Under the pieces are notes generated by a model. It did not search any database and was not told the DNA's origin. It was given only the letters and a program-made list of their open reading frames with translations. 64,000 bases of DNA from Planctomycetota bacterium (GTDB lineage: Bacteria; Planctomycetota; Planctomycetia; Planctomycetales; Planctomycetaceae), in the NCBI GenBank assembly GCA_030836185.1, contig JAURQH010000099.1, forward strand, positions 1 to 64,000, in the 5' to 3' direction. Made by a program: the position numbers and the translations under genes. Below, piece by piece: positions 1-64,000 of this stretch; position 1 is the stretch's first letter, and every line of letters begins with the position of its first letter.

Positions 1-135
1 GAAAGTGGAACGCACCTTCGCCTGGTTGAAGTATCTGCGGCGATTGGGGATGCGTTGGGAGTATCATTCTTTTTTGTTTGAAGGGTTCTGGCAACTCGGC
101 TGCGTGTTCACTATTCTCAAAGGGTTATAGGACAA
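1..135 (+). mobile_element. Right end of an IS5-type insertion sequence (partial)
   Basis: The window opens inside an insertion sequence. Only the last part of the transposase reading frame and a short tail after its stop codon are present. The right inverted repeat is probably the roughly 20 bases after the stop (GGACAAGCTCTAG), but the left end lies outside the window, so neither the inverted repeat nor a target duplication can be confirmed. The element ends right at the 5' side of the next gene. Confidence 0.6.
2..130 (+). CDS. IS5-family transposase, C-terminal fragment
   Basis: The last 42 codons of a DDE transposase, cut by the window edge. The translation begins KVERTFAWLKYLRRLGMRWE and ends in a TAG at 128-130. 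The VERTFAWL motif contains the catalytic glutamate region, and the following R-W-E-Y-H stretch is typical of IS5-family transposases (IS427/IS1031-like). Family membership rests on this tail alone. The frame overlaps the first codons of the next open frame, which starts inside the IS. Confidence 0.7.
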   Translation, partial: KVERTFAWLKYLRRLGMRWEYHSFLFEGFWQLGCVFTILKGL

Positions 136-1703
136 GCTCTAGTTGTTTCTCGGCTAATTCTCTGGTTTTGTCCCTCAGCCTTTGCCTCTGTGGGCTGTCT
201 GGGTGTGACACCATCATGCAAGAGATTTCGGGGACCGGATCTCAACAGGCAGAGCCAGTGAGTCCCACCGTCTCTCAAACCCCTGCAGCTCCTCCGAAGC
301 CTCAATTATTCAAGACCAAAGTAAAGTCCAACGTCTATGGCGCATCGGTCATCGTCCAAACTGTTCCTGCTGGCGATGCTGTTGCTGAAGAAGTCTTAAG
401 AAGTGAATTCAAAAAGCAAAATCAGTTTACCGAATTCGAACTTCCTCCCAACCAAAAATACACAATCATGCTGGAGCTGGCAGAACGAGTCGCTGTGAAA
501 TCGGATTACGAGCCGCGGCAGAACGGCGAAGTTCAAATCGACTTTACAAACGACCAGTTTGCAGATTTCCATCGGGCGGCGGCGTGCTTGCTGATAATTC
601 CGGGAGGTGGGTTTGGATCGGGATTTTTAATGGGGGACCGACAAACAATTGCCACCGCAGCACATTGTGTTGCCTGCGAAGATGTTGGCGAGCTGAAGAT
701 TATATTTCATCCCGAAGAACCCAGACAGACGCAACGTAGTGGTGCTCAACTCATTTATTTTGACGCCAAACAAGATGTGGCATTATTGCACCTCGCAGAA
801 CCAATGCCCGCATATCATCCCTACTTCTGGACACCACGTGCCGCAAATGTGGAAGATGCAGTCACGATTCTGGGAAACCCGGGTCGCGCTGGATTTCCTG
901 ACCCCATGTATTCCAGATCGGCGAAAGTGAAAGTAAAGCGTCCTGATGAATTCTTTATTGATATTGAAGTCAAACCGGGATACAGCGGTGGCCCCGTCAT
1001 ATTGAATCACACGATGAATGCAGTGGGAATTACCAGCTTCAAGTACATCAACACTGAAAAATATGAGAAGGATGGACAGTCCTACGCGAAGTCGAGTGAT
1101 ATTGCTTCGGATGCCTACACTCACTGGTCAGCGCTTCCCGCTCCACTTAAAGCCAACAAACTTACACGGGAAAAAACGCGATATAATGAGCGTTTTCACT
1201 TTAGCGAAGCGGATGAAGTTGCGACGGCGATCTATTCAGACAGTTTCTCATTCCTCTTAGCCGTGATCGATGTCATTCGCGACTATAAGCGGCACATGTC
1301 GGTTTCATTAGCCGGGTTACCCAACCCTGTCTCCGCATCCGTCTTTACTCGGGAAGAACGAAAAGCTCATCGGGAATACCTCAAAGAAGAGGGTCCAAAA
1401 AAAGCACAAGAAATTCGAGAACGCATCTCGCCGGATCTCTTATTCGAAAGAGGTTATCAAGACCGATATGACAAAATCATTGAGGACCCGGATCTCCCAA
1501 AGCATCTGAAAGATCATCTCGTCTCGGCGAACGAACACTTTACTACGATTCGTGAAGCGTTAGAAAATGTCGTTGATCCCTCCGGTCGTTCTAGTAAGGG
1601 AAAAACTCTAGTTGAGTTTGTGGATTACATTGTGGAAGAGTTCAACAGCGCACAGTTTCACTGCCGTAAAGTGTCTGATGAGTGTCGAGGACGGACTCGC
1701 TAA
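78..1703 (+). CDS. Trypsin-like serine protease lipoprotein; start region probably lost to IS insertion
   Basis: The protein has a hydrophobic stretch ending in a lipobox (LSGC, Cys43 counted from the TTG at 78), a proline/alanine-rich linker, then a chymotrypsin-fold protease domain. The triad is visible: His196 in TAAHC, Asp233 in QDVALL, Ser303 in GYSGGP. It should be an outer-membrane or periplasmic lipoprotein. The C-terminal 200 residues are charged and helical, with no recognised family. The only in-frame starts before the lipobox are TTG at 78, which lies inside the transposase gene, and TTG at 168, which would leave no basic n-region. The native start and promoter therefore appear to have been removed or displaced by the IS. 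The domain is confident; expression is doubtful. Confidence 0.75.
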   Translation: MKGSGNSAACSLFSKGYRTSSSCFSANSLVLSLSLCLCGLSGCDTIMQEISGTGSQQAEPVSPTVSQTPAAPPKPQLFKTKVKSNVYGASVIVQTVPAGDAVAEEVLRSEFKKQNQFTEFELPPNQKYTIMLELAERVAVKSDYEPRQNGEVQIDFTNDQFADFHRAAACLLIIPGGGFGSGFLMGDRQTIATAAHCVACEDVGELKIIFHPEEPRQTQRSGAQLIYFDAKQDVALLHLAEPMPAYHPYFWTPRAANVEDAVTILGNPGRAGFPDPMYSRSAKVKVKRPDEFFIDIEVKPGYSGGPVILNHTMNAVGITSFKYINTEKYEKDGQSYAKSSDIASDAYTHWSALPAPLKANKLTREKTRYNERFHFSEADEVATAIYSDSFSFLLAVIDVIRDYKRHMSVSLAGLPNPVSASVFTREERKAHREYLKEEGPKKAQEIRERISPDLLFERGYQDRYDKIIEDPDLPKHLKDHLVSANEHFTTIREALENVVDPSGRSSKGKTLVEFVDYIVEEFNSAQFHCRKVSDECRGRTR

Positions 1704-1746
1704 ACAACTTCTTGCAGCAAATCAAACCGCAAAAATAAAGTTGTTT
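1702..1746. terminator. Possible bidirectional hairpin between convergent genes
   Basis: AAACAACTT at 1702-1710 and its exact complement AAGTTGTTT at 1738-1746 can form a 9-bp AT-rich stem with a 27-base loop. It sits exactly between the stop of the protease gene and the stop of the opposing DUF2237 gene. The long loop makes it a weak terminator candidate. Confidence 0.3.
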
Positions 1747-1751
1747 GCAAT

Positions 1752-2126
1752 CTACCCGACCGCATCTGCATCGATGGCATATGCCTTCATGATATCCATA
1801 TCAATATGCTCGATGGCCGACATGTGGGTTGCTTTGAGGACCAACTGAGGAGCCATCTCGTGCTCCAACGCTTCCAGCCAACGCGGAAGACACAGACACC
1901 AATGGTCTCCAGCTTTCAATCCCGGAAAATCATACATCGGGATGGGAGTCGAAAGATCGTTGCCACGAGATTTTGAAAAGGCCAGAAATTTGTCCGTCAG
2001 GACAACGCAGACGGTGTGCATTCCAGCATCGTCTCCGCAGGTATTACATTTCCCATCTCGAAAAAATCCTGTCATCGGGTCACAACTGCAATCTTCGAGG
2101 TTAGTGCCGAGTACATTTTTAGCCAC
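1752..2126 (-). CDS. DUF2237 family protein
   Basis: A 124-residue soluble protein matching the DUF2237 family over its whole length. Family hallmarks visible are NVLGTNLEDCSCDPMTGFFR near the N-terminus, HTVCVVLTDKFLAFS, RGNDLSTP, FPGLKAGDHWCLC and a closing ATHMSAIEHI segment. The family is widespread in bacteria and plants, and its function is not established. Several conserved cysteines (CSCDP, CNTCGD, WCLCLP) suggest metal or redox chemistry, but that is inference. The start is GTG at 2126, supported by an AAGGA ribosome-binding site about 7 bases upstream. It begins 32 bases after hslU stops and is probably the last gene of the dapL-hslVU transcript. Confidence 0.85.
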   Translation of the reverse strand: MAKNVLGTNLEDCSCDPMTGFFRDGKCNTCGDDAGMHTVCVVLTDKFLAFSKSRGNDLSTPIPMYDFPGLKAGDHWCLCLPRWLEALEHEMAPQLVLKATHMSAIEHIDMDIMKAYAIDADAVG

Positions 2127-2158
2127 GGTAGAGTCCTTCTTGGCAAATTGAAATGCGA

Positions 2159-3505
2159 TTACAGGATGAATTTATTCAGGTCATCATCCTGCAAAATCAC
2201 TTTGAGTTGCGATTCCACATAATCGACATCAATGGTCACTTTCTTGAAGTCTTTGGAAGGAGCCTGAAAGCTGATCTCTTCTAGCAAACGCTCAAGAATT
2301 GTATGCAAACGGCGTGCTCCAATGTTTTGCGTCGTCTGATTCATCTGGAAGGCATAATCTGCCAGTTGATGAACTCCTTCCGGTGTGAATTTCAGATTGA
2401 CGCCGTCTGTTTTTAGCAGCTCTTGGTATTGTTGTGTTAATGAACTCGCAGGTTCTGTCAGAATACGAATGAAGTCATCGCGGGTCAGATCATGTAATTC
2501 GACTCGAATCGGAAATCGTCCCTGAAGTTCAGGCATCAGATCTGATGGCTTGGAGCGATGAAAGGCTCCCGCCGCCACAAAGAGAATCTTCTCGGTATTG
2601 ATTGTTCCATACTTCGTCTGCACATTCGTCCCTTCGACGATGGGCAGTAAATCTCGCTGAACTCCCTGTCGTGAGACATCCCCGCCACGAGAGCCTTCTC
2701 CTTCGGAGCCGCAGACTTTGTCGATTTCATCCAGAAAGACCATGCCAGTCTCTTCCGCCAAACGGATCGCTTCTTCATTGATGGCATCACGGTCAAGCAT
2801 CTGCTCAACCTCTTGATCGAGCAGAATTCGTCGGGCGTCAGAAACCGGAATTTCGCGAGAGTTGGCCTGCTTAGGCATCATCTTGTCCAACATACCTTGC
2901 AGATCCATGTCCATTTGATCGGCGCCCATGTTGGAAAACACCTGGACGGGAGAATTCCGTAGTTCAACGGTAATCGTCACAGGGCTCTCTTCAAGCTCTC
3001 CTGCGAGTAATTTTTTCTTGAATTTCTCGCGATTTCGTTCGTAGCGTTCCTGTTGCTCTTCACGTCGATCATGGTCGATATCGAGTTCAGGTTCCGGCAG
3101 CAGAAGTTTCAGCAACCGTTCTTCGACTTTCTCTTTGGCTCGCTCTAAAACCTCTTCGCGCTTTGAAACTTGCACGAGAGAAATGGCAGCCTCCACTAAA
3201 TCGCGAATCATGCTTTCGACATCGCGACCGTAATAACCAACTTCGGTATACTTGGTGGCTTCAATTTTGACAAACGGAGCCCCCGTTAACCGTGCCAATC
3301 TCCGGGTGATCTCAGTCTTCCCGACACCAGTTGGACCAATCATCATGATGTTTTTGGGAATAATTTCACGCCGCAAATCTTCGGGAAGTTGTTTCCATCG
3401 CCATCGGTTTCTCAGCGCGATGGCAACGGCCCGCTTGGCATCTGCCTGGCCGACGATGTGTTTGTCGAGTTCGGCGACAATTTCTCGTGGAGTCAGTTCT
3501 TGCAT
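2159..3505 (-). CDS. hslU: ATP-dependent protease ATPase subunit HslU
   Basis: HslU is the AAA+ unfoldase that caps the HslV peptidase in the cytoplasmic HslUV (ClpYQ) protease. The 448-residue length is normal. Visible features are the N-terminal [17 protein letters not shown] signature, Walker A GPTGVGKT at residues 57-64, the pore loop at 90-93 (GYYG, where GYVG is usual), a charged coiled I-domain at about 110-230, Walker B FLDEID near 257-262, and the C-terminal DDLNKFIL tail that inserts into HslV. Its ATG lies 13 bases inside the end of hslV, so translation is probably coupled. Confidence 0.97.
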
Positions 3506-4080
3506 GGAAGTTCCTCGACGACAATATTGTCGTTGGTGTAGATATCGATATTGGACGCAATTATGAGGGCTTCCTTCGCAATTTCGGTCGCAGAAAGATC
3601 GGAATGAGCCAACATCGCTCGGGCGGCAGCCACCGCATATTGCCCACCCGAACCAATGCCGATGACTGCATCCGCAGGCTGAACGACATCTCCCTGTCCG
3701 GTAATCAATAAACTGTATTCATCATTGACAACAACCATCATGGCTTCGAGCTTTCGAAGCATACGATCTGTTCGCCATTCCCGAGCCAACTCCGTCGCAG
3801 CGCGGACAATATTTCCGGGATAGTCTTTTGCTTTGGCTTCAAAGCGTTCGAGCAAGGCAAAGGCGTCTGCTGTTGAGCCGGCATACCCGACCAATACCTG
3901 ATCGTCGAGCATGCGGCGTAACTTGCGTGTATCGGCTTTCATCACGGTGTCGCCGTAGGTGACCTGCCCATCCCCCGCAATGGCCACAACTCCTTTGTGG
4001 CGAACCGTGAGAATTGTTGTCGAACGCCAGCGTGGTTTTTGGCCATCGCCTGACGCATACATTGGAGCGAACTCAGTCAT
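3493..4080 (-). CDS. hslV: ATP-dependent protease peptidase subunit HslV
   Basis: The threonine peptidase subunit of HslUV. Residues 21 onward ([10 protein letters not shown], then [15 protein letters not shown]) match the mature HslV N-terminus. The first 20 residues are therefore a propeptide, and Thr21 should become the catalytic N-terminal nucleophile. Other family blocks present are [26 protein letters not shown] and IGSGGQYA. The start ATG at 4080 has a GAGAG ribosome-binding site. Escherichia coli HslV has only the initiator Met before the Thr, so the 20-residue leader is longer than that model; autocatalytic or aminopeptidase removal would be needed. It overlaps hslU and follows dapL by 55 bases. 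Confidence 0.96.
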
Positions 4081-4135
4081 AGTGATCTCTCAAAAAACAG
4101 CCATGAATTTGATCTATCCCGAAAGAAGTGATCCT

Positions 4136-5368
4136 TTATCCGAGCGACTTTTTCAATCGATCAACGGCTTCATTGATGTTTTCGCGGCTGTTGAAGGCAC
4201 TCAGTCGGAAGTAACCTTCTCCACTCGCACCAAACCCGCTGCCGGGAGTCCCTACGAGATGAGTTTCCGACAGCAACTTGTCGAAGAACTCCCAACTGGT
4301 GAGGCCTTCTGGAGTTTTGATCCAAACATACGGAGCATTCACGCCGCCATACACGGTGATTCCAACCGATTCCAGCCCCGCACGCAGCAACGAAGCATTT
4401 TCCAGATAGAACGAAATCAGTTCCTGAATCTGTTTTTTTCCAGCCTCTGAATATACGGCTTCGGCACCACGCTGAATGATGTAAGAGACGCCGTTGAACT
4501 TGGTGCAGTGCCGGCGATTCCAGAGAGGATGGATGGCCTGTTGCTTGCCGTCCGAAGTGACACCCTGGAGAGCTTTGGGGACGACAGTAAACGCACAGCG
4601 TGTTCCGGTAAAGCCCGCGCTTTTACTGAAGCTGCGGAACTCGATGGCAACTTCCGTCGCTCCCTCAATTTCATAGATCGAATGGGGGACATCCTCTTCG
4701 GTGATGAAGGCTTCATAAGCGGCATCATAGAAAATGATCGAATTGTTCTTCCGAGCATAATCGACCCATTTTTTCAGTTCTTCTCTTCCCAAAACAGTTC
4801 CGCTGGGATTATTGGGATAGCAGAGATAGATCAAATCCACTCGCTCTTTAGGAATCGCGGGAGTGAAATTGTTTTCTTCGGTCACAGGGATGTAAGTCAA
4901 TCCCGCGTATCTCCCCTGTTCGTCGGGGTCACCGGTACGGCCAGCCATTACATTCGTATCGACATAAACGGGGTAAACCGGGTCTGTGATGGCGACTTTG
5001 TTGTCCTGCCCGAAGATGTCGAGAATGTTACCCGTGTCACATTTGGAACCATCTGAAACGAACACTTCGTCGGCAGAAATCTCACATCCACGACTTTTGT
5101 AGTCATTTTCGACAATCGCGTTCCGCAGAAAATCATATCCCTGTTCGGGGCCATATCCCCGAAACGTCCCGGGATCTCCCATTTCTGTAATCGCCGCTTG
5201 CATCGCTTCACGACATGCCTCTGGCAAAGGCTCCGTGACATCACCAATACCGAGTTTGATGACTTTCGCGTCGGGATTGGCATCGGTGAAGGCATTGACG
5301 CGACGAGCGATTTCGGGAAAGAGATACCCGGCTTTAAGTTTCAGGAAATTGTCGTTGACGAGGGCCAT
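4136..5368 (-). CDS. dapL: LL-diaminopimelate aminotransferase
   Basis: DapL converts tetrahydrodipicolinate directly to LL-diaminopimelate using glutamate and pyridoxal phosphate, bypassing the succinylase route to lysine and peptidoglycan meso-DAP. It is known from plants, chlamydiae, cyanobacteria and planctomycetes. The protein of about 410 residues matches the family: [19 protein letters not shown] at the N-terminus, [43 protein letters not shown], and the PLP-binding lysine in SFSKSAGF (Lys249). The open frame extends 38 codons upstream, but ATG 5368 matches the family start and has a GGGTGA site before it. It heads an operon with hslV, hslU and DUF2237. Confidence 0.95.
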
Positions 5369-5622
5369 GATTTCACCCGTTGAAAGTATTGTAAAATTGG
5401 ATTTGAGACATTGTTTTAGGGGTTTAGCGATTGGTTTGCAACCAAGTTGAAGTGAGTATTCGAGGAGTCGAAACTGATCCATGCCGGTTTTCCCACAGTC
5501 TCACTGGTCCCTATAGCCGGATTGAGGTTCAGGCAATTTCCGGTTCTCGGGGTCGGTCCACAAACACTGCTGGAAATAAGGGGTTTCCGCAGGATAGAAT
5601 TAAAAATCAGCCTCTCTGTTGA

Positions 5623-8600
5623 ATGAGGAAGTATTCAGGCTTTCTCAGCAAGACACTGTCACGGAACATTGAAACCATGCCAACCCGAAAAACCTATTGG
5701 GGGATCAGCCTGAAGCTGGCGCTCTACTTGGGGCTGCCGTTGCTGGTGACAGTCGTTGTCTGGTTGCAGGTCTTCGTTCCGGCGTCTCAAGACATCATGT
5801 TCGATCATGAAATGACCGACCTGTCTGATGAGAACGCTGTGCGTGGTGCGGAGCTGGAAGGTCAGTCGAAAGATTTTCTGAATGACTTCAACCTATTGGC
5901 TCGTAAGCTCGAAGAAGGTGATCACGACACGTTCGAATCGATGAGTGCCAAACTCGAATCGAAGTATGTCTTGATCGAAGTGCTGGAGACAGCATTGTCT
6001 GACGAAAATTCCACTCAATTGGAAATGAAAACCACTCTTAAACAAGGGACTGCCCAGGCTTATAAAAACAATCTCAGTTATCAAAAGTTCATTGATTCGA
6101 TTCAGGCCGAGGTCAAAGCTCATCCCGATTCGGAGCATGTCCTTACGGCGTTTCGAAAAGCCCGACTCGAAATCGACCCAACGAAGAAACCAGACAGCGA
6201 ATTATCTTACGAGGTCGAAAATCATGTCTTCTGGATCGGCTCGCAGATTGTTTCCCCAAACGAGGAAGGAGCAACAGGTCGTGTCTTGGTGATGGCATTG
6301 GGCTTTGATGAAAGACTGGCGAGGCTTATTGCCTCACCCCGTCACATGGCAATTCTGGCAGACCAAGATGGTCGCGTGATCCTGAACCCGTTCAGTTCAG
6401 AGCAAGTCGCGAACGAAGCGGGCGAGTTCGTGAATCTTTTGTCCGAAATGCCTGAGCCTTTTAGGGAAGGCCCATTACTGGCCGACACATCGAAATTTCT
6501 TGAGGCACCGGATTGGAATGCTGTGGGGTTGGGGGAAGTCTCCATTGATACATTGAAGCTTCCAGAAGTCGCATCAGAAGGCCTCTCATTGAAACCGGGG
6601 CAGATTTTCTATTACTGGGAATCAAAGGATGTCGGTCTCGAACCGGCGGAACTGGAAGTTGCTTCAATTGCTGTCAGGCGTGAAACGGCAAAATTATCAC
6701 GGCAAGAGTGGGATGCGTCCGATGAGCCGTTGATTCGAGGGGGAGGACTTTCTCCCACTGTGGCGACCATTCGGATTATGTCGTCTCGCCCCGAAGAAAT
6801 CCCCAAGCTTCAACAGCGACTGATCAATGCCGTCCAAGAGGAGTTTGTGAATCACACGGACATGAGTGCGGCTGCGAAAGAGGGTGCGTTGAGCAAACTC
6901 AATCGATTGGCACGACAAGTTCCAGATCCGTTTCAATGCACGACGAACCGATATTCGGGTGTTCAAATCCCACTCACGGTAAGCCCAACCTCAGACCTCA
7001 GTGGGTTTCTTTTGCTCCGTGGTGTGTTTGAGGAAGAAGTGAGAGCCGCCCTCGATGCGGAATTGAATCAAGAAAAATTGATGTTTATCGGAATGACATT
7101 TCTGACATTCGGAATTGTTTTCGTGATGGGACGACGGATTGGAAAAATCCTGGAACGGATGTCGGTTTCTGCGGAATCGATTTCTAATTTGACGTTCGAT
7201 CAGGATGCCGATGTCGAGACATGGGAAAAACAGGCAAATGCGGTTTCGTCGAGGCTCCCCACAGATCGGCAGGATGAGCTGGGGGTTCTTTCCCGGTCTT
7301 TCCAACGGATGTTGGTCGATATTCTGAATGCCCAAGTCGAACTGCGCAAACTGAATGCAGAACTGGAAGAGAGAGTCAAAAAAAGAACTCTCCAATTACA
7401 AGCCGCCAATGACGAACTGGGAGTTGCCAATAAAGAGCTAAAGCGAGGGCGCGACGAAGCCGAGCAGCTCTCTCGCAGTAAAGATGAGTTTCTTGCCAGT
7501 GTCAGTCACGAACTCAGAAACCCTCTCAACTGGTTGCATGGGTCAGTTCAGTTTCTGGAAATGACCACACTGGACGAACAACAACAACATGATGTGCAAA
7601 CAGTTCGCCGAGCGACGGAAGAGTTGGGAGCGCTGATCGAAGATATTCTCGATTATCAAAAAATCGTGATGAATGGGATGCCGATTGAAGTGAGCGAAGT
7701 GGAACTTGAGACACTTTTACGAGAGGTTTGGGATTCTCTGCGACTCATGGCGGAGAAGCACGAATCGGAACTTGATTTCCATTGGACAGAACCGGCTGGA
7801 ATGATCCAGACAGATCCTCGTCGATTCAAACAAATTGTCAAAAACCTGGCAGGAAACTCCTGCAAATTCAGAGACCCTGAAGGTAAACGACAGAATCAGG
7901 TCAAAGTGAATGTCGTACGACACGAAGATCACCTGAAGATCATTGTGTCTGACACGGGCCGCGGCATGAAGTCGGAAGAACAAGACAAGCTGTTTGTGAA
8001 ATTCCAAAAACTGTCTTCTCAAGAAGGAAACAAATCGGGGACCGGCTTAGGGTTGGTTATCACCAAAAGCCTCGTCGAACTCATGGGTGGAACTATCGAA
8101 TTTGAAAGTGAATACGGTGTCGGAACCACATTCACGATAAAACTTCCCCTGACCTATGAAACTGAACTGGTTGATGGAAAATTGGTCAGTGACGGGAAAT
8201 CTTCCGAGAGAATTCCATCCGAAGACACGATTCGGAATATGACTTCCGTCACTTCTCAACAACCACAAAAGCCCTCCAAGGTCATGGTGATTGATGACGA
8301 TCCCAAAATGCAGGAGATGATGAAACGCTACCTGACGGATCACGGTTTTGAAGTCATCATTGCCGTGGATGGAATTGAGGCATTAGGATTGGTCAAAAAA
8401 GAGGATCCCGACCTGATCACCCTCGATGTTAAACTACCAGAACTCGATGGATGGGCTGTGCTGGCAGCGCTCAAGACAGATGTCGAAACGGCCGATGTTC
8501 CAGTCATTATGACCACAACCTTGGACGACCGAGAAAAAGGGATGGCGTTAGGAGCCGATGAGTATCTTGTCAAACCGGTCGACTGGACTCATTTAGAACG

Positions 8601-9066
8601 CGTCATCCGCCAGTTTTCTCAGCAGGTGGAATCTCCCAAGGTGCTCGTCATTGAAGACGATGAACAAAATCGCGTCTTGTTAAGAAGACAGTTAGAGTCA
8701 TGTGGTTGGACCGTGGAAGAAGCCGAAGATGGTCGTAAGGCACTTGAGCGTTTAGGCGAAAATCTACCACAACTCATTTTACTCGACCTGATGATGCCGG
8801 TCATGGACGGGTTCGAATTTCTGGCGGAACGCCAAAAGTCAGCCGAGCTGCTCTCGGTGCCCGTCATCGTTGTGACGGCAAAAGAACTTACACCCAACGA
8901 GATTCAACAACTCCGAGGAAGTGTGATTCGCGTGCTGCAAAAGGGAACCTATTCACAACCAGAACTATTGGAAGAAATCCGAGGAGAACTGGAACGTCGT
9001 CATCGTGTAAGCCTCATTGATGATTCAACGATCTCTGCAAAATCAAACTCCGACCAGATTCAATAA
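5623..9066 (+). CDS. Membrane-bound hybrid histidine kinase with two C-terminal receiver domains
   Basis: An inner-membrane sensor kinase of 1147 residues. Order: TM1 about 28-48, a large extracytoplasmic sensor of roughly 430 residues (LADQDGRVILNP suggests a Cache-like fold, inference), TM2 about 487-504, HAMP, coiled coil, HisKA with phospho-accepting His629 in SVSHELRNPL, HATPase_c ending GTGLGLVITKSLVELMGG, then two receivers with predicted phosphorylated Asp935 (LDVKLP) and Asp1055 (LDLMMP). Both receivers keep the acidic pair and the distal Lys. The second ATG at 5677 is an alternative start; neither has a strong ribosome-binding site. It is followed by two more receiver genes, suggesting a phosphorelay. 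The signal sensed is unknown. Confidence 0.92.
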   Translation: MRKYSGFLSKTLSRNIETMPTRKTYWGISLKLALYLGLPLLVTVVVWLQVFVPASQDIMFDHEMTDLSDENAVRGAELEGQSKDFLNDFNLLARKLEEGDHDTFESMSAKLESKYVLIEVLETALSDENSTQLEMKTTLKQGTAQAYKNNLSYQKFIDSIQAEVKAHPDSEHVLTAFRKARLEIDPTKKPDSELSYEVENHVFWIGSQIVSPNEEGATGRVLVMALGFDERLARLIASPRHMAILADQDGRVILNPFSSEQVANEAGEFVNLLSEMPEPFREGPLLADTSKFLEAPDWNAVGLGEVSIDTLKLPEVASEGLSLKPGQIFYYWESKDVGLEPAELEVASIAVRRETAKLSRQEWDASDEPLIRGGGLSPTVATIRIMSSRPEEIPKLQQRLINAVQEEFVNHTDMSAAAKEGALSKLNRLARQVPDPFQCTTNRYSGVQIPLTVSPTSDLSGFLLLRGVFEEEVRAALDAELNQEKLMFIGMTFLTFGIVFVMGRRIGKILERMSVSAESISNLTFDQDADVETWEKQANAVSSRLPTDRQDELGVLSRSFQRMLVDILNAQVELRKLNAELEERVKKRTLQLQAANDELGVANKELKRGRDEAEQLSRSKDEFLASVSHELRNPLNWLHGSVQFLEMTTLDEQQQHDVQTVRRATEELGALIEDILDYQKIVMNGMPIEVSEVELETLLREVWDSLRLMAEKHESELDFHWTEPAGMIQTDPRRFKQIVKNLAGNSCKFRDPEGKRQNQVKVNVVRHEDHLKIIVSDTGRGMKSEEQDKLFVKFQKLSSQEGNKSGTGLGLVITKSLVELMGGTIEFESEYGVGTTFTIKLPLTYETELVDGKLVSDGKSSERIPSEDTIRNMTSVTSQQPQKPSKVMVIDDDPKMQEMMKRYLTDHGFEVIIAVDGIEALGLVKKEDPDLITLDVKLPELDGWAVLAALKTDVETADVPVIMTTTLDDREKGMALGADEYLVKPVDWTHLERVIRQFSQQVESPKVLVIEDDEQNRVLLRRQLESCGWTVEEAEDGRKALERLGENLPQLILLDLMMPVMDGFEFLAERQKSAELLSVPVIVVTAKELTPNEIQQLRGSVIRVLQKGTYSQPELLEEIRGELERRHRVSLIDDSTISAKSNSDQIQ

Positions 9067-9122
9067 TTCCAAAAGGGAAGAGGGCGTCCTGAATCGCCTA
9101 CAAACAGAGCGGGAACAGCGTT

Positions 9123-9527
9123 ATGGCCAATATTCTGATCGTCGAAGACGACGACACCAATGTCAAGTTATTGCAACGGTTGTTAACGATGAAAGGCTAC
9201 CAGTTCAGTGTGGCGACCAACCAAAAAGAGGCTGTCGAAGCGGTTCGTCAAGAAATGCCCGATCTCATTCTCATGGACATACAGATGCCGGAAGAACCGG
9301 GCGGAAAAGTCTCTGCGACGGCAGGAATCGAAGCGATCCGTGAATTAAAATCTGACCAACAGACATCATCAGTCCCAATCATCGCCACTTCGGCTCATGA
9401 TCTTCCAGAACAGCGAAACCGCTTCAAAGAAGCCGGCTGCGATGACATACAAAGTAAACCCTACACCGATTTCAATGAGCTATTAGAGACCATCGAGCGG
9501 AATTTGAAGGGAACATCCGCATCATGA
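9123..9527 (+). CDS. Stand-alone response regulator receiver (DivK/CheY-like)
   Basis: A single receiver domain of 134 residues with no output domain. Acidic pocket EDDD at residues 8-11, phospho-acceptor Asp52 in LILMDIQMP, Thr/Ser switch in IATSAH, and conserved Lys in QSKPY. A short insertion after the acceptor (EEPGGKVSATAG) lengthens the beta3-alpha3 loop. Its stop overlaps the next gene's start (ATGA at 9524-9527), so the two are very probably translated together. It likely shuttles phosphoryl groups between the upstream hybrid kinase and another partner, as DivK or Spo0F do; the partner is inferred from position only. Confidence 0.9.
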   Translation: MANILIVEDDDTNVKLLQRLLTMKGYQFSVATNQKEAVEAVRQEMPDLILMDIQMPEEPGGKVSATAGIEAIRELKSDQQTSSVPIIATSAHDLPEQRNRFKEAGCDDIQSKPYTDFNELLETIERNLKGTSAS

Positions 9528-11329
9528 ATGCTGATCGATGGAATCGATTCGTGAAAGTCTCACGCGACGAAATTTTGGTCGCCATCGAGGCGGTCACACA
9601 GACCAGTGGTTTGCTTCTGGAGCAGACGGATGACCCCAGTTTGCAGGTTCCCGAACAGGTTCGTCGCGATCTGGAGACAGTTTATGATTCCTCTCGCGAG
9701 TTGTATCGATTTATCCGGGAAGTTCTCGAATCACCTGAACGCTATACAGACGATGCAGCAGATACTGAATCAGGTGATTCTCTACGAACTCTTCGACACG
9801 ATTTACGAAATCGCTTAAACGTCATACACGGACCATGTCAGTTCATGTTGATGGAAGAGCTTCCTCAGGAATCGAGAGGCCAAAGAGAGTTTCAGCAAAC
9901 ATTTCTGAGTGATGTTACCAGTATTCGTGACTATGCCAATCAAGCCGTCAATCGGTTGAATGAACTTTCCGGCATGGAAGGAGAACTGGGAGATGTTCGA
10001 AACCAAGAATCACTACGAGACGAGGTTTCGCAAACTCAAAGCGAATTAAAATTGAAGGAGCCGGTTCGCATTCGTGATAAGCCGGTCGAGCCAGCGCGAA
10101 TTCTCGTCGTGGACGACAACGAATTGAACCGAAAAATGCTCGCTCGATTCATGGAACATATGGGCCATCTTTCAGAGTTTGCATCTGACGGTCATGAAGC
10201 GCTTGAAAAAATTCAATCCACTGATTTCGATCTGGTCCTCTTAGACATCCTGATGCCCCGTATGAATGGCATCGAAGTATTGCATGAACTTAATAATCAG
10301 GGATTGCTCAGACATTTGCCGGTCCTGGTTCTCTCGGGACTCGATTCGAGTGATGAAATTATCCAGTGTATTGAACTTGGCGCGGAAGATTTCCTGTCTC
10401 GTCCCATCAACTTGACGCTGTTAAAAGCACGCGTCAATGCGTGTCTGGAAAAGAAACGTTTGCGAGAACGTGAATTCAGCCAGTTCTTTCCACGCGAGAT
10501 CGCCCGCCAAGTGGCACTACGTCCCGAGATGCTCGATGAGGGGCGAGAGGCCGATGTCAGCGTATTGTTCTGTGATATCAAAAGTTTTTCGCGAATCTCT
10601 GAAAAACTTGAGCCGGAAAAAACAGTCCGCTGGATTCGCGATGTGATGGAAGTCCTCTCTGAATGTGTGCTCGATCATCAAGGAGTTCTTGTTGACTACA
10701 TTGGAGACGAATTGGTTGCGATGTGGGGTGCTCCCACCGAGCAACCCGATCATACAAAACTCGCCTGCCGATCAGCATTGGCGATGGTGGAACGACTACC
10801 GGAAATCAGTCGTAAATGGCATCCCGAACTCGGAATGCCCACGCAAGTCGGCATTGGAGTCAATAGTGGCAAAGCCCATGTTGGAAATACCGGAACAGCT
10901 CGACGCAGAAAATATGGCCCTCTTGGCAACACCGTTAATCTTGCCAGTCGCGTGCAGGGTGCCTCTCGCTATCTACAATCGAGTTTGTTGGTGACGGGCG
11001 CCACCTTTGATCAACTCGACGCAAACGAATTCTCATCGAGGCGTCTTTGTACTGTCAAAGTCAACAATATCGAAGAGCCCGTAATCCTGCATGAAATTGT
11101 TTCTCTGGAAACAAATGATTGGTCGGGATTGAGTGAGAGGTACGAACAGGCTTTGGTGGCGTTTGAAAGCCGTGAGTTCCGACTGGCAGCCTCGATGTTG
11201 GGTGATCTTCTCGTACATCACCCGAGTGATGGCCCTTCGTTATTATTAATGTCACGTGCCGTCAATGAATTGATCAATGATTCTAGCGAAGAAGACTTTG
11301 ATCCGGTTTGGCCCCTTTCCGGCAAATAA
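9524..11329 (+). CDS. Response regulator with class III nucleotide cyclase output
   Basis: A cytoplasmic protein of 601 residues. The N-terminal helical region contains HDLRNRLNVIHG (His92), resembling a histidine-kinase dimerisation helix but without an ATPase domain. Next is a receiver (about 190-310) with VVDDNE and acceptor Asp241 (LLDILMP); the usual Lys before Pro is Arg293 (LSRPIN). Then a class III cyclase domain (about 340-530). Metal-binding Asp351 (FCDIKSFS) and Asp395 (YIGDELVAMWG) and the NLASR transition-state residues are present. The two base-selecting positions read Asp391 and Lys463 instead of the Lys/Asp of typical adenylate cyclases. Product (cAMP or cGMP) is therefore uncertain. 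It overlaps the preceding receiver gene. Confidence 0.9.
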   Translation: MNADRWNRFVKVSRDEILVAIEAVTQTSGLLLEQTDDPSLQVPEQVRRDLETVYDSSRELYRFIREVLESPERYTDDAADTESGDSLRTLRHDLRNRLNVIHGPCQFMLMEELPQESRGQREFQQTFLSDVTSIRDYANQAVNRLNELSGMEGELGDVRNQESLRDEVSQTQSELKLKEPVRIRDKPVEPARILVVDDNELNRKMLARFMEHMGHLSEFASDGHEALEKIQSTDFDLVLLDILMPRMNGIEVLHELNNQGLLRHLPVLVLSGLDSSDEIIQCIELGAEDFLSRPINLTLLKARVNACLEKKRLREREFSQFFPREIARQVALRPEMLDEGREADVSVLFCDIKSFSRISEKLEPEKTVRWIRDVMEVLSECVLDHQGVLVDYIGDELVAMWGAPTEQPDHTKLACRSALAMVERLPEISRKWHPELGMPTQVGIGVNSGKAHVGNTGTARRRKYGPLGNTVNLASRVQGASRYLQSSLLVTGATFDQLDANEFSSRRLCTVKVNNIEEPVILHEIVSLETNDWSGLSERYEQALVAFESREFRLAASMLGDLLVHHPSDGPSLLLMSRAVNELINDSSEEDFDPVWPLSGK

Positions 11330-11436
11330 AGATTCGCTATAAATCGGGCATCTATTCGTTTTTCTTCTTTTTTGATGTCCATGAGCAGCCAAACATCGTA
11401 TTCACTCTACGTCCAGCATTCCAAGAGAACGAATCG

Positions 11437-11814
11437 ATGCCCAAAATGCTCTTTCTTCCCAGAGGCTATCTCACCGTAGTCGCTTTATTCTGGGCTTACG
11501 ATTCAGGTTTGTTTGATTCAATCGCTCGATCTCCAAACTCTCCTACAGCAACATCTATTTCAGAGTGGCTGAAGGTTGAGGAAAAAGCAGAGCCCGAGAT
11601 CACACCAATCATTGACTCAATGCCTCCCGCAGAATTTGCAACTTTGAAGGATGAGATCCTTCAGGAACTCTCCGCGTTCGACCAACAATCGACACACTCT
11701 TCGCAAACATCGTTTGATAGTTTGCAAATGAATTCCGTCGAAGAGGATCTACCCCAGAAACGCAGTGAAGTTCCGCGAGGTATTAAGAATTATCTGCATA
11801 AAATCTTTCGCTGA
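11437..11814 (+). CDS. Small protein of unknown function
   Basis: No recognised family. From the ATG at 11437 (purine-rich AAGAGAAC upstream) it encodes 125 residues. There is a mildly hydrophobic N-terminal third (MLFLPRGYLTVVALFWAYDSG), an acidic middle rich in Glu, Ser and Pro, and a basic tail. The same frame stays open back to 11308, but that part includes a poly-Phe run and overlaps the cyclase gene. It lies between the cyclase and the CNB-kinase genes on the same strand, so it may belong to the signalling cluster. Confidence 0.5.
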   Translation: MPKMLFLPRGYLTVVALFWAYDSGLFDSIARSPNSPTATSISEWLKVEEKAEPEITPIIDSMPPAEFATLKDEILQELSAFDQQSTHSSQTSFDSLQMNSVEEDLPQKRSEVPRGIKNYLHKIFR

Positions 11815-11956
11815 TCGGAAAACTCGTCGAGAATTAGGCAGAATTGATCGCTGATCGCCTGTTTTTGTGTTGGTGACAAAAGAGAACCTTGAGTGTCGTG
11901 AGCACAGTGGGATACACTGAAACACTTCATTTGTTTGTTCTTTAAGGTGATTCCGC

Positions 11957-13810
11957 ATGTCGTCGGGCCATCCTCATTCACTCGAAGAGTTTCTGGATGA
12001 GTACGAATGCTCCTGGAAAAAAGGAGCACCGCTAGAGATCCACGGTTTGCTCGATCAGTGGGAGTCAGAACCACAAACGAACGAACAAACAACGGCTGAG
12101 CTTCTGGCCGAATTGATCATGATTGGTCTCGAATATAGTTGGCGTCAGCACGATCCCAGACAAACGGCGCCACCCGCTTTGGGAACTCTGGCAAATCTCG
12201 ATCAATCTCTACAACAGAAACTCGCTTCCGCAGATTTAATTGGCCAAATACTCATCGATGAATTCCGCACCCGACACCGATGGGGAGACCGGCCCACTGT
12301 GGACGACTTTGAACAACAATACCCAGAGCATGTTTCAAAAGTTCGAGACGATCTGGAAAGTCTCGAACAGGAATACGCTCTCGAAACATCGATTCGCAAG
12401 CTGTTCGTGGAATCTGAAGATTCTGACGCCGTGAAACCTGACGCCGGCATGTTGAAGATTTCGATTTCTGATTTCCTCTCAGGCGTTTATCCGTTCAGTG
12501 AACTTCCGGTCGAACTGAAAGAGGAACTCTCGGCGACCGCTCTGGAGAAAACCTATGCGGCCGGTGATTACCTCATGCGTCAAGGATCGGCATCTGAGTC
12601 ATTAATGGTCATCATGGAAGGTATTGCACAGGTCACCATCAAAGCTGTCGAGACGGACAAGACCGAGCAGGAACTCGCACAAGTGGGCGTCTACTCATTG
12701 TTGGGAGAAATTGGGCTTTTAACTGGCGAGGTTCGCTCAGCCAACATCATCGCCATGACTCCCATGAAGGTCGCCGAAATTCGTTATGAGTCTTTTCAGG
12801 CATTGACGACTCGATTTCCGACGTTGAACATGCTGCTGTCAGAATTGGTCGCCCAGCGTGTGGGAACCATTTCGACGGATATCATGTTTGGAAAGTCACT
12901 GGGAGGATACGATTTTCGCCATCGTCTGGGACGAGGCAGCATGGGAATCGTCTATCTTGCCGAAGATCAACAATCAAGTCGAAAAGTTGCCGTCAAAATG
13001 CTACGGCATGACCTCGTTTACGACCGGCAGGCGAGTCTTCGATTCCGACGAGAGGCAGAGGTTGTTCGTCGGCTGAAGCATGAAAACATTATCGAAATCT
13101 ACCGTGAGTTTTCGGCCTACAACACGTTCTTTCTTTCGATGGAATATTGTCGGGGCTGCACACTGGGGGACGCGATTGAACAACACGCGCCGTTTTGCCT
13201 GGAAGATGTTCGTAAAATCGTGGGCCAATTGGCGGCCGCCTTGCATCATGCACACAGCCAGGGAGTCATCCATCGGGATCTCAAGCCTGCAAATGTCATG
13301 CTGACGGCAGAGGGAACCTTGAAGTTGACCGACTTTGGACTGGCGAGATCTGTCGAGTGCCTAAAAATGACCGCTCATGGCCAGATGTTGGGAACTCCAC
13401 GATATATGCCCAGCGAACTGCTGGGAGGCGGTGAAGCTGATGAGCGTGCAGACCTATATGCTTTGGGAGCAATTCTCTGGGAACTATTGACCGGAGAGGC
13501 TCTGTTCACATCGAAGGACATCGTCTCGTTACTGCGGGAACAGTTACAATGGCAACTCCCCAAACCCAACGACATCATCAACGGTCTCAGCGATGACCTC
13601 TATGAAGTATTGTCTGAAACTCTTTCGCAAGAGCCCACGGAACGTTCTCTCGACTTACAGTCGTTAATTGACTGGGCGGGACCAATCAATCCCGACTTCT
13701 GTCGAGTCATTGATCAAGGACAGGACGTTTCTGCTGAAGAATTAAATTCCACAATCCGGTTGACTGATGCAAAGGTCAAAGATCTCAACGATGTTTCGTC
13801 GACGAATTGA
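11957..13810 (+). CDS. Hanks-type Ser/Thr protein kinase fused to a cyclic-nucleotide-binding domain
   Basis: A soluble protein of 617 residues. Residues 1-165 are helical and resemble the N-terminal region common in planctomycete kinases. About 175-300 is a CNB domain whose phosphate-binding cassette keeps Gly250-Glu251 and Arg260 (LLGEIGLL then EVRSAN). About 315-575 is a complete kinase domain: glycine loop LGRGSMGIVYLAE, Lys347, catalytic HRDLKPAN with Asp441, DFG in LTDFGLAR, and GTPRYMPSE. No transmembrane segment is seen, unlike many PknB-type kinases. An AAGGTGA site precedes the ATG. With a cyclase two genes upstream, the likely activator is a cyclic nucleotide, an arrangement like eukaryotic PKG. 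Confidence 0.93.
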   Translation: MSSGHPHSLEEFLDEYECSWKKGAPLEIHGLLDQWESEPQTNEQTTAELLAELIMIGLEYSWRQHDPRQTAPPALGTLANLDQSLQQKLASADLIGQILIDEFRTRHRWGDRPTVDDFEQQYPEHVSKVRDDLESLEQEYALETSIRKLFVESEDSDAVKPDAGMLKISISDFLSGVYPFSELPVELKEELSATALEKTYAAGDYLMRQGSASESLMVIMEGIAQVTIKAVETDKTEQELAQVGVYSLLGEIGLLTGEVRSANIIAMTPMKVAEIRYESFQALTTRFPTLNMLLSELVAQRVGTISTDIMFGKSLGGYDFRHRLGRGSMGIVYLAEDQQSSRKVAVKMLRHDLVYDRQASLRFRREAEVVRRLKHENIIEIYREFSAYNTFFLSMEYCRGCTLGDAIEQHAPFCLEDVRKIVGQLAAALHHAHSQGVIHRDLKPANVMLTAEGTLKLTDFGLARSVECLKMTAHGQMLGTPRYMPSELLGGGEADERADLYALGAILWELLTGEALFTSKDIVSLLREQLQWQLPKPNDIINGLSDDLYEVLSETLSQEPTERSLDLQSLIDWAGPINPDFCRVIDQGQDVSAEELNSTIRLTDAKVKDLNDVSSTN

Positions 13811-13857
13811 TGAGGTTTGTTGACGAATACTCATGATCCTCGCTGGCCCGTAGGAGC

Positions 13858-14925
13858 CTAGTTCCCGATGCTCTTCCAGGCCCGTTGGAAAAATTCCGTC
13901 CAGTTACGATACATGATTCCTTCAATATCATCGTCGGAATAGCCTTGTTGTTGCAGCAAGTCAATCAATCGTCTCAGGTCGGCAATGCTGTCGAGATCGC
14001 CCGGACATTGTTCTTTCCCGAATCCGCCATCCAAGTCTGAACCGATCCCGCAATGCTTGGAGTTCCCGGCAATCTGACAAATGTGGTCGATGTGTTTGAG
14101 AATATCAGCGATGACAACAGTCTGAGGATCACTTTCGTGGCGGATCCATCCAGGATTGATCATCCAATTATCAAATGCCGCACCGATGACCGCTCCGCGA
14201 TCAATGAGAACCTGAATTTGCTTGTCTTCAAGTTGACGGTCAGCGGGAACAAAGGTTCGACAGTTGTGGTGACTGGCGAGAACTGGTCCCGAATAAATGT
14301 CGAGTGCTTCCCAGAAACATTGATCAGAGAGATGAGTGACATCAAGCAGCATGCCGACTCGTTCCATTTGTCGTAACAGTTCTGGCCCCTGTTCTTTGAG
14401 TCCTCCTTCACTGCCGGTTCCATGGCCGTATTCATCGGGGCCGTAATGTGCCGGGCCCAGAATTCGCAACCCGCGACGATACCACTCCTCAATCATGGAA
14501 GGTTTAAGGACAGACCAGCTTCCTTCCATCGACAGGATAAACCCCAGCGGTGTTTTTTCCGTTGGAGACTGCCACTCGGCGGTATGTTCTAGGAGTGTCT
14601 TGGCATCCGAAATCTCACGCAGGTAGCCTTGCTCAACCAATTTTCGATAGTAAACCAATTGAGCACGACTGGCAGCATAAGCCGCTTCGCGTGATTGAAA
14701 GAAAGAATTAGACGCGTCTCGGGCGGCACGGCGAGGAAGTAATGTCGCAATAATGGTGCCGATTTGTCCCTTCCGCAATTCGGGCCAGGAGACCACGGGA
14801 TCGTCGGTTTGACGGTCGGTCAAAGCGTGTTCGAACTCTCGAATTTTCTCAATCGGAAGTTTGAGTTCCCGATTCCACTCAAGAGCATTCCAGGCCATAT
14901 CCAAGTGTGCGTCAAACAGTTGCAT
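13858..14925 (-). CDS. Membrane dipeptidase (peptidase family M19)
   Basis: A 355-residue renal-dipeptidase-like zinc hydrolase of the amidohydrolase superfamily that cleaves dipeptides, including D-amino-acid ones. Family blocks present: FDAHLDMAW (metal His-x-Asp) at the N-terminus, LSMEGSW with the bridging Glu, LDVTHLSD, ASHHNCRTF, and the C-terminal GIGSDLDGG. No signal peptide is visible, so it is probably cytoplasmic. Its ATG lies 14 bases inside the end of the DUF423 gene, and the two belong with the DJ-1/PfpI gene in a minus-strand operon. Its stop faces the kinase gene's stop 47 bases away. Confidence 0.92.
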   Translation of the reverse strand: MQLFDAHLDMAWNALEWNRELKLPIEKIREFEHALTDRQTDDPVVSWPELRKGQIGTIIATLLPRRAARDASNSFFQSREAAYAASRAQLVYYRKLVEQGYLREISDAKTLLEHTAEWQSPTEKTPLGFILSMEGSWSVLKPSMIEEWYRRGLRILGPAHYGPDEYGHGTGSEGGLKEQGPELLRQMERVGMLLDVTHLSDQCFWEALDIYSGPVLASHHNCRTFVPADRQLEDKQIQVLIDRGAVIGAAFDNWMINPGWIRHESDPQTVVIADILKHIDHICQIAGNSKHCGIGSDLDGGFGKEQCPGDLDSIADLRRLIDLLQQQGYSDDDIEGIMYRNWTEFFQRAWKSIGN

Positions 14926-15397
14926 CGTCTACCTTCGATGTTAAAGAGTCAGATTTAATGGCGAGTGCGGCGCGTAACAAGGCGATCCAACCGACAATGA
15001 AGGCGACTCCACCAATCGGTGTGATGGCCCCCAATTTAGTAATACCAGTGAGCACAAGGAGATATAGGCTACCAGAAAATAATAGAATTCCGATCAGAAA
15101 ACTCCAGCCTGCGACATGCAATGATTTCTTTCGCTCCCGCAAGGCTAACAACCCAACGACCAATAAACCTAATGAGTGATACATCTGGTACTCGGCAGCC
15201 GTTTTGAAGTCCTGCAGATATTTCCAGGAGGCGGCGAACTCTTGACCGGCTATGACCTTGTCAGGAACGTCGGCAAATTTATCCACGACATATTGATCCA
15301 TGCCATGAGCGGCAAAGGCACCGGTTACAACAGCGAGCCCAGCAAGCGTGGCCCCGGTGGCAATCCAACATCGGGCAACAGCAAGATGATTTGACAT
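14912..15397 (-). CDS. DUF423 family small membrane protein
   Basis: A four-helix inner-membrane protein of about 161 residues. The DUF423 (YgdD-like) signature is clear: GAFAAHGM after the first helix, a cytoplasmic or loop insertion, YQMYHSLGLLVVGLL, and a final pair of helices around GAITPIGGVAFIVGW. Function is unknown. The insertion of about 35 residues between helix 1 and the YHSL helix is longer than in short family members. The open frame continues to an ATG at 15448, one base after the PfpI stop (a possible coupled start). I prefer the ATG at 15397 because it aligns with the family N-terminus and has GAGAAA upstream. Confidence 0.85.
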   Translation of the reverse strand: MSNHLAVARCWIATGATLAGLAVVTGAFAAHGMDQYVVDKFADVPDKVIAGQEFAASWKYLQDFKTAAEYQMYHSLGLLVVGLLALRERKKSLHVAGWSFLIGILLFSGSLYLLVLTGITKLGAITPIGGVAFIVGWIALLRAALAIKSDSLTSKVDDATV

Positions 15398-15449
15398 AAA
15401 TCTATTTCTCAGTGGGACAAAGTAAGCGACGGGATCAGCAAAAGTCATT

Positions 15450-16031
15450 TCAGAGAGAAATTTCGGCCCCCATGACCTTCATGAATGCTGCGAGCCAAGC
15501 GGGATGAGCGGGCCAAGCAGGTGCAGTGACCAAATTCCCGTCCACATGCACTTCATCGACAGGAATCTGGACATACTCACCACCTGCGAGAGTGACTTCC
15601 GGGCCACACGCGGGATAGGCGGTGCATTTGCGACCTTTCAAGATCTCGGCAGCCGCCAGAAGTTGCAGGGCATGACAAATTGCCGCGATAGGTTTATCGC
15701 TCTCGGAAAAATGTTTCACGATTTCGATGACACGCTTGTTGAGTCGAAGATATTCAGGTGCCCGCCCACCGGGAAGTAGCAACGCATCGTAGCTCGATTC
15801 ATCAACATCGGCGAAAGTTGCGTTCAGCGTAAAATTGTGGCCCCGTTTTTCCGAATAGGTTTGATCCCCCTCGAAATCATGAATGGCTGTGCGTACCTGA
15901 TCTCCCGAAGTCTTATCAGGACAGACCACATCGACAGTGTAACCCACCGCCTGAAGCGCCTGCACAGGAACCATCAACTCGTAATCTTCGACATAATCTC
16001 CCGCCAAAACGAGAATTGATTTCTCGACCAT
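15450..16031 (-). CDS. DJ-1/PfpI family protein
   Basis: A 193-residue class I glutamine-amidotransferase-like protein. The nucleophile-elbow cysteine is in [10 protein letters not shown], and the conserved glutamate of the DJ-1 family lies in the first strand region ([12 protein letters not shown]). [13 protein letters not shown] is the characteristic loop before it. Family members are protein/nucleotide deglycases, chaperones or peptidases, and the role here cannot be chosen from sequence. A strong GAGGAGAG site precedes the ATG. It appears to be the first gene of the PfpI-DUF423-M19 operon. Confidence 0.9.
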
Positions 16032-16222
16032 TCTGCTCTCCTCAGCAAATCACCGCGAATTTGTCAGACTTCAGTGTAACGGCGTAGCAACAGAGTCGGA
16101 AGAAATCGACGATACTAGATGTGGAAACCATCAAGAAAGTCGAAAATCGGCATAGTCCTGACATCCAAGTACCGCTATCCTGTGTCACAACAACGACTTC
16201 TGAATTACACGAGATATGTTTC

Positions 16223-18013
16223 ATGCCTCTCACTCTTGCCACGGGCCTTTCCACTCTGGATGCAACTTCCCATAGCGGGATGGTTCTGACATTCAGCCTC
16301 GGAATGTTGCTGGTCGCAGGCGTGATTGCCGGTTACCTGGCAGGCTGGATCGGTGTCCCAAAAGTCAGTTTATATATTCTGGCGGGACTCGCTCTGGGGC
16401 CATCGCTGTTGGGTTGGATTCCTCCCAATCACCTGCACGAACTCGACCCCGTATTAAAACTTGCCTTAGCGATGGTATTGCTGGAGATCGGGAGTCGCTT
16501 CAAGGTCGGGATGATTCGGCGGATTATTCATTCGGCGGTCCCCCTTTCAGTAGGAGAGTTGGTGTTCACCTTCGTCCTTGTTTCGGGTGGCGTCTACATG
16601 TTTGGTGAGCCCCTTCGCCCCGCGTTGTTATTGGGTGGACTCGCGCTGGCGACGGCACCTGCAACAACCATCGTGGTGTTGAGAGAATACGACTCCGAAG
16701 GCCCTGTGACAGCATATACATTCTTTCTGGTGGCCCTCAACAACTTGGCAGCGATTGTTGCTTTTGAAATTCTGTTCGCTGCGACATCTCTCTTGGATGA
16801 AGGAGCCAAAGTCGACGTGATGGGGCTGTTGACATGGCTCTCAGTCAGCTTGGTTGGCTCAACGATGCTCGGAGTTGGAGCTGGTATTCTGGTCGCGATT
16901 GCTTCCTCCTTGACACGCGAAAAACAACGCACGGTCGTCGTCTTTGCGATCACGGCAATTGTTTTAGGTTTTTGTGAATCATATGAGCTCCCTTACCTTC
17001 TGACATTTCTCGCAATGGGAATCACACTCGCTAATGCATCACGACACACTGCCGAAACGCTTAAGGAATTAGGAACCGTCTTGGCGTTGTTGTATGTTGT
17101 CTTTTTCGTCGCCGCCGGGGCTGAATTGAATCTGCAAGCACTCTCAGCAGTGGGGGTCATCGGAGCGGTCTATGTCATCACACGCTGCCTCGGAAAATAC
17201 TTGGGCATTCGACTGGTTGCTCAGTGGCGTGAAGAGTCTATCGAAGTTCAACGTTGGTTAGGTTCGACCTTGATCGCTCAAGCCGGTGCCGCCATCGGTC
17301 TTGTGGCAATCGCTACAGATCGAGACCCCGTTCTCGGGGCACATCTGGCAACGATTATCGTTGGGACTGTGGTGGTCTTCGAGGTTGTCGGGCCGTTATT
17401 GACACGTTTTGCAGTGGTGCATGCCGGTGAAGTTCCTGTGGCTCATCTCGTTCACCCTGAGCGTCCTGGCCTCAGGCGTTCCATTCATAATGTGGTGAGT
17501 CAAATTCGAATTTCATTCGGTCATGACCCGCTGATGAAAAAGAACCGGAGTGACCTTAAAGTTGGCGATCTGATGCGTAAAAATGTCAAAAGCATTTCAA
17601 ACTCCGCAGGCTTTCTCGAAGTGCTCGAGTTCATCGAACACAGTCGGCATCAGGTTTACCCCGTCACAAACACCGACGGCAACCTGCTGAGCGTCATTCG
17701 GTATCGCGATCTGCGTACGGTTTTGTTTGACCGTGAAGTGGCTTCGTTGGTCAGGGCCGAGGATCTCAGTGTCGAGACCAATTTGTTTCTCTCACCCGAT
17801 ATCCCCATTCAGGACGCTTTCGACCGGTGTGAAAAAACCATTGACGATGTGATCCCCGTCGTAGATTCGGTTGAAACGATGATGCTGATTGGCTTGCTCG
17901 AACGACGCGACATTATCCGCTTCATCAAAACCGATCATAAAACTCCGAAAAAATCGGACAGTCATGGAGAAGAAACTCTCCCCGGCACAATTGTCGATCC
18001 TCCGATCAATTGA
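16223..18013 (+). CDS. CPA2-type cation:proton antiporter with C-terminal CBS domains
   Basis: An inner-membrane transporter of about 596 residues. The first 400 residues hold about 12 hydrophobic segments with a Na+/H+ exchanger fold (WIGVPKVSLYILAGLALGP, ALAMVLLEIGSRF, ATAPATTIVVLREY). Residues about 455-585 form a CBS pair (DLMRKNVKSISN, VYPVTNTDG, then VIPVVDS and RRDIIRFIK) that probably binds adenine nucleotides and regulates transport. The ion (Na+ or K+) cannot be told. The frame extends to a GTG at 16121; I chose ATG 16223 because it begins just before the first membrane segment and has GAGA upstream. Confidence 0.88.
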   Translation: MPLTLATGLSTLDATSHSGMVLTFSLGMLLVAGVIAGYLAGWIGVPKVSLYILAGLALGPSLLGWIPPNHLHELDPVLKLALAMVLLEIGSRFKVGMIRRIIHSAVPLSVGELVFTFVLVSGGVYMFGEPLRPALLLGGLALATAPATTIVVLREYDSEGPVTAYTFFLVALNNLAAIVAFEILFAATSLLDEGAKVDVMGLLTWLSVSLVGSTMLGVGAGILVAIASSLTREKQRTVVVFAITAIVLGFCESYELPYLLTFLAMGITLANASRHTAETLKELGTVLALLYVVFFVAAGAELNLQALSAVGVIGAVYVITRCLGKYLGIRLVAQWREESIEVQRWLGSTLIAQAGAAIGLVAIATDRDPVLGAHLATIIVGTVVVFEVVGPLLTRFAVVHAGEVPVAHLVHPERPGLRRSIHNVVSQIRISFGHDPLMKKNRSDLKVGDLMRKNVKSISNSAGFLEVLEFIEHSRHQVYPVTNTDGNLLSVIRYRDLRTVLFDREVASLVRAEDLSVETNLFLSPDIPIQDAFDRCEKTIDDVIPVVDSVETMMLIGLLERRDIIRFIKTDHKTPKKSDSHGEETLPGTIVDPPIN

Positions 18014-18192
18014 ATCAGTCTCGCAGGTCGATAGTTCCTTCGGCCCCCTTGAAATCGTAATCGGGATCGCGATACCCGAGCTTTTTCTAAAACATTCTAT
18101 GGCCGTTTCAAGGGTTCAAGAGTTTGAGATTCGGGGACATACTTCCAAAACTCTCAAAGCACATAAAAGGACAGAGCCTTGTTTAAGGCAAA

Positions 18193-18266
<74 letters not shown>

Positions 18267-18578
18267 GATATTACTCATCAATTTGTGCCATTTGACTTTT
18301 CCTACATTCGCAATTGAGTGGCGACACTTAAGCAGACACTCGGCCTCGAATTTTATTTTGAAATTGTTCCTGGAGACTCACAAAAAAACAATCGAAGGCT
18401 TGCAACGTAAAAAGTAGTGGCGGTCGGGTAATGACAGTTGGATAGTCTACCAAGCCAAACAGTTCTCGAAAAGTAAGGCGGGAAAAGCAAAATAACCTTG
18501 TTCTGTTTTCCTTTTTTTGCCGACAGAAAAACGGCCAATGGTGCAAAACTCTCAGCAAGTTTCCTGTCTATAAAATAA
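18267..18578. other. Intergenic stretch with no convincing gene
   Basis: Between the tRNA and the ECF sigma factor terminator. Short open frames on the minus strand (up to 76 codons) are rich in Phe, Leu and Arg, have no ribosome-binding site, and look like chance reading of an AT-rich spacer. It should contain the promoter of the tRNA. Confidence 0.5.
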
Positions 18579-18608
18579 GGGACGCCTCTCGTAATCGAGA
18601 GACGCCCC
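18579..18608 (-). terminator. Rho-independent terminator of the ECF sigma factor gene
   Basis: Read on the minus strand, GGGGCGTCTCTCG pairs with CGAGAGGCGTCCC around an ATTA loop (13-bp stem with wobble pairs), followed by TTATTTTATA. It lies 31 bases after the sigma factor stop codon. Confidence 0.8.
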
Positions 18609-18639
18609 GGAATCAGGTTTCAGGATCGACCAGGCGAGT

Positions 18640-19191
18640 TCAAGCTGGCTGAGCCAGCAATTCATCACGCAGTCGATGACGAGCCGTGTGCAGTCGCCGC
18701 TTGATCGTTCCGATCGGGCTGTTGAACTCTTCGCTCATTTCCTTCAGGCTGTGCCCGTTGATGTAGAATGAGATCAGAGTTTCACGGTCCATGTCGCCGA
18801 GGCGATGTAGACCTTCCCAGACTCCCTCACGCTGCTCTGCTCGCAACAGTGATTCGAGAGGCGTTTCGGGAGCTTGTTCTGCCACAGCAGACATCACCTC
18901 GGTATCAGTGCTGAACTCCTGCGGACGACGCACAGCCCGATTGATCGCCAATCGCACTGCAATCTGCTTCAACCAACCTGCGAAACGCTCTGGCTCGCGG
19001 AGTTGATCGAGCTTACGGTATGCTCGCAGGAAAACTTCCTGTGTCACTTCGGAAGCCTCAGCCCGGTTACGCAAACGTCGCAAAACAATTGCGAATACGG
19101 TTGGCTCAAAGTGTTCCACAAGAGTATCGAAAGCATCCCGGCTTCCAGCCTGAGCTCGTAATACTAATTCACGCAAGATGTAAGTTTCCAT
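18640..19191 (-). CDS. RNA polymerase sigma factor, ECF subfamily
   Basis: A 183-residue sigma-70 group IV factor. Region 2 spans about 10-90 (DAFDTLVEHFEPTVFAIVLR, then VTQEVFLRAYRKL and FAGWLKQIAVRLAINR), and region 4 about 120-180 (LGDMDRETLISFYINGHSLK, then GTIKRRLHTARHRLRDEL). The start ATG 19191 is chosen over the ATG five codons earlier because GAGGAAA lies 8 bases upstream of it. No anti-sigma gene is adjacent, so the control mechanism is not evident. Planctomycetes carry many such orphan ECF factors. Confidence 0.93.
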   Translation of the reverse strand: METYILRELVLRAQAGSRDAFDTLVEHFEPTVFAIVLRRLRNRAEASEVTQEVFLRAYRKLDQLREPERFAGWLKQIAVRLAINRAVRRPQEFSTDTEVMSAVAEQAPETPLESLLRAEQREGVWEGLHRLGDMDRETLISFYINGHSLKEMSEEFNSPIGTIKRRLHTARHRLRDELLAQPA

Positions 19192-19375
19192 GGTTGGTTT
19201 CCTCATATCAAAACCGCTTCAATGCGGTGATTGTCGGGATTCAGCAACAAAACGGTTTGCTGTGACGGGCAATGGAAAATGAATCCAAAGCCAAAAGATC
19301 AACAGCATGGCATCGAACGACTCACCCAGTGGGGAGAGCGTTTCGACAGTCGGCCAAGTTGTGAGTGTTTTTCAC

Positions 19376-19696
19376 TCAGCAGCTTATGGCGTCTCTCATA
19401 ATGAAAGATGCCCAGGCCGGTGCCGGTAGCTCTCGCCAGGCCGGAATCGAATCGCTCATTGGTAAATTGCGAGACGACTCCATTCGCGAGCGGGACATCT
19501 CCATCGAGAAGTGCCCCATCCCGCGACGACTGGTACATGTGAGACCAGTCGTGTGAGAGCCAAATAGCCGTTTTGATTTTCCCGGTTTCAGGCGCAATGC
19601 CGCTACGGAAGCATCAACAACAGCCACGACTCCACAATTTCCATGAGTCGCATGGATGTTTTGGATCTGATTGTTGGATACTTGGTAACGCCACAT
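19376..19696 (-). CDS. Doubtful small open frame
   Basis: A 106-codon frame starting ATG at 19696. The N-terminal half (VVAVVDASVAALRLKPGKSK) looks plausibly coding. The second half is rich in Ser, Arg and Met and looks shadow-like, while an overlapping minus-strand frame at 19299-19538 looks somewhat more protein-like there. This could be a small gene with a frameshift, or non-coding. No family is recognised. Confidence 0.25.
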   Translation of the reverse strand: MWRYQVSNNQIQNIHATHGNCGVVAVVDASVAALRLKPGKSKRLFGSHTTGLTCTSRRGMGHFSMEMSRSRMESSRNLPMSDSIPAWRELPAPAWASFIMRDAISC

Positions 19697-20010
19697 AACT
19701 GCACCTTTTCCGCCTTCTGGCGGCCTTCAGGAAACCATTCCTTTAATAAAAAGCAGTTCTCCCGCTCCATAGCGAGATCAATTGTGTCGGAGAGGTTAAA
19801 AGAATCCGGCTGATGAGGCCGTCATGCAATCTTCCCGAAGTCGGGAAACACCATCTCCACTTGTGTAGACGAAGCATCGTCGAGAATGGTTCACGAGATT
19901 CTGAAGGATTTCCGAATTTTCCTCAGATTCGATCAGCTTCGTGAAAAACAAGGCTCTAAGAATTCCCTTAAAGCATATGACATTCAGCAATTACGAAATC
20001 TTCTACGGTT
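19697..20010. other. Intergenic stretch, no gene recognised
   Basis: No credible coding frame. It contains a short perfect hairpin (TTCCCG-AAGT-CGGGAA near 19843) and a CTGATGAG word near 19810. I could not extend these into a known RNA fold. The minus-strand frame of 64 codons here has no supporting start site. Confidence 0.4.
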
Positions 20011-21033
20011 CTAAAAATCACCTATCGGATTGCCGTCATTTCTCCAGCCGAGTCGGCGTTGGAGCGTCAAATCGGTATTTTCGCTGATGAAGCGAACCCG
20101 GCCATCGGCGAACACGAATTGCGCGCCTCCGACATGCAGTGAAGAGAACGGGTTCGTGGCGGCAATCCCTGCATTACAAACGGGAGTTTCTCCGTTGATT
20201 CCTCGACCGATCACTCCCAAGGCATCTGAGTCACCTTGTTTGACGTTACTGACAAAATCACCAGCCCCAGCCACATACAAAGAGGCTGATTCACCCAAGT
20301 TACGGCAATTCGCGGTTTGGTATCTCCAGGCACGTTCACCAACCAGGATTTGGTTACTGGTTCCGTCTGTGATATCTCTCATTTTAACGCGACTATCTGC
20401 CCAAAATATTCCGGTCGTGTGCTGATGGCTGTGAAGAATTGCATCAACTCCAGTGAAACCTCCGGTAGTCGTGGTTTCTCTCAACCCGGTATTCAAACCA
20501 ACGTAATTTGATGTCGGAAGATAGAAATTCCATCCGAGCATGTTGTGTGTACTGCGGGACGTATTGAAGCGAGGAGCAATATCGGATGGGCAGCGGAATG
20601 ATTCGAGCGGTGTGAGCAAGTTCTGCCTGATGTTGTTGTCGGTGATCGCATCAATGGCGTCCATATCGCTCACTCGCATCGCTTGATAGACGGGAGCTTG
20701 ATCCATGAATGGCATGACGAAAGCACTCCACGCCCATTGAGCAGCATCGTGTCGAACCACACCACCATTTTTGTGATTGTACTGGTTACCGGATGCGTTT
20801 AGTGCAACTCCCCAGTCATTGATGTAGCCGGGAGGAAAGACGCCATGCGTATCATGATAATTGTGGAGGGCTAGCCCAATCTGCTTCAGATTATTCTTGC
20901 AGGTAGATCGTCTGGCGGCTTCACGGGCCTGTTGGACTGCTGGAAGTAATAGCGCAACTAACACCGCAATGATCGCGATCACTACCAATAGCTCAATCAG
21001 GGTGAAGCCTGGTCGAGAGTTCTGAGTTTTCAT
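20011..21033 (-). CDS. DUF1559 domain protein with type II prepilin-like leader
   Basis: A 340-residue planctomycete-type pseudopilin. The N-terminus has the prepilin peptidase site and hydrophobic helix [20 protein letters not shown], followed by [16 protein letters not shown] and [24 protein letters not shown]. The body is a DUF1559 domain ending in the typical H-x-G-G-A-x-F-x-F-A-D-G-x-V-R-F segment ([16 protein letters not shown]). These proteins form very large paralogous families in planctomycetes and are presumed surface or pseudopilus components. ATG 21033 has AGGGGAC upstream; the longer frame from 21075 is not needed. Confidence 0.95.
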
Positions 21034-21205
21034 AGTCGATGTCCCCTGAGTTGTTCCTAAAAAGCGAATGAACAACCCCCTTCAATACAATGGAAGCACA
21101 CAAAACAGGCATTGAACACCCAATTTATTGCACAATCTGTAATTTGGCCGGGAATTCATAATCGAAACGCTGATGACCCTTACTTTCGATCCGATCACTC
21201 ATGAA

Positions 21206-23563
21206 TTAGTCCAGCGAACTGACACGCAAGCGTAATGCGTTACCAATCACCGAGACAGAGCTGAAGCTCATTGCGGCTGCCGCCAACATCGGATTCAGTA
21301 GCATTCCCAGAACCGGATACAAGACACCCGCCGCCACCGGAATCCCCAAGCCGTTGTAGACCAACGCAAAAAAGAGATTCTGGCGGATATTCCGCATCGT
21401 CAATCGGCTCAGAGAAATCGCCTTCTCAATTCCTAGCAAGTCTCCTTTGATTAAGGTCACACCAGCGGATTCAATGGCGACATCCGTCCCCGTCCCCATC
21501 GCGATTCCGACATCGGCGGCAGCCAGTGCCGGTGCGTCATTGATGCCATCTCCCGCGAAGACCACTTTATGCCCTTCCTTCTGCATACATTGCACATGCT
21601 CATGCTTGGCTTCGGGAGAGACCTCTGCGTGATATTCATCAATCCCTAACTTTTCGGCGACCGCTTTGGCGGTCTGTTGATTGTCGCCAGTCAGCATGAC
21701 AATTTTGAGCCCCATGTTGTGTAGGCGTCCAATTGCCCCCGGCGTTGATTCTTTGATCGGGTCGCTCACCGCAACGAGTCCAGCAAAGTTGCCATCCACG
21801 GCGGCAAACATGACCGTCATCGCCTCCGCTTGCCATTGCTCTGCGTTCTCATCCAAATTTGAGACGCCGGAAACATTTTGCTCTTCCAGCAATTGTCGTT
21901 TGCCAAACAAGACCGACTTTCCTTGCACGGTTCCCGAAACCCCTTGCCCTGTGATGGAAGAAAATTCGTGGACCTCGGGAAGCGAAAGCGTTTTCTGTTT
22001 AGCAGCTTCGAGAATTGCACCCGCTAGCGGATGCTCGCTGGAAGACTCCAAAGCAGCAACCAGTTTCAGTAATTCGTTTTCATCCTGCCCCTCAACAGTT
22101 TTCAGATTGCTTAACGAGGGCTTCCCTCGAGTTAATGTCCCGGTTTTATCGACGACAATCGTATCGATGTTTTCGAGTATTTCGAGATACTCGGCGTTCT
22201 TGATTAAGACGCCAGCCTTCGCTCCTCGCCCCACCCCCACCATGATCGACATTGGTGTCGCCAGCCCCAAAGCACACGGACAGGCAATGATCAAGACTGC
22301 AATCGCATTGACCAATGCATACACCAAGGCGGGTTGTTCGGGCTGCACGATGGCCCAGACAGCAAATGTCATCAGTGAAATAATCACGACAGCAGGTACA
22401 AAATACCCGGCGACTTTATCGGCGATGGATTGAATCGGTGCGCGTGATCGTTGTGCTTCAGAGACCATCTTGATGATGCGAGAAAGAGTTGTCTCTTGCC
22501 CCACGTGTTCGGCGGTCATCAGGAACGAACCTGTCTGATTGACCGTACCGCCAATCACGCCGTCCCCTTCCGACTTCTCGACCGGGACCGGCTCACCTGT
22601 GATCATCGACTCATCGATGTTGCTTTTCCCTTCGTGAATTGTTCCATCAACGGGGATTTTCTCACCGGGTTTGACGCGCAAGACATCTCCTTCTTTTAAT
22701 TCATCGATGGGGATATCTTTGCCGCCGTCATCGGTCACGAGATGAGCGGTGGGGGGAGTGAGTGACATCAATTCTCGAATTGCGGAACCTGTCTGCTTGC
22801 GAGCACGAAGTTCGAGAATTTGTCCCAACAGAACTAAAGTGATGATGACGGCTGCCGATTCAAAATAGACCTGAGCAACGCCGTCATGCAAAAATGCTTG
22901 GGGAATCAGTTCCGGGAACAAGACCGCGATCAGACTGAACCCGTAAGTCGCTCCCGTCCCCAAAGCGATGAGCGTGAACATATTCAGATTCCACGTCACC
23001 ACGGAGCGCCAACCGCGTAGAAAGAATAGTGCGCCACAATAGATCACCACGGGCGTGCTCAAGATCAACTGAATCCAATTTGAGACGTTGTCTGACAGGA
23101 AGGTCAGAGGAACCCCCACATGCGGCAACATGGCCAATAAAAAGACCGGCAGACTTAACACGAGGCTGATCCAGAACCGGTGCGTCATATTCACGAGTTC
23201 GGGGTCATCCTCTTCCTCTGCAGTGACGGTTGTGGGTTCCAACGCCATCCCACATTTCGGACAAGCTGCGGGGACATCACTTTCGACTCCCGGACACATT
23301 GGGCAGATGTATTTTCCGCTCGACGATTTTGGAGATGCCTTCGAGGATTGCTCGCCGTTCTGTCCCATAACGGGAAGCAGGTGCGAGTGTTTCATTTCCT
23401 GATCGCCGTGGCAGCAGGCACCATCCGTCGAATCATTCGCCCCGGATTTGAGAAACTTCTGTCGGCAGCTTTCGCAACAGAAATAGAAAGTATCGCCGTC
23501 CTTCTCAGTCGTGAGCGAAGTCGATTCGTTGACTTCCATATGACAGATGGGATCAATCGCCAT
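21206..23563 (-). CDS. copA: Copper-translocating P-type ATPase with YHS and heavy-metal-binding N-terminal domains
   Basis: A P1B-type ATPase of 785 residues that exports Cu+ across the inner membrane. The N-terminus carries a YHS-type domain (DPICHMEVN and FCCESC, residues about 3-40), then a zinc-ribbon heavy-metal-binding domain ([18 protein letters not shown], about 88-112) in place of ferredoxin-like CxxC metal domains. Eight membrane segments follow, with the CPC site at 428-430, TGEP, the phosphorylated Asp472 in DKTGTLT, SSEHPLA with the nucleotide His, and [10 protein letters not shown]. Copper is the likely substrate from the family; silver is possible. It diverges from the creatininase gene across a 142-bp gap. 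Confidence 0.93.
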
Positions 23564-23705
23564 GAAAATTCCGTCAAGTAAAAAAGTGGTTGAGGCAGTC
23601 GGCTGGCGGTTTTGTTACAATTTTCTACAGCAAAAATTTCTGCAGCAAAACCTACCTGCCACTCGTTCCATTGTAAGCATTCCGCAACTTTCACAAGAGG
23701 CTCCC

Positions 23706-24455
23706 GTGCAACTTTCTGAACTGACCTGGCCCGATATTCAGAGTTTACCCCGGAATACGCCCATCGTTGTTCCGATTGCCGCTCTCGAACAGCACGGTCA
23801 TCACATGCCGTTGATGACCGATAGTCTGTTGTTGGGTGAGGTGATCCGAAGAATCGCGGAACCACTCCAAGAGGAGATTTTGTTCGCACCACTTCAATGG
23901 CTGGGGAATTCCGAACATCATCTCGATTTTCCCGGCACAATGTCTGCCACTCCACGGACTTATCTCGATCTGTTACGGGATGTCGCAGAAAACTTTCTGT
24001 ATCACGGCTTTGACCGCATTGTTTTCCTGAATGGTCACGGTGGAAATATTGTTCCCAGTGCTCAGGCGACCTATGAACTGCGACAGAAATATCGCGAGCA
24101 GGAAAATCTGCTCATTCTCTCTTCCACCTATTGGGAAATGGGGACGCCGACACTCGATTCACTGGTCCAAACACAAATGGGCCACGCCGGCGAATGGGAA
24201 ACATCGATGATGTTGGCACTGCGTCCTGAACTCGTCAAAGATTATCAGTCGTGTAAAACCATCCCGTTCGGCAACTCCTTCAAGCCCGGCAATCGTGCGT
24301 GGGTCATGAAAGACCGAACCAACATCGGGCACATCGGTAGCCCAGAGCAAGCCTCGCCAGAAAAGGGTGAGCACCTGTTCGAGACGTTTTCTGCGGGGAC
24401 TGTCTCCTTCCTGAAGCGAGTTGCTGCCTGGGATGGCGAAACTTGGGATGCGTAA
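23706..24455 (+). CDS. Creatininase family protein
   Basis: A 249-residue metal-dependent amidohydrolase-like protein. Family motifs visible: the N-terminal ELTWPDIQ, VVPIAALEQHGHHMPLMTDS (metal His/Glu/Asp), NSEHHLDFPGTMS, FLNGHGGN and MGHAGEWETSMM. Members hydrolyse cyclic or linear amides (creatinine, 3-dehydro-scyllo-inosose, formamidopyrimidines), and the substrate here is unknown. The GTG at 23706 is preferred, with AGAGG 5 bases upstream; the ATG at 23547 lies inside copA on the other strand. Gene pair with the downstream hydrolase on the same strand. Confidence 0.88.
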   Translation: MQLSELTWPDIQSLPRNTPIVVPIAALEQHGHHMPLMTDSLLLGEVIRRIAEPLQEEILFAPLQWLGNSEHHLDFPGTMSATPRTYLDLLRDVAENFLYHGFDRIVFLNGHGGNIVPSAQATYELRQKYREQENLLILSSTYWEMGTPTLDSLVQTQMGHAGEWETSMMLALRPELVKDYQSCKTIPFGNSFKPGNRAWVMKDRTNIGHIGSPEQASPEKGEHLFETFSAGTVSFLKRVAAWDGETWDA

Positions 24456-24496
24456 CTCAAAGACAACTCAAGATATCATTCACAGGATTACCACAC

Positions 24497-25810
24497 ATGT
24501 TACGAGCGTTCATTTTTTTCAGTCTGTTTGTTGTTCCTTTGTTCGTGCATGCGGAGGCATTCAATGTGACGATTGAACCGCGAGAAAAAGACGCCAACGG
24601 GACAGCCCATTATCGTCTCTGGATTCCCGATAATGTCGAGACGTTACGCGGGATCATCGTCCGTCAACACGGTTGTGGTGAAGGGGCACGCAAGTTGGGA
24701 CTCGAACACGCCGACGATCCGCAATGGCGGGCACTCGCAAAAAAGTGGGACTGTGCTTTGCTCGGCTCACAATTGTGGGCTCCTCAAGAAGATTGCAGCA
24801 CCTGGACGATTCCGCAAGACGGGTCCGCTTCCTCCTTCTTTCGGGCCATCAACCATTTTGCAGACACCACGAACCATCCAGAAATTCAACATATTCCGTG
24901 GTGCTTGTGGGGACATTCGGGTGGTGCCATGTGGGTTTGTAACATGACATACCTTTACCCGGAACGAGTCATCGCGACTTTTCCTCGTTCGGGGGGATTG
25001 GCTCCTGTGGGACGCGAATTTACCCGTTCACAACCTCAGAAATATGAAAGTTCTGCGCAGGCTTATGAAGTCCCCATTCTCTTTTGTTTTGGGGAGACCG
25101 AAGAAATTCCCGACACGCGATTTTTTAGTGGAGTTTCAGCAGCGCGTAACCTCTTTGAACACGGTCGTCAACAGGGAGCACTCTGGTCGATTGCCGTCCA
25201 TCCAGGATCGAATCACGAGAATAGTAACAGTCGGCTACTCGCCATTCGTTTTTTTGACGCCGTCATGAAATATCGACTACCGGAAACTGTGGACAACCCG
25301 AAGCGGCCCATCAAGCCAATCCCGCTGAACAACGAAAAGAGCTACGTGGCCAACGTCAAAACTCTAAAAATCTTTCGCGAGAATGAATATCAGGGCGACA
25401 CTTCAACCATGGCTTGGTTCCCTAACATTCATGCGGCTCGCGCGTGGCAAGACCTCTCACAACGCGGATCGATTGCCGATGGTTCGCCTCCACCAGCTCC
25501 AACCGATGTCACATTTAAGAAAACTGATGCGGGATGGAAACTCACTTGGAACGCTGAAGCCGACATCGAAAGTGGGATCGGGTCTTTTCGTGTCTATCGT
25601 GGAGACAAGATGATTGGTGAGGTGCGTGGCCCTGTCGACAAACGCTGGAACCCCCACGGACATTATCACGCCTGGAATTATTCCGACCAACCACTCAAGG
25701 GAACAGAGTTCCCCGAAAAGGAATTTACAATCACAGGCTCGACCGACGGAATCACCGTTTCAACCGTGAATCAATCCGGTGTCGAATCCGAAAAGACCGA
25801 CGCACGCTAA
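24497..25810 (+). CDS. Secreted alpha/beta-hydrolase with C-terminal fibronectin-like domain
   Basis: A 437-residue protein with a cleavable signal peptide (MLRAFIFFSLFVVPLFVHA-EAF). The central part is an alpha/beta hydrolase with nucleophile elbow GHSGGA and a preceding IIVRQHGCG block. Residues about 340-437 look like a beta-sandwich (PAPTDVTFKKTDAGWKLTW, then SGIGSFRVYR), resembling a fibronectin type III module. Likely periplasmic or extracellular esterase or depolymerase; the substrate is unknown. ATG 24497 begins the signal peptide; the frame extends upstream into the creatininase end but that part is not needed. Its stop faces the HEAT gene's stop 5 bases away. Confidence 0.8.
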   Translation: MLRAFIFFSLFVVPLFVHAEAFNVTIEPREKDANGTAHYRLWIPDNVETLRGIIVRQHGCGEGARKLGLEHADDPQWRALAKKWDCALLGSQLWAPQEDCSTWTIPQDGSASSFFRAINHFADTTNHPEIQHIPWCLWGHSGGAMWVCNMTYLYPERVIATFPRSGGLAPVGREFTRSQPQKYESSAQAYEVPILFCFGETEEIPDTRFFSGVSAARNLFEHGRQQGALWSIAVHPGSNHENSNSRLLAIRFFDAVMKYRLPETVDNPKRPIKPIPLNNEKSYVANVKTLKIFRENEYQGDTSTMAWFPNIHAARAWQDLSQRGSIADGSPPPAPTDVTFKKTDAGWKLTWNAEADIESGIGSFRVYRGDKMIGEVRGPVDKRWNPHGHYHAWNYSDQPLKGTEFPEKEFTITGSTDGITVSTVNQSGVESEKTDAR

Positions 25811-25815
25811 ATTAG

Positions 25816-26679
25816 TTATTCGGCAGGGCGCGAGAGAAACAGGAGCGTTTGGGCCGCACGAATACGGGCGTCCTCGTGATCATCGTTAAGCAAGGCGATC
25901 AGATCGTCTTTGAGAGAAACAGCACGGGCATCGCCGGCGAAAGTCGCGGCATACGTGCGGATACTTCCGTCTTCGTGTTTAAGGTTTTTCGCCAAATCTG
26001 CGAGACCGTCTGCATCTCCCAATGAAGCGAGCGAATGCTGGTAATATGCTTTCGTCAGATCGTCGGGAGCCATCGGAATCAGTTTTCTGATTCGAGGTAT
26101 GTCGCTCTCGTCGCCGATGCGTCCTAAAATCCAGGCGACCGTACGACTGGTCTCTGCATCCTTGTGAGACAATGTTTCGCGCAGAAACTCGAACGCTGAT
26201 TTGTCTCCTTGTCGAGCTAATGCCGCGGCAGACATCAACCGCAAGCGCAGGTTATTTGTTTGCTCAAAGGCACGACGCATCGCCTTGCCGTCACCGATGA
26301 TATTCACTTTATACAAACTTTCGGCAGCGTGAATGTGTCCATAATCATCATCACCAGCCAGAATCTTGAGCATGATTGTGGCATGTTTTCGTTGCCCCGC
26401 TCGGACCAATTCCCGAGCGAAACCGCATTTTTGCTGATCGTCTTTCTCAAGCGGCAGCTTCGGCTCCAGATACGCAATCACCTCGTCCCCGTAGCCACCG
26501 AGAGTCAGACCTTCGGCAGCGTGGATTGAAGGCCAAAACTGGTCCGAATGCAGACCTGATCGCAGCACTTCGAGACATTTTTGCTGAATGACAGGCTCTA
26601 ACGTCAACGAATCGTTTCGTGCGGTGCTTGCACAATCCGCTGATAAAAGAGCCGTCACGATGGCGATGCAAATATTCAT
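25816..26679 (-). CDS. Secreted HEAT-repeat protein
   Basis: A 287-residue helical-repeat protein with a short signal peptide (MNICIAIVTALLSADCAS). At least five HEAT/PBS-lyase-like repeats are visible, for example HIHAAESLYKVNIIGDGKA, LMSAAALARQGDKSAFEFL, RTVAWILGRIGDESDIPRI and RIRAAQTLLFLS. The Cys at residue 16 is not in a clean lipobox. Such proteins act as binding scaffolds; no enzymatic motif is present. It stands alone, divergent from the FhcB gene. Confidence 0.75.
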   Translation of the reverse strand: MNICIAIVTALLSADCASTARNDSLTLEPVIQQKCLEVLRSGLHSDQFWPSIHAAEGLTLGGYGDEVIAYLEPKLPLEKDDQQKCGFARELVRAGQRKHATIMLKILAGDDDYGHIHAAESLYKVNIIGDGKAMRRAFEQTNNLRLRLMSAAALARQGDKSAFEFLRETLSHKDAETSRTVAWILGRIGDESDIPRIRKLIPMAPDDLTKAYYQHSLASLGDADGLADLAKNLKHEDGSIRTYAATFAGDARAVSLKDDLIALLNDDHEDARIRAAQTLLFLSRPAE

Positions 26680-26792
26680 AATTCTCTCCCGATGATGAAT
26701 TCGAATTTCCAGTTTAGTCGCTCAAACTTCGGAACGAAAAGAAAACCGGTAGACTGGACCATTTTTCGCCAATCGCTCACACTGTCATCACT

Positions 26793-28097
26793 ATGACCCA
26801 ACCCAGAGACAATTTGACGATGACAGACACCGTCGTACAAAAACCGGCTGTCTGTACGCATTGCGGTTGTGTCTGCGATGATTTAATTGCAACGGTCCAT
26901 GATCAACGGGTGACACAGATCAAAAATGCCTGTGTTCTCTCGGAAGAATGGTTTCTCACTCAAACAGCAACCCCCCAGCTTCGATTTGAAATCGAAGGTC
27001 AAACAGTTTCTCAACAACAGGCCATCGATAAAACAGCCGAGATTTTAAGTTCGGCCACCGCACCACTGATTCATGGACTCGCTCGCAGTAGCACACCCGG
27101 ACAACGAGCCGCGGTCGAATTGGCCGATCGAATTGGCGCGATTATCGATACCTCAGCCTCCACCTGTCACGCTCCGTCGATCCTTGCTTTACAACGGGTC
27201 GGAGAAAGCACCTGCTCATTGGGTGAAGTTCGTAACCGGTCGGATTTGGTCATCTTCTGGGGATCGAACCCGCTGGAAAGTCATCCCCGTCATTTAGTAC
27301 GCTATTCGGGTGAGGCAACGGGCTTATTTATTCCCAACGGTCGTGCTGATCGGACGATTGTGGTGGTCGATACTCAGGAGACTGAAACTTCGCAAGCCGC
27401 CGACCTGTTTCTGAAGATCAAACCGGAATCCGATTTCGAAGTGCTGTGGGCTCTCCGGGCCATACTCTCCGGTCAATCGCTGGAGCAGTCTTCGGTGGGT
27501 GGCATTGAAATCAAGCAGCTCAATGACTTGGTCTCTCGAATGAAACAGTGTCAGTTTGGTGCTGTCTTCTTTGGACTCGGCCTCGCTCACGGACCGCTCG
27601 GTCACCATAATGTCGAAGCGTTGCTGCAATTGGTCACTGACGTTAACGATCACACTCGCTTTATTGCTCGTCGTATGCGAAATTACGGCGATGTCGCCGG
27701 TGCCGATAGCGTACTTTGCTGGCAAACCGGGTATCCCTTCAGCGTGAGCCTCTCCAAAGGCTACCCGCGTTACAATCCGGGTGAATATTCTGCCTTCGAA
27801 TTGCTAACCCGCCGAGATGTCGATGCTGCGTTTTTGATTGGATCCGATGGTTTGAACAAGATGCCCGCTGCGGCGATCGAGACTCTCAAAACGATTCCCA
27901 CGATTTATCTCGCACCCGTCGACTCTGATCCACCTTTTGTGCCGACCGTAAGATTGAGCTCGGGAACATATGGTATTCATGATTACGGGACCGCTTACCG
28001 CATGGACGAAGTCCCCATTCCGTTGAAGCCAATTTTCCCTGAAACTGTGCCAATGGATGAAACCCTGGTTCAGTCGATCATTGATCAACTCGATTGA
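26793..28097 (+). CDS. fhcB: Formylmethanofuran dehydrogenase subunit B
   Basis: The molybdopterin-oxidoreductase-type subunit of the formylmethanofuran dehydrogenase/formyltransferase-hydrolase complex, part of the tetrahydromethanopterin C1 pathway known in methylotrophs and planctomycetes. Residues 21-47 hold the iron-sulfur cysteines (CTHCGCVCDD and NAC), and Cys125 in TSASTCHAPS is at the metal-ligand position. FWGSNPLESHPRHL and FIARRMRNYGD are family blocks. The length (434) is normal for the bacterial subunit. In methylotrophs FhcB is thought to lack redox activity; that is not testable here. FhcA, C and D genes are not in the window. ATG 26820 is an alternative start. Its stop is 3 bases from the opposing gene's stop. 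Confidence 0.9.
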   Translation: MTQPRDNLTMTDTVVQKPAVCTHCGCVCDDLIATVHDQRVTQIKNACVLSEEWFLTQTATPQLRFEIEGQTVSQQQAIDKTAEILSSATAPLIHGLARSSTPGQRAAVELADRIGAIIDTSASTCHAPSILALQRVGESTCSLGEVRNRSDLVIFWGSNPLESHPRHLVRYSGEATGLFIPNGRADRTIVVVDTQETETSQAADLFLKIKPESDFEVLWALRAILSGQSLEQSSVGGIEIKQLNDLVSRMKQCQFGAVFFGLGLAHGPLGHHNVEALLQLVTDVNDHTRFIARRMRNYGDVAGADSVLCWQTGYPFSVSLSKGYPRYNPGEYSAFELLTRRDVDAAFLIGSDGLNKMPAAAIETLKTIPTIYLAPVDSDPPFVPTVRLSSGTYGIHDYGTAYRMDEVPIPLKPIFPETVPMDETLVQSIIDQLD

Positions 28098-28100
28098 AAA

Positions 28101-30713
28101 TCATTTTTTCTTTTTGGGAACATGCTTGACCGGCAAAGGGTAGCCGAGAGTGTCTTTGTTCGGCTCGAAGCCATCGTTGTCGATGTCCACATAGATCGGG
28201 TTACTAACGGCAGTGGGTGGATGATCGCCCCACGATGGTCCCATGACCGGACCGAGTTTCAAGCCTTCCCCTTGTGTGACGGCAATGAGATGCGCGTCTC
28301 GTTCGAGTGTCAATTCAAATTCGGTTTCAAATTTGACAGCACCGTCTTTGAAGAGATTAGGATGCGTCTTGCGGCGATAATCATACAAATCGTGAGGACG
28401 ACCATTCACATACAAAACGACACGATTCACATCGAACCAGTTGGCACATTGCACACGTAGTATGACGGTCAGTTTTGCGGAGGGAGCCGTGAGTTCTTCA
28501 CCGGCCACAAACGTCTTCTTTTTTCCGGTTTCGTTGACCGTGAATTCGAGATAAGGACCATTGGACATGATCAACCGCCCTTGTTCGGAGGCATGGACCA
28601 TTTCCATGATGTCAATTTTTGCGGGATCGTCGGTTGAGGATTGGACCCAATTTCGCAAGCCGCCCGAGCCATGATAGTTGTAGTGCGCATCCGTATTGAC
28701 GACACCCGGAATGCGATAGCCTTGATTCAACAACTGCAACCAGGCAAACATGCGGTTCGCATAATCTCGGCCGTACCAGTCGACACTTGGTTGCATGTCG
28801 GTAATCAATTGAATGGGGTGTATCTCCATGACGTCGATCAGCCCGTGAGAGCGTTCGAATCCCTCATCGGCTTTGCGATCGCCATTCGCATCATAAAAAA
28901 GCCAGCCCAAGTCGGGATGATTCTGCTGGATCAATTTTTCGCTGCGATCATCCCATAAGAAAATTCGTTCGATCTGCCGGGAAGGATCGGTATCTGTTAC
29001 GGGGCCACCACCATCTTGTGTGCGTGGTTTGTGAATCATGGGGAAGACATTCTGGTGGTTAAGCAACAAAGGTTGCCCCGTCAACTCCATCCCCGAGACG
29101 GTTTTGATATCGTTCTGGATTCCCAGCGAATTAATTTCGGGTTGGTAAGTCTCAATCCGATTGTGTTCCGTACATGGAGCAAACTCGAGGTGTTCACACA
29201 CCAGGTTCAAGACTCGCCCTAGCTGGCTTCCGGTATTATCGCCGGAAGGAGACGAATGACTGTGATACTCGGTGCTTACCCATCCGGGCGTTTTTACACT
29301 GCGTTGTAAAGTCCCCGTCAGCTTTGATACTTTTCCAGGGGTGATTTCCAATGTGGTGAAGATGGCATCGTATTCGGGACCATGACTGACAATCACATCG
29401 TACTGACCGTTTGCCAATAGTTGCTGGAACTGACCGTGTGGAGCATATCGAAGGTTCATGACGCCAAACTCTGCCGTCTCGGGGCCAAAATAGGGCTTGG
29501 GAGTTCCCTCTTTGGCAACAAACTCAACCTTACACGCAATGGGCTCTCCGGTTTCATCGACGAATTTCGCAGTGACCGATCCCGGCTTCCACTCGGGAAG
29601 TTCTAATGCAAATGCCTGAATCTCATTGGGTACATAGGCAACATTCAATTGAGCAGGCTTCTCTTCACGAAGTTTCACACCCATCACCTGAGCCGTCAGG
29701 GCATATTCCCCAGCCGGTAACTCGACATCGAGATGACCGTGAGCGTCTGTCCGTCCCCATCCCCGAAAACTGTCATCGTTTTCGATGGTGACCTGAGCGT
29801 TGGCCACTGGCTTTCCCTCAGTGTCGGTGACGGCGATTTCTACCTTTTGAATTTTATGGCCGAGATCGCGTGCCCGGTTTGCCAATACTTCCAATAGATT
29901 TTGACCGGGGTAAATCCGGCGAGAGAATGAAAATTTTTCGCCAGCCGCAACGCTCATGCTGCTGTTTTCAGCACCTGGTTTGAGGTAATCAACCTTATGC
30001 AATCGCGATCCACCTTGCGACTGTATCAACCAGTCTTTGGGAGGGACGATGCCATAGGCCTGTCCCCAGTATCGATCAACAAACCAGTACATGTCCGATT
30101 TCCCGGAACCTCGATTGATCATGTCTTCCTTGCCGCCATCGGCTCGCAGGTCTTCGGCCAATGAAATCGTGACAGGTTTTTCGCCATCGTTCACATATTC
30201 GGTCAACAGTGTGAGACATCGATCATCACCATTAAGAAGATATTTTTGTGTGACCACCAAACCTGTTTTCGAATCGACCGACTTGGTGACGACCTCCGCG
30301 TGAGAATTGTCGTGCGTGGTTCCATTCACATCCGATGTGGACTGAGAGGCAGCAATGTTGAGTCCTGAAAACGTGTGTTGGCGTTTCAGGGTATAAAAAC
30401 AACTTAATTGATCACTGGAATGATGGTTGGAGGTCAGGTCAATCAGGCATCCACCAACCTGCCGAACGGTCATGTTGGCGTTGCGCGTCGGTACGGGATT
30501 GGCAATCACTGCCGTCAGATATTTGTTCGCCAGAACCGCATCGCCATAAATTGCGTCAACTTCTTTGCCATGCGGAGCATAATCGTTCCAATTGTCTGCA
30601 TTGAGCACAACCGCGGATGCATGAGAGTGTTGGTGCTCATCGGCATGACCGGGATGCGCTTGGGCAATGGAAGTTGAAGCGAGGATCATCAAGGCGAGAC
30701 TGCATCGTAACAT
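28101..30713 (-). CDS. Secreted CehA/McbA-family PHP metallohydrolase
   Basis: A periplasmic or secreted protein of 870 residues. A signal peptide (MLRCSLALMILASTSIAQA) is followed by a His-rich mature start, a beta-rich N-terminal region, a carboxypeptidase-regulatory-like module about 300-360 (VTDTEGKPVANAQVTIEND), and a PHP-type metal-binding domain from about 480: STEYHSHSSPSGDN, FAPCTEHNRIETY, DVMEIHP and VVNTDAHYNYHGSG. CehA and McbA are carbaryl hydrolases of this family, but most homologues have unknown substrates. ATG 30713 is selected because it begins the signal peptide and has GGAG 9 bases upstream; the frame extends to 30896 without support. Confidence 0.82.
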   Translation of the reverse strand: MLRCSLALMILASTSIAQAHPGHADEHQHSHASAVVLNADNWNDYAPHGKEVDAIYGDAVLANKYLTAVIANPVPTRNANMTVRQVGGCLIDLTSNHHSSDQLSCFYTLKRQHTFSGLNIAASQSTSDVNGTTHDNSHAEVVTKSVDSKTGLVVTQKYLLNGDDRCLTLLTEYVNDGEKPVTISLAEDLRADGGKEDMINRGSGKSDMYWFVDRYWGQAYGIVPPKDWLIQSQGGSRLHKVDYLKPGAENSSMSVAAGEKFSFSRRIYPGQNLLEVLANRARDLGHKIQKVEIAVTDTEGKPVANAQVTIENDDSFRGWGRTDAHGHLDVELPAGEYALTAQVMGVKLREEKPAQLNVAYVPNEIQAFALELPEWKPGSVTAKFVDETGEPIACKVEFVAKEGTPKPYFGPETAEFGVMNLRYAPHGQFQQLLANGQYDVIVSHGPEYDAIFTTLEITPGKVSKLTGTLQRSVKTPGWVSTEYHSHSSPSGDNTGSQLGRVLNLVCEHLEFAPCTEHNRIETYQPEINSLGIQNDIKTVSGMELTGQPLLLNHQNVFPMIHKPRTQDGGGPVTDTDPSRQIERIFLWDDRSEKLIQQNHPDLGWLFYDANGDRKADEGFERSHGLIDVMEIHPIQLITDMQPSVDWYGRDYANRMFAWLQLLNQGYRIPGVVNTDAHYNYHGSGGLRNWVQSSTDDPAKIDIMEMVHASEQGRLIMSNGPYLEFTVNETGKKKTFVAGEELTAPSAKLTVILRVQCANWFDVNRVVLYVNGRPHDLYDYRRKTHPNLFKDGAVKFETEFELTLERDAHLIAVTQGEGLKLGPVMGPSWGDHPPTAVSNPIYVDIDNDGFEPNKDTLGYPLPVKHVPKKKK

Positions 30714-30901
30714 TAGAAAAGCTCCGTAAGGCGGTTTCGAGAATCGATCTACCACAATAACGTAACGAGCATGAAGAACTCGATAAGAAAACATCAATTT
30801 CAAAGCATCATTTATCAGATCGCGACTTGCTCTCCGGTCAGCCGTCACTGAAAATGTAGACACTCCAGAACCATATACCTCATAACGAGAAAGCAATAGT
30901 G

Positions 30902-31855
30902 ATGCGACTGATCTCCACTGCCATGATCGCCTTCAGTTTATGTACTGGGGTATTTCTGAACGCCGAAGAGACTCTGAAATGGACACATTCCGGCGAAAAA
31001 TTGGCGTGGGAGAGGATTGCTGACCGCTTTTCGGGAGAACCGAAAGTTCAACGTAATCGAAATGGTGATGTCGAACGAATTGAAGTCCGCAATCTGAAGA
31101 AAGATCCCAAAGACTCCGGGTGGGCAAGAATTGCATTCAATACGAAAAGCGGGCATGCCATCGAAATCAGTTCAGATCGTGCCGGATTTACCAACGAAGA
31201 ATTTCAGCTCTTTCAGTCGTTCACAAAACTCGAAAAACTGACACTTTGGCACAATAGTAACTTTCACGACAAGAACGCCGCCATTGAAAACTATGATGCT
31301 TCGGGCATAAAACATCTCGCGGGACTCAAGAAGTTGGAACGCATCACGCTTGCAGGAGGAGGGTTTGATGATGCTGGAATGGTGGAAGCAGCCCAACTTC
31401 CGCATCTCAAATATCTCGGTATGTGGCATGTCCGAGTTTCCGATGCCGGTATGTCTGCATTGCAAAATCATCCCGGTCTGGAAGAGATTCGGCTAGGTCC
31501 GTTCTGGGGGAAATTAATGACCAATCAGACCATCGCTCATCTCGCAACTTGCCCCAATTTGAAAAAACTCTCAGTGGGAGAGACATGGCTAACGTACGAG
31601 GACGGACTACACCATCTTGTCCAGCGGAAGAACCCACTCGAAGAACTGAATCTCAGCAATACTTTGATAAGTCCAGAGGATGTTCACCGGATCAAAATGG
31701 AACTCAGTGAGACGGTTGTGAAGTGGGAAGGACTCTCCGCGGCGGGAAAAATTCTAAACGACTCTGGCTGGCATAAAGGGAAGGCGATCAAATGGATGCC
31801 TGAGGAGTTACTGAATTCTGCGATGAATGCTGCTTCGAACCCCGAGAAGAAATAA
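30902..31855 (+). CDS. Secreted leucine-rich-repeat-like protein
   Basis: A 317-residue protein with a signal peptide (MRLISTAMIAFSLCTGVFLNA). The middle consists of LRR-like units (LAGLKKLERITLAGGGFDDA, LPHLKYLGMWHVRVSDAGM, HPGLEEIRLGP, CPNLKKLSVGETWL, NPLEELNLSNTLIS), the ribonuclease-inhibitor-like pattern common in planctomycete secreted proteins. No catalytic motif is seen; a binding role is inferred. ATG 30902 directly follows a GTG codon that could also start translation; GAGAAAG lies upstream. It diverges from the CehA-like gene. Confidence 0.75.
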   Translation: MRLISTAMIAFSLCTGVFLNAEETLKWTHSGEKLAWERIADRFSGEPKVQRNRNGDVERIEVRNLKKDPKDSGWARIAFNTKSGHAIEISSDRAGFTNEEFQLFQSFTKLEKLTLWHNSNFHDKNAAIENYDASGIKHLAGLKKLERITLAGGGFDDAGMVEAAQLPHLKYLGMWHVRVSDAGMSALQNHPGLEEIRLGPFWGKLMTNQTIAHLATCPNLKKLSVGETWLTYEDGLHHLVQRKNPLEELNLSNTLISPEDVHRIKMELSETVVKWEGLSAAGKILNDSGWHKGKAIKWMPEELLNSAMNAASNPEKK

Positions 31856-31873
31856 CGAACCGCGCAGCAAAGA

Positions 31874-31900
31874 AGGCCATAAGCTCATCCCTTATGGCCT
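31874..31900. terminator. Bidirectional terminator hairpin
   Basis: AGGCCATAAG at 31874-31883 pairs exactly with CTTATGGCCT at 31891-31900 around a 7-base loop. GCTTTG follows on the plus strand and CTTTGC on the minus strand, so the stem can extend. It sits between the convergent LRR gene and the 74-residue secreted protein gene and can serve both. Confidence 0.75.
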
Positions 31901-31928
31901 GCTTTGAATTTTCGACTTGGTTGAAGAT

Positions 31929-32153
31929 TTACCGACCGAGAAAGGTTCGCTTCAGCCAAGCATTTTTACGTTGTTCCGCTTCCCACATTTTAGCAAATAA
32001 GTTTTGCTTCTTGGGCTTGGAGTAGCCGTAAGACTGGACGTTGTGATAACGACCGCAATGAGGGCATGGCTTGACCGCTTTCCCAGCATCTGCATGAGCA
32101 GAAGCGACTGTGAAGACAGCCAGGGCAATGCCCAGTGTGATAAATTGACGCAT
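31929..32153 (-). CDS. Small secreted protein with CPHCGRYHN motif
   Basis: A 74-residue protein with a signal peptide (MRQFITLGIALAVFTVASAHA) and a mature domain of about 53 residues. It carries one CPxCG half-ribbon followed by RYHN, then a basic, aromatic tail ending FAKMWEAEQRKNAWLKRTFL. The Cys and His residues could bind one metal ion alone or a shared site in a dimer (inference). AAGGAACTACTC before the ATG is a good ribosome-binding site. No named family is recognised. Confidence 0.65.
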   Translation of the reverse strand: MRQFITLGIALAVFTVASAHADAGKAVKPCPHCGRYHNVQSYGYSKPKKQNLFAKMWEAEQRKNAWLKRTFLGR

Positions 32154-32379
32154 GAGTAGTTCCTTGATTTGTCAACAGTTGTAAGAGTGTACTACAGGGA
32201 TAGTGATGTACTGATTCCATCGGCTAACGAACACCATAAGAAACAGCAGAGAATGCCTCAGACGGCGACTGGTCAAGGATTCTAGGAGTAAATTTGCATT
32301 TGTATCGATTATACAAATTATGCGAATGACTCTGGGACCAGTGAGTTTCCATAGCAACAGAAGTTCACGCTACTTCGAG

Positions 32380-33207
32380 TTAGCCAGCCTGTCTTTGGGG
32401 GGGGAGCTGATCTGTATAATAGCCGGTAAGTTCCTGAGCGATTTCTGTTCCCACAATCTCTTCAAGTTCTTTCAAGGCCTGAGCGATTGCCAAACCATCG
32501 TGAACGCGATGATCATATACGAAAGTCACCCGAAGACGTCCGTCCGCTTGCATTGGTGCTGTCGTCATCACAATATTCCCCAGAGAGGGAGGGTGAATAC
32601 TGGTTGCCCCCAAAGAGGCAACGGTTGTGAATCCATAAGTTCCCGTGAGTGACGCGCTCCATGCCCCTGACGCATTAAGGGACATCCACCAAACGAACTT
32701 ACGAATCATTCCGGGAAGTTTGCAAAACGAATGGTGTAACGAAAAAATAGGGACATCTTCAATCGAGGCAGTTTGTGCAAATTCGATCTGCTCTTGAATC
32801 TCTTCAAGTGACATCTCGTGAGGATTCACCAAGCGATGAAACATGACTCCCTCTTCGCCGTTAATGACCCGACTAAATGCAATTCGGCAGATCTGCCGTT
32901 GAGGATCAAATAGATGAGGCCACGGCCAGTTCCGAAAAAGATATCGGAGTTCTGGTTTTCGGTCAGCGAGGATTGCATAAGCTTTCACCAAAATGGACGT
33001 CCAGCCAATTCGTCTGGAGAGCTGGCTTCTTAATTCGGCTACTTTTGAGACCTCACAAAAACGGGCAAGAGGTTGACTTGGAGTTTTGGCTGCTAGTTTC
33101 AAGTAGTCATTCATAAATCGACGATTGGCACTCAGGCCAATTTTACGCCCGGCTGGAACTTCCTCGCCTTTGAAAATCTCGCGAAATTGATTCATAAACT
33201 TGTACAT
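32380..33207 (-). CDS. 2-oxoacid dehydrogenase-type acyltransferase catalytic domain, stand-alone
   Basis: A 275-residue protein with the E2 acyltransferase (chloramphenicol acetyltransferase-like) fold. The active-site HxxxDG motif is present as DHRVHDGLAIAQAL near residues 230-243, preceded by GNIVMTTAP and RLRVTFV as in E2 cores. There is no lipoyl domain and no E1/E3-binding domain, and no E1 or E3 genes are nearby, so it is unlikely to be part of a classical dehydrogenase complex. The acyl donor and acceptor are unknown. A second Met at 33195 is an alternative start; neither has a clear ribosome-binding site. Confidence 0.8.
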   Translation of the reverse strand: MYKFMNQFREIFKGEEVPAGRKIGLSANRRFMNDYLKLAAKTPSQPLARFCEVSKVAELRSQLSRRIGWTSILVKAYAILADRKPELRYLFRNWPWPHLFDPQRQICRIAFSRVINGEEGVMFHRLVNPHEMSLEEIQEQIEFAQTASIEDVPIFSLHHSFCKLPGMIRKFVWWMSLNASGAWSASLTGTYGFTTVASLGATSIHPPSLGNIVMTTAPMQADGRLRVTFVYDHRVHDGLAIAQALKELEEIVGTEIAQELTGYYTDQLPPQRQAG

Positions 33208-33635
33208 ATTAACGTATCATCCTGTCCATGAATCGTAAGAATAATCGCTCGGTCATCGTGTAGAAGGCAAAAGGTCGATCTCTCTTAAGGAAGGGAGAAA
33301 GTTTTCAGTTCGACGATCGGAATCTCGCTGGTTCGAGTTATCGGCCTTTTTTTTCAGGGCATAAATAGAATTCCTGGCAGAAAACTTGGAGAAAGACAAA
33401 TCTGTATTAGCAGAGAGATGAAAGATATCTCTGTGACGGTCAATCCGATTGGCTCAGATACTTGGTGAAACTTTCGCTGCCTCTTAAGTTAGACTTATTC
33501 TCAGTCGAAACCATCGATTCAGAGTGATCTCGGGATGCATAATTTCCAGAAAAACAAGGCATTCATCGGTGCCATTTCGCCAAACACGCTTTAAGATGAA
33601 GTGTGTACAACACTCTTTGTTTGGAACTGTCTAAC
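33208..33635. other. AT-rich intergenic stretch without a gene
   Basis: No open frame with coding character on either strand. It holds short A- and T-runs (eight T at about 33345) and should contain the acyltransferase promoter. I see no clean hairpin or operator. Confidence 0.4.
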
Positions 33636-33770
33636 GTGATTTATCGTGCAATCAGCCGTACGCTGGATTATCTCACCAGCATTTTTCTGGGCAGCATGGA
33701 AGTGGCGACGATCTTTGGTTGCCACTTGATCCATCTGGTCACCGCTCCCGTACGTCGCTTTCGACGTTGA
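33636..33770 (+). CDS. Possible 44-residue small membrane protein
   Basis: A GTG-initiated frame of 44 codons ending TGA at 33768-33770, 8 bases before the opposing sulfatase stop. The peptide has a hydrophobic centre (YLTSIFLGSMEVATIFGCHL) flanked by basic ends (RAISR and VRRFRR), the profile of a single-pass small membrane protein. A GGAAC element lies about 11 bases upstream. It is short and no homologue is recalled, so it is only a candidate. Confidence 0.3.
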   Translation: MIYRAISRTLDYLTSIFLGSMEVATIFGCHLIHLVTAPVRRFRR

Positions 33771-33778
33771 ACTTCTTT

Positions 33779-35209
33779 CTATCGCCAATCTTGTGACCAG
33801 TCGGCAGTTTCAATGCCGCTGCGAATTCGCCATTCTCGCAAGACATCAAGCAGATTCTGTTTCTCTGTTGCCGAAGCTTCATCGTCCCACAGGTTATTCA
33901 CTTCGTCAGGATCTTCGGTAAGGTTAAAGAGTTGGCCGTGTGGTTCGTCCAGGAAGTGGACCAGTTTCCATTCCTGATTGCGGACCATCGTCATAAACTC
34001 ACACCCAGTCAGGATGCCGTCCTTGATTTGCTCGGCAAAGACGTAGTCGCGTCCCTTCCAATCATAACTTTCCAGCGACTCCTTCATCGAAATCGCTTCG
34101 AGTGTGTGAGGTACTTCGATTTCTGCCAACTCCAAAATCGTTGGCCCCAGGTCCATTTGTTGGCAAAGTTCATTCACAACTCGCCCTCCCTGGAATTTCT
34201 TCGGAGCCCAAACAATTAGCGGGATTCTGGTGATGGCGTCATACATGGTCCACTTTTGGCTGTGGCCGTGATCGGTCAGGCAGTCACCATGATCAGACGT
34301 AAAGATAATAATGGAATTGTCGAGATAATCGTTTTGTTCCAGTGCGTCAATAATTTCGCCGACTTTCTCGTCAATCATGGTCACGTTGGCGAGATAATAA
34401 GCACGCTGCAAATGGCGTTGTTCTTCAGTCGGTTCGAGCTCCAGAACAACCGAATCGTGGTCGATGTCTTGATTATGTTGACGTAACTCTTTGAAGGCAG
34501 GAGGCTGATGATCGAGTTCTTTCTGAGTCACTTCCAGTAACGGCAGGTCTTTTTTCAGATAAGGATCTGCATAACGTGGAATGGGGTCATACGGTGGGTG
34601 CGGTCCCGGAAAACCGATCTGTAAAAACAACGGAGCTGTCTTCGGATAAGAATTGATCCACCAAGTTGCCATATCTCCCACGAACATATCGGGATGAGTG
34701 TCTTCAGGAAGCTCCCATTCAAACGCACCCAGGCGATCGCGGTAATCGTCTCGTTCACGGTACAGTTCTCGTTGTTGCTTGATGAGACCTCGGAATCGAA
34801 GAGCTTTGTCCCATTCATCAAAATAGTACCGGCCTTCGAGATAGCGGTCTTTATTTTCGACGACGTAACGCTCATCGAAACCAAGTTCTGTTTCAAACGG
34901 CCACGTGTGCATTTTTCCGACGTTCGTGCAGTGATAGCCCGAGTCGTTCAGTAATTCGATCCACGAACGCCGCCAGGTGTCTGCATTTTTCAGGATGCCG
35001 GTTGTATGAGGATAATAGCCTTTGAACAACGAAGCGCGTGCCGGAGCGCATGATGCAGCAGTGACATGACATTGCGTATAAACCACCCCTTCATTCGCCA
35101 AACGGTCGAGATTCGGCGTATCCATGTAATCATAGCCGAGCGCGTTGATGGTGTCGTAACGCTGCTGATCTGTGATAATGAAGATGATGTTCGGACGATT
35201 GTCGCTCAT
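33779..35209 (-). CDS. Type I sulfatase
   Basis: A 476-residue sulfatase of the alkaline phosphatase superfamily. The metal-binding N-terminus NIIFIITDQQR has Asp14. The formylglycine motif is CAPAR with Cys54, which an anaerobic or FGE-type maturation enzyme would convert. GKMHTWPF, IIFTSDHGD and a C-terminal QLFNLTEDPDEVNNLW segment are typical of planctomycete sulfatases acting on sulfated polysaccharides. No signal peptide is seen from this start (MSDNRPN), so cytoplasmic action is implied, whereas most homologues are exported. The sulfate ester is unknown. Confidence 0.93.
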   Translation of the reverse strand: MSDNRPNIIFIITDQQRYDTINALGYDYMDTPNLDRLANEGVVYTQCHVTAASCAPARASLFKGYYPHTTGILKNADTWRRSWIELLNDSGYHCTNVGKMHTWPFETELGFDERYVVENKDRYLEGRYYFDEWDKALRFRGLIKQQRELYRERDDYRDRLGAFEWELPEDTHPDMFVGDMATWWINSYPKTAPLFLQIGFPGPHPPYDPIPRYADPYLKKDLPLLEVTQKELDHQPPAFKELRQHNQDIDHDSVVLELEPTEEQRHLQRAYYLANVTMIDEKVGEIIDALEQNDYLDNSIIIFTSDHGDCLTDHGHSQKWTMYDAITRIPLIVWAPKKFQGGRVVNELCQQMDLGPTILELAEIEVPHTLEAISMKESLESYDWKGRDYVFAEQIKDGILTGCEFMTMVRNQEWKLVHFLDEPHGQLFNLTEDPDEVNNLWDDEASATEKQNLLDVLREWRIRSGIETADWSQDWR

Positions 35210-35266
35210 GGTGTGTGGATCTTAAGTGCGAGAGTTTCAGTAAAAATGAGGAGCTTAGCAGCGAAT

Positions 35267-36508
35267 TCAGTGACCGATGCAGTAGAGCGTTTCCACCCAC
35301 TGCCCCGATGAATTGTCAGCATGGCGAAGAAAAATTTGATCATCGACAATGACGGGCGTCGCGAACGAAATATTCCCCAGCTTGTTTTCAGCAACGGGAG
35401 TAAACTTCTCAGGAGTTGCCTGGAAGACATAGGTTGTTCCTCGTTCATCGGAGTAGTAAAGGTTGTCACTGGCGAGTGTCAAAGAAGATGAGACGGGACT
35501 GCCCAGTCGTGTTTTCCACATCTCTTTTCCTGATTTGGCATCCCAGCAGAACGCGATGCCGTTATCGGTCACCGCGTAAAGATATCCATCATGAACAAGC
35601 ATTGATTGTTCGTAACATTTCTCTTTGTTGCTCCAAACCTGCCGAGCACTCCCGTTGCGGACCTGTACGCCGACTGTTTGCTTGTCGGGGTACCCTCCCG
35701 AGCCAAAGACCATGTCACCTTCCCAGACAAGCGTCCCACAGGTTGCCATTGAGCAGCCTTCCGCTCGCCAAACACCTTTTCCATTTTCAGGGTCGTACCC
35801 AGCAAGATAGTTGCCTCCGGTCATCAACAGGTAATCGTCGCCTCCTATATTGGCAACAACGGGTGATGAAAAGCTGATGAGACCCTTTCGGCTGGCTTCC
35901 CAGAGTTCTTTTCCGGTTTTGCGATCAAATGCTTTGATAAATCCACCCGCTTCATACTCCGAGGAGACAATCACTTTGTCTTTATAGATCAAAGGAGACG
36001 GACCGTAGCCGAATGAGTATTTCTTGGGAGTGAATCCTCCGGCTCTTTTCTGCCAGAGTTGGTTTCCGTCAATATCGAGAGCCGTCAAAAAGACGGCATT
36101 GGAATTCGCGAAGACGACGAACAGGTTCTCACCATCCCAGGCTGCAGTTGGTGACGCATGAGTATTCTTCTTGTGGATTTCCGCGAGGAATCCGCCTTTG
36201 TGAATGTCAGTTTTCCAAAGTTGTTTGCCACCTTTGCGATCAAACGCCACGACCGACTGAACTTTCGCATTCTCATCAGCCGTGGTGAGAATCACCTTAT
36301 CACCCACGATAATTGGTGACGAATGCCCGCGACCAGGAACTGCCGACTTCCAGACGACGTTTTGGCTCGCACTCCATTTGGTGGGAGGGTTTTCCCCTTC
36401 AGCCGCAATGCCATTAAAGTCTGGTCCTCGCCACCACGGCCAATCAGCCGCAGAGAGTTGAGTGGTGACCGTCAATAACACAGCAACAAAAAGGGCAAAT
36501 CGCGACAT
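35267..36508 (-). CDS. Secreted PQQ-like beta-propeller repeat protein
   Basis: A 413-residue protein with a cleavable signal peptide (MSRFALFVAVLLTVTTQLSA) followed by DWPWWRGPDFNG, a hallmark N-terminus of planctomycete PQQ-repeat proteins. Repeats of the form VVAFDRKGGKQLWKTD, AFDRKTGKELWEAS and CWDAKSGKEMWKTR build a beta-propeller. The residues that bind PQQ and calcium in true quinoprotein dehydrogenases are not apparent, so a scaffold or BamB-like role is as likely as an enzymatic one. CCAGGAGAAAG precedes the ATG. Located between the sulfatase and DUF4349 genes on the same strand. Confidence 0.88.
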   Translation of the reverse strand: MSRFALFVAVLLTVTTQLSAADWPWWRGPDFNGIAAEGENPPTKWSASQNVVWKSAVPGRGHSSPIIVGDKVILTTADENAKVQSVVAFDRKGGKQLWKTDIHKGGFLAEIHKKNTHASPTAAWDGENLFVVFANSNAVFLTALDIDGNQLWQKRAGGFTPKKYSFGYGPSPLIYKDKVIVSSEYEAGGFIKAFDRKTGKELWEASRKGLISFSSPVVANIGGDDYLLMTGGNYLAGYDPENGKGVWRAEGCSMATCGTLVWEGDMVFGSGGYPDKQTVGVQVRNGSARQVWSNKEKCYEQSMLVHDGYLYAVTDNGIAFCWDAKSGKEMWKTRLGSPVSSSLTLASDNLYYSDERGTTYVFQATPEKFTPVAENKLGNISFATPVIVDDQIFLRHADNSSGQWVETLYCIGH

Positions 36509-36671
36509 ACTTCTTTCTCCTGGAAATCAGAACATTCTGAGCTTCTCTATTGAAACCGGAACGGCACCAAATTTGAACATCCCATCGCTCAGAATTCATG
36601 ATTTGAACAGAGAATCTGTCGTTTCAACCTTCTCAAAGGTCAGTCGCCAACCATTGATCTTAGCATCTCAC

Positions 36672-37622
36672 TTAAAACTCCACAGAAGCGGGCCGAGACT
36701 TCTTGGCGATGTACCGAAGAAACAGCACGAACGGAATCAGAATTGGTAACCAGGGAGTAATTGCAATGACCAGTAAGGTCACCGCCTGCAACAGTTCTAC
36801 AAACGTACCTGCAGAAGCACCAAACGTCGCACTCACTCGTTCCTGAAATGTGGGAGGTACTTCGGCAACCACAACCGGCGGCTCGTAGACATCTTCTTCA
36901 CTGATGTCGAGATTGATGGTCGCGAGTGCTGTCATATCTTTCAGGAGTTCGAGCCTTCCCTGCATACGTTCGATTTCGCCTCCCACTCGAGCCAGCTCTT
37001 TTTCGACTTCAAAAATGTCTCTGAGACTTTTGGTATTTGTGTTGAGAAGCTCACTGAGCCGTTCTTCCATCTGTTTCAGATTTTCGATGCGGTGTTCCAC
37101 ATCAACATATTCTTCGGTGACTTCTTTCGAGTCGAGCATATCTTTGACCGGGTAACCAAGACTCTTCAATCCTGCATGAAAGCTGTCGAAAGAGATTGAC
37201 GGGACTCGGATTTTCCAATGTCCCGAACGCCGGCTTCCCGCACCACCATCGATGTTGTGAGACGCGATGAATCCCTGGTGGTCGTTCACGAGTGTCCGCA
37301 AATCGACAACGGCCGTTTCAAACTCTTTCACCTCAAGTTTCATATCAGAGGTGTAGACGACTTTGCGTTGTGCCAATTTCTTGGTGAGATGATCGTTGGC
37401 GGGTTTGGCAGCGTCATCGACCATGGCGGCAACAGGCTCCGTGGAAACATCTTCTTGATAGGAGCCTTCCGACATCGTGGTTGAAGCATCATAAGAGGCA
37501 TCATATTCTCGATAAGGGCCTTCGCCACCACAACCAATAATTGTCAACGTGAATAAAAGACCAACACTTAGACAAATAGACGGAATGGGATGAGCGCACC
37601 GTGAGCGCAGAAAGTTCAACAT
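36672..37622 (-). CDS. DUF4349 domain lipoprotein
   Basis: A 316-residue protein with a lipoprotein signal (hydrophobic segment ending IIGC, Cys31), an acidic linker, a DUF4349 domain about 85-245 (KVVYTSDMKLEVKEFETAV, RVPSISFDSFHAGLKSLG, VTEEYVDVEHRIENLKQME), and a coiled-coil section. A C-terminal transmembrane helix (LLQAVTLLVIAITPWLPILIPFVLFL) is followed by a basic tail. Two membrane attachments suggest it spans the periplasm or is held at the inner membrane. Function unknown. GAGGAGAT precedes the ATG. Confidence 0.88.
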   Translation of the reverse strand: MLNFLRSRCAHPIPSICLSVGLLFTLTIIGCGGEGPYREYDASYDASTTMSEGSYQEDVSTEPVAAMVDDAAKPANDHLTKKLAQRKVVYTSDMKLEVKEFETAVVDLRTLVNDHQGFIASHNIDGGAGSRRSGHWKIRVPSISFDSFHAGLKSLGYPVKDMLDSKEVTEEYVDVEHRIENLKQMEERLSELLNTNTKSLRDIFEVEKELARVGGEIERMQGRLELLKDMTALATINLDISEEDVYEPPVVVAEVPPTFQERVSATFGASAGTFVELLQAVTLLVIAITPWLPILIPFVLFLRYIAKKSRPASVEF

Positions 37623-37937
37623 GGAAATCTCCTCAAAGTGAGATATGTAGAGAATTGAGATTGGAAATGAACTGATCAGCTCATTTAACAGGAGCCGATA
37701 CCGTGTCGAAGAATTCCCGAAATCTGGTTCAATCTGGCAAATTTCAGGAAGTTTGTCCGTGGGAAACGCCCAATCGCCCCGTAAAGAGACTTGCTTGTCT
37801 GTCTAAGGGGCTGATAATGAAGAATTGAGTGGCTGATTCTATGAATCACGCTCTCCTACCTGATGAGGAATCGTTGGCCCCACGATTTCCTTCCACACAC
37901 ACACAACAAAGCTGACACCACGAAGATGAGGATACCG
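37623..37937. other. Divergent intergenic region
   Basis: Separates the DUF4349 gene (minus) from the large PVC-type protein gene (plus) and must hold both promoters. A loose hairpin (CCCC at about 37777 with GGGG at about 37807) is the only structure noted. No coding frame is supported. Confidence 0.4.
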
Positions 37938-40900
37938 ATGAAACATTGCTTAATCGTCGTTTTGGCCATGATTGGACTATCTCATTCCACTGTTCAAGCG
38001 GAATCTCCTCAGTTTGAATTCCAAAAGGGAGACAAGATCAGTCTCATCGGTGCAACTCTCGCCGAACGGATGCAATACTTCGGTCATCTCGAAGCGTTGC
38101 TGCACGCGAATCATCCCGACTTGCAACTTTCGTTTCGCAACTTGGCATTCTCTGCCGACGAAGTTGCGTTTCGACCTCGATCATTAAACTTCGGCGAACC
38201 AGACCAACACCTGACACATTCCGAGTCCGATGTCGTCTTTGCGTTCTTCGGTTTCAACGAATCCTTCAAAGGTGAAGAGGGGCTGGAGAAATTTGAAGAC
38301 GAGTTGATACAATTTGTCAGACATACTCTCAAACAAAAGTACAACGGCGAGTCCGCCCCTCGGTTAGTTCTGTTCACGCCCATTCCTCATGAAGACTTGA
38401 AGAACCCCAACCTGCCCGATGGTTCGGCCGATAATGCCAACATTGCCATGTACTCTCAGGTGATGAAAAAAGTGGCTGCGGAAGAATCAGTCTCGTTTGT
38501 TGACCTGTTCACGCCGACCCAAAATGTGATGCTACAAGACTCCGAGCATGTCACCTTTAACGGCATCCATCTGACCAATAGCGGCTACCAAAAACTCGCT
38601 CCCGTTTTCTACGAAGCATTGACTGATGAAGCTCCCCCACAACAAGTGTCGCCTCAGTTACTCGCTGAAGTTCAGGAAAAAGATTATCAGTGGTTCAATC
38701 GCTATCGAGCCGTGAATGGATATTACATCTACGGGGCTCGCAACAAAGTCTGGAACAACGAAGAGGTGATGGAGAACGAGCGGGCCAAACTCGACGAGAT
38801 GTGTTCCGTCGTCGATCAGCGTATCTGGAAGCTCGTCAGCGGGCAACAAATCTCTGCCACGCCCGATTATTCCACCACGCGCGGCTATGTCCCCGTGGAA
38901 ACCAACTACAAAGAGCCCATTGAGATTCTTCCCCCCGAAGAGGCCATCAAACAGTTTCATGTTGCCGATGGTTATGCTGTCAATCTGTTTGCCAGTGAGG
39001 TCGATTTCCCGGACATCGAAAACCCGGTCCAAATCACATTTGATACACAAGGTCGATTGTGGGTTGCGACCATGCCGTCTTATCCCGGTTACAAGCCGCC
39101 ACACAAGCCACACGATAAACTTCTCATTCTGGAAGATACGGATGGAGACGGTAAAGCCGACAAGCAAACCGTCTTTGCCGAGAACCTGCATGTCCCGACT
39201 GGCTTTGAACTGGGTGATGGAGGCGTCTATGTCTCTCAACAGCCGAACCTTATGTTCCTTAAAGATACGGATGGTGACGGCAAGGCCGATTTCTCTCGAC
39301 TTGTGTTACACGGCTTTGACTCCGGCGACACGCATCACGCGATTGGAGCATTCACATGGGGACCGGGTGGCGGACTCTATATGCACGAAGGAACATTTCA
39401 TCATTCGATGACGGAAACTCCGTATGGTCCAGTCCGAAATGCTCATGGTGGAATTTATCGTTACGATCCCACCAAGGAACAATATGAGACCTTCGTCCAT
39501 TACAACTTTGCCAACCCCTGGGGGCACGTCTTTGATAAATGGGGACAGAACTTTGTCGCCGATGCGTCCGGTGGTGCCAATTATTTTGGAACAGCTTTCT
39601 CCGGGAAAGCTCCCCAGTTCACCGGGCAGGAAGATTTCGGGCCGTTCAAGTTCGTTTATGCTCCTCAGATGAAACAGTTCTTTCCTAAGCGTGTCCGACC
39701 GACGGCTGGCTGTGAGTTAGTCTCCAGTCGGCATTTTCCTCCGGAAGCTCAAGGCAATTATTTGCTGAATAACGTGATCGGATTCCAGGGAATTCTGCAA
39801 CATACGGTGAAGGAAGTCGATTCGGGATTCGAAGGAAAAGAGATCGAGCCGCTACTCTATTCGTCGGATCGGAACTTTCGACCGACCGACATTCAATTCG
39901 GCCCTGATGGCGCGTTATACATTGTGGACTGGTTCAACCCACTGATTGGTCACCTGCAACACTCTATCCGAGATCCTAATCGCGACCACACTCACGGTCG
40001 CATCTGGAGAATCACCTATCCTTCTCGACCATTAGTCAAAATGCCAACGATTAAAGGAGCCTCGGTGGAAGAATTGCTCAATCTCCTCAACGAGCCGGAA
40101 GATCGCACCCGTTACCGCGTCAAGCTGGAACTCCGCGAACGTCCCACCGCTTCGGTTGTGACGGGCATCAATAAATTCATCGCCGGACTCGATAAGAACG
40201 CCGACAACTACGAGCACCTTTTGCTCGAAACTCTGTGGGTGCGTCAGCATCATAATGCAGTCGATGTCAGTCATCTGCGTCGTGTGCTGCATTCTCCCGA
40301 TTATCATGCCCGGGCAGCCGCCACTCGCGTGCTCGGTTATTGGCGAGACGACCTCCCTGAAAGCTTGAAGCTCTTGGAAGAAATGGTCAACGACGATCAT
40401 CCTCGCGTTCGACTTGAAGCAGTCCGTTCGGCGAGCTTCTTTGAAACACCCGAGGCGGGAGAGATTGCATTACAGGCCCTCCAACACGACATGGACTATT
40501 ATCTTGATTACACGTTGAAACAAACAATGCAAGCTCTTGAACCGTACTGGTTACCGGCTATCGCAGCCGGGCGACCATTCGCCAAAGGGAATGCTGACGG
40601 GATCAAGTTCATCATCTCAAATATCAAAACACCCGACCTGATCAATATGGCGCGGAGCGAAATTGTCTATGATGAAATGCTCAATCGGCACGGTGTTGTC
40701 TTCCAACATCGACAAGAAGCCATCGAAGGCTTGGCACGTCTCCACAATACGACTCCCATGGATGAGTTACTTGAGACGATTACGCATCTCGATACTCGTG
40801 ACAGTGAGCACGGCGAGCATGTCTTGATCGATCTGGGCATCTTACTGAGTCGACAACCCGGGAAGAATATAACCAAATATCGACCACAAATTGAGGAACT

Positions 40901-42872
40901 GACCGATTGGGCACAAAAGCCGATTACTCGGAGAGTTGCCTTTGCTGCATTGATCACGGCCGATCAAAACATCGACGCGGCCTGGGCGAAAGGGACAAAA
41001 TCACTCGGCGCACTTCGAGATCTGGTCGCCGCGATCCCACTCATTCAGTCTGCCGTTGTACGGGAGAAAACGTACTCCAAAATTGAGCCACTGTTGCGTG
41101 GTCTCCCAGAGACACTCGCCGCCACCATTGGCAAACAACAGGGGCAACTGGGGCGGTACGTCCGCGTTACACTTCCCGGAAAAAGTCGCACTTTGACATT
41201 GGCTGAGGTACAGGTCTTTAGTGCAGGCAAGAATATTGCCACCAACGGCAAAGCCTCCCAATCTTCGACCTCTTCAAGTGGAGCCCCCAATCGTGCCATC
41301 GATGGAAATACCAGCGGTGTTTACAACGAAGGCTCATCGACGCATACCAGCGGAGAACGCAACCCGTGGTGGGAAGTCGACCTGAAATCGGATTATCCGA
41401 TTGAACAGATTGTCGTCTGGAATCGCACAGATGGAGACTTGGGAAATCGAATCGAGAAATTCAAAGTTGAGATCCTCGATTCCTCACGTCAAGCCGTTTA
41501 CGCCCGTGGAAACAATAAAGCCCCCAAGCCGAAAACCGAGTTCGCCGTCAAAGGTGATCCGAAACAGGTGATCCGAGAAGAAGTCATCCGTTCCATCGTC
41601 TCGATTCCGGGACACGAAGCAGAAACCTTCACAACGCTGGCAGAATTCATCAAAGCCAATCAATCACGCCCCGTAGCCGTCTCCGCGATCAGTCGTCTCA
41701 ATCGTGCCAAACTTCCTGAACAGGAAGTCCGACCGCTCATCGACAATCTGCTCGGCATCGTCGAACAGATTCCCATCGAGCAACGAACGCGGGATGACAT
41801 CATGGAAGCGATTCAGCTCGGCAAACGACTGGCAGTCATTCTGCCCGAATTGGAAGCACGTTCATTGATCACTCAGTTCCGGCAACTTGGTGTCGATGTC
41901 TTCTTCGTTCGTCCTGTGCCACACAAAATGCAGTATGACCGGACAAACTTGTATGTTGAAGCGGGTAAACCCTTTGAAATTGTTTTCGAGAACACCGACA
42001 TCATGCCTCACAACCTGGTGCTCACCACACCGGGCGCACGCGAAGAAGTCGGCATTCTCGCCGAGAAACTCGGTTCGTCCCCGGCTGCGATGAAAAAGCA
42101 ATTCATCCCCGATACCGATAAGGTTCTCGCTTACACAGGCCTGCTGCGACCAGGATTACAAGAACGCCTCAAGCTGACGGCTCCGAACTCACTCGGTGAT
42201 TATCCGTTTGTCTGTACGTTCCCCGGTCATTGGCGAACAATGTACGGCACAATTCACGTTGTGAAAGACATCTCAGAAATCCCGCTCGAACAACTCGACG
42301 AACCGGCTAACGAACAAGATCACTCGAACGGTCCTATGTACCAACGTCGTTTTGTTCGTAAGTGGAAAGTCGAAGACTTACTCGCCTCATTACCTCAAGC
42401 CGATGAAAATCGATCCTTCGAAAATGGCCGACTGTTGTTCAAATCAATCGCTTGTGCTCAATGCCATCAGATGAAAGGGGAAGGTGCCAAGATTGGCCCC
42501 GACCTGACATTGGTACGTCAGAAAATGCAGGACGGCAAACTTGACCGTGTACGGGTTTTGAACGAGATGATCGAGCCTTCGAAGGTGATCGACGAAAAGT
42601 ATCGCACGCAAATTGTCATCACAGACGAAGGAAAACCTTATAGCGGAGTCATCGTCTACGAAGATGACAAACTGATTCGCCTGATGGCTAACCCTTTGGA
42701 AAAAGACGCCAAGGCCATCGAAATCCCTAAGGAGACCATTGAAGAGCGAGTCGATTCGAAAGTTTCACTGATGCCCGAAGGGCTCTTGAATACTCTCACC
42801 AAACAGGAAATCTTCGACTTGCTGCTGTATATCGAATCGGCAGGAGATGCGAATTCTCCCGTTTATCAATAA
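37938..42872 (+). CDS. Giant PVC-type haem-binding protein: SGNH hydrolase, dehydrogenase, HEAT, discoidin, cupredoxin, cytochrome c
   Basis: A secreted multidomain protein of 1644 residues. Signal peptide (MKHCLIVVLAMIGLSHSTVQA), SGNH/GDSL-like domain about 25-240 (FRNLAFSADE, GFNESF, NGIHLTNSGY), PVC membrane-bound dehydrogenase propeller about 330-700 (LILEDTDGDGKADKQTVFAE), HEAT region about 720-1000, an F5/8 type C (discoidin) domain about 1070-1180, a cupredoxin about 1315-1440 with PHNL and CTFPGHW copper ligands, and a C-terminal cytochrome c with one haem site Cys1506-Cys1509-His1510 (CAQCH). Probable periplasmic oxidoreductase on a polysaccharide-derived substrate (inference). ATG 37938 has GAGGAT 6 bases upstream. 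Confidence 0.9.
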   Translation: MKHCLIVVLAMIGLSHSTVQAESPQFEFQKGDKISLIGATLAERMQYFGHLEALLHANHPDLQLSFRNLAFSADEVAFRPRSLNFGEPDQHLTHSESDVVFAFFGFNESFKGEEGLEKFEDELIQFVRHTLKQKYNGESAPRLVLFTPIPHEDLKNPNLPDGSADNANIAMYSQVMKKVAAEESVSFVDLFTPTQNVMLQDSEHVTFNGIHLTNSGYQKLAPVFYEALTDEAPPQQVSPQLLAEVQEKDYQWFNRYRAVNGYYIYGARNKVWNNEEVMENERAKLDEMCSVVDQRIWKLVSGQQISATPDYSTTRGYVPVETNYKEPIEILPPEEAIKQFHVADGYAVNLFASEVDFPDIENPVQITFDTQGRLWVATMPSYPGYKPPHKPHDKLLILEDTDGDGKADKQTVFAENLHVPTGFELGDGGVYVSQQPNLMFLKDTDGDGKADFSRLVLHGFDSGDTHHAIGAFTWGPGGGLYMHEGTFHHSMTETPYGPVRNAHGGIYRYDPTKEQYETFVHYNFANPWGHVFDKWGQNFVADASGGANYFGTAFSGKAPQFTGQEDFGPFKFVYAPQMKQFFPKRVRPTAGCELVSSRHFPPEAQGNYLLNNVIGFQGILQHTVKEVDSGFEGKEIEPLLYSSDRNFRPTDIQFGPDGALYIVDWFNPLIGHLQHSIRDPNRDHTHGRIWRITYPSRPLVKMPTIKGASVEELLNLLNEPEDRTRYRVKLELRERPTASVVTGINKFIAGLDKNADNYEHLLLETLWVRQHHNAVDVSHLRRVLHSPDYHARAAATRVLGYWRDDLPESLKLLEEMVNDDHPRVRLEAVRSASFFETPEAGEIALQALQHDMDYYLDYTLKQTMQALEPYWLPAIAAGRPFAKGNADGIKFIISNIKTPDLINMARSEIVYDEMLNRHGVVFQHRQEAIEGLARLHNTTPMDELLETITHLDTRDSEHGEHVLIDLGILLSRQPGKNITKYRPQIEELTDWAQKPITRRVAFAALITADQNIDAAWAKGTKSLGALRDLVAAIPLIQSAVVREKTYSKIEPLLRGLPETLAATIGKQQGQLGRYVRVTLPGKSRTLTLAEVQVFSAGKNIATNGKASQSSTSSSGAPNRAIDGNTSGVYNEGSSTHTSGERNPWWEVDLKSDYPIEQIVVWNRTDGDLGNRIEKFKVEILDSSRQAVYARGNNKAPKPKTEFAVKGDPKQVIREEVIRSIVSIPGHEAETFTTLAEFIKANQSRPVAVSAISRLNRAKLPEQEVRPLIDNLLGIVEQIPIEQRTRDDIMEAIQLGKRLAVILPELEARSLITQFRQLGVDVFFVRPVPHKMQYDRTNLYVEAGKPFEIVFENTDIMPHNLVLTTPGAREEVGILAEKLGSSPAAMKKQFIPDTDKVLAYTGLLRPGLQERLKLTAPNSLGDYPFVCTFPGHWRTMYGTIHVVKDISEIPLEQLDEPANEQDHSNGPMYQRRFVRKWKVEDLLASLPQADENRSFENGRLLFKSIACAQCHQMKGEGAKIGPDLTLVRQKMQDGKLDRVRVLNEMIEPSKVIDEKYRTQIVITDEGKPYSGVIVYEDDKLIRLMANPLEKDAKAIEIPKETIEERVDSKVSLMPEGLLNTLTKQEIFDLLLYIESAGDANSPVYQ

Positions 42873-42924
42873 TTCTTACGTTAGCACCCCACATCATTAG
42901 CTTGCTAATCGATCTTGACCCTTT

Positions 42925-42960
42925 GGGACTGGAGAATTAAAACTCCGGTCCCTTTTTTTT
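42925..42960 (+). terminator. Rho-independent terminator
   Basis: GGGACTGGAG at 42925-42934 pairs with CTCCGGTCCC at 42943-42952 (one G-T pair) around AATTAAAA, followed by eight T. It lies 52 bases after the stop of the large PVC-type gene, so the following DUF1207 gene probably has its own promoter or depends on readthrough. Confidence 0.9.
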
Positions 42961-43009
42961 AGAGGCCCCCCAATCCTCGCCTCACTTGCTGATTGTATTG
43001 AGGCTCTTA

Positions 43010-44014
43010 ATGCGTTTTCCGAACTCACCAATTCGATTGAAGTTTCAACAGCATCGCTGTTCGGGTTGGAAGTACGTCTGGTCGTCTCTACTGACTCTGC
43101 TCGTTTTCTGTGGTGAACTCTCCGCACAAAGCTGGACTGAAAGAGAAGACGTTTTCTCCCCACCCGCGGGAAAAGTTTTCTTTTCTCCCGGACAAGAGAT
43201 TAGTTATTCCAATCGTCAAAATGTTTGTCTCGATGATCCGCTTTGTGGTCAATCCGAACATCCCTTATTCGTCTTTATGCCCGAGGGATTCATCTACCCC
43301 ACTTACCTCAGCCACCCACATGAACCACGTGTGGGAACCCAATGGGTTTCTGACAAAGAAGATGGGTTGCTCTGGGAGTCTTCACTCGGTGGTCGATTCG
43401 GGCTCATTCGGTGGGGACCTGCTGAGTCTCCAGAGGGTGTCCAACTCGATTTTATGGGGGGAGTCTCCGTAAGAATCGATCCGCGAGACAACACCAATGT
43501 TGATGCGATGGATTTCCGACTAGCCTTCCCAATCACCTGGATGTCTGGTCCACATCGTTTCAAATTTGGATATTCTCACCTCAGTTCTCATCTCGGCGAT
43601 GAGTTTCTTCTCGACAACCCTGGATATGATCGTCTCAATTATGTTCGAGACAACCTTACTTTTGGCTATTCCTATTACTCCACCCCTTCCATTCGTTGGT
43701 ATGGCGAAGCATCTTACGCACTCATACACATCGTCGCAGAACCATGGCGATTTGCTTTGGGTGCGGAATACGCACCTGCCGTACCGACCGGTTTTCGAGG
43801 CGCACCGTTTATTGCAGTGAATGGTGACTTACGTGAAGAAGTCGATTTCGGTGGTGCCGTTTCTGCCCAAGCGGGCTGGGCTTGGAGAACTGATCTTCCT
43901 GCGACAAGCCTCTTGAGAGCGGGGATCTTCTACTACAACGGAAAAAGTAGTCAGCTCTCTTTCTTCGACCAAGACGAAGAACAACTCGGCTTCGGCCTAT
44001 GGTACGATTTCTAA
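43010..44014 (+). CDS. DUF1207 domain protein, predicted outer-membrane or exported
   Basis: A 334-residue protein with an N-terminal basic region, then a signal-like hydrophobic segment (YVWSSLLTLLVFCGELSAQS). The rest is a DUF1207 domain: FMPEGFIYPTYLSHPHEPRV, GGRFGLIRWG, then alternating strands ending in an aromatic residue (FGLWYDF). The C-terminal Phe and regular amphipathic strands suggest an outer-membrane beta-barrel (inference). ATG 43010 has TTGAGG 7 bases upstream. It is flanked by the two giant PVC-type genes. Confidence 0.85.
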   Translation: MRFPNSPIRLKFQQHRCSGWKYVWSSLLTLLVFCGELSAQSWTEREDVFSPPAGKVFFSPGQEISYSNRQNVCLDDPLCGQSEHPLFVFMPEGFIYPTYLSHPHEPRVGTQWVSDKEDGLLWESSLGGRFGLIRWGPAESPEGVQLDFMGGVSVRIDPRDNTNVDAMDFRLAFPITWMSGPHRFKFGYSHLSSHLGDEFLLDNPGYDRLNYVRDNLTFGYSYYSTPSIRWYGEASYALIHIVAEPWRFALGAEYAPAVPTGFRGAPFIAVNGDLREEVDFGGAVSAQAGWAWRTDLPATSLLRAGIFYYNGKSSQLSFFDQDEEQLGFGLWYDF

Positions 44015-44028
44015 ATCGAATCAACGCG

Positions 44029-44055
44029 TGATAATCGCACTGCACGCGGTTATCA
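44029..44055. terminator. Intergenic hairpin, weak terminator candidate
   Basis: TGATAATCGC at 44029-44038 pairs with GCGGTTATCA at 44046-44055 (one wobble) around ACTGCAC. There is no T-run after it, so it may be an mRNA structure rather than a terminator. It follows the DUF1207 stop by 15 bases. Confidence 0.4.
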
Positions 44056-44104
44056 TTGAGATTCGTTGGATTTGCTCGCCGGGTTCATGATGAAGGTTTT
44101 TTCG

Positions 44105-47100
44105 ATGCCTCGTATTGCGCAATGTTGTTTTTTGGTAACGGCTGTCTCTCTCTGCGGAGTTCTGATTTCTTCGACGCATCTCGATGCCCAGAAATCGAAG
44201 AATAATAAACCCAAAGTCCAGGATGCCAAAAACAAGAAAACGAACAAACCGGTACCCGAGAAAGATCCCGAATACGCCAAGTATGCCATCTTTGAAAACT
44301 CGGCTCCGCGTGCGGCGACTGTGCGACCCGTTTCCACCAAACTCCCATTGCAACTCCCCAAAGAGGCCCGTATTGCCTTCATCGGTAACGGTCTGCTGGA
44401 ACAAACCCAGTTTCATGGCTACTTCGAAACCTTCCTGCATCAAAAATACCCGAACCATAAGCTGACTGTCAGAAACCTGTGCTGGTCGGCAGACACTCCC
44501 GAACTGCAACCGCGTCCCGAGAACTTTGCCGACATCAACCAACATCTGACTTATGAGAAGATTGATGTGATTTTCGCGTCATACGGATTCAATGAGTCTT
44601 TTGAGGGACCATCGGCAGTCACCGATTTTGAGATCGCCCTTACGAAGTACGTTTCCAAACTCAAATCGAGTGCCTTCAACGGGACAACCAGCCCTCAAAT
44701 TGTTCTGGTCTCCCCGATTGCGAATCAAGACATCGAGGGGGTTCCCGCAAGTTCAAACAATAAGAACATTCGACTTTATGCCGATGCCGTGAAACGAGTC
44801 GCCATCAAAACAAGAGTCGGTTTCGTCGATGTCTACCAAGCCACAGCCGCTGCAATGGCAGAGAGTGAAGTACCGATCACATTGAACGGCGTGCATCTTA
44901 ATGAAGAAGGTTACGAGGTCTTTTCACGATCTCTCTTCAGTGGGACATTTGAGGAAGACGCCTCAGATGTCAACGAACAGATTCGCGAACTGGTCGTCGA
45001 TAAAAACCGGCAGTACTTCCGGCGTTATCGACCACTCAATACGTTTTATTATACCGGTGGACGCAAAGGATCGTATGGCTATCTCGACTTTCTCCCCGCA
45101 ATGAAAAACTTTGATTTGATGGTCCAGAATCGGGACGCCCGTCTGTGGGCATTGGCGCAAGGTGAGCCTTTGCCACAACGACTCGATGATTCGAATCTTC
45201 CCGAGATGCCGGAAACCGCGCAAAGTCGTGGTGCCAATGAATGGATGACGGCAGAAGACGAACTCAAAGCCTTCAAAATTGATCCTCGTTTTGAGGTCAA
45301 TCTGTTTGCCGGCGAAGAAGAGTTCCCCGATATTGGCGCTCCCATCCAAATGCGGTGGGACAGTCGAGGACGATTATGGGTCAGTTGTTCGACCACTTAT
45401 CCGCACGTCTATCCGATGAACGAGCCAAACGACAAAATCGTGATTCTTGAAGATACCGACGGAGACGGAAGAGCCGACAAATCAACCATCTTCGCCGATG
45501 ACCTCCACATTCCTCTTTCGTTCGAGTTTGGTGATGGTGGAATTTACGTCTCTGAGATGCCTCATCTCACATTCCTGAAAGACACCGATGGAGACGACAA
45601 AGCCGATGTCCGCAAATTATTGCTGACAGGATTCGGGACCGAAGATTCGCACCACTCTTTGCATGACTTCTCTTGGACACCCGATGGAGATCTGATTTTT
45701 CGCGAATCAATTTTCCATCACTCGCAAGTCGAGACTCCTTATGGACCCGTCCGTCAGCAAAACAGTGGCTGGTTCCGCTTCGAGCCTGCTCATCAACGTC
45801 TCACTAGCTTCGGCACTTACCACAGTACGAATCCGTGGGGTGTCACATTCGATGATTGGGGAAACCATGTTGCCAGTCATCCAGTCTTCGCAGCGGCATT
45901 CCATTCGCTCGATCCCCCTTACCCGTCACAACATCCCAAGCCGGCTGGTTTGCAAGCCTACTCGGGGACGTGCGGCCATGAGTTTGTTGACTTCAACACC
46001 TTCCCGGAAGAGTTGCAGGGAGGCTTTATCAAAGCCCGATACAAGCCAACGAATCGAATCGAAATCCACAAATGGGTAGAAGGAGAGTTCGGGTACAATG
46101 AAGAATATGTCAGCGACTTGATCTTTTCGACGAACCTCAGTTTCATCCCCGTTGATTTGCGATATGGACCGCGCGGTGCCATGTATATCTGCGACTGGTA
46201 TAATCCCGTCAAAGGGCACGCACAATATTCTCTGCGCGACGAACGGCGAGATCGACATTCGGGACGTATCTGGAGAATCACCGCCAAAGGACGCTCGGTC
46301 CAGGACTCACCAAACTTCGCAGAAATGTCGATTTCAGAATTAGTCGAGATGTTGGCTCGTCCTGAATACCGTTATCGCTATTGGGCCAAACGGGAACTCC
46401 GTGAACGTGATCATCAACAGGTCGAACACGCCGTAAAAACCTGGGTGTCCAACCTCGATAAAAACGACCCGCGTTACCCACATCATCAAATCGAGGCCGT
46501 CTGGGCGTTACGCTGGATCGAAGCAATAGACACTCACTTGCTGCGAGACATTCTCAATAGCCAAGATCATCATGCTCGCGCAGCAGCCACACAACAACTA
46601 CGTTACTGGCATACCGAAATGCCGGATGCCATCGAATTACTCAACAAGTCGGCCAACGACTCCAACGGCCTCGTTCGTATGGAAGCCGCCATCGCAGCCA
46701 GTTACATCGGCACCAAAGACGCTCTCGATGCGATGCTCGATATTTTGAATCATCCGAGTGACAAACATCTTGCTTACGCCATTCGTTGTTCTCTCGGCTC
46801 ACACACCCTGAAGCCGCATTGGGAGAACGACCCGAATTACAATCTGGCTCGGCTGATGAAGAAACTGGAACGGAGTAGCGAGTTGAAAGAGCCAGCCCCG
46901 ACGGCATCGGAAGCTCAGTTTGACAGTCAAAAGAATCTTAAAGTCGTGAAAATCGGATGTGTGCCCGAGCGGATGCGATTTACCGAAGATCAAATTGCTC
47001 TCACGAGTGGGCAGCCTGTCAAAATTGTGTTCTCCAACCCCGACGCGACCGATCACAATCTTGTCATTGTCAAACCGGGAGCATTGGAAGAAGTTGGAAT

Positions 47101-47920
47101 GGCCGCCAATGCGATGGCCAAAGATCCGAAATTCGCGAACTCCGATTTCATTCCTGCGGAAAAGAAAGCCTTGATCCTGGAAGCCTCTCCCATGATCGGA
47201 CCAACTCGTAAATCTCAGGTACACGTCTTGCGATTTGTCGCCCCGAAAGAACCGGGAATCTATCCCTTTGTCTGCACCTTTCCGGGACACTGGGTCATCA
47301 TGAACGGCAGTATCGCCGTCGGGTCGAGTCTCGAAGAAGCGGAGCAGTTGCTCGCTGAGAGCACACCGCAAATCGTGAAACAATGGACAATGGCCGATTT
47401 TGCCGGCATGAAAGTCAAGCAATCGGAAGATCGAGTCATGCGGGGAATGCAGGCATTTTTGAAAGCACGCTGCCATCAATGTCATGTTGTGGGACATCAC
47501 GGCGTGAAGATCGGTCCCGAGTTGACCGAAGTCACCAAAGACTATCGCGGTGACAAACTGTTACAGCAAATTCTGGAACCCTCCTCCGAGATTAACAAGA
47601 AGTACCAAACTCATCAGTTGATTCTCGATAGCGGAAAAGTTCTCACCGGAGTGATTGCGAAAGAGACCGAAGATGAGCTCCACTTGATTCAGAACCTCCT
47701 GTTACCGACACAAGTAACGATCATCAGTAAGAAAAAAATTGACGAACGGTTCCCGTCAAAAATCTCACCGATGCCGAAGGGTTTGGCAGACGTGTTGCAA
47801 AAAGATGAAATCCTCGACCTGCTTTCTTTCCTCGAAGCCGGGGGGTACAAACTTCCCGAACATCTGAAAGACAAAGCAGGCCCGGGCCTCAAACCGGGAC
47901 ATGGCCACGGCACAGAATAA
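44105..47920 (+). CDS. Second giant PVC-type haem-binding protein: SGNH hydrolase, dehydrogenase, HEAT, cupredoxin, cytochrome c
   Basis: A 1271-residue paralogue of the protein at 37938. It has a signal peptide (MPRIAQCCFLVTAVSLCGVL), Lys/Pro-rich linker, SGNH-like domain (RNLCWSADTPE, GFNESF, NGVHLNEEGY), dehydrogenase propeller (VILEDTDGDGRADKSTIFAD), HEAT region (SQDHHARAAATQQL), cupredoxin (DHNLVIV, CTFPGHW) and cytochrome c with Cys1123-Cys1126-His1127 (CHQCH). The discoidin domain and part of the helical linker of the first paralogue are absent, explaining the roughly 370-residue difference. ATG 44105 is chosen for the AAGG 8 bases upstream and the signal peptide; Met codons at 44087 and 44090 are alternatives. 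Confidence 0.9.
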   Translation: MPRIAQCCFLVTAVSLCGVLISSTHLDAQKSKNNKPKVQDAKNKKTNKPVPEKDPEYAKYAIFENSAPRAATVRPVSTKLPLQLPKEARIAFIGNGLLEQTQFHGYFETFLHQKYPNHKLTVRNLCWSADTPELQPRPENFADINQHLTYEKIDVIFASYGFNESFEGPSAVTDFEIALTKYVSKLKSSAFNGTTSPQIVLVSPIANQDIEGVPASSNNKNIRLYADAVKRVAIKTRVGFVDVYQATAAAMAESEVPITLNGVHLNEEGYEVFSRSLFSGTFEEDASDVNEQIRELVVDKNRQYFRRYRPLNTFYYTGGRKGSYGYLDFLPAMKNFDLMVQNRDARLWALAQGEPLPQRLDDSNLPEMPETAQSRGANEWMTAEDELKAFKIDPRFEVNLFAGEEEFPDIGAPIQMRWDSRGRLWVSCSTTYPHVYPMNEPNDKIVILEDTDGDGRADKSTIFADDLHIPLSFEFGDGGIYVSEMPHLTFLKDTDGDDKADVRKLLLTGFGTEDSHHSLHDFSWTPDGDLIFRESIFHHSQVETPYGPVRQQNSGWFRFEPAHQRLTSFGTYHSTNPWGVTFDDWGNHVASHPVFAAAFHSLDPPYPSQHPKPAGLQAYSGTCGHEFVDFNTFPEELQGGFIKARYKPTNRIEIHKWVEGEFGYNEEYVSDLIFSTNLSFIPVDLRYGPRGAMYICDWYNPVKGHAQYSLRDERRDRHSGRIWRITAKGRSVQDSPNFAEMSISELVEMLARPEYRYRYWAKRELRERDHQQVEHAVKTWVSNLDKNDPRYPHHQIEAVWALRWIEAIDTHLLRDILNSQDHHARAAATQQLRYWHTEMPDAIELLNKSANDSNGLVRMEAAIAASYIGTKDALDAMLDILNHPSDKHLAYAIRCSLGSHTLKPHWENDPNYNLARLMKKLERSSELKEPAPTASEAQFDSQKNLKVVKIGCVPERMRFTEDQIALTSGQPVKIVFSNPDATDHNLVIVKPGALEEVGMAANAMAKDPKFANSDFIPAEKKALILEASPMIGPTRKSQVHVLRFVAPKEPGIYPFVCTFPGHWVIMNGSIAVGSSLEEAEQLLAESTPQIVKQWTMADFAGMKVKQSEDRVMRGMQAFLKARCHQCHVVGHHGVKIGPELTEVTKDYRGDKLLQQILEPSSEINKKYQTHQLILDSGKVLTGVIAKETEDELHLIQNLLLPTQVTIISKKKIDERFPSKISPMPKGLADVLQKDEILDLLSFLEAGGYKLPEHLKDKAGPGLKPGHGHGTE

Positions 47921-47963
47921 AATTCTGCGCTGACGAGATCGCATTCACTTAGCGGAATAATCT

Positions 47964-49334
47964 ATGACGATTCCCATTTCCAAGCCGTACGAATCGCCGC
48001 TCCAAAAAGCGATGGATGAAGAGGCAGCCCGCAAAAAACCGATTGCCAGGCTTGTTTCTCTCGATGCGTTCCGAGGGTTCGTGATGTTGATGATGGCCTC
48101 GGAAGGCTTCGCGATTGCACGAGTCTGGTCGCAGCACAAATCCACAATCCTTGCATCGGGCCAAAGTAAAGCTCTTTGGGAAACGATGGCCTATCAGCTT
48201 TCTCACGTCCCGTGGGTCGGCTGCGCATTCTGGGACTTAATCCAACCCGCCTTCATGTTCATGGTGGGTGTCTCGATGCCGTTCTCTTACTCCAAACGCG
48301 CCCGCAAAGGCCAACACGGATTCGGGCGATTCCTACATGCCGTGATCAGATCATTGATCTTGATCATGATGGGGATCTTTCTCTACTCGGTTGGCGATCC
48401 GATGACACATTTCAAACTCGTTAACGTACTGACTCAAATCGGCTTGGGGTACATCTTCGTCTATCTGTTAGTCGGTCGCAGCTCGGGCGTGCAAATGCTG
48501 GCCATCATCGTCATCCTGGGAGGTTACGGCTATTGGTTCTACGATTATCAAATGCCCGAACAGGAACTAACCGATCTTTATGCCTGGCTCGAAGAACAAG
48601 GTATGGATCCCGCTGGAGAGGTTGAGATCTTTGATGACTCTTATGCCGCCCATTGGAACAAACACACCAACGCCGCCGCCGGTTTTGATCGCGAATGGCT
48701 CAACAAACCGCCACGATTCGAAGACGGATTTCGTGGCAAGAAGTTCTGGGCCAACACAGGGGGCTACACCACACTCAATTTCATTCCGTCCATCGCCACC
48801 ATGATCTTCGGCCTGATGGCGGGGCAATTACTCATCGGCCCCGAGACCGAACAACGTAAGTGTCGTCTATTGTTCGCCTCCGGGTTTATCTTGTTAGTCG
48901 TCGGGATGCTGATGGACACACACATCTGGCCCATCAATACAGGTGATTGGGGATGGACGATCTCGCCGACCATCAAGCGAATCTGGACACCCACCTGGGT
49001 CATCTTCAGTACCGGTTGGGTATTACTGATGATGGGGCTGTTCTTTCTGATCTTTGATGTCCTCAAAGTGAAACGGCTTGCTTTTCCACTGGTTGTCGTC
49101 GGCATGAACTCCATCGCGTTTTACCTCATGGCCTCTCTCATTCATGGCTGGATCGGCAGAAATCTTGAAACCCATCTGGCCACCATCGACACCGCCTTCA
49201 GCACGTCTTTGATTCCGATCTTCTTTAGCGAAAAGAATATTTACGCACCGATCAACGAGTCGCTGCTCATTCTCTTCACCATGTGGCTCATCGTATTCTG
49301 GATGTATCGCCGAAAATTATTTATTCGAGTTTGA
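47964..49334 (+). CDS. DUF5009 / heparan-alpha-glucosaminide N-acetyltransferase-like membrane protein
   Basis: A 456-residue integral membrane protein with about ten hydrophobic segments. The family-typical entry RLVSLDAFRGFVMLMM is at residues 29-44, and WDLIQPAFMFMVGVSMPFS follows. The family includes human HGSNAT, which acetylates the terminal glucosamine of heparan sulfate across the membrane; bacterial members are presumed to acylate sugars. It begins 43 bases after the second PVC-type gene on the same strand, so a shared role in polysaccharide processing is plausible but unproven. Confidence 0.85.
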   Translation: MTIPISKPYESPLQKAMDEEAARKKPIARLVSLDAFRGFVMLMMASEGFAIARVWSQHKSTILASGQSKALWETMAYQLSHVPWVGCAFWDLIQPAFMFMVGVSMPFSYSKRARKGQHGFGRFLHAVIRSLILIMMGIFLYSVGDPMTHFKLVNVLTQIGLGYIFVYLLVGRSSGVQMLAIIVILGGYGYWFYDYQMPEQELTDLYAWLEEQGMDPAGEVEIFDDSYAAHWNKHTNAAAGFDREWLNKPPRFEDGFRGKKFWANTGGYTTLNFIPSIATMIFGLMAGQLLIGPETEQRKCRLLFASGFILLVVGMLMDTHIWPINTGDWGWTISPTIKRIWTPTWVIFSTGWVLLMMGLFFLIFDVLKVKRLAFPLVVVGMNSIAFYLMASLIHGWIGRNLETHLATIDTAFSTSLIPIFFSEKNIYAPINESLLILFTMWLIVFWMYRRKLFIRV

Positions 49335-49455
49335 ACAAATCGGACTCGCTACGGTTTACGACTGAAATCGGGTACGTTCTACAATATCAAAGAGAAACGC
49401 TTACTCTGCTTCGATTTGCCCAAGGGAGAAAGTCGGTTAGTTGTGGGCTGATATA

Positions 49456-50493
49456 TTATTGGTCTGGCTTATCGCTCCATCGCCCTCGAGCAACATGAAT
49501 CCACTTGCCATCTTTCATAAGCATCATTTTATTATCAAAGAGTCTGACTTCGTATTTTCGCTTCTCATCGTACAGTTCAGTGTATTCTTTGTTCTGCTCT
49601 ACTGTTTTGTATCTATTGAGTACTTTGCCTGTCTTTTGGTCAATTTCTTCCCAAGATTAATCTCCAAGCCTACGGACGGTTACTTTGTATGTTTCGTTTA
49701 TCCAACTGATTGGCAGCGGAATAGACGGAGTAATTGGATTTAGCTTGGGTTTATTGTTGGAGTCTGCAACACTTCGTTCTTTCTCGCTGTTTGCGTTCTC
49801 GTTCTTCTCTTCAGTACTTCGTTTCTTGACTTCATCACGTAACCAAGACCGATCATGACGCGAAAGGCTATAGGGACTCACGGTCACAAGTTCATCAGAT
49901 TCTGGACGCTTCAATTGCACTTTACCTTTCTCTAATTTAACGAACTTTGCCAATAGATTCCCATTCCTTGTCGTCCAAATGCGATACTCCAAAAGTTTTG
50001 AAAGTTCTCTATTGCTCATTGGTTCAACAACATAAACGGTATTTGTGCCCCCAATAGCAGTCGCGTACTGTTTGGTTCCGGTCACTTTCATGGCCTTGGT
50101 ACCAACTATCTCTTCCCAATCTTCACTACGCCAAAACTTCCCGTCAACAATATCCTTTGTAGCGCATTTAATTATTACCCATGTCTTGTAAGCCCCACTC
50201 CCTGTCCGATCATCTTCAATCCCCACAATCATTTGGTTATCATCGATCACCTGAATTGCCTTGGCATCTAAATTGGCTGGAACTCCCCAATGACCAACTT
50301 TAAGTTGGCCTACAGAAAATGTTCCGTAATTCGACTTCAGGATATTTAGCCGCTCTCGTTGATCTTGCATCTGCTGACGAGCTTCCACGGAGTCTGCCTC
50401 TACCGCTTTTATTTGCGCATCTGTTACTTTCAAGTGCATAATAAAGACAATAAAAAAGAAAAATGACGCAAATAAAGTAAATGTATTCTTCAT
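49456..50493 (-). pseudogene. SHD1-domain secreted protein gene interrupted by an in-frame stop
   Basis: The frame from ATG 50493 runs 278 codons to TAA at 49657-49659. It has an N-terminal hydrophobic segment (FTLFASFFFFIVFIMHL), a coiled stretch, a middle domain, and an SLA1-homology (SHD1) domain (RIWTTRNGNLLAKFVKLEKG, then SPYSLSRHDRSWL). The same frame continues past the TAA for 66 codons to a second TAA at 49456, giving clearly protein-like sequence (SWEEIDQKTGKVLNRYK, ELYDEKRKYEVRLFDNKMML, GKWIHVARGRW). A single nonsense codon therefore splits the gene; readthrough or sequencing error are alternatives. Base composition is more AT-rich than the neighbours. Function unknown. Confidence 0.75.
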
Positions 50494-50585
50494 TTCAAGT
50501 AACTTTCTGTCATGGCAATATTAGAAGGTATCGATATTTGCGTACACCATGTGTATCATATGTAACCAAACTTCTCAACCTAGGG

Positions 50586-51971
50586 TTACAACAACCCCGG
50601 GATCGAATCCCAGCTTGCCATTTTGCGGGTCAAGTCGCCCGGTAACTCGGGTTGCAGTCGCAATTCGCCGACATTGAACTGCGTGTGCAGAATCGTGGCG
50701 AGCAGGTGCTTGATGGTCAGTGGCGAGGTCAACGGCTCGGACGCATCCCGTTTCGATTGACCGATGACTTGTCCCATATTGAGACCACCACCGGATAGCA
50801 TCAGCGGTGACAGATTGCCCCAGTGATCGCGGCCACCTCGAGCATTGATACGCGGGTTCCGACCCATTTCTCCGCAACAAACCAGCAGAATGTCGTTTTC
50901 CAATCCGCGTTGGTGGATGTCTTCAATCAGTGCAGAGACCGCATGATCGAACGGCAACCCCATGTATCGCATGCCCTCATCGACTCCCGCATTATTGGCA
51001 TCGGCGTGCATATCCCAGACGAAGTTCGTCGTGACGGTGACAAAGCCGACACCACGTTCACACAATCGCCTCGCCATCAACAACAGCTTGCCGAGTGTCA
51101 TGGAGTTGTCGACATAGCGTTCGTAGTTGTTCCACTTCTTGCTGATGTCTTGTGGCTTCACCAGGGGAGCCGTGTCGTACCGAGCGACAGTTTTTGGATC
51201 TTCTTTAGACAGATCAAAGGCATCAGCCGCGCCGCCGAGAATTGTATCGAAGGCTTGGGAACGCAAAGAATCGACCCGTCCTGCATTGGAAGAACTGTCG
51301 ACGACCCACCGAGCCGCATCAAGAGACGATAACAATGTCTGTCGGTCTCCGATGCGATCCATGGGAAGTTTGAGTTTCATGTTCTCTTGCAGGTCGCCCC
51401 CGGCTCCCGGAATGAACGGCGCAAATGCCGCTCCGACTTCACCGGTTGAATCGAACCGCCCGAATTGTTGGATGCGCTCCATCCGTTCGGGATCGATGGC
51501 TCGCGGAAAAAGAGCCACGTTATTCGGCAACCCCGTTTGAGGATGATTAGTCCCCGCAACACGAGCATAGAGCGATCCGAAATTCGCTCCAAAAGTATTC
51601 TTGCCGACGATGGGTTTGATGTCGTGATTACCGTCGCCTGTTTTGAAGGAACGGACAATCGACAATTTGTCGGCCACTTGTGCCAACTTGGGAAACGTCC
51701 CACCAAATGTAACGCCCGGTAGCTTCGTGGAGACTTCACCGGTCGCCGAACGAATCTCGGCCGGCATATCCATCTTGGGATCGAATGTTTCGATCTGTGA
51801 CGGTCCACCGTGCATGAACAGAAAGATGACCGACTTCCCCGTCAACACGGCCGATTGAACGGCCGCATTGGCTTGCGGCGTCATCCACGGAGCCAGCGCA
51901 GCACCTCCCATGGCGACCGAGCCAAGCCGTAAGAATTCGCGTCGAGATTTTGGATCGTGAAAACTGAGCAT
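50586..51971 (-). CDS. DUF1501 domain protein with twin-arginine leader
   Basis: A 461-residue protein of the sulfatase-like DUF1501 family, abundant in planctomycetes and often paired with DUF1553/DUF1549 cytochrome proteins (none adjacent here). The N-terminal SRREFLRLGSVAMGG is a Tat signal, so a folded protein is exported. Family blocks: FLFMHGGPSQIETFDPK, KLSIVRSFKTGDGNHD, TGLPNNVALFPRA, and the C-terminal CCGEMGRNPRIN, GRDHWGNLSP. Presumed metal-dependent hydrolase; substrate unknown. It lies 92 bases upstream of the SHD1 gene on the same strand. Confidence 0.93.
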   Translation of the reverse strand: MLSFHDPKSRREFLRLGSVAMGGAALAPWMTPQANAAVQSAVLTGKSVIFLFMHGGPSQIETFDPKMDMPAEIRSATGEVSTKLPGVTFGGTFPKLAQVADKLSIVRSFKTGDGNHDIKPIVGKNTFGANFGSLYARVAGTNHPQTGLPNNVALFPRAIDPERMERIQQFGRFDSTGEVGAAFAPFIPGAGGDLQENMKLKLPMDRIGDRQTLLSSLDAARWVVDSSSNAGRVDSLRSQAFDTILGGAADAFDLSKEDPKTVARYDTAPLVKPQDISKKWNNYERYVDNSMTLGKLLLMARRLCERGVGFVTVTTNFVWDMHADANNAGVDEGMRYMGLPFDHAVSALIEDIHQRGLENDILLVCCGEMGRNPRINARGGRDHWGNLSPLMLSGGGLNMGQVIGQSKRDASEPLTSPLTIKHLLATILHTQFNVGELRLQPELPGDLTRKMASWDSIPGLL

Positions 51972-52341
51972 GTCTTATCATATCAACTTATATGGATGGG
52001 AATCAACGTGTTTTCTGATACGCTCGATATAGCCTATTTGAGGAGTTTACTTGTCCCTCTTTCCCAAACGCTGAACCGCCGATTCAAGATTTGAAGATTC
52101 GATGATTTGTGGGGGTGCCTTTTCCGAATCTTGAAATCAAATCTTCCCAAATCTAGATTCCAAATCTTCCCGAATCATGAGCAAGTTGTTGGCACCCGTA
52201 GGTTTACGCTGATGACCTCGTTTTGGTGAGTGGTCACTTTTTCGGGGTGCGCATTTTCCACGTCACGCGAGATTGCTCTCTTTCTCACGTTGCAGCCTTA
52301 GTCATTCTTCAACACGCGACTGGCTGAATCACAGGTGTGGT

Positions 52342-52366
52342 TGGGGACGAACGCAGTGAGTCCCCA
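52342..52366. repeat. Perfect inverted repeat
   Basis: TGGGGAC at 52342-52348 and GTCCCCA at 52360-52366 form a 7-bp stem with an 11-base loop. Confidence 0.6.
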
Positions 52367-52380
52367 GATTTTATGATTCT

Positions 52381-52404
52381 GTGGGTGACCTGTCGGTCAT
52401 CCAC
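52381..52404. repeat. Ten-base-pair hairpin with tetraloop
   Basis: GTGGGTGACC and GGTCATCCAC pair (one G-T wobble) around TGTC. No T-run follows and no gene end is near. Confidence 0.6.
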
Positions 52405-52472
52405 AGCCACCCAAGTAATACACATCGTGCTCGTACAAATCACCTGCGACACGCAAAGACACTTAAACCAGC

Positions 52473-52493
52473 CCCAACTGCTTGCGCAGTAGG
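52473..52493. repeat. Short hairpin
   Basis: ACTGC and GCAGT around TTGC, extended by CCC/GGG across an A-A mismatch. Confidence 0.5.
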
Positions 52494-52554
52494 GCTATGG
52501 GCTATGTTGTCATGACGTTCAAATTGCCAAAGATCGATTTCGTATTTGTGGTAG

Positions 52555-52581
52555 GCTGGGATAGCGAATGCATATCCCAGC
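52555..52581. repeat. Perfect nine-base-pair hairpin
   Basis: GCTGGGATA at 52555-52563 and TATCCCAGC at 52573-52581 around a 9-base loop. The neighbouring 52603-52639 segment starts with the same GCTGGG and ends CCAGC, making a second, imperfect hairpin of related sequence. Confidence 0.65.
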
Positions 52582-52602
52582 AAATATGTGTGTCGAACAA
52601 AT

Positions 52603-52639
52603 GCTGGGTTACGACTCGCTACACTCGTCTAACTCCAGC
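52603..52639. repeat. Imperfect inverted repeat related to the preceding hairpin
   Basis: GCTGGGTTA near 52603 and TAACTCCAGC ending at 52639 pair with one bulge. The GGGTTACG-type core recurs at 52993. Confidence 0.5.
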
Positions 52640-52654
52640 CTACTATTCACCAAT

Positions 52655-52677
52655 AAACCACGAACGGTAACTCTGGT
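52655..52677. repeat. Dispersed repeat, copy 1
   Basis: Matches 53332-53354 at 21 of 23 positions; the shared words are ACCACGAACG and TAACTCTGGT. Confidence 0.6.
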
Positions 52678-52717
52678 GGCGCGAGGTTGGCAAGGGTAAT
52701 TTCGGGGATCAATTTTT

Positions 52718-52756
52718 GACGCAAAGACGCCGAGCCGCGAAGAAACTCAAAGAAAA
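52718..52756. repeat. CGCAAAGACGC-type degenerate repeat
   Basis: Begins GACGCAAAGACGCCGAGCC. Related fragments lie at 52809-52840, 52848-52883 (CGCAGAGTTCGCTAAG), 53098-53131 (CGCAGAGTCGCGAAGACGC), 53396-53429 and 53500-53522. All share CGCA(G/A)AG and GCGAAGA words in varying order. Confidence 0.6.
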
Positions 52757-52986
52757 AAACAAATCGGGTGGCTGCTTGTCCGGCAGTATTTGTAGAAGAA
52801 GAAATACTCACGCAGCGGCGCGGCGGCGCAGAGGAAAATTGAAAGAGGTAACCGCAGAGTTCGCTAAGAACACAGAGAAAGAAGTCATGTTTACTTATTG
52901 ACGCTCAACAGATGGAATTATTCTGATCAGTGAAGATGAGTGTCGATTAGATCCGTAATCCGACACTTGAATTGATGTCACAGATC

Positions 52987-53021
52987 ATGTTGGGTTACGC
53001 TGCGCTCACCGCAACCAACAT
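52987..53021. repeat. Inverted repeat around a GGGTTACG core
   Basis: ATGTTGG at 52987-52993 pairs exactly with CCAACAT at 53015-53021; the arms extend with a GGTT/AACC portion. Confidence 0.6.
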
Positions 53022-53331
53022 GAGTTTCACAGGGGGCTTCTGCTGCGCAGAGCGCCTGCCGCCACCCTTTGTGCTCCAATTGATCTGTTGATCAATAGAC
53101 TCACGCAGAGTCGCGAAGACGCCGAGAAAAATGAGCAAGTGAACGCGTTGTCGTCGGCATGAGCGATTATGATGTGGCTTCTATGAAAGCTTGTTGTTTT
53201 CAAGAGTCAGACATACCGTTTTTCTTGATCGTTCGGGTTTTTCGAAAATAGAAACCGACTGCCCCACCTGGGGACGCTGAATTATCTTCGCATTCCCCTG
53301 CTTTCTCGCGCAAGCGGCTCAAAAGACCATC

Positions 53332-53354
53332 GAACCACGAACGCTAACTCTGGT
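53332..53354. repeat. Dispersed repeat, copy 2
   Basis: Second copy of the 23-base repeat at 52655-52677, differing at two positions. Confidence 0.6.
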
Positions 53355-53445
53355 ACGAATGAAATTGCAAGATGAGATTGAGAGATCATATTTATGACGC
53401 AAAGCCTCGAAGAGCAAACAAACGCAAAGGGTTCATTCTCTAGTT

Positions 53446-53474
53446 GGGTGGCACTGGCGGCTTGCCCGCCAGTG
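53446..53474. repeat. REP-like hairpin with GGGTGGCAC leader
   Basis: CACTGGCGG at 53452-53460 pairs exactly with CCGCCAGTG at 53466-53474 around CTTGC, preceded by GGGTGG. The same GGGTGGCAC word leads another hairpin at 53740. Confidence 0.7.
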
Positions 53475-53739
53475 ATATGGGAGGGAACCAAATTTAATTC
53501 ACCGCAGAGTTCGCATAGCCCGATTTGCGCCAGCAGTCGGGATGGGGGAAGTGTCATTCGACGTGCAATGAAACTCAAACGAGTGAATCATCGGGAGTGA
53601 CAGCGAATCAAACGAATAAAATTAAAACAGGGTGGCGGCGGACGCTCCGTGAAACGGAAGCCCCTGCATATTGTCTGCAAAGTTATGAACCGCGGATCAC
53701 GCGAATGTCGTAGATGGAAATTCCTGTCGTTACCGTTTT

Positions 53740-53766
53740 GGGTGGCACGTCCTGAACAGGGCGTCT
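53740..53766. repeat. Second GGGTGGCAC-led hairpin
   Basis: GGGTGGCA followed by CGTCCTG and CAGGGCG arms (one wobble) around AA. The leader matches that of the hairpin at 53446, while the stem differs. Confidence 0.55.
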
Positions 53767-54047
53767 CGCAACGCGACAAGATGAATCGCCATGCGGTTAC
53801 GAATTGTGTTTGCCACATGTTTCAAGCATTGGACCATCATGGTGAGCCATCTTGTGACTTCATCACCCAGACAACAATTTGGCTGGGACACCCTGCCGAC
53901 GGGTGGACTCGACTTTCTCTCAATTATTACTGGAGTAAAGCAACTGATCTCTTTAAGGTTTGTTCATGAGCTCAGGGCATGGATCATTCGACTTAGAGTC
54001 ATCACAGAAATCGGCATTCATTATTCGCAGGTCAAAGGTAAAGACTC

Positions 54048-55079
54048 ATGTTTCGATCACTGATGCAGGTCTCGTTATTGTTCATGACATTGTGTTGTGT
54101 CGTCGGCTGTGGGACTGATGCAGAGACACTCCCTCCTTCCTCGAGTTCAATTCCAGCGTCTACAAACTCTCCCACGACGAATCCACCGGCAGCGACAACT
54201 CCAACGGAAGCTGCTCCCAATCTGGGAGTTGAGGAATCTGCCAAGGTCTACACGCTCGAAGATCGCCCCGCAGGAGATTGGGCAGGGCATTGGGAAGGTC
54301 CAGAGGGAGAAAATCGCTATGTTTGGATCGAGAATGATCTGACGGGTTTTCTGGGGCTGGGTCCGATGGTTGATCTCTATGCTTTGGAGTTTCAGAAGGA
54401 AGGGGGACTTCTGAGAGTCAAACAGGAGGGAGAAATCTTGCCTTATGAGATCACGCGGGACGATTCGAAAACCAAGATGACTTTCAAGAACACCGAGACG
54501 GGGGAAGAATTTGAATGTCTGAAACAATCCGATCCGATCACGGGAATCGTTTTCGAAAATGTGGGTCGATTTGGCGCACTGGAACAGGCAAGCTTCTTAA
54601 GTCGGCTACTCATGAAAGATGAAAAAGAGATTCCTTACTTTGAGTTTCGTCAAAAAGAATTTCGAAAAATTGTGGGTCTGCACTTCGATTCGTTCCAAGA
54701 AGTCGAGGTGGGGAAATACCTGGCGCTGACATTGAACTCTGACAAAACGGGGTTCGATGCGATCCGGTTCAGAACCCCCAAGGCTGATCATAACTGGGAT
54801 CTCTTCTGGGAATTTATTGTCGAGAGTTCCATCAAAATGAACGGCTGGTACATTCTTCCTCGTGAGGGCGAACTTGAAGGATTCACGGGTTACGAGCACG
54901 CCTACAACGTGACTCTTGAAGATGTTGATATTCCTGAAAAGAATCTGCAGATCAAACAGTCATTGACGGGAGGGAAATTGAGACCCGATACGGAATATTT
55001 AATCTGGTTCGGCAATGTCGATTCCTACGAAACGCCGTATAAACTTGTGGTCCGGGTGGGTTTTTTACCGGCTGAGTAA
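54048..55079 (+). CDS. Lipoprotein of unknown function
   Basis: A 343-residue protein with a lipoprotein signal (MFRSLMQVSLLFMTLCCVVGC, lipobox VVGC at Cys21). A low-complexity Pro/Ser/Thr linker to about residue 60 is followed by a beta-rich body with aromatic residues (AGDWAGHWEGPEGENRYVWI, then GWYILPREGELEGFTGYEHA). No family is recognised. The linker implies the body stands away from the membrane. AAAGGTAAAG precedes the ATG. It is the first gene after the repeat island. Confidence 0.75.
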   Translation: MFRSLMQVSLLFMTLCCVVGCGTDAETLPPSSSSIPASTNSPTTNPPAATTPTEAAPNLGVEESAKVYTLEDRPAGDWAGHWEGPEGENRYVWIENDLTGFLGLGPMVDLYALEFQKEGGLLRVKQEGEILPYEITRDDSKTKMTFKNTETGEEFECLKQSDPITGIVFENVGRFGALEQASFLSRLLMKDEKEIPYFEFRQKEFRKIVGLHFDSFQEVEVGKYLALTLNSDKTGFDAIRFRTPKADHNWDLFWEFIVESSIKMNGWYILPREGELEGFTGYEHAYNVTLEDVDIPEKNLQIKQSLTGGKLRPDTEYLIWFGNVDSYETPYKLVVRVGFLPAE

Positions 55080-55208
55080 ATTGCCATCGGGATGGTCGCT
55101 TCTTGAATCACCGCAGATGTTGAAGTAACTTTGGGTCTCAAATCCCATCAGGCCGACGGATCCTATGCACCTCTCAGGCTCTTTCCTCATTGAACAAGGC
55201 TCGTCAGC

Positions 55209-56300
55209 ATGTCGTCGACCGATACGGAATTACCAGTTTCAAACGATATGGACGAAAACGCAGAAGAACGACCTCTGAACTATTCGTTCTGGTTGGGAGC
55301 TCTGATTATTCGTGGGTCGATCTTGCCGCGTGTGATTGGTGACATCCTTTGCTTTGGATTGTTTGCTTTGGCCGTTGTGTTCTTGTCAAACTTTACGCAA
55401 AGTCAATACGGCGTGACGCTTTCAATCCCTCAGGGGCCGTTCTCTGCCGCAGGTGCGGTGTTAGGTTTGCTTTTGGTGATGCGAACCAATGCTGGGTATG
55501 ACCGCTGGTGGGAAGCTCGGAAACTCTGGGGAGGAATTGTCAATCAGTCTCGGAATTTGGGCGTGATGGCGTTGGCTTATGGCCCGCATGATCCCGAATG
55601 GCGTCGTCAATTTATCACTTGGGTCGCTGCGTTTCCTCATGTCATTCGTTGCAGCCTGCGCTACGAGACTGCACTCCCTGAAGTGGAGCAATTATTGGGA
55701 GAAGCCAACACCAAGTCCATCGCGAAAGCGGGACATATGCCGAGTTATGTGGCCCGTCAACTTGCCGATCTGTTGCAGGCTGCGAAGAAAGCGGAACTCG
55801 ACAGCTTTTCGTTCTTTCAAATTGAAGAACAGCGACAAGAACTGATCAATTATGTGGGAGGCTGTGAGAGGATTCGCAACACACCTTTGGCGCGTTCTTC
55901 TGCGATTCAGGTACGACAGTTTATTCTGCTATTTCTAGTCACTTTACCGTTCGCGTTGCTGGGTGATTTTCAGGATCACAATTTACTCGGCAGGCTTGTG
56001 GGACTTCAAATTCCTGACTCTGTGCTATTTGTACCCTTGTTTATCATGCTGGTGGCTTGGCCATTGTTGTCATTGGATCGTATCGGGATGGAATTACAAA
56101 ACCCGTTTGATACGCGGCGGAGTGATCATCTTCCCTTAGACACGCTCTGTCATACCATCGAGAAGAATTTGATTGAGTTATTGCGTAAGGATACGATCTT
56201 CTCACAATCTGAAAAAACGCTCGAATCGACGACATTTACCCCCGAGATGGTCGATAAATTGAACGAGCAGAACAAGACCGGCGAGACATGGATGTCGTGA
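55209..56300 (+). CDS. Bestrophin family anion channel
   Basis: A 363-residue inner-membrane protein of the bestrophin/UPF0187 family (pentameric chloride-type channels; a bacterial homologue from Klebsiella is characterised as a sodium-permeable channel). Visible signatures: hydrophobic segments about 40-62 and 235-285, LLLVMRTNAGYDRWWEARKL, and the C-terminal GMELQNPFDTRRSDHLPLD, which corresponds to the conserved acidic, Pro-containing loop. Which ion it passes cannot be read from sequence. It stands between the lipoprotein gene and thyX with its own spacing. Confidence 0.9.
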   Translation: MSSTDTELPVSNDMDENAEERPLNYSFWLGALIIRGSILPRVIGDILCFGLFALAVVFLSNFTQSQYGVTLSIPQGPFSAAGAVLGLLLVMRTNAGYDRWWEARKLWGGIVNQSRNLGVMALAYGPHDPEWRRQFITWVAAFPHVIRCSLRYETALPEVEQLLGEANTKSIAKAGHMPSYVARQLADLLQAAKKAELDSFSFFQIEEQRQELINYVGGCERIRNTPLARSSAIQVRQFILLFLVTLPFALLGDFQDHNLLGRLVGLQIPDSVLFVPLFIMLVAWPLLSLDRIGMELQNPFDTRRSDHLPLDTLCHTIEKNLIELLRKDTIFSQSEKTLESTTFTPEMVDKLNEQNKTGETWMS

Positions 56301-56454
56301 GCGAATGAAAGAATAAAGACACTTTACCGGTTGATTTTCCAAGCTCAGCCCGCAGAAATGCTTTGTGACGGCATTCCCTCGTCTCACGGTAGAAAATCGA
56401 GGCGCGATCCGTCATAGTTTGAGGTTCCGACAACTCTTGCGAAGGAACAAATTG

Positions 56455-57372
56455 ATGACAACGCGTGCGGAACAAGTGGAAGCTCTCCGTTGGGAGAAAT
56501 TCTCGGTCTTGGATGATGGATTTGTCTGTCTGGTTGATGTCATGGGAGACGACAGTTCTATCGTTCAGGCAGCCCGGGTTTCTTATGGAGAAGGGACGAA
56601 AAAAGTCTCTGATGACCGCACTTTGATCCGCTATTTGCTGCGTCATCGTCACACCACGCCGTTTGAAATGGTCGAGATCAAGTTGCTAGTCCGCGTCCCG
56701 ATGGACTGCTGGAGGCAGTGGATTCGTCACCGTACGGCCAATGTGAACGAATATAGCACCCGCTATTCACTGGCCATCGATTCGGCACAAACCACGCCGA
56801 CCGACGAATGGCGAACTCAGGCAGAGTCGAATCGACAAGGCTCGGGAGAAGCACTTCCCCCAGAATTGGGCGAGAAGATGACCGCCTCCGAGAAGGAGTT
56901 TCAGGATCACGCCCGACGGCTTTATCAAGAGAGGATTGACGGCGGTGTTGCCCGAGAACAGGCTCGCAAAGACTTGCCTCTCTGCACTTACACAGAAGCT
57001 TATTGGAAAGTCGATCTACATAACTTATTACATTTCCTCGCTTTACGGATGGATTCACATGCTCAGCAGGAAATTCGTGATTACGCAACGACCATCGGCG
57101 AAAAGATCATCAAGCCGCTGTTTCCTGTCGTCTGGGAAGCGTTTCAGGACTATCGGATGCAGGCGATGTACTTCACGCGTCTGGATGTCGGCGTGATGAC
57201 CCGTTTGACGCAAGCCGCCACAGAGCAGGGGGTTGTCCCACCCTTTTCTGAGGAATTGTTCCTGGCGTCGCAGGATGACACCTGGAAAGAATTGAAGCGA
57301 AGCCGAGAGCGAGATGAATGCCGGTCGAAACTGGAGCGATTGGGGTTGGTCGAGCCGAAAACGGGCGAATAA
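56455..57372 (+). CDS. thyX: FAD-dependent thymidylate synthase
   Basis: ThyX makes dTMP from dUMP using methylenetetrahydrofolate and FAD/NADPH. The 305-residue protein contains the ThyX signature RHRTANVNEYSTR (RHRxxxxNxxSxR), RHRHTTPFEMVE before it, and LRMDSHAQQEIRDYA for FAD/dUMP contacts. It is longer than the roughly 220-residue Thermotoga enzyme because of an insertion about 118-165 and a C-terminal extension of about 50 residues. ATG 56455 has AAGGA about 9 bases upstream. Whether a thyA gene exists elsewhere is unknown. Confidence 0.94.
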   Translation: MTTRAEQVEALRWEKFSVLDDGFVCLVDVMGDDSSIVQAARVSYGEGTKKVSDDRTLIRYLLRHRHTTPFEMVEIKLLVRVPMDCWRQWIRHRTANVNEYSTRYSLAIDSAQTTPTDEWRTQAESNRQGSGEALPPELGEKMTASEKEFQDHARRLYQERIDGGVAREQARKDLPLCTYTEAYWKVDLHNLLHFLALRMDSHAQQEIRDYATTIGEKIIKPLFPVVWEAFQDYRMQAMYFTRLDVGVMTRLTQAATEQGVVPPFSEELFLASQDDTWKELKRSRERDECRSKLERLGLVEPKTGE

Positions 57373-57561
57373 CCGATTTCACCCAGTCTTCTTTGCCAGA
57401 AGTCTCTGTTTGGTTTGCGTTTCAGCCGATATCTGTTATTCTTGAAATCTGCGCTGCCGATCCTTATTGGTGGTGAACAAAACATAAATTCCGGCGACAC
57501 GAGGTGTGATCGCCGCTCCAGCCTTTCGGCTGTCGAAGACACTTATTTGAGGAGGTTGTTT

Positions 57562-57759
57562 GTGGTTAAGTTGCGTCTGCGAGACAACGAAAACATTAAC
57601 GATGCGGTCAAACGATTTCGTAAACTGGTCGAACATGCCGGCATCAAAAAAGAGATGCGTCGTCGGGAATATTACGAGAAGCCGAGCGACGAGAAACGTC
57701 GTGCTCGCCGTCGCGCAGAACGCCGCAATAAATTGCAGCGCCTCTCTGGTGGACTCTGA
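57562..57759 (+). CDS. rpsU: 30S ribosomal protein S21
   Basis: A 65-residue basic protein of the small ribosomal subunit: [20 protein letters not shown], then [14 protein letters not shown] and a basic tail [16 protein letters not shown]. The start is GTG at 57562, fixed by a strong GAGGAGG site about 7 bases upstream; the longer frame from 57415 has no such support. It lies about 190 bases after thyX and is followed by its own terminator, so it is probably a single-gene unit. Confidence 0.94.
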
Positions 57760-57799
57760 TTCCACGAGAGCCTGAGTCTACGCGGCTCATCGATACACA

Positions 57800-57835
57800 A
57801 AGCCGAAGTGTTCTATTGAATGCTTCGGCTTTTTT
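57800..57835 (+). terminator. Rho-independent terminator of rpsU
   Basis: AAGCCGAAG at 57800-57808 pairs exactly with CTTCGGCTT at 57823-57831 around a 14-base loop, followed by further T residues. It lies 40 bases after the rpsU stop. Confidence 0.88.
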
Positions 57836-57883
57836 CGTGCATCGGCAAGTTGAAGAGACCTCAATAGCGACCAAGCGATAAGG

Positions 57884-58219
57884 TTAATTATTTTCGTTGA
57901 TTTCATCATCAACATTCGCACAATTGCCAGCAGGTTCTGCTTCTCTAATGGCATCTTCGTATTTCAGTATTAGGGATTTCCAAATAGGCATCCATTTGGC
58001 TTGATAGTATTCTTCGTAAATACGAAATACAAAGATCGAGAGTAAGGCCAAGAATACCAGCAGCATGTCATTCGTCCAAAATCCATATCCCCCCATGATC
58101 AAGCTGATCACCAGATAGCTGGCAAGAAATTGGTAACCTTTACCCGGCAGCTCATTGCTTGTCGTGAAATCAATCAGATATTGCTCTTGCGAATTGAAGT
58201 CTGGTCTCGGCATTATCAT
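57884..58219 (-). CDS. Small two-helix membrane protein of unknown function
   Basis: A 111-residue protein with two adjacent hydrophobic segments (YQFLASYLVISLIMGGYGF and MLLVFLALLSIFVFRIY), a cytoplasmic-type N-terminus, and an acidic C-terminal tail. No family is recognised. It begins 9 bases after the stop of the sigma-54 activator gene on the same strand, so they are probably cotranscribed. A second ATG two codons in is an alternative start. Confidence 0.65.
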   Translation of the reverse strand: MIMPRPDFNSQEQYLIDFTTSNELPGKGYQFLASYLVISLIMGGYGFWTNDMLLVFLALLSIFVFRIYEEYYQAKWMPIWKSLILKYEDAIREAEPAGNCANVDDEINENN

Positions 58220-58228
58220 TATCGCTTT

Positions 58229-60196
58229 CTATTCATCTCCGCCGACTTCGGACATGTCGAGGTGCTTCATTTTGCGGTAGAGGTTGGAGCGATGGACGCC
58301 GAGGAGTCGGGCCGCTTCACTGACGTTATCCTGCACACGTTTGATGGCGCGACGAATAAACTCTCGCTGGAATTGTTTGGTGGCATCATCAAGGGGAAGG
58401 TCTTCAGAAGGTTCCAATCCGCTTGCTTGCCGTTCGGGGCTCAGAATAAACGCCAAATCGTCGGCTTGCACCTTGTCTCCCACGGTGAGAAACGAGACGC
58501 GTTCCATTAAGTTTCGCAATTCGCGAACATTGCCAGGCCAAGCATGTGATTGCAATCGCCGACGGGCATCCATCGTGAGGATCAATGTGGGGCGATTGGC
58601 TTGACCGCAGAATTGCTGCAAAAAATGTTCGGCCAGTGGAAGGATATCTTCTGGTCGTTCGCGTAACGGCAAGAGATCAATGGTCACAACGCTCAGTCGG
58701 TAATACAGGTCTTCCCGAAATTTGCCTTCAGCCACTTTTTTGGCAAGATCGGAATTTGTCGCTGCCAAAACTCGCACATCAATGGGAATCGTTTGCGCGC
58801 CGCCAACTCGAGTGATTACTTTTTGCTCCAGCACTCGAAGTAGCTTTGCCTGCCCTCCGGGTGACATGTCGCCAATTTCATCAAGGAACAGCGTCCCCCC
58901 GTCAGCCAGTTCAAACTTGCCTTCCCGAGCTTCTTTCGCATCGGTGAACGCTCCCTTTTCGTGACCGAAGAGTTCGCTTTCGAGGAGTGTTTCCGTCAAT
59001 GCCGCACAGTTGACGGCGATGAAGGGCTGGTCTTTGCGCGGTCCTTGATAATGCAGGGACTGGCTGACAACTTCTTTGCCGGTGCCGGATTCTCCCAGGA
59101 TCAATACCGGAAGGTCGGTTCCCGCTAAACGATTGACGGTATCTTTCAGCGCCTCCATTGAGGAACTTTCGCCGACAATATGTACTCCCTGCGTCACTTG
59201 TTGAGAAAGCTGTTGATGCGAACGAATCAGCTCTTCCCGTTCGCGTGTTTGTTTGAGGGCGTTGGCGGCTTGAGTGCCCAACAGAGACAGGATTTCGCCA
59301 TCTGTCTCGTTGAATCGCCCAGCCAGTTTGTTGATCACTTCGAATGCGCCAATCAACTTCCCGGCACCATCTTTCAGGGGACAGCACAACAGAGAATCTG
59401 TTTTATACCCGCTTTGTTGATCGACACTTTGGTTAAATCTTGTGTCGGAGTAGGCATCATTGACGATGACTGTGTTTTGTGTCTGGATCACTTCTCCCAC
59501 GATTCCGCGGTCGTCGGGAATCCGCAATGAACCACCATCGATGCCAAGCGCGGGAACTGCGACGACTTCGTGCTGATCCTGATCCCAGAGAAAGATACTG
59601 GCCCGGTCTGATTCGAGAACCTGAGTCGCTTTTTCGGCAATCACCTTCAGTAATGATTCTGTACTGGACTCACTCGCAAACGCGACGGACACGTCGATAA
59701 TACTTTTCAGTCGAGTGGAGAAGTTTCGGTCTTCCGAGAGCCTCTCGCAGAGTTCGACGGCTTCGGCGAGCATTTGTGCGGCTTGCCAGGCAGCCACCGC
59801 ACGTTCGTCGTCAATGGACTTTCCACCGAAAGCAAGAACACCCGTGATTCGTCCACCGCTATGGATGGGAACAACCAGCCAGATCAAACCCAAGTGAGCG
59901 GCGAAGACGGCCTCTTCACGATCAAGCACATCATCACGCCACGTCAGGTCGAAGGCATCGTCGGCTTGTCGGCCGCTGCTCGCGAGTAACGACCACTGTT
60001 CTCCGCGCATCCACCACTGGCAACTTTGTGCGGAAAACTCCGCAGAGAGTTCGGGCAAAAGTTGTTTCAGAAGTGAGTTACGATCTGGCTCTTCGTAAAG
60101 ACCTCGCATCAGACGTTCGGACCAGTCGGCGAGAACGGCATCTTCTCCGCTCTGTAACTCGGCTCGCGAGATCCAATGTGGTGAGGTAACAGACAT
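58229..60196 (-). CDS. Sigma-54-dependent transcriptional activator with GAF sensor domains
   Basis: A 655-residue bacterial enhancer-binding protein. Residues 1-150 look like a degenerate GAF domain, and 165-315 is a clear GAF domain ([20 protein letters not shown]). The AAA+ domain (340-565) has Walker A GESGTGKE at 368-375, [13 protein letters not shown] with the sigma-54 contact loop at 415-420 reading GAFTDA instead of GAFTGA, and Walker B LFLDEIGD. The Fis-type HTH is at about 624-645 ([17 protein letters not shown]). It would bind upstream of sigma-54 promoters in response to a small-molecule or redox signal sensed by GAF; the ligand is unknown. Confidence 0.93.
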
Positions 60197-60432
60197 ATAT
60201 CGACTTCCGTGAATGGCTGAATGGCAAGAAAGAATCGATTCGACGACAGTCGAGTTGTATTCGATCTTTCCCTCTTGTCAATTTGACATGCTCGACCGGT
60301 ATGGAATCAAAAAGAAACTGGTCAATTTTGAATCTTTTGTATGGATGTTTTTTTGGGAAAAAAACCGTATCCTGTCACAAAAGCGTTGTGTCGGGGAAAT
60401 CAACATATACTGATTTATTGAAGGTGACACCA

Positions 60433-60720
60433 ATGATCTGTCTCAATGTGATACTGACCGTTAAGAACGAAGCTGATATTTCGCAGGTGAAAGACCTGTT
60501 GGTTCAGCAAAGTGAGATGACACTGAAAGAACCTGGTTGCCTTCGTTTTGAAGTGTATCATTCCCAATCCGACCCACAGATATTCATTCTGAACGAACGC
60601 TGGGAATCAGAAGACTCTCTCGATGTTCACCGGAATGCGGAAGCCTGTTCCACGATTTACTTCCCCAAAGTCGTCCCACTTTGTGACCGTGTCCCACATC
60701 CGTCGACTCTGGTCGAATAA
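60433..60720 (+). CDS. Antibiotic-biosynthesis-monooxygenase (ABM) domain protein
   Basis: A 95-residue single-domain protein with the dimeric ferredoxin-like ABM/YgiN fold: ICLNVILTVKNEADISQVKD, EMTLKEPGCLRFEVY, IFILNERWESEDSLDVH and a final FPKVVPL segment. YgiN-like members are quinol monooxygenases or related small oxidoreductases; the substrate is not evident. AAGGTGA lies 7 bases before the ATG, overriding the longer frame from 60283. It precedes ilvD by 55 bases on the same strand. Confidence 0.85.
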   Translation: MICLNVILTVKNEADISQVKDLLVQQSEMTLKEPGCLRFEVYHSQSDPQIFILNERWESEDSLDVHRNAEACSTIYFPKVVPLCDRVPHPSTLVE

Positions 60721-60775
60721 GCCAACGCCTGATCGTTCATTACCACACAATTTCCACTTTCGAATTTAGACTGCC

Positions 60776-62458
60776 ATGACCGAACTCAATAAATACTCGC
60801 AACGAATCACACAACCCGCCTCTCAAGGTGCCTCGCAAGCAATGCTGTATGCCACAGGCATGCAACCGGACGACATGAACAAGCCGCAAATCGGCATCGC
60901 TTCTATGTGGTACGAAGGCAACTCGTGCAACATGCACCTGAATGACCTGGCCGCCAAAGTAAATGAAGGGGTTGAAAAAGCCGACATGGTTGGCATGCGG
61001 TTCAATACCATCGGCGTGAGTGACGGTATCTCGATGGGAACGGAAGGCATGTCGTTCTCGTTGCAGTCGCGAGACTTGATTGCCGATTCCATCGAAACCG
61101 TCATGTCGGCACAATGGTACGATGCCAATATCTCCATCCCCGGTTGTGACAAAAACATGCCGGGTTGTTTGATTGCTATGGCTCGCTTAAACCGTCCTTC
61201 GATCATGGTGTATGGCGGAACGATTAAAGCCGGTTGCGGAAGTCTGGTTCGCGAGAAGCTGGATATCGTTTCCGCATTTCAGTCTTACGGTCAGAAGCTA
61301 TCCGATGCGATTACCGAAGAGGAACGAAAAGACATCGTTCAGAACAGTTGTCCCGGAGCGGGAGCGTGCGGTGGAATGTACACCGCCAACACAATGTCTT
61401 CTGCGATTGAAACACTCGGAATGTCTCTGCCTTATAGTTCTTGCACACCGGCAGTCGATGGTGGGAAGATCGAAGAATGTCTCAAGGCGGGTGAAGCGAT
61501 TAAGATTCTGTTGGAAAAGGACATCAAGCCTCGCGACATCATGACTCGTGATGCCTTCGAGAACGCGATGGTGATCATCATGGCTTTGGGCGGCTCGACG
61601 AACGCGGTTCTGCACCTCATTGCGATGGCTCGTGCTGCTGATATTGATTTGACCATCGATGACTTCCAGGCGGTCAGTGACCGAGTTCCTTACATCGCCG
61701 ACCTCAAGCCTTCCGGGAAATACGTCATGGAAGATCTCCATGCTATTGGCGGGATTCCTGCCGTCCAGAAATATTTGCTGGAGAAGGGTTATCTCAAAGG
61801 GGATTGCCTGACTTGCACCGGAAAGACACTGGCCGAAAATGTAGCCGACTTGCCGGGACTTGCAGAAGGTCAGGATATTATTCACACGGTCGAAAAACCA
61901 ATTAAATCAAGTGGTCATCTACGAATCATGCGAGGTAATTTTGCACCGGAAGGGGCCGTTGCCAAGATTACTGGAAAAGAAGGCCTCGTCTTTACCGGAA
62001 CTGCCAATGTCTTTGATTCCGAAGAAGACATGCTCAAAGGTTTGGAAGATGGCAAGATCCAAAAAGGAGACGTGATCATCATCCGCTACGAAGGCCCTAA
62101 AGGTGGTCCTGGCATGCCGGAAATGCTCACGCCTACTTCCGCCATTATGGGGGCCGGTTTAGGTTCCGATGTCGCTTTGATGACCGACGGTCGTTTCTCG
62201 GGTGGTTCGCACGGCTTTATTGTCGGACATGTGACACCGGAAGCGCAGGAAGGGGGGCCGATTGCTCTCGCCCAAAATGGTGACACGATTACCATCAATG
62301 CTGAATCTAATACAATCTCGATTGAAGTTGACTCAGAGGAATTGAAAGCTCGTAAAGACACTTGGACACCGCCACCATTCAAAGCCACTCGCGGCACTTT
62401 GTACAAATACATCAAGTGCGTGAAGTCTGCTTCTGAGGGGTGTGTGACGGATGAGTAG
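60776..62458 (+). CDS. ilvD: Dihydroxy-acid dehydratase
   Basis: IlvD dehydrates 2,3-dihydroxy-isovalerate and -methylvalerate to the 2-oxoacids in valine, leucine and isoleucine synthesis. The 560-residue protein shows [19 protein letters not shown], the Fe-S cysteine region [40 protein letters not shown] and [16 protein letters not shown] with the active-site serine. The three cysteines (near 55, 123 and 195) fit a [2Fe-2S]/[4Fe-4S] cluster. No other ilv genes are adjacent. Confidence 0.96.
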
Positions 62459-62460
62459 AT

Positions 62461-62608
62461 TTAGTGAGTAGTTACTAGCAATTAGAAATTAGTAAAATAA
62501 GAGAAGGGGCGGTCAATCATGAGAGCCGGAGACTTCGGTCGATAGTTCAGCGATGATGCAAGTTGCTACTTTCCAGTTTTCAGTTTCCAATTTCTAGTTT
62601 CCAAATCC
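62461..62608. repeat. Low-complexity AT-rich spacer with repeated TTTC-AGT/TAG words
   Basis: Contains TAGCAATTAGAAATTAGTAA near 62478 and, about 70-100 bases on, CAGTTTTCAGTTTCCAATTT then CTAGTTTCC. The two halves are roughly complementary in sense (AATTAGAAATTAG versus CCAATTTCTAG). It directly precedes the CDF gene. Confidence 0.4.
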
Positions 62609-63516
62609 ATGCACGGCCCACCCGGACATCATCACGATCATTCCCATGATCACGGTTCACTGAATCGCAAGCGTCTCGGTTGGGCCTTTGCCATGTCTTC
62701 GATCTACATGGTGGCCGAGTTCGTTGGCGGCTGGCTGACGAATTCGCTCGCTTTACTGGCTGATGCCGGGCATATGTTGTCCGATGTGGGAGCCTTGGCA
62801 CTCAGTTTCTTTGCCATCTGGATTGCGGGACGGCCTTCACCGTCTCACCGCACCTACGGCTATTATCGCGCCGAGATTCTGGCGGCGTTGGTCAATGGTG
62901 CGTCATTAATCGCGATTGCCTTGATGATTTTCTGGGAAGCTGTTCAGCGTTTTCAATCACCTGAAGAAGTTGCCGGGCCGATGATGATGGGGATCGCGGT
63001 GGGTGGATTGGTCATCAATTTGATTTCCATGTCGATCCTGCATGGAGGGCGCGATGAAAGCCTCAACCTTCGCGGAGCCTGGTTGCATGTGATGATGGAT
63101 GCTTTGGGGTCGGTGGGAGCGATTCTCGCCGGACTGGCTATCTGGCAGTTTGGCTGGCAGTGGGTCGATCCGCTCGCCTCAATTCTGTTTGGCCGTTGGT
63201 GATTTATTCCTCGTGGCGGCTGTTGGCTGAAGCGGTCTCGGTCTTGATGGAGAGTGCGCCCGCAAATATTGATGTGGATGAAGTTCATGACGCAATGACT
63301 GATGTGGCCGGCGTTGCCGAAATTCATGATTTGCATGTCTGGACGATTACCAGCGGACTGATTTCATTATCTGCGCATGCGGTCGTGACAGATCATCACT
63401 CTGATACCGAGACATTAAGGGCAATGCGAGAGATGTTACATGACCGTTTCGGTATCAACCACATTACGATCCAGATCGAGCCAGAAGGCTTTGAGGAAAG
63501 GCCAATTCCTGTCTGA
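62609..63516 (+). pseudogene. Cation diffusion facilitator transporter gene with a frameshift
   Basis: The first frame (62609-63202) encodes a His-rich N-terminus (HHHDHSHDHGS) and CDF membrane helices with metal site residues LLADAGHMLSDVGALALSF and WLHVMMDALGSVGAIL, then stops at VDPLASILFGRW. The continuation is in another frame: LVIYSSWRLLAEAVSVLMES and a C-terminal cytoplasmic domain (DVAGVAEIHDLHVWTITSG, HAVVTDHH). CDF proteins read DPLxSxLxxLLIxYSSWRLL without a break, so one base is missing near 63190-63200. Metal specificity (zinc or cobalt) is typical of the family. A sequencing error would give an intact gene. Confidence 0.85.
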
Positions 63517-63542
63517 GGGGGTCGCGATGTGACATGTTTTTG

Positions 63543-63569
63543 TTGACAAAGCGGGCTGTGGGTTATAAA
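63543..63569 (+). promoter_or_regulatory. Putative promoter
   Basis: TTGACA at 63543-63548 and TATAAA at 63564-63569 with a 15-base spacer, shorter than the usual 17. It lies about 90 bases upstream of the last gene's start, followed directly by a palindrome. Confidence 0.4.
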
Positions 63570-63570
63570 T

Positions 63571-63586
63571 TGGACGCATGTGTCCA
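63571..63586. promoter_or_regulatory. Near-perfect 16-base palindrome, operator candidate
   Basis: TGGACGCATGTGTCCA: the arms TGGACGCA and TGTGTCCA match in seven of eight positions when reverse-complemented. Its place just after the -10-like element suits a dimeric repressor. No regulator is identified. Confidence 0.4.
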
Positions 63587-63659
63587 GAAATGTGTGGTTC
63601 CGAAAAATTCCATAAAGATTTCAGTATCACCTTTTCGATTCATCTGACCGGAGGCAATT

Positions 63660-64000
63660 ATGAACTCATCAATCCGCTTCTCTTTTTGTCTCATGATGGT
63701 TTATTGCTTGAGCCTCACGTTGTTCGCAGACGAGCCAATCTCAGTTGAGAAAGCCGGCGGAGAAACCGCGAACGTCGAAATCGATCAGAAGCTGATCAAA
63801 CGGCTTTCGATCAAGCAGGCTCAAGATCGTGCCAAGCTGCTCCACAATGTTTATTCTTCAACATTGGATGTCATGCATCACCACTATTTTCGTGAGGACC
63901 GGTCAGCGATTCCAGCGCGCGTCATGGTCGATATCTTCGCTGAACTGGAGGAGAAAGAAAGTATCAAAGCTGGCTGGATCAGCGTGAATGCCAAGCCGAT
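63660..64000 (+). CDS. Secreted protein, N-terminal part (runs off the window)
   Basis: 113 codons visible. The signal peptide (MNSSIRFSFCLMMVYCLSLTLFA) is followed by a charged linker and a helical region with VYSSTLDVMHHHYF and RAIPARV-like text (SAIPARVMVDIFAELEEKES, then KAGWISVNAKP). The YSSTLDVMHHHY stretch resembles Tll0287-like/DUF3365 domains associated with haem proteins, but only the start is visible, so this is weak. GGAGGCAATT before ATG 63660 is a strong ribosome-binding site. Confidence 0.6.
   Translation, partial: MNSSIRFSFCLMMVYCLSLTLFADEPISVEKAGGETANVEIDQKLIKRLSIKQAQDRAKLLHNVYSSTLDVMHHHYFREDRSAIPARVMVDIFAELEEKESIKAGWISVNAKP

Follow-up and report, generated by a model that had tools for sequence, protein, structure and literature searches.

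A planctomycete cassette joining a receiver-linked class III cyclase to a kinase with a cyclic-nucleotide-binding domain

Described relatives of the cassette

In bacteria, cAMP and cGMP are known chiefly as ligands of Crp-type transcription factors. The locus described here, in a 64,000-nucleotide stretch of planctomycete DNA (the window), encodes a cyclic-nucleotide-binding (CNB) domain that has the phosphate-binding cassette G-E-...-R-S in common with the Crp/Clr family, but its output is a protein kinase and not DNA binding. Clr, which carries the same G-E-R-S set, responds to both cAMP and cGMP (PMC10127613). Bacterial CNB-kinase fusions already figure in the survey of Kannan et al. 2007 (PMC2246266, Table 1) and in a Planctomycetota kinome (PMC11032199), and the kinase of the window is a member of this domain association; on this point a first-pass annotation of the DNA, which set the fusion against the Crp-type norm, is not supported as worded. 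The portions of these surveys that deal with the fusion name the association only and do not describe linkage to cyclases, conservation of the pocket or a fixed linker. A search of part of the literature turned up no experiments on a CNB-Ser/Thr kinase from bacteria.

PKG resembles the window kinase in combining CNB and Ser/Thr kinase domains in one chain, with the CNB N-terminal and a canonical phosphate-binding cassette. However, PKG has two CNBs and an AGC kinase domain, whereas the window kinase has a single PF00027 stretch, a PknB-like kinase domain, a different linker and an N-terminal region of its own of about 170 residues. Membership of the PKA/PKG (AGC) group was rejected because both the AGC kinase domain and the tandem CNBs are absent, and homology to PKG was dropped in favor of convergence, PknB being the best match by sequence and by fold. 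The PKG architecture that had been claimed for this protein therefore extends to domain order only, given its PknB-family kinase domain and its single CNB in place of two.

For the cyclase, the closest solved domain is that of the Synechocystis guanylyl cyclase Cya2 (2w01; 84 bits). In both proteins, the base-recognizing pair has an acidic residue where Lys would stand and Gly as its second member, but the pair is Glu/Gly in Cya2 and Asp/Gly in the window, where the N-terminal region is HisKA-REC rather than CHASE2. In the Anabaena AphC-CyaC system, a histidine kinase is proposed to activate an adenylate cyclase by phosphorylation (PMC4284465). Phosphotransfer would likewise control the window cyclase, as proposed here from its genes; this protein differs from the Anabaena system in its HisKA-like domain without ATPase, its CNB-kinase neighbor and its Asp/Gly pair.

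Cassette layout and proposed circuit

The window, examined with Pfam profiles, contains in this order the genes of a hybrid histidine kinase and a lone receiver, of a HisKA-like-receiver-cyclase, of a small protein and of a CNB-kinase, with the following coordinates and domains:

5623..9066, + strand: hybrid sensor histidine kinase, 1147 aa (Pfam: HAMP, HisKA, HATPase_c, two receiver domains)
9123..9527, + strand: single-domain receiver protein, 134 aa (Response_reg E 7e-23)
9524..11329, + strand: HisKA-like (no ATPase)-receiver-class III cyclase protein, 601 aa (Response_reg E 1.4e-26, Guanylate_cyc E 9.7e-22)
9779..9967, + strand: HisKA-like phospho-acceptor domain, His92 in an RHDLRN motif (PF00512 26.3 bits, alignment)
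10100..10435, + strand: receiver domain of the cyclase protein, phospho-acceptor Asp241 (PF00072 E 1.4e-26)
10544..11062, + strand: class III nucleotidyl cyclase domain (PF00211; residue survey; alignment to Cya2, CyaB and CyaC)
11437..11814, + strand: small protein, 125 aa, between cyclase and kinase (no Pfam match above cut-off)
11957..13810, + strand: CNB-Ser/Thr kinase, 617 aa (cNMP_binding residues 198-284 E 3.9e-15; Pkinase 318-564 E 6.3e-55)
12548..12808, + strand: CNB domain, cassette GEIGLLTGEVRSANIIA (Gly250, Glu251, Arg260) (PF00027)
12809..12907, + strand: C-helix and short linker to the kinase N-lobe (spacing across 75 relatives)
12908..13648, + strand: PknB-type kinase domain, Lys347, HRD Asp441, DFG Asp459 (PF00069; PDB best match PknB; model Z 31.9 to PknB)

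The open reading frames of the cyclase and CNB-kinase in the first-pass annotation are confirmed, as are all residues that it cited (Gly250, Glu251, Arg260, Lys347, Asp441). The genes of its unit are as described, but the unit was started too late, since the hybrid kinase and the lone receiver lie upstream; its receiver-cyclase is likewise correct, but the HisKA-like domain with His92 and the Asp391/Gly465 pair had been overlooked. The lone receiver and cyclase genes share a 4 bp overlap, and a 142 bp gap lies 5' of the CNB-kinase gene, a point against the circuit proposed below; a promoter and terminator scan gave signal at background level.

All parts of a two-component phosphorelay are found: HisKA, HATPase and receiver, an intermediate His domain (below cut-off) and a final receiver. 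The HAMP domain of the hybrid kinase scores marginally below the Pfam cut-off. The HisKA-like domain of the cyclase protein falls just short of its own (26.3 against 26.9 bits); that of relative L036 scores 34.0 bits with PF00512, and an H-box equivalent to His92 aligns in every cassette relative. In the receiver of the cyclase protein, Arg293 replaces the usual Lys. A single-sequence AlphaFold model of this protein is too poor (mean pLDDT 41.6) for its N-terminal helices to be more than compatible with a HisKA-type bundle.

Each of the three genomes of the genus retains the whole cassette. The hybrid histidine kinase stays with it in both congeners (G001 and G002), and the single receiver has 97% and 81% identity to its counterparts in these two congeners. 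The small gene also holds its place in both; its product evolves fast, with 66% identity to the nearest relative versus about 92-97% for its neighbors, and its differences by codon position are 25/26/33.

The best reading of this arrangement, and a fairly probable one, is a local circuit leading from the relay through a cyclic nucleotide to the kinase. The hybrid histidine kinase would sense a signal, and His-Asp phosphotransfer, probably by way of its own receivers and/or the lone receiver together with the His92 domain, would lead to Asp241; the phosphorylated receiver would control the class III cyclase domain, which would make a 3',5'-cyclic mononucleotide, with cAMP somewhat more likely than cGMP. 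This nucleotide may bind the CNB of the neighboring kinase. Movement of the CNB C-helix would then be passed through the short, near-fixed linker to the N-lobe and alter the activity of the PknB-type kinase, the sign of this change being presumed, and the kinase would phosphorylate its putative targets. At the level of sequence, gene order and its conservation are established, and the residues for metal, transition state, phosphate binding and kinase catalysis are intact. With its bacterial parts, the cassette resembles a PKA/PKG pathway in bacterial form. The complete local circuit previously claimed is upheld as to relay, cyclase and CNB-kinase parts with intact residues, but its "nucleotide synthesis" hides the absence of the adenine-specifying Lys and Asp/Thr, and its activation of the kinase by the nucleotide is putative.

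Cyclase base specificity and messenger

The cyclase retains metal-binding Asp351 and Asp395 and transition-state Asn472 and Arg476 in the residue survey and thus belongs to class III. Its base-recognizing pair is Asp391/Gly465, which rules out a canonical adenylate cyclase, with Lys and Asp/Thr, and also a canonical guanylyl cyclase, because Asp takes the Glu position and the second residue is Gly as in Cya2. The second clear cyclase of the same genome has an Asp/Gly pair too; thus, no class III cyclase with an adenine-specifying Lys was found in this genome.

It is possible, though unlikely, that the same circuit uses cGMP as its messenger, with the Asp391/Gly465 enzyme acting as a guanylyl cyclase and the kinase as a functional bacterial analog of PKG. 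Cya2, the closest cyclase of solved structure, is a guanylyl cyclase; of its Glu/Gly pair, Gly is matched and Glu has Asp as its nearest acidic stand-in, and the lack of an adenine-specifying Lys among the class III cyclases found in the genome points the same way. Among single-domain PDB entries, the kinase CNB matches CNB-B of PKG I best, ahead of PKA and CAP, which also speaks for the favored circuit; its cassette contains Arg-Ser, within the G-E-R-S set of the doubly responsive Clr. However, Arg-Ser is found in cAMP-binding CAP as well, and the literature examined offers no test of Asp for Glu as a guanylyl determinant. Moreover, in three other genera the cyclase beside the CNB-kinase has a canonical adenylate pair (Lys/Asp, Lys/Asp and Lys/Thr), which favors cAMP as the nucleotide that the family would bind. 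Doubtful, too, is a bacterial cGMP pathway in which phosphorelay control leads the Asp/Gly cyclase to produce cGMP and this switches on a CNB-PknB kinase of AGC-independent origin, a convergent bacterial PKG. Canonical adenylate cyclase pairs are found in the other cassettes, Asp/Gly in this genus. The cyclase output domain is exchanged in this genus, while the relay and the kinase neighbor are retained.

The CNB-kinase family and its linkage to cyclases

The PF00027 profile and the cassette Gly-Glu and Arg identify the CNB domain, and the Pkinase profile together with the catalytic Lys and the HRD and DFG motifs identifies a Hanks-type (PknB-like) Ser/Thr kinase. The best sequence matches of the kinase domain are PknB, StkP and PknA. 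In a fold comparison of the kinase model, PknB heads the ranking (Z 31.9, rmsd 1.8 over 255 residues); the proteins listed are all kinases, with CNB proteins absent. The CNB pocket is a low-confidence region of the model, which counts against the proposed circuit. With a PknB-like kinase and a single CNB, the resemblance to PKG is convergent.

The family spans the planctomycetes (75 members found). The phosphate-binding Glu is present in 74 and the Arg in 71 of them, the latter being lost in L038, L044, L045 and L158, while the kinase Lys occurs in all 75; linker Arg301 is kept in 74 of the 75 relatives, and the spacing from CNB to kinase is nearly fixed. The genome was searched family by family. 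Among the matches listed in a scan of genome contigs, most are other kinases and one is a full CNB-kinase of this order (L049); a joint CNB and kinase match occurs in none of the 46 genomes reached through contig-scan loci, nearly all of them from other phyla. A Nitrospirae locus (L119) has the reversed order, kinase then CNB.

A CNB-kinase gene adjoins a cyclase gene in at least four genera (this genus and at least three others), with three cyclase types and varying gene order: divergent from an HK-REC-cyclase (L032), directly upstream of one (L036), or directly downstream of a CHASE2-cyclase at a distance of 31 bp (L047, L151). Chance linkage is ruled out under random placement (0.22 genera expected within 8 kb versus five observed; P about 4e-6, or 9e-5 for four), although signaling genes may cluster and the fifth genus, g4, has the two genes 3.7 kb apart with unrelated genes between. 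On the tree, the linked state needs at least six changes when the looser cases g4 and L162 are counted as linked; these two, the latter with a degenerate-site cyclase, and L179, with a cyclase fragment 9 kb away, were not counted as operonic. Linkage is not general, since for the majority of the 75 CNB-kinases no cyclase lies within about 10 kb. Six other loci carry the HK-REC-cyclase cassette, or the cyclase half of it, without a CNB-kinase, and thus each half works alone. Conserved linkage in planctomycetes, as first envisaged, therefore applies within the genus and is seen again in three or more others, but most of the family is unlinked.

These unlinked kinases, together with the predominance of cassettes seen without a CNB-kinase, lend some weight to an absence of direct coupling, with an action of the cyclase product elsewhere, such as on a CNB-ferredoxin protein, and a kinase CNB that senses another ligand or only shapes the kinase. 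Loss of the pocket Arg in four members is consistent with this, as are the other ligands known for CNB domains (PMC2246266, PMC10959531). The near invariance of pocket Glu and Arg across the phylum and the recurrence of linkage with different cyclase types make it unlikely, as does the sister genome G001, where no CNB protein other than the kinase has a canonical pocket. The Crp-like protein of this genus has an FNR-type cassette, TREEFAEA, which, like the G001 result, favors the circuit from relay to kinase; contig C93 encodes the CNB-ferredoxin protein.

Kinases without a CNB also adjoin planctomycete cyclases (L201, L203, L204), so linkage alone is no proof that the nucleotide acts on the window kinase. 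Such pairs suggest that kinases can act on cyclases, and coupling could run mainly in reverse, with the kinase phosphorylating either the small protein or the receiver-cyclase and with feedback through the CNB; this is very improbable, as Pfam finds no FHA or other phospho-Thr-binding domain in the cassette cyclase.

Under the favored circuit from relay to cyclic nucleotide to kinase, the natural swap of output domains provides a clean comparison of messenger between Asp/Gly and canonical adenylate pairs. With its intact CNB pocket, and in some cases its likely cyclase encoded alongside, this kinase family of the whole phylum would allow a direct test of whether cyclic-nucleotide-dependent protein kinases arose independently in bacteria.

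Gene order and linkage of the CNB-kinase and cyclase genes

The window, from a planctomycete genome of 5.16 Mb (G000), encodes a predicted phosphorelay cassette followed by a small gene and a kinase gene with a cyclic-nucleotide-binding (CNB) domain:

5623-9066, + strand, hybrid histidine kinase with HAMP, HisKA, HATPase and two receivers
9123-9527, + strand, single receiver
9524-11329, + strand, receiver and class III cyclase protein, 601 aa
11437-11814, + strand, small protein
11957-13810, + strand, CNB domain and Ser/Thr kinase (CNB-kinase), 617 aa

A convergent M19 peptidase gene comes next. The cyclase protein begins with a HisKA-like phospho-acceptor domain lacking an ATPase (His92 in RHDLRN); it scores 26.3 bits (cut-off 26.9), versus 34.0 bits in the relative L036, and judging from its sequence is of the kind that could replace HPt in a relay.

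The complete gene set, small gene and CNB-kinase gene included, occurs in the same order in 3/3 genomes of the genus. Outside the genus but in the same family, the CNB-kinase gene lies directly upstream of the histidine kinase/receiver/HisKA-receiver-cyclase cassette at L036 and is divergent from it at L032, while at loci L047 and L151 it lies directly downstream of a cyclase gene, at 31 bp (a CHASE2-cyclase at L047). Looser cases are two genomes of genus g4, with the cyclase 3.7 kb from the CNB-kinase and unrelated genes intervening, and locus L162, where the adjoining cyclase domain has a degenerate site. On the CNB-kinase tree, where these looser cases were also labelled linked, the linked state requires at least six changes. 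Under random placement, a cyclase within 8 kb of a CNB-kinase is expected in 0.22 genera versus four or five observed (P about 9e-5 for four, about 4e-6 for five), an expectation built from cyclase counts and genome sizes that ignores possible clustering of signalling genes; cyclases next to non-CNB kinases (L201, L203, L204) occur as well.

The first-pass annotation had read the genes as a local circuit from relay through cyclic nucleotide to kinase, with conserved linkage as a check. The linkage is kept in the genus and recurs in other genera, but most CNB-kinases, several on short contigs, have no nearby cyclase. At six loci the reverse holds: the cassette, or at L188 just its receiver and cyclase genes, lacks a CNB-kinase in the vicinity. 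Thus, the pairing is a recurrent but facultative association.

Cyclase residues and the output domain

Both metal-binding aspartates of the window cyclase (Asp351, Asp395) are retained, as are its transition-state residues Asn472 and Arg476; its base-recognising pair is Asp391/Gly465. At these positions a canonical adenylate cyclase carries Lys plus Asp or Thr, and in guanylyl cyclases Glu is paired with a residue that varies (PMC4215837). The closest solved domain, Cya2, has Glu/Gly (PMC4215837), whereas the window cyclase has Asp/Gly. Lys/Asp is the pair in cassette relatives from other genera and families, and Lys/Thr that of the CHASE2-cyclase.

The receiver of the window protein (9524-11329) shows 39-48% identity to these cassette relatives, its cyclase domain only 22-28%. 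Instead, the window cyclase clusters with Asp-type planctomycete cyclases of the stand-alone kind, apart from the cassettes with Lys/Asp (supports of 100/100 and 100/96); it shares 59-60% identity with L048 and L149 and 45% with the other cyclase in its own genome. The identity gap and this grouping show that the output domain was exchanged from the Lys/Asp to the Asp/Gly type in this genus, inside a conserved relay (window against L032, L036 and L186-L191). Separately, planctomycete cyclases whose pair is Asp/Thr (GVTGDF.GDA..GFWGWP) are immediate neighbours of Ser/Thr kinases without CNB at L201, L203 and L204.

The CNB-kinase family

Gly250, Glu251, Arg260, Lys347 and Asp441, the residues named by the first-pass annotation, are all present in the window CNB-kinase. 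A profile built on the CNB and kinase N-lobe found the fusion in 43/170 genomes of the family (21/58 genera) and in 36/392 genomes sampled across the phylum; no match across both domains was found in 46 genomes, nearly all of other phyla, reached via other kinase loci. Among 75 aligned members, Gly250 is kept in 75, Glu251 in 74, Arg260 in 71 and Lys347 in 75, and the HRD Asp in 74/74 of those reaching that position. The phosphate-binding Arg is absent from L038, which has also lost the Glu, L044, which has HHD instead of HRD, L045 and L158. The distance between the CNB C-helix and the glycine loop is almost constant: it ranges from 33 to 39 residues over all 75 and measures 37 in 49 members and 33 in 16. 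The linker-region Arg301 occurs in 74/75, and both features are consistent with a putative mechanical coupling between CNB and kinase. A Nitrospirae MAG encodes a single chain in reversed order, kinase then CNB (L119:470-1804), and in genus g56 the genes of two-CNB proteins (L142:1-1905, L145:38-2359) lie no more than about 7 kb from that of the CNB-kinase.

The likeness to eukaryotic PKG noted earlier extends to domain order but not to descent. By sequence, PKG I CNB-B is the best single-domain match to the CNB, followed by PKA and CAP, but the kinase domain is nearest to PknB, StkP and PknA, and its predicted model matches PknB (Z 31.9, rmsd 1.8 over 255 residues).

The proposed circuit and its ligand

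The window genome encodes three CNB proteins: the CNB-kinase, a Crp-like protein with an FNR-type cassette (GELAILEGGTREEFAEA), and a CNB-ferredoxin from a cluster of multihaem cytochromes (L152:15979-17772, contig C93). In the last, CNB domains are joined to a ferredoxin-type 4Fe-4S protein, and the first of these domains has a canonical phosphate-binding cassette. The congener G001 has a Crp-like protein and the CNB-kinase, with no other CNB proteins, and one well-matched cyclase, from the cassette, besides a second weak, partial match. In G001 the putative source of the nucleotide and the one canonical protein to sense it share a locus, and no other single argument speaks more strongly for the proposed circuit.

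CNB attached to kinases in bacteria appears in Table 1 of PMC2246266, where the kinase type is not stated, and CNB is listed among domains associated with Planctomycetota Ser/Thr kinases (PMC11032199). For Anabaena AphC/CyaC, a histidine kinase has been suggested to control a cyclase (PMC4284465). In the literature searched, which covers part of the field, no experiments on a bacterial CNB-Ser/Thr kinase came to light; the window system is a variation on known parts and poses a well-defined question.

For the family as a whole cAMP is the somewhat likelier ligand, because CNB-kinases in three other genera adjoin canonical adenylate cyclases. In the window genome itself the messenger may be cGMP, since both of its clear cyclases carry Asp/Gly.
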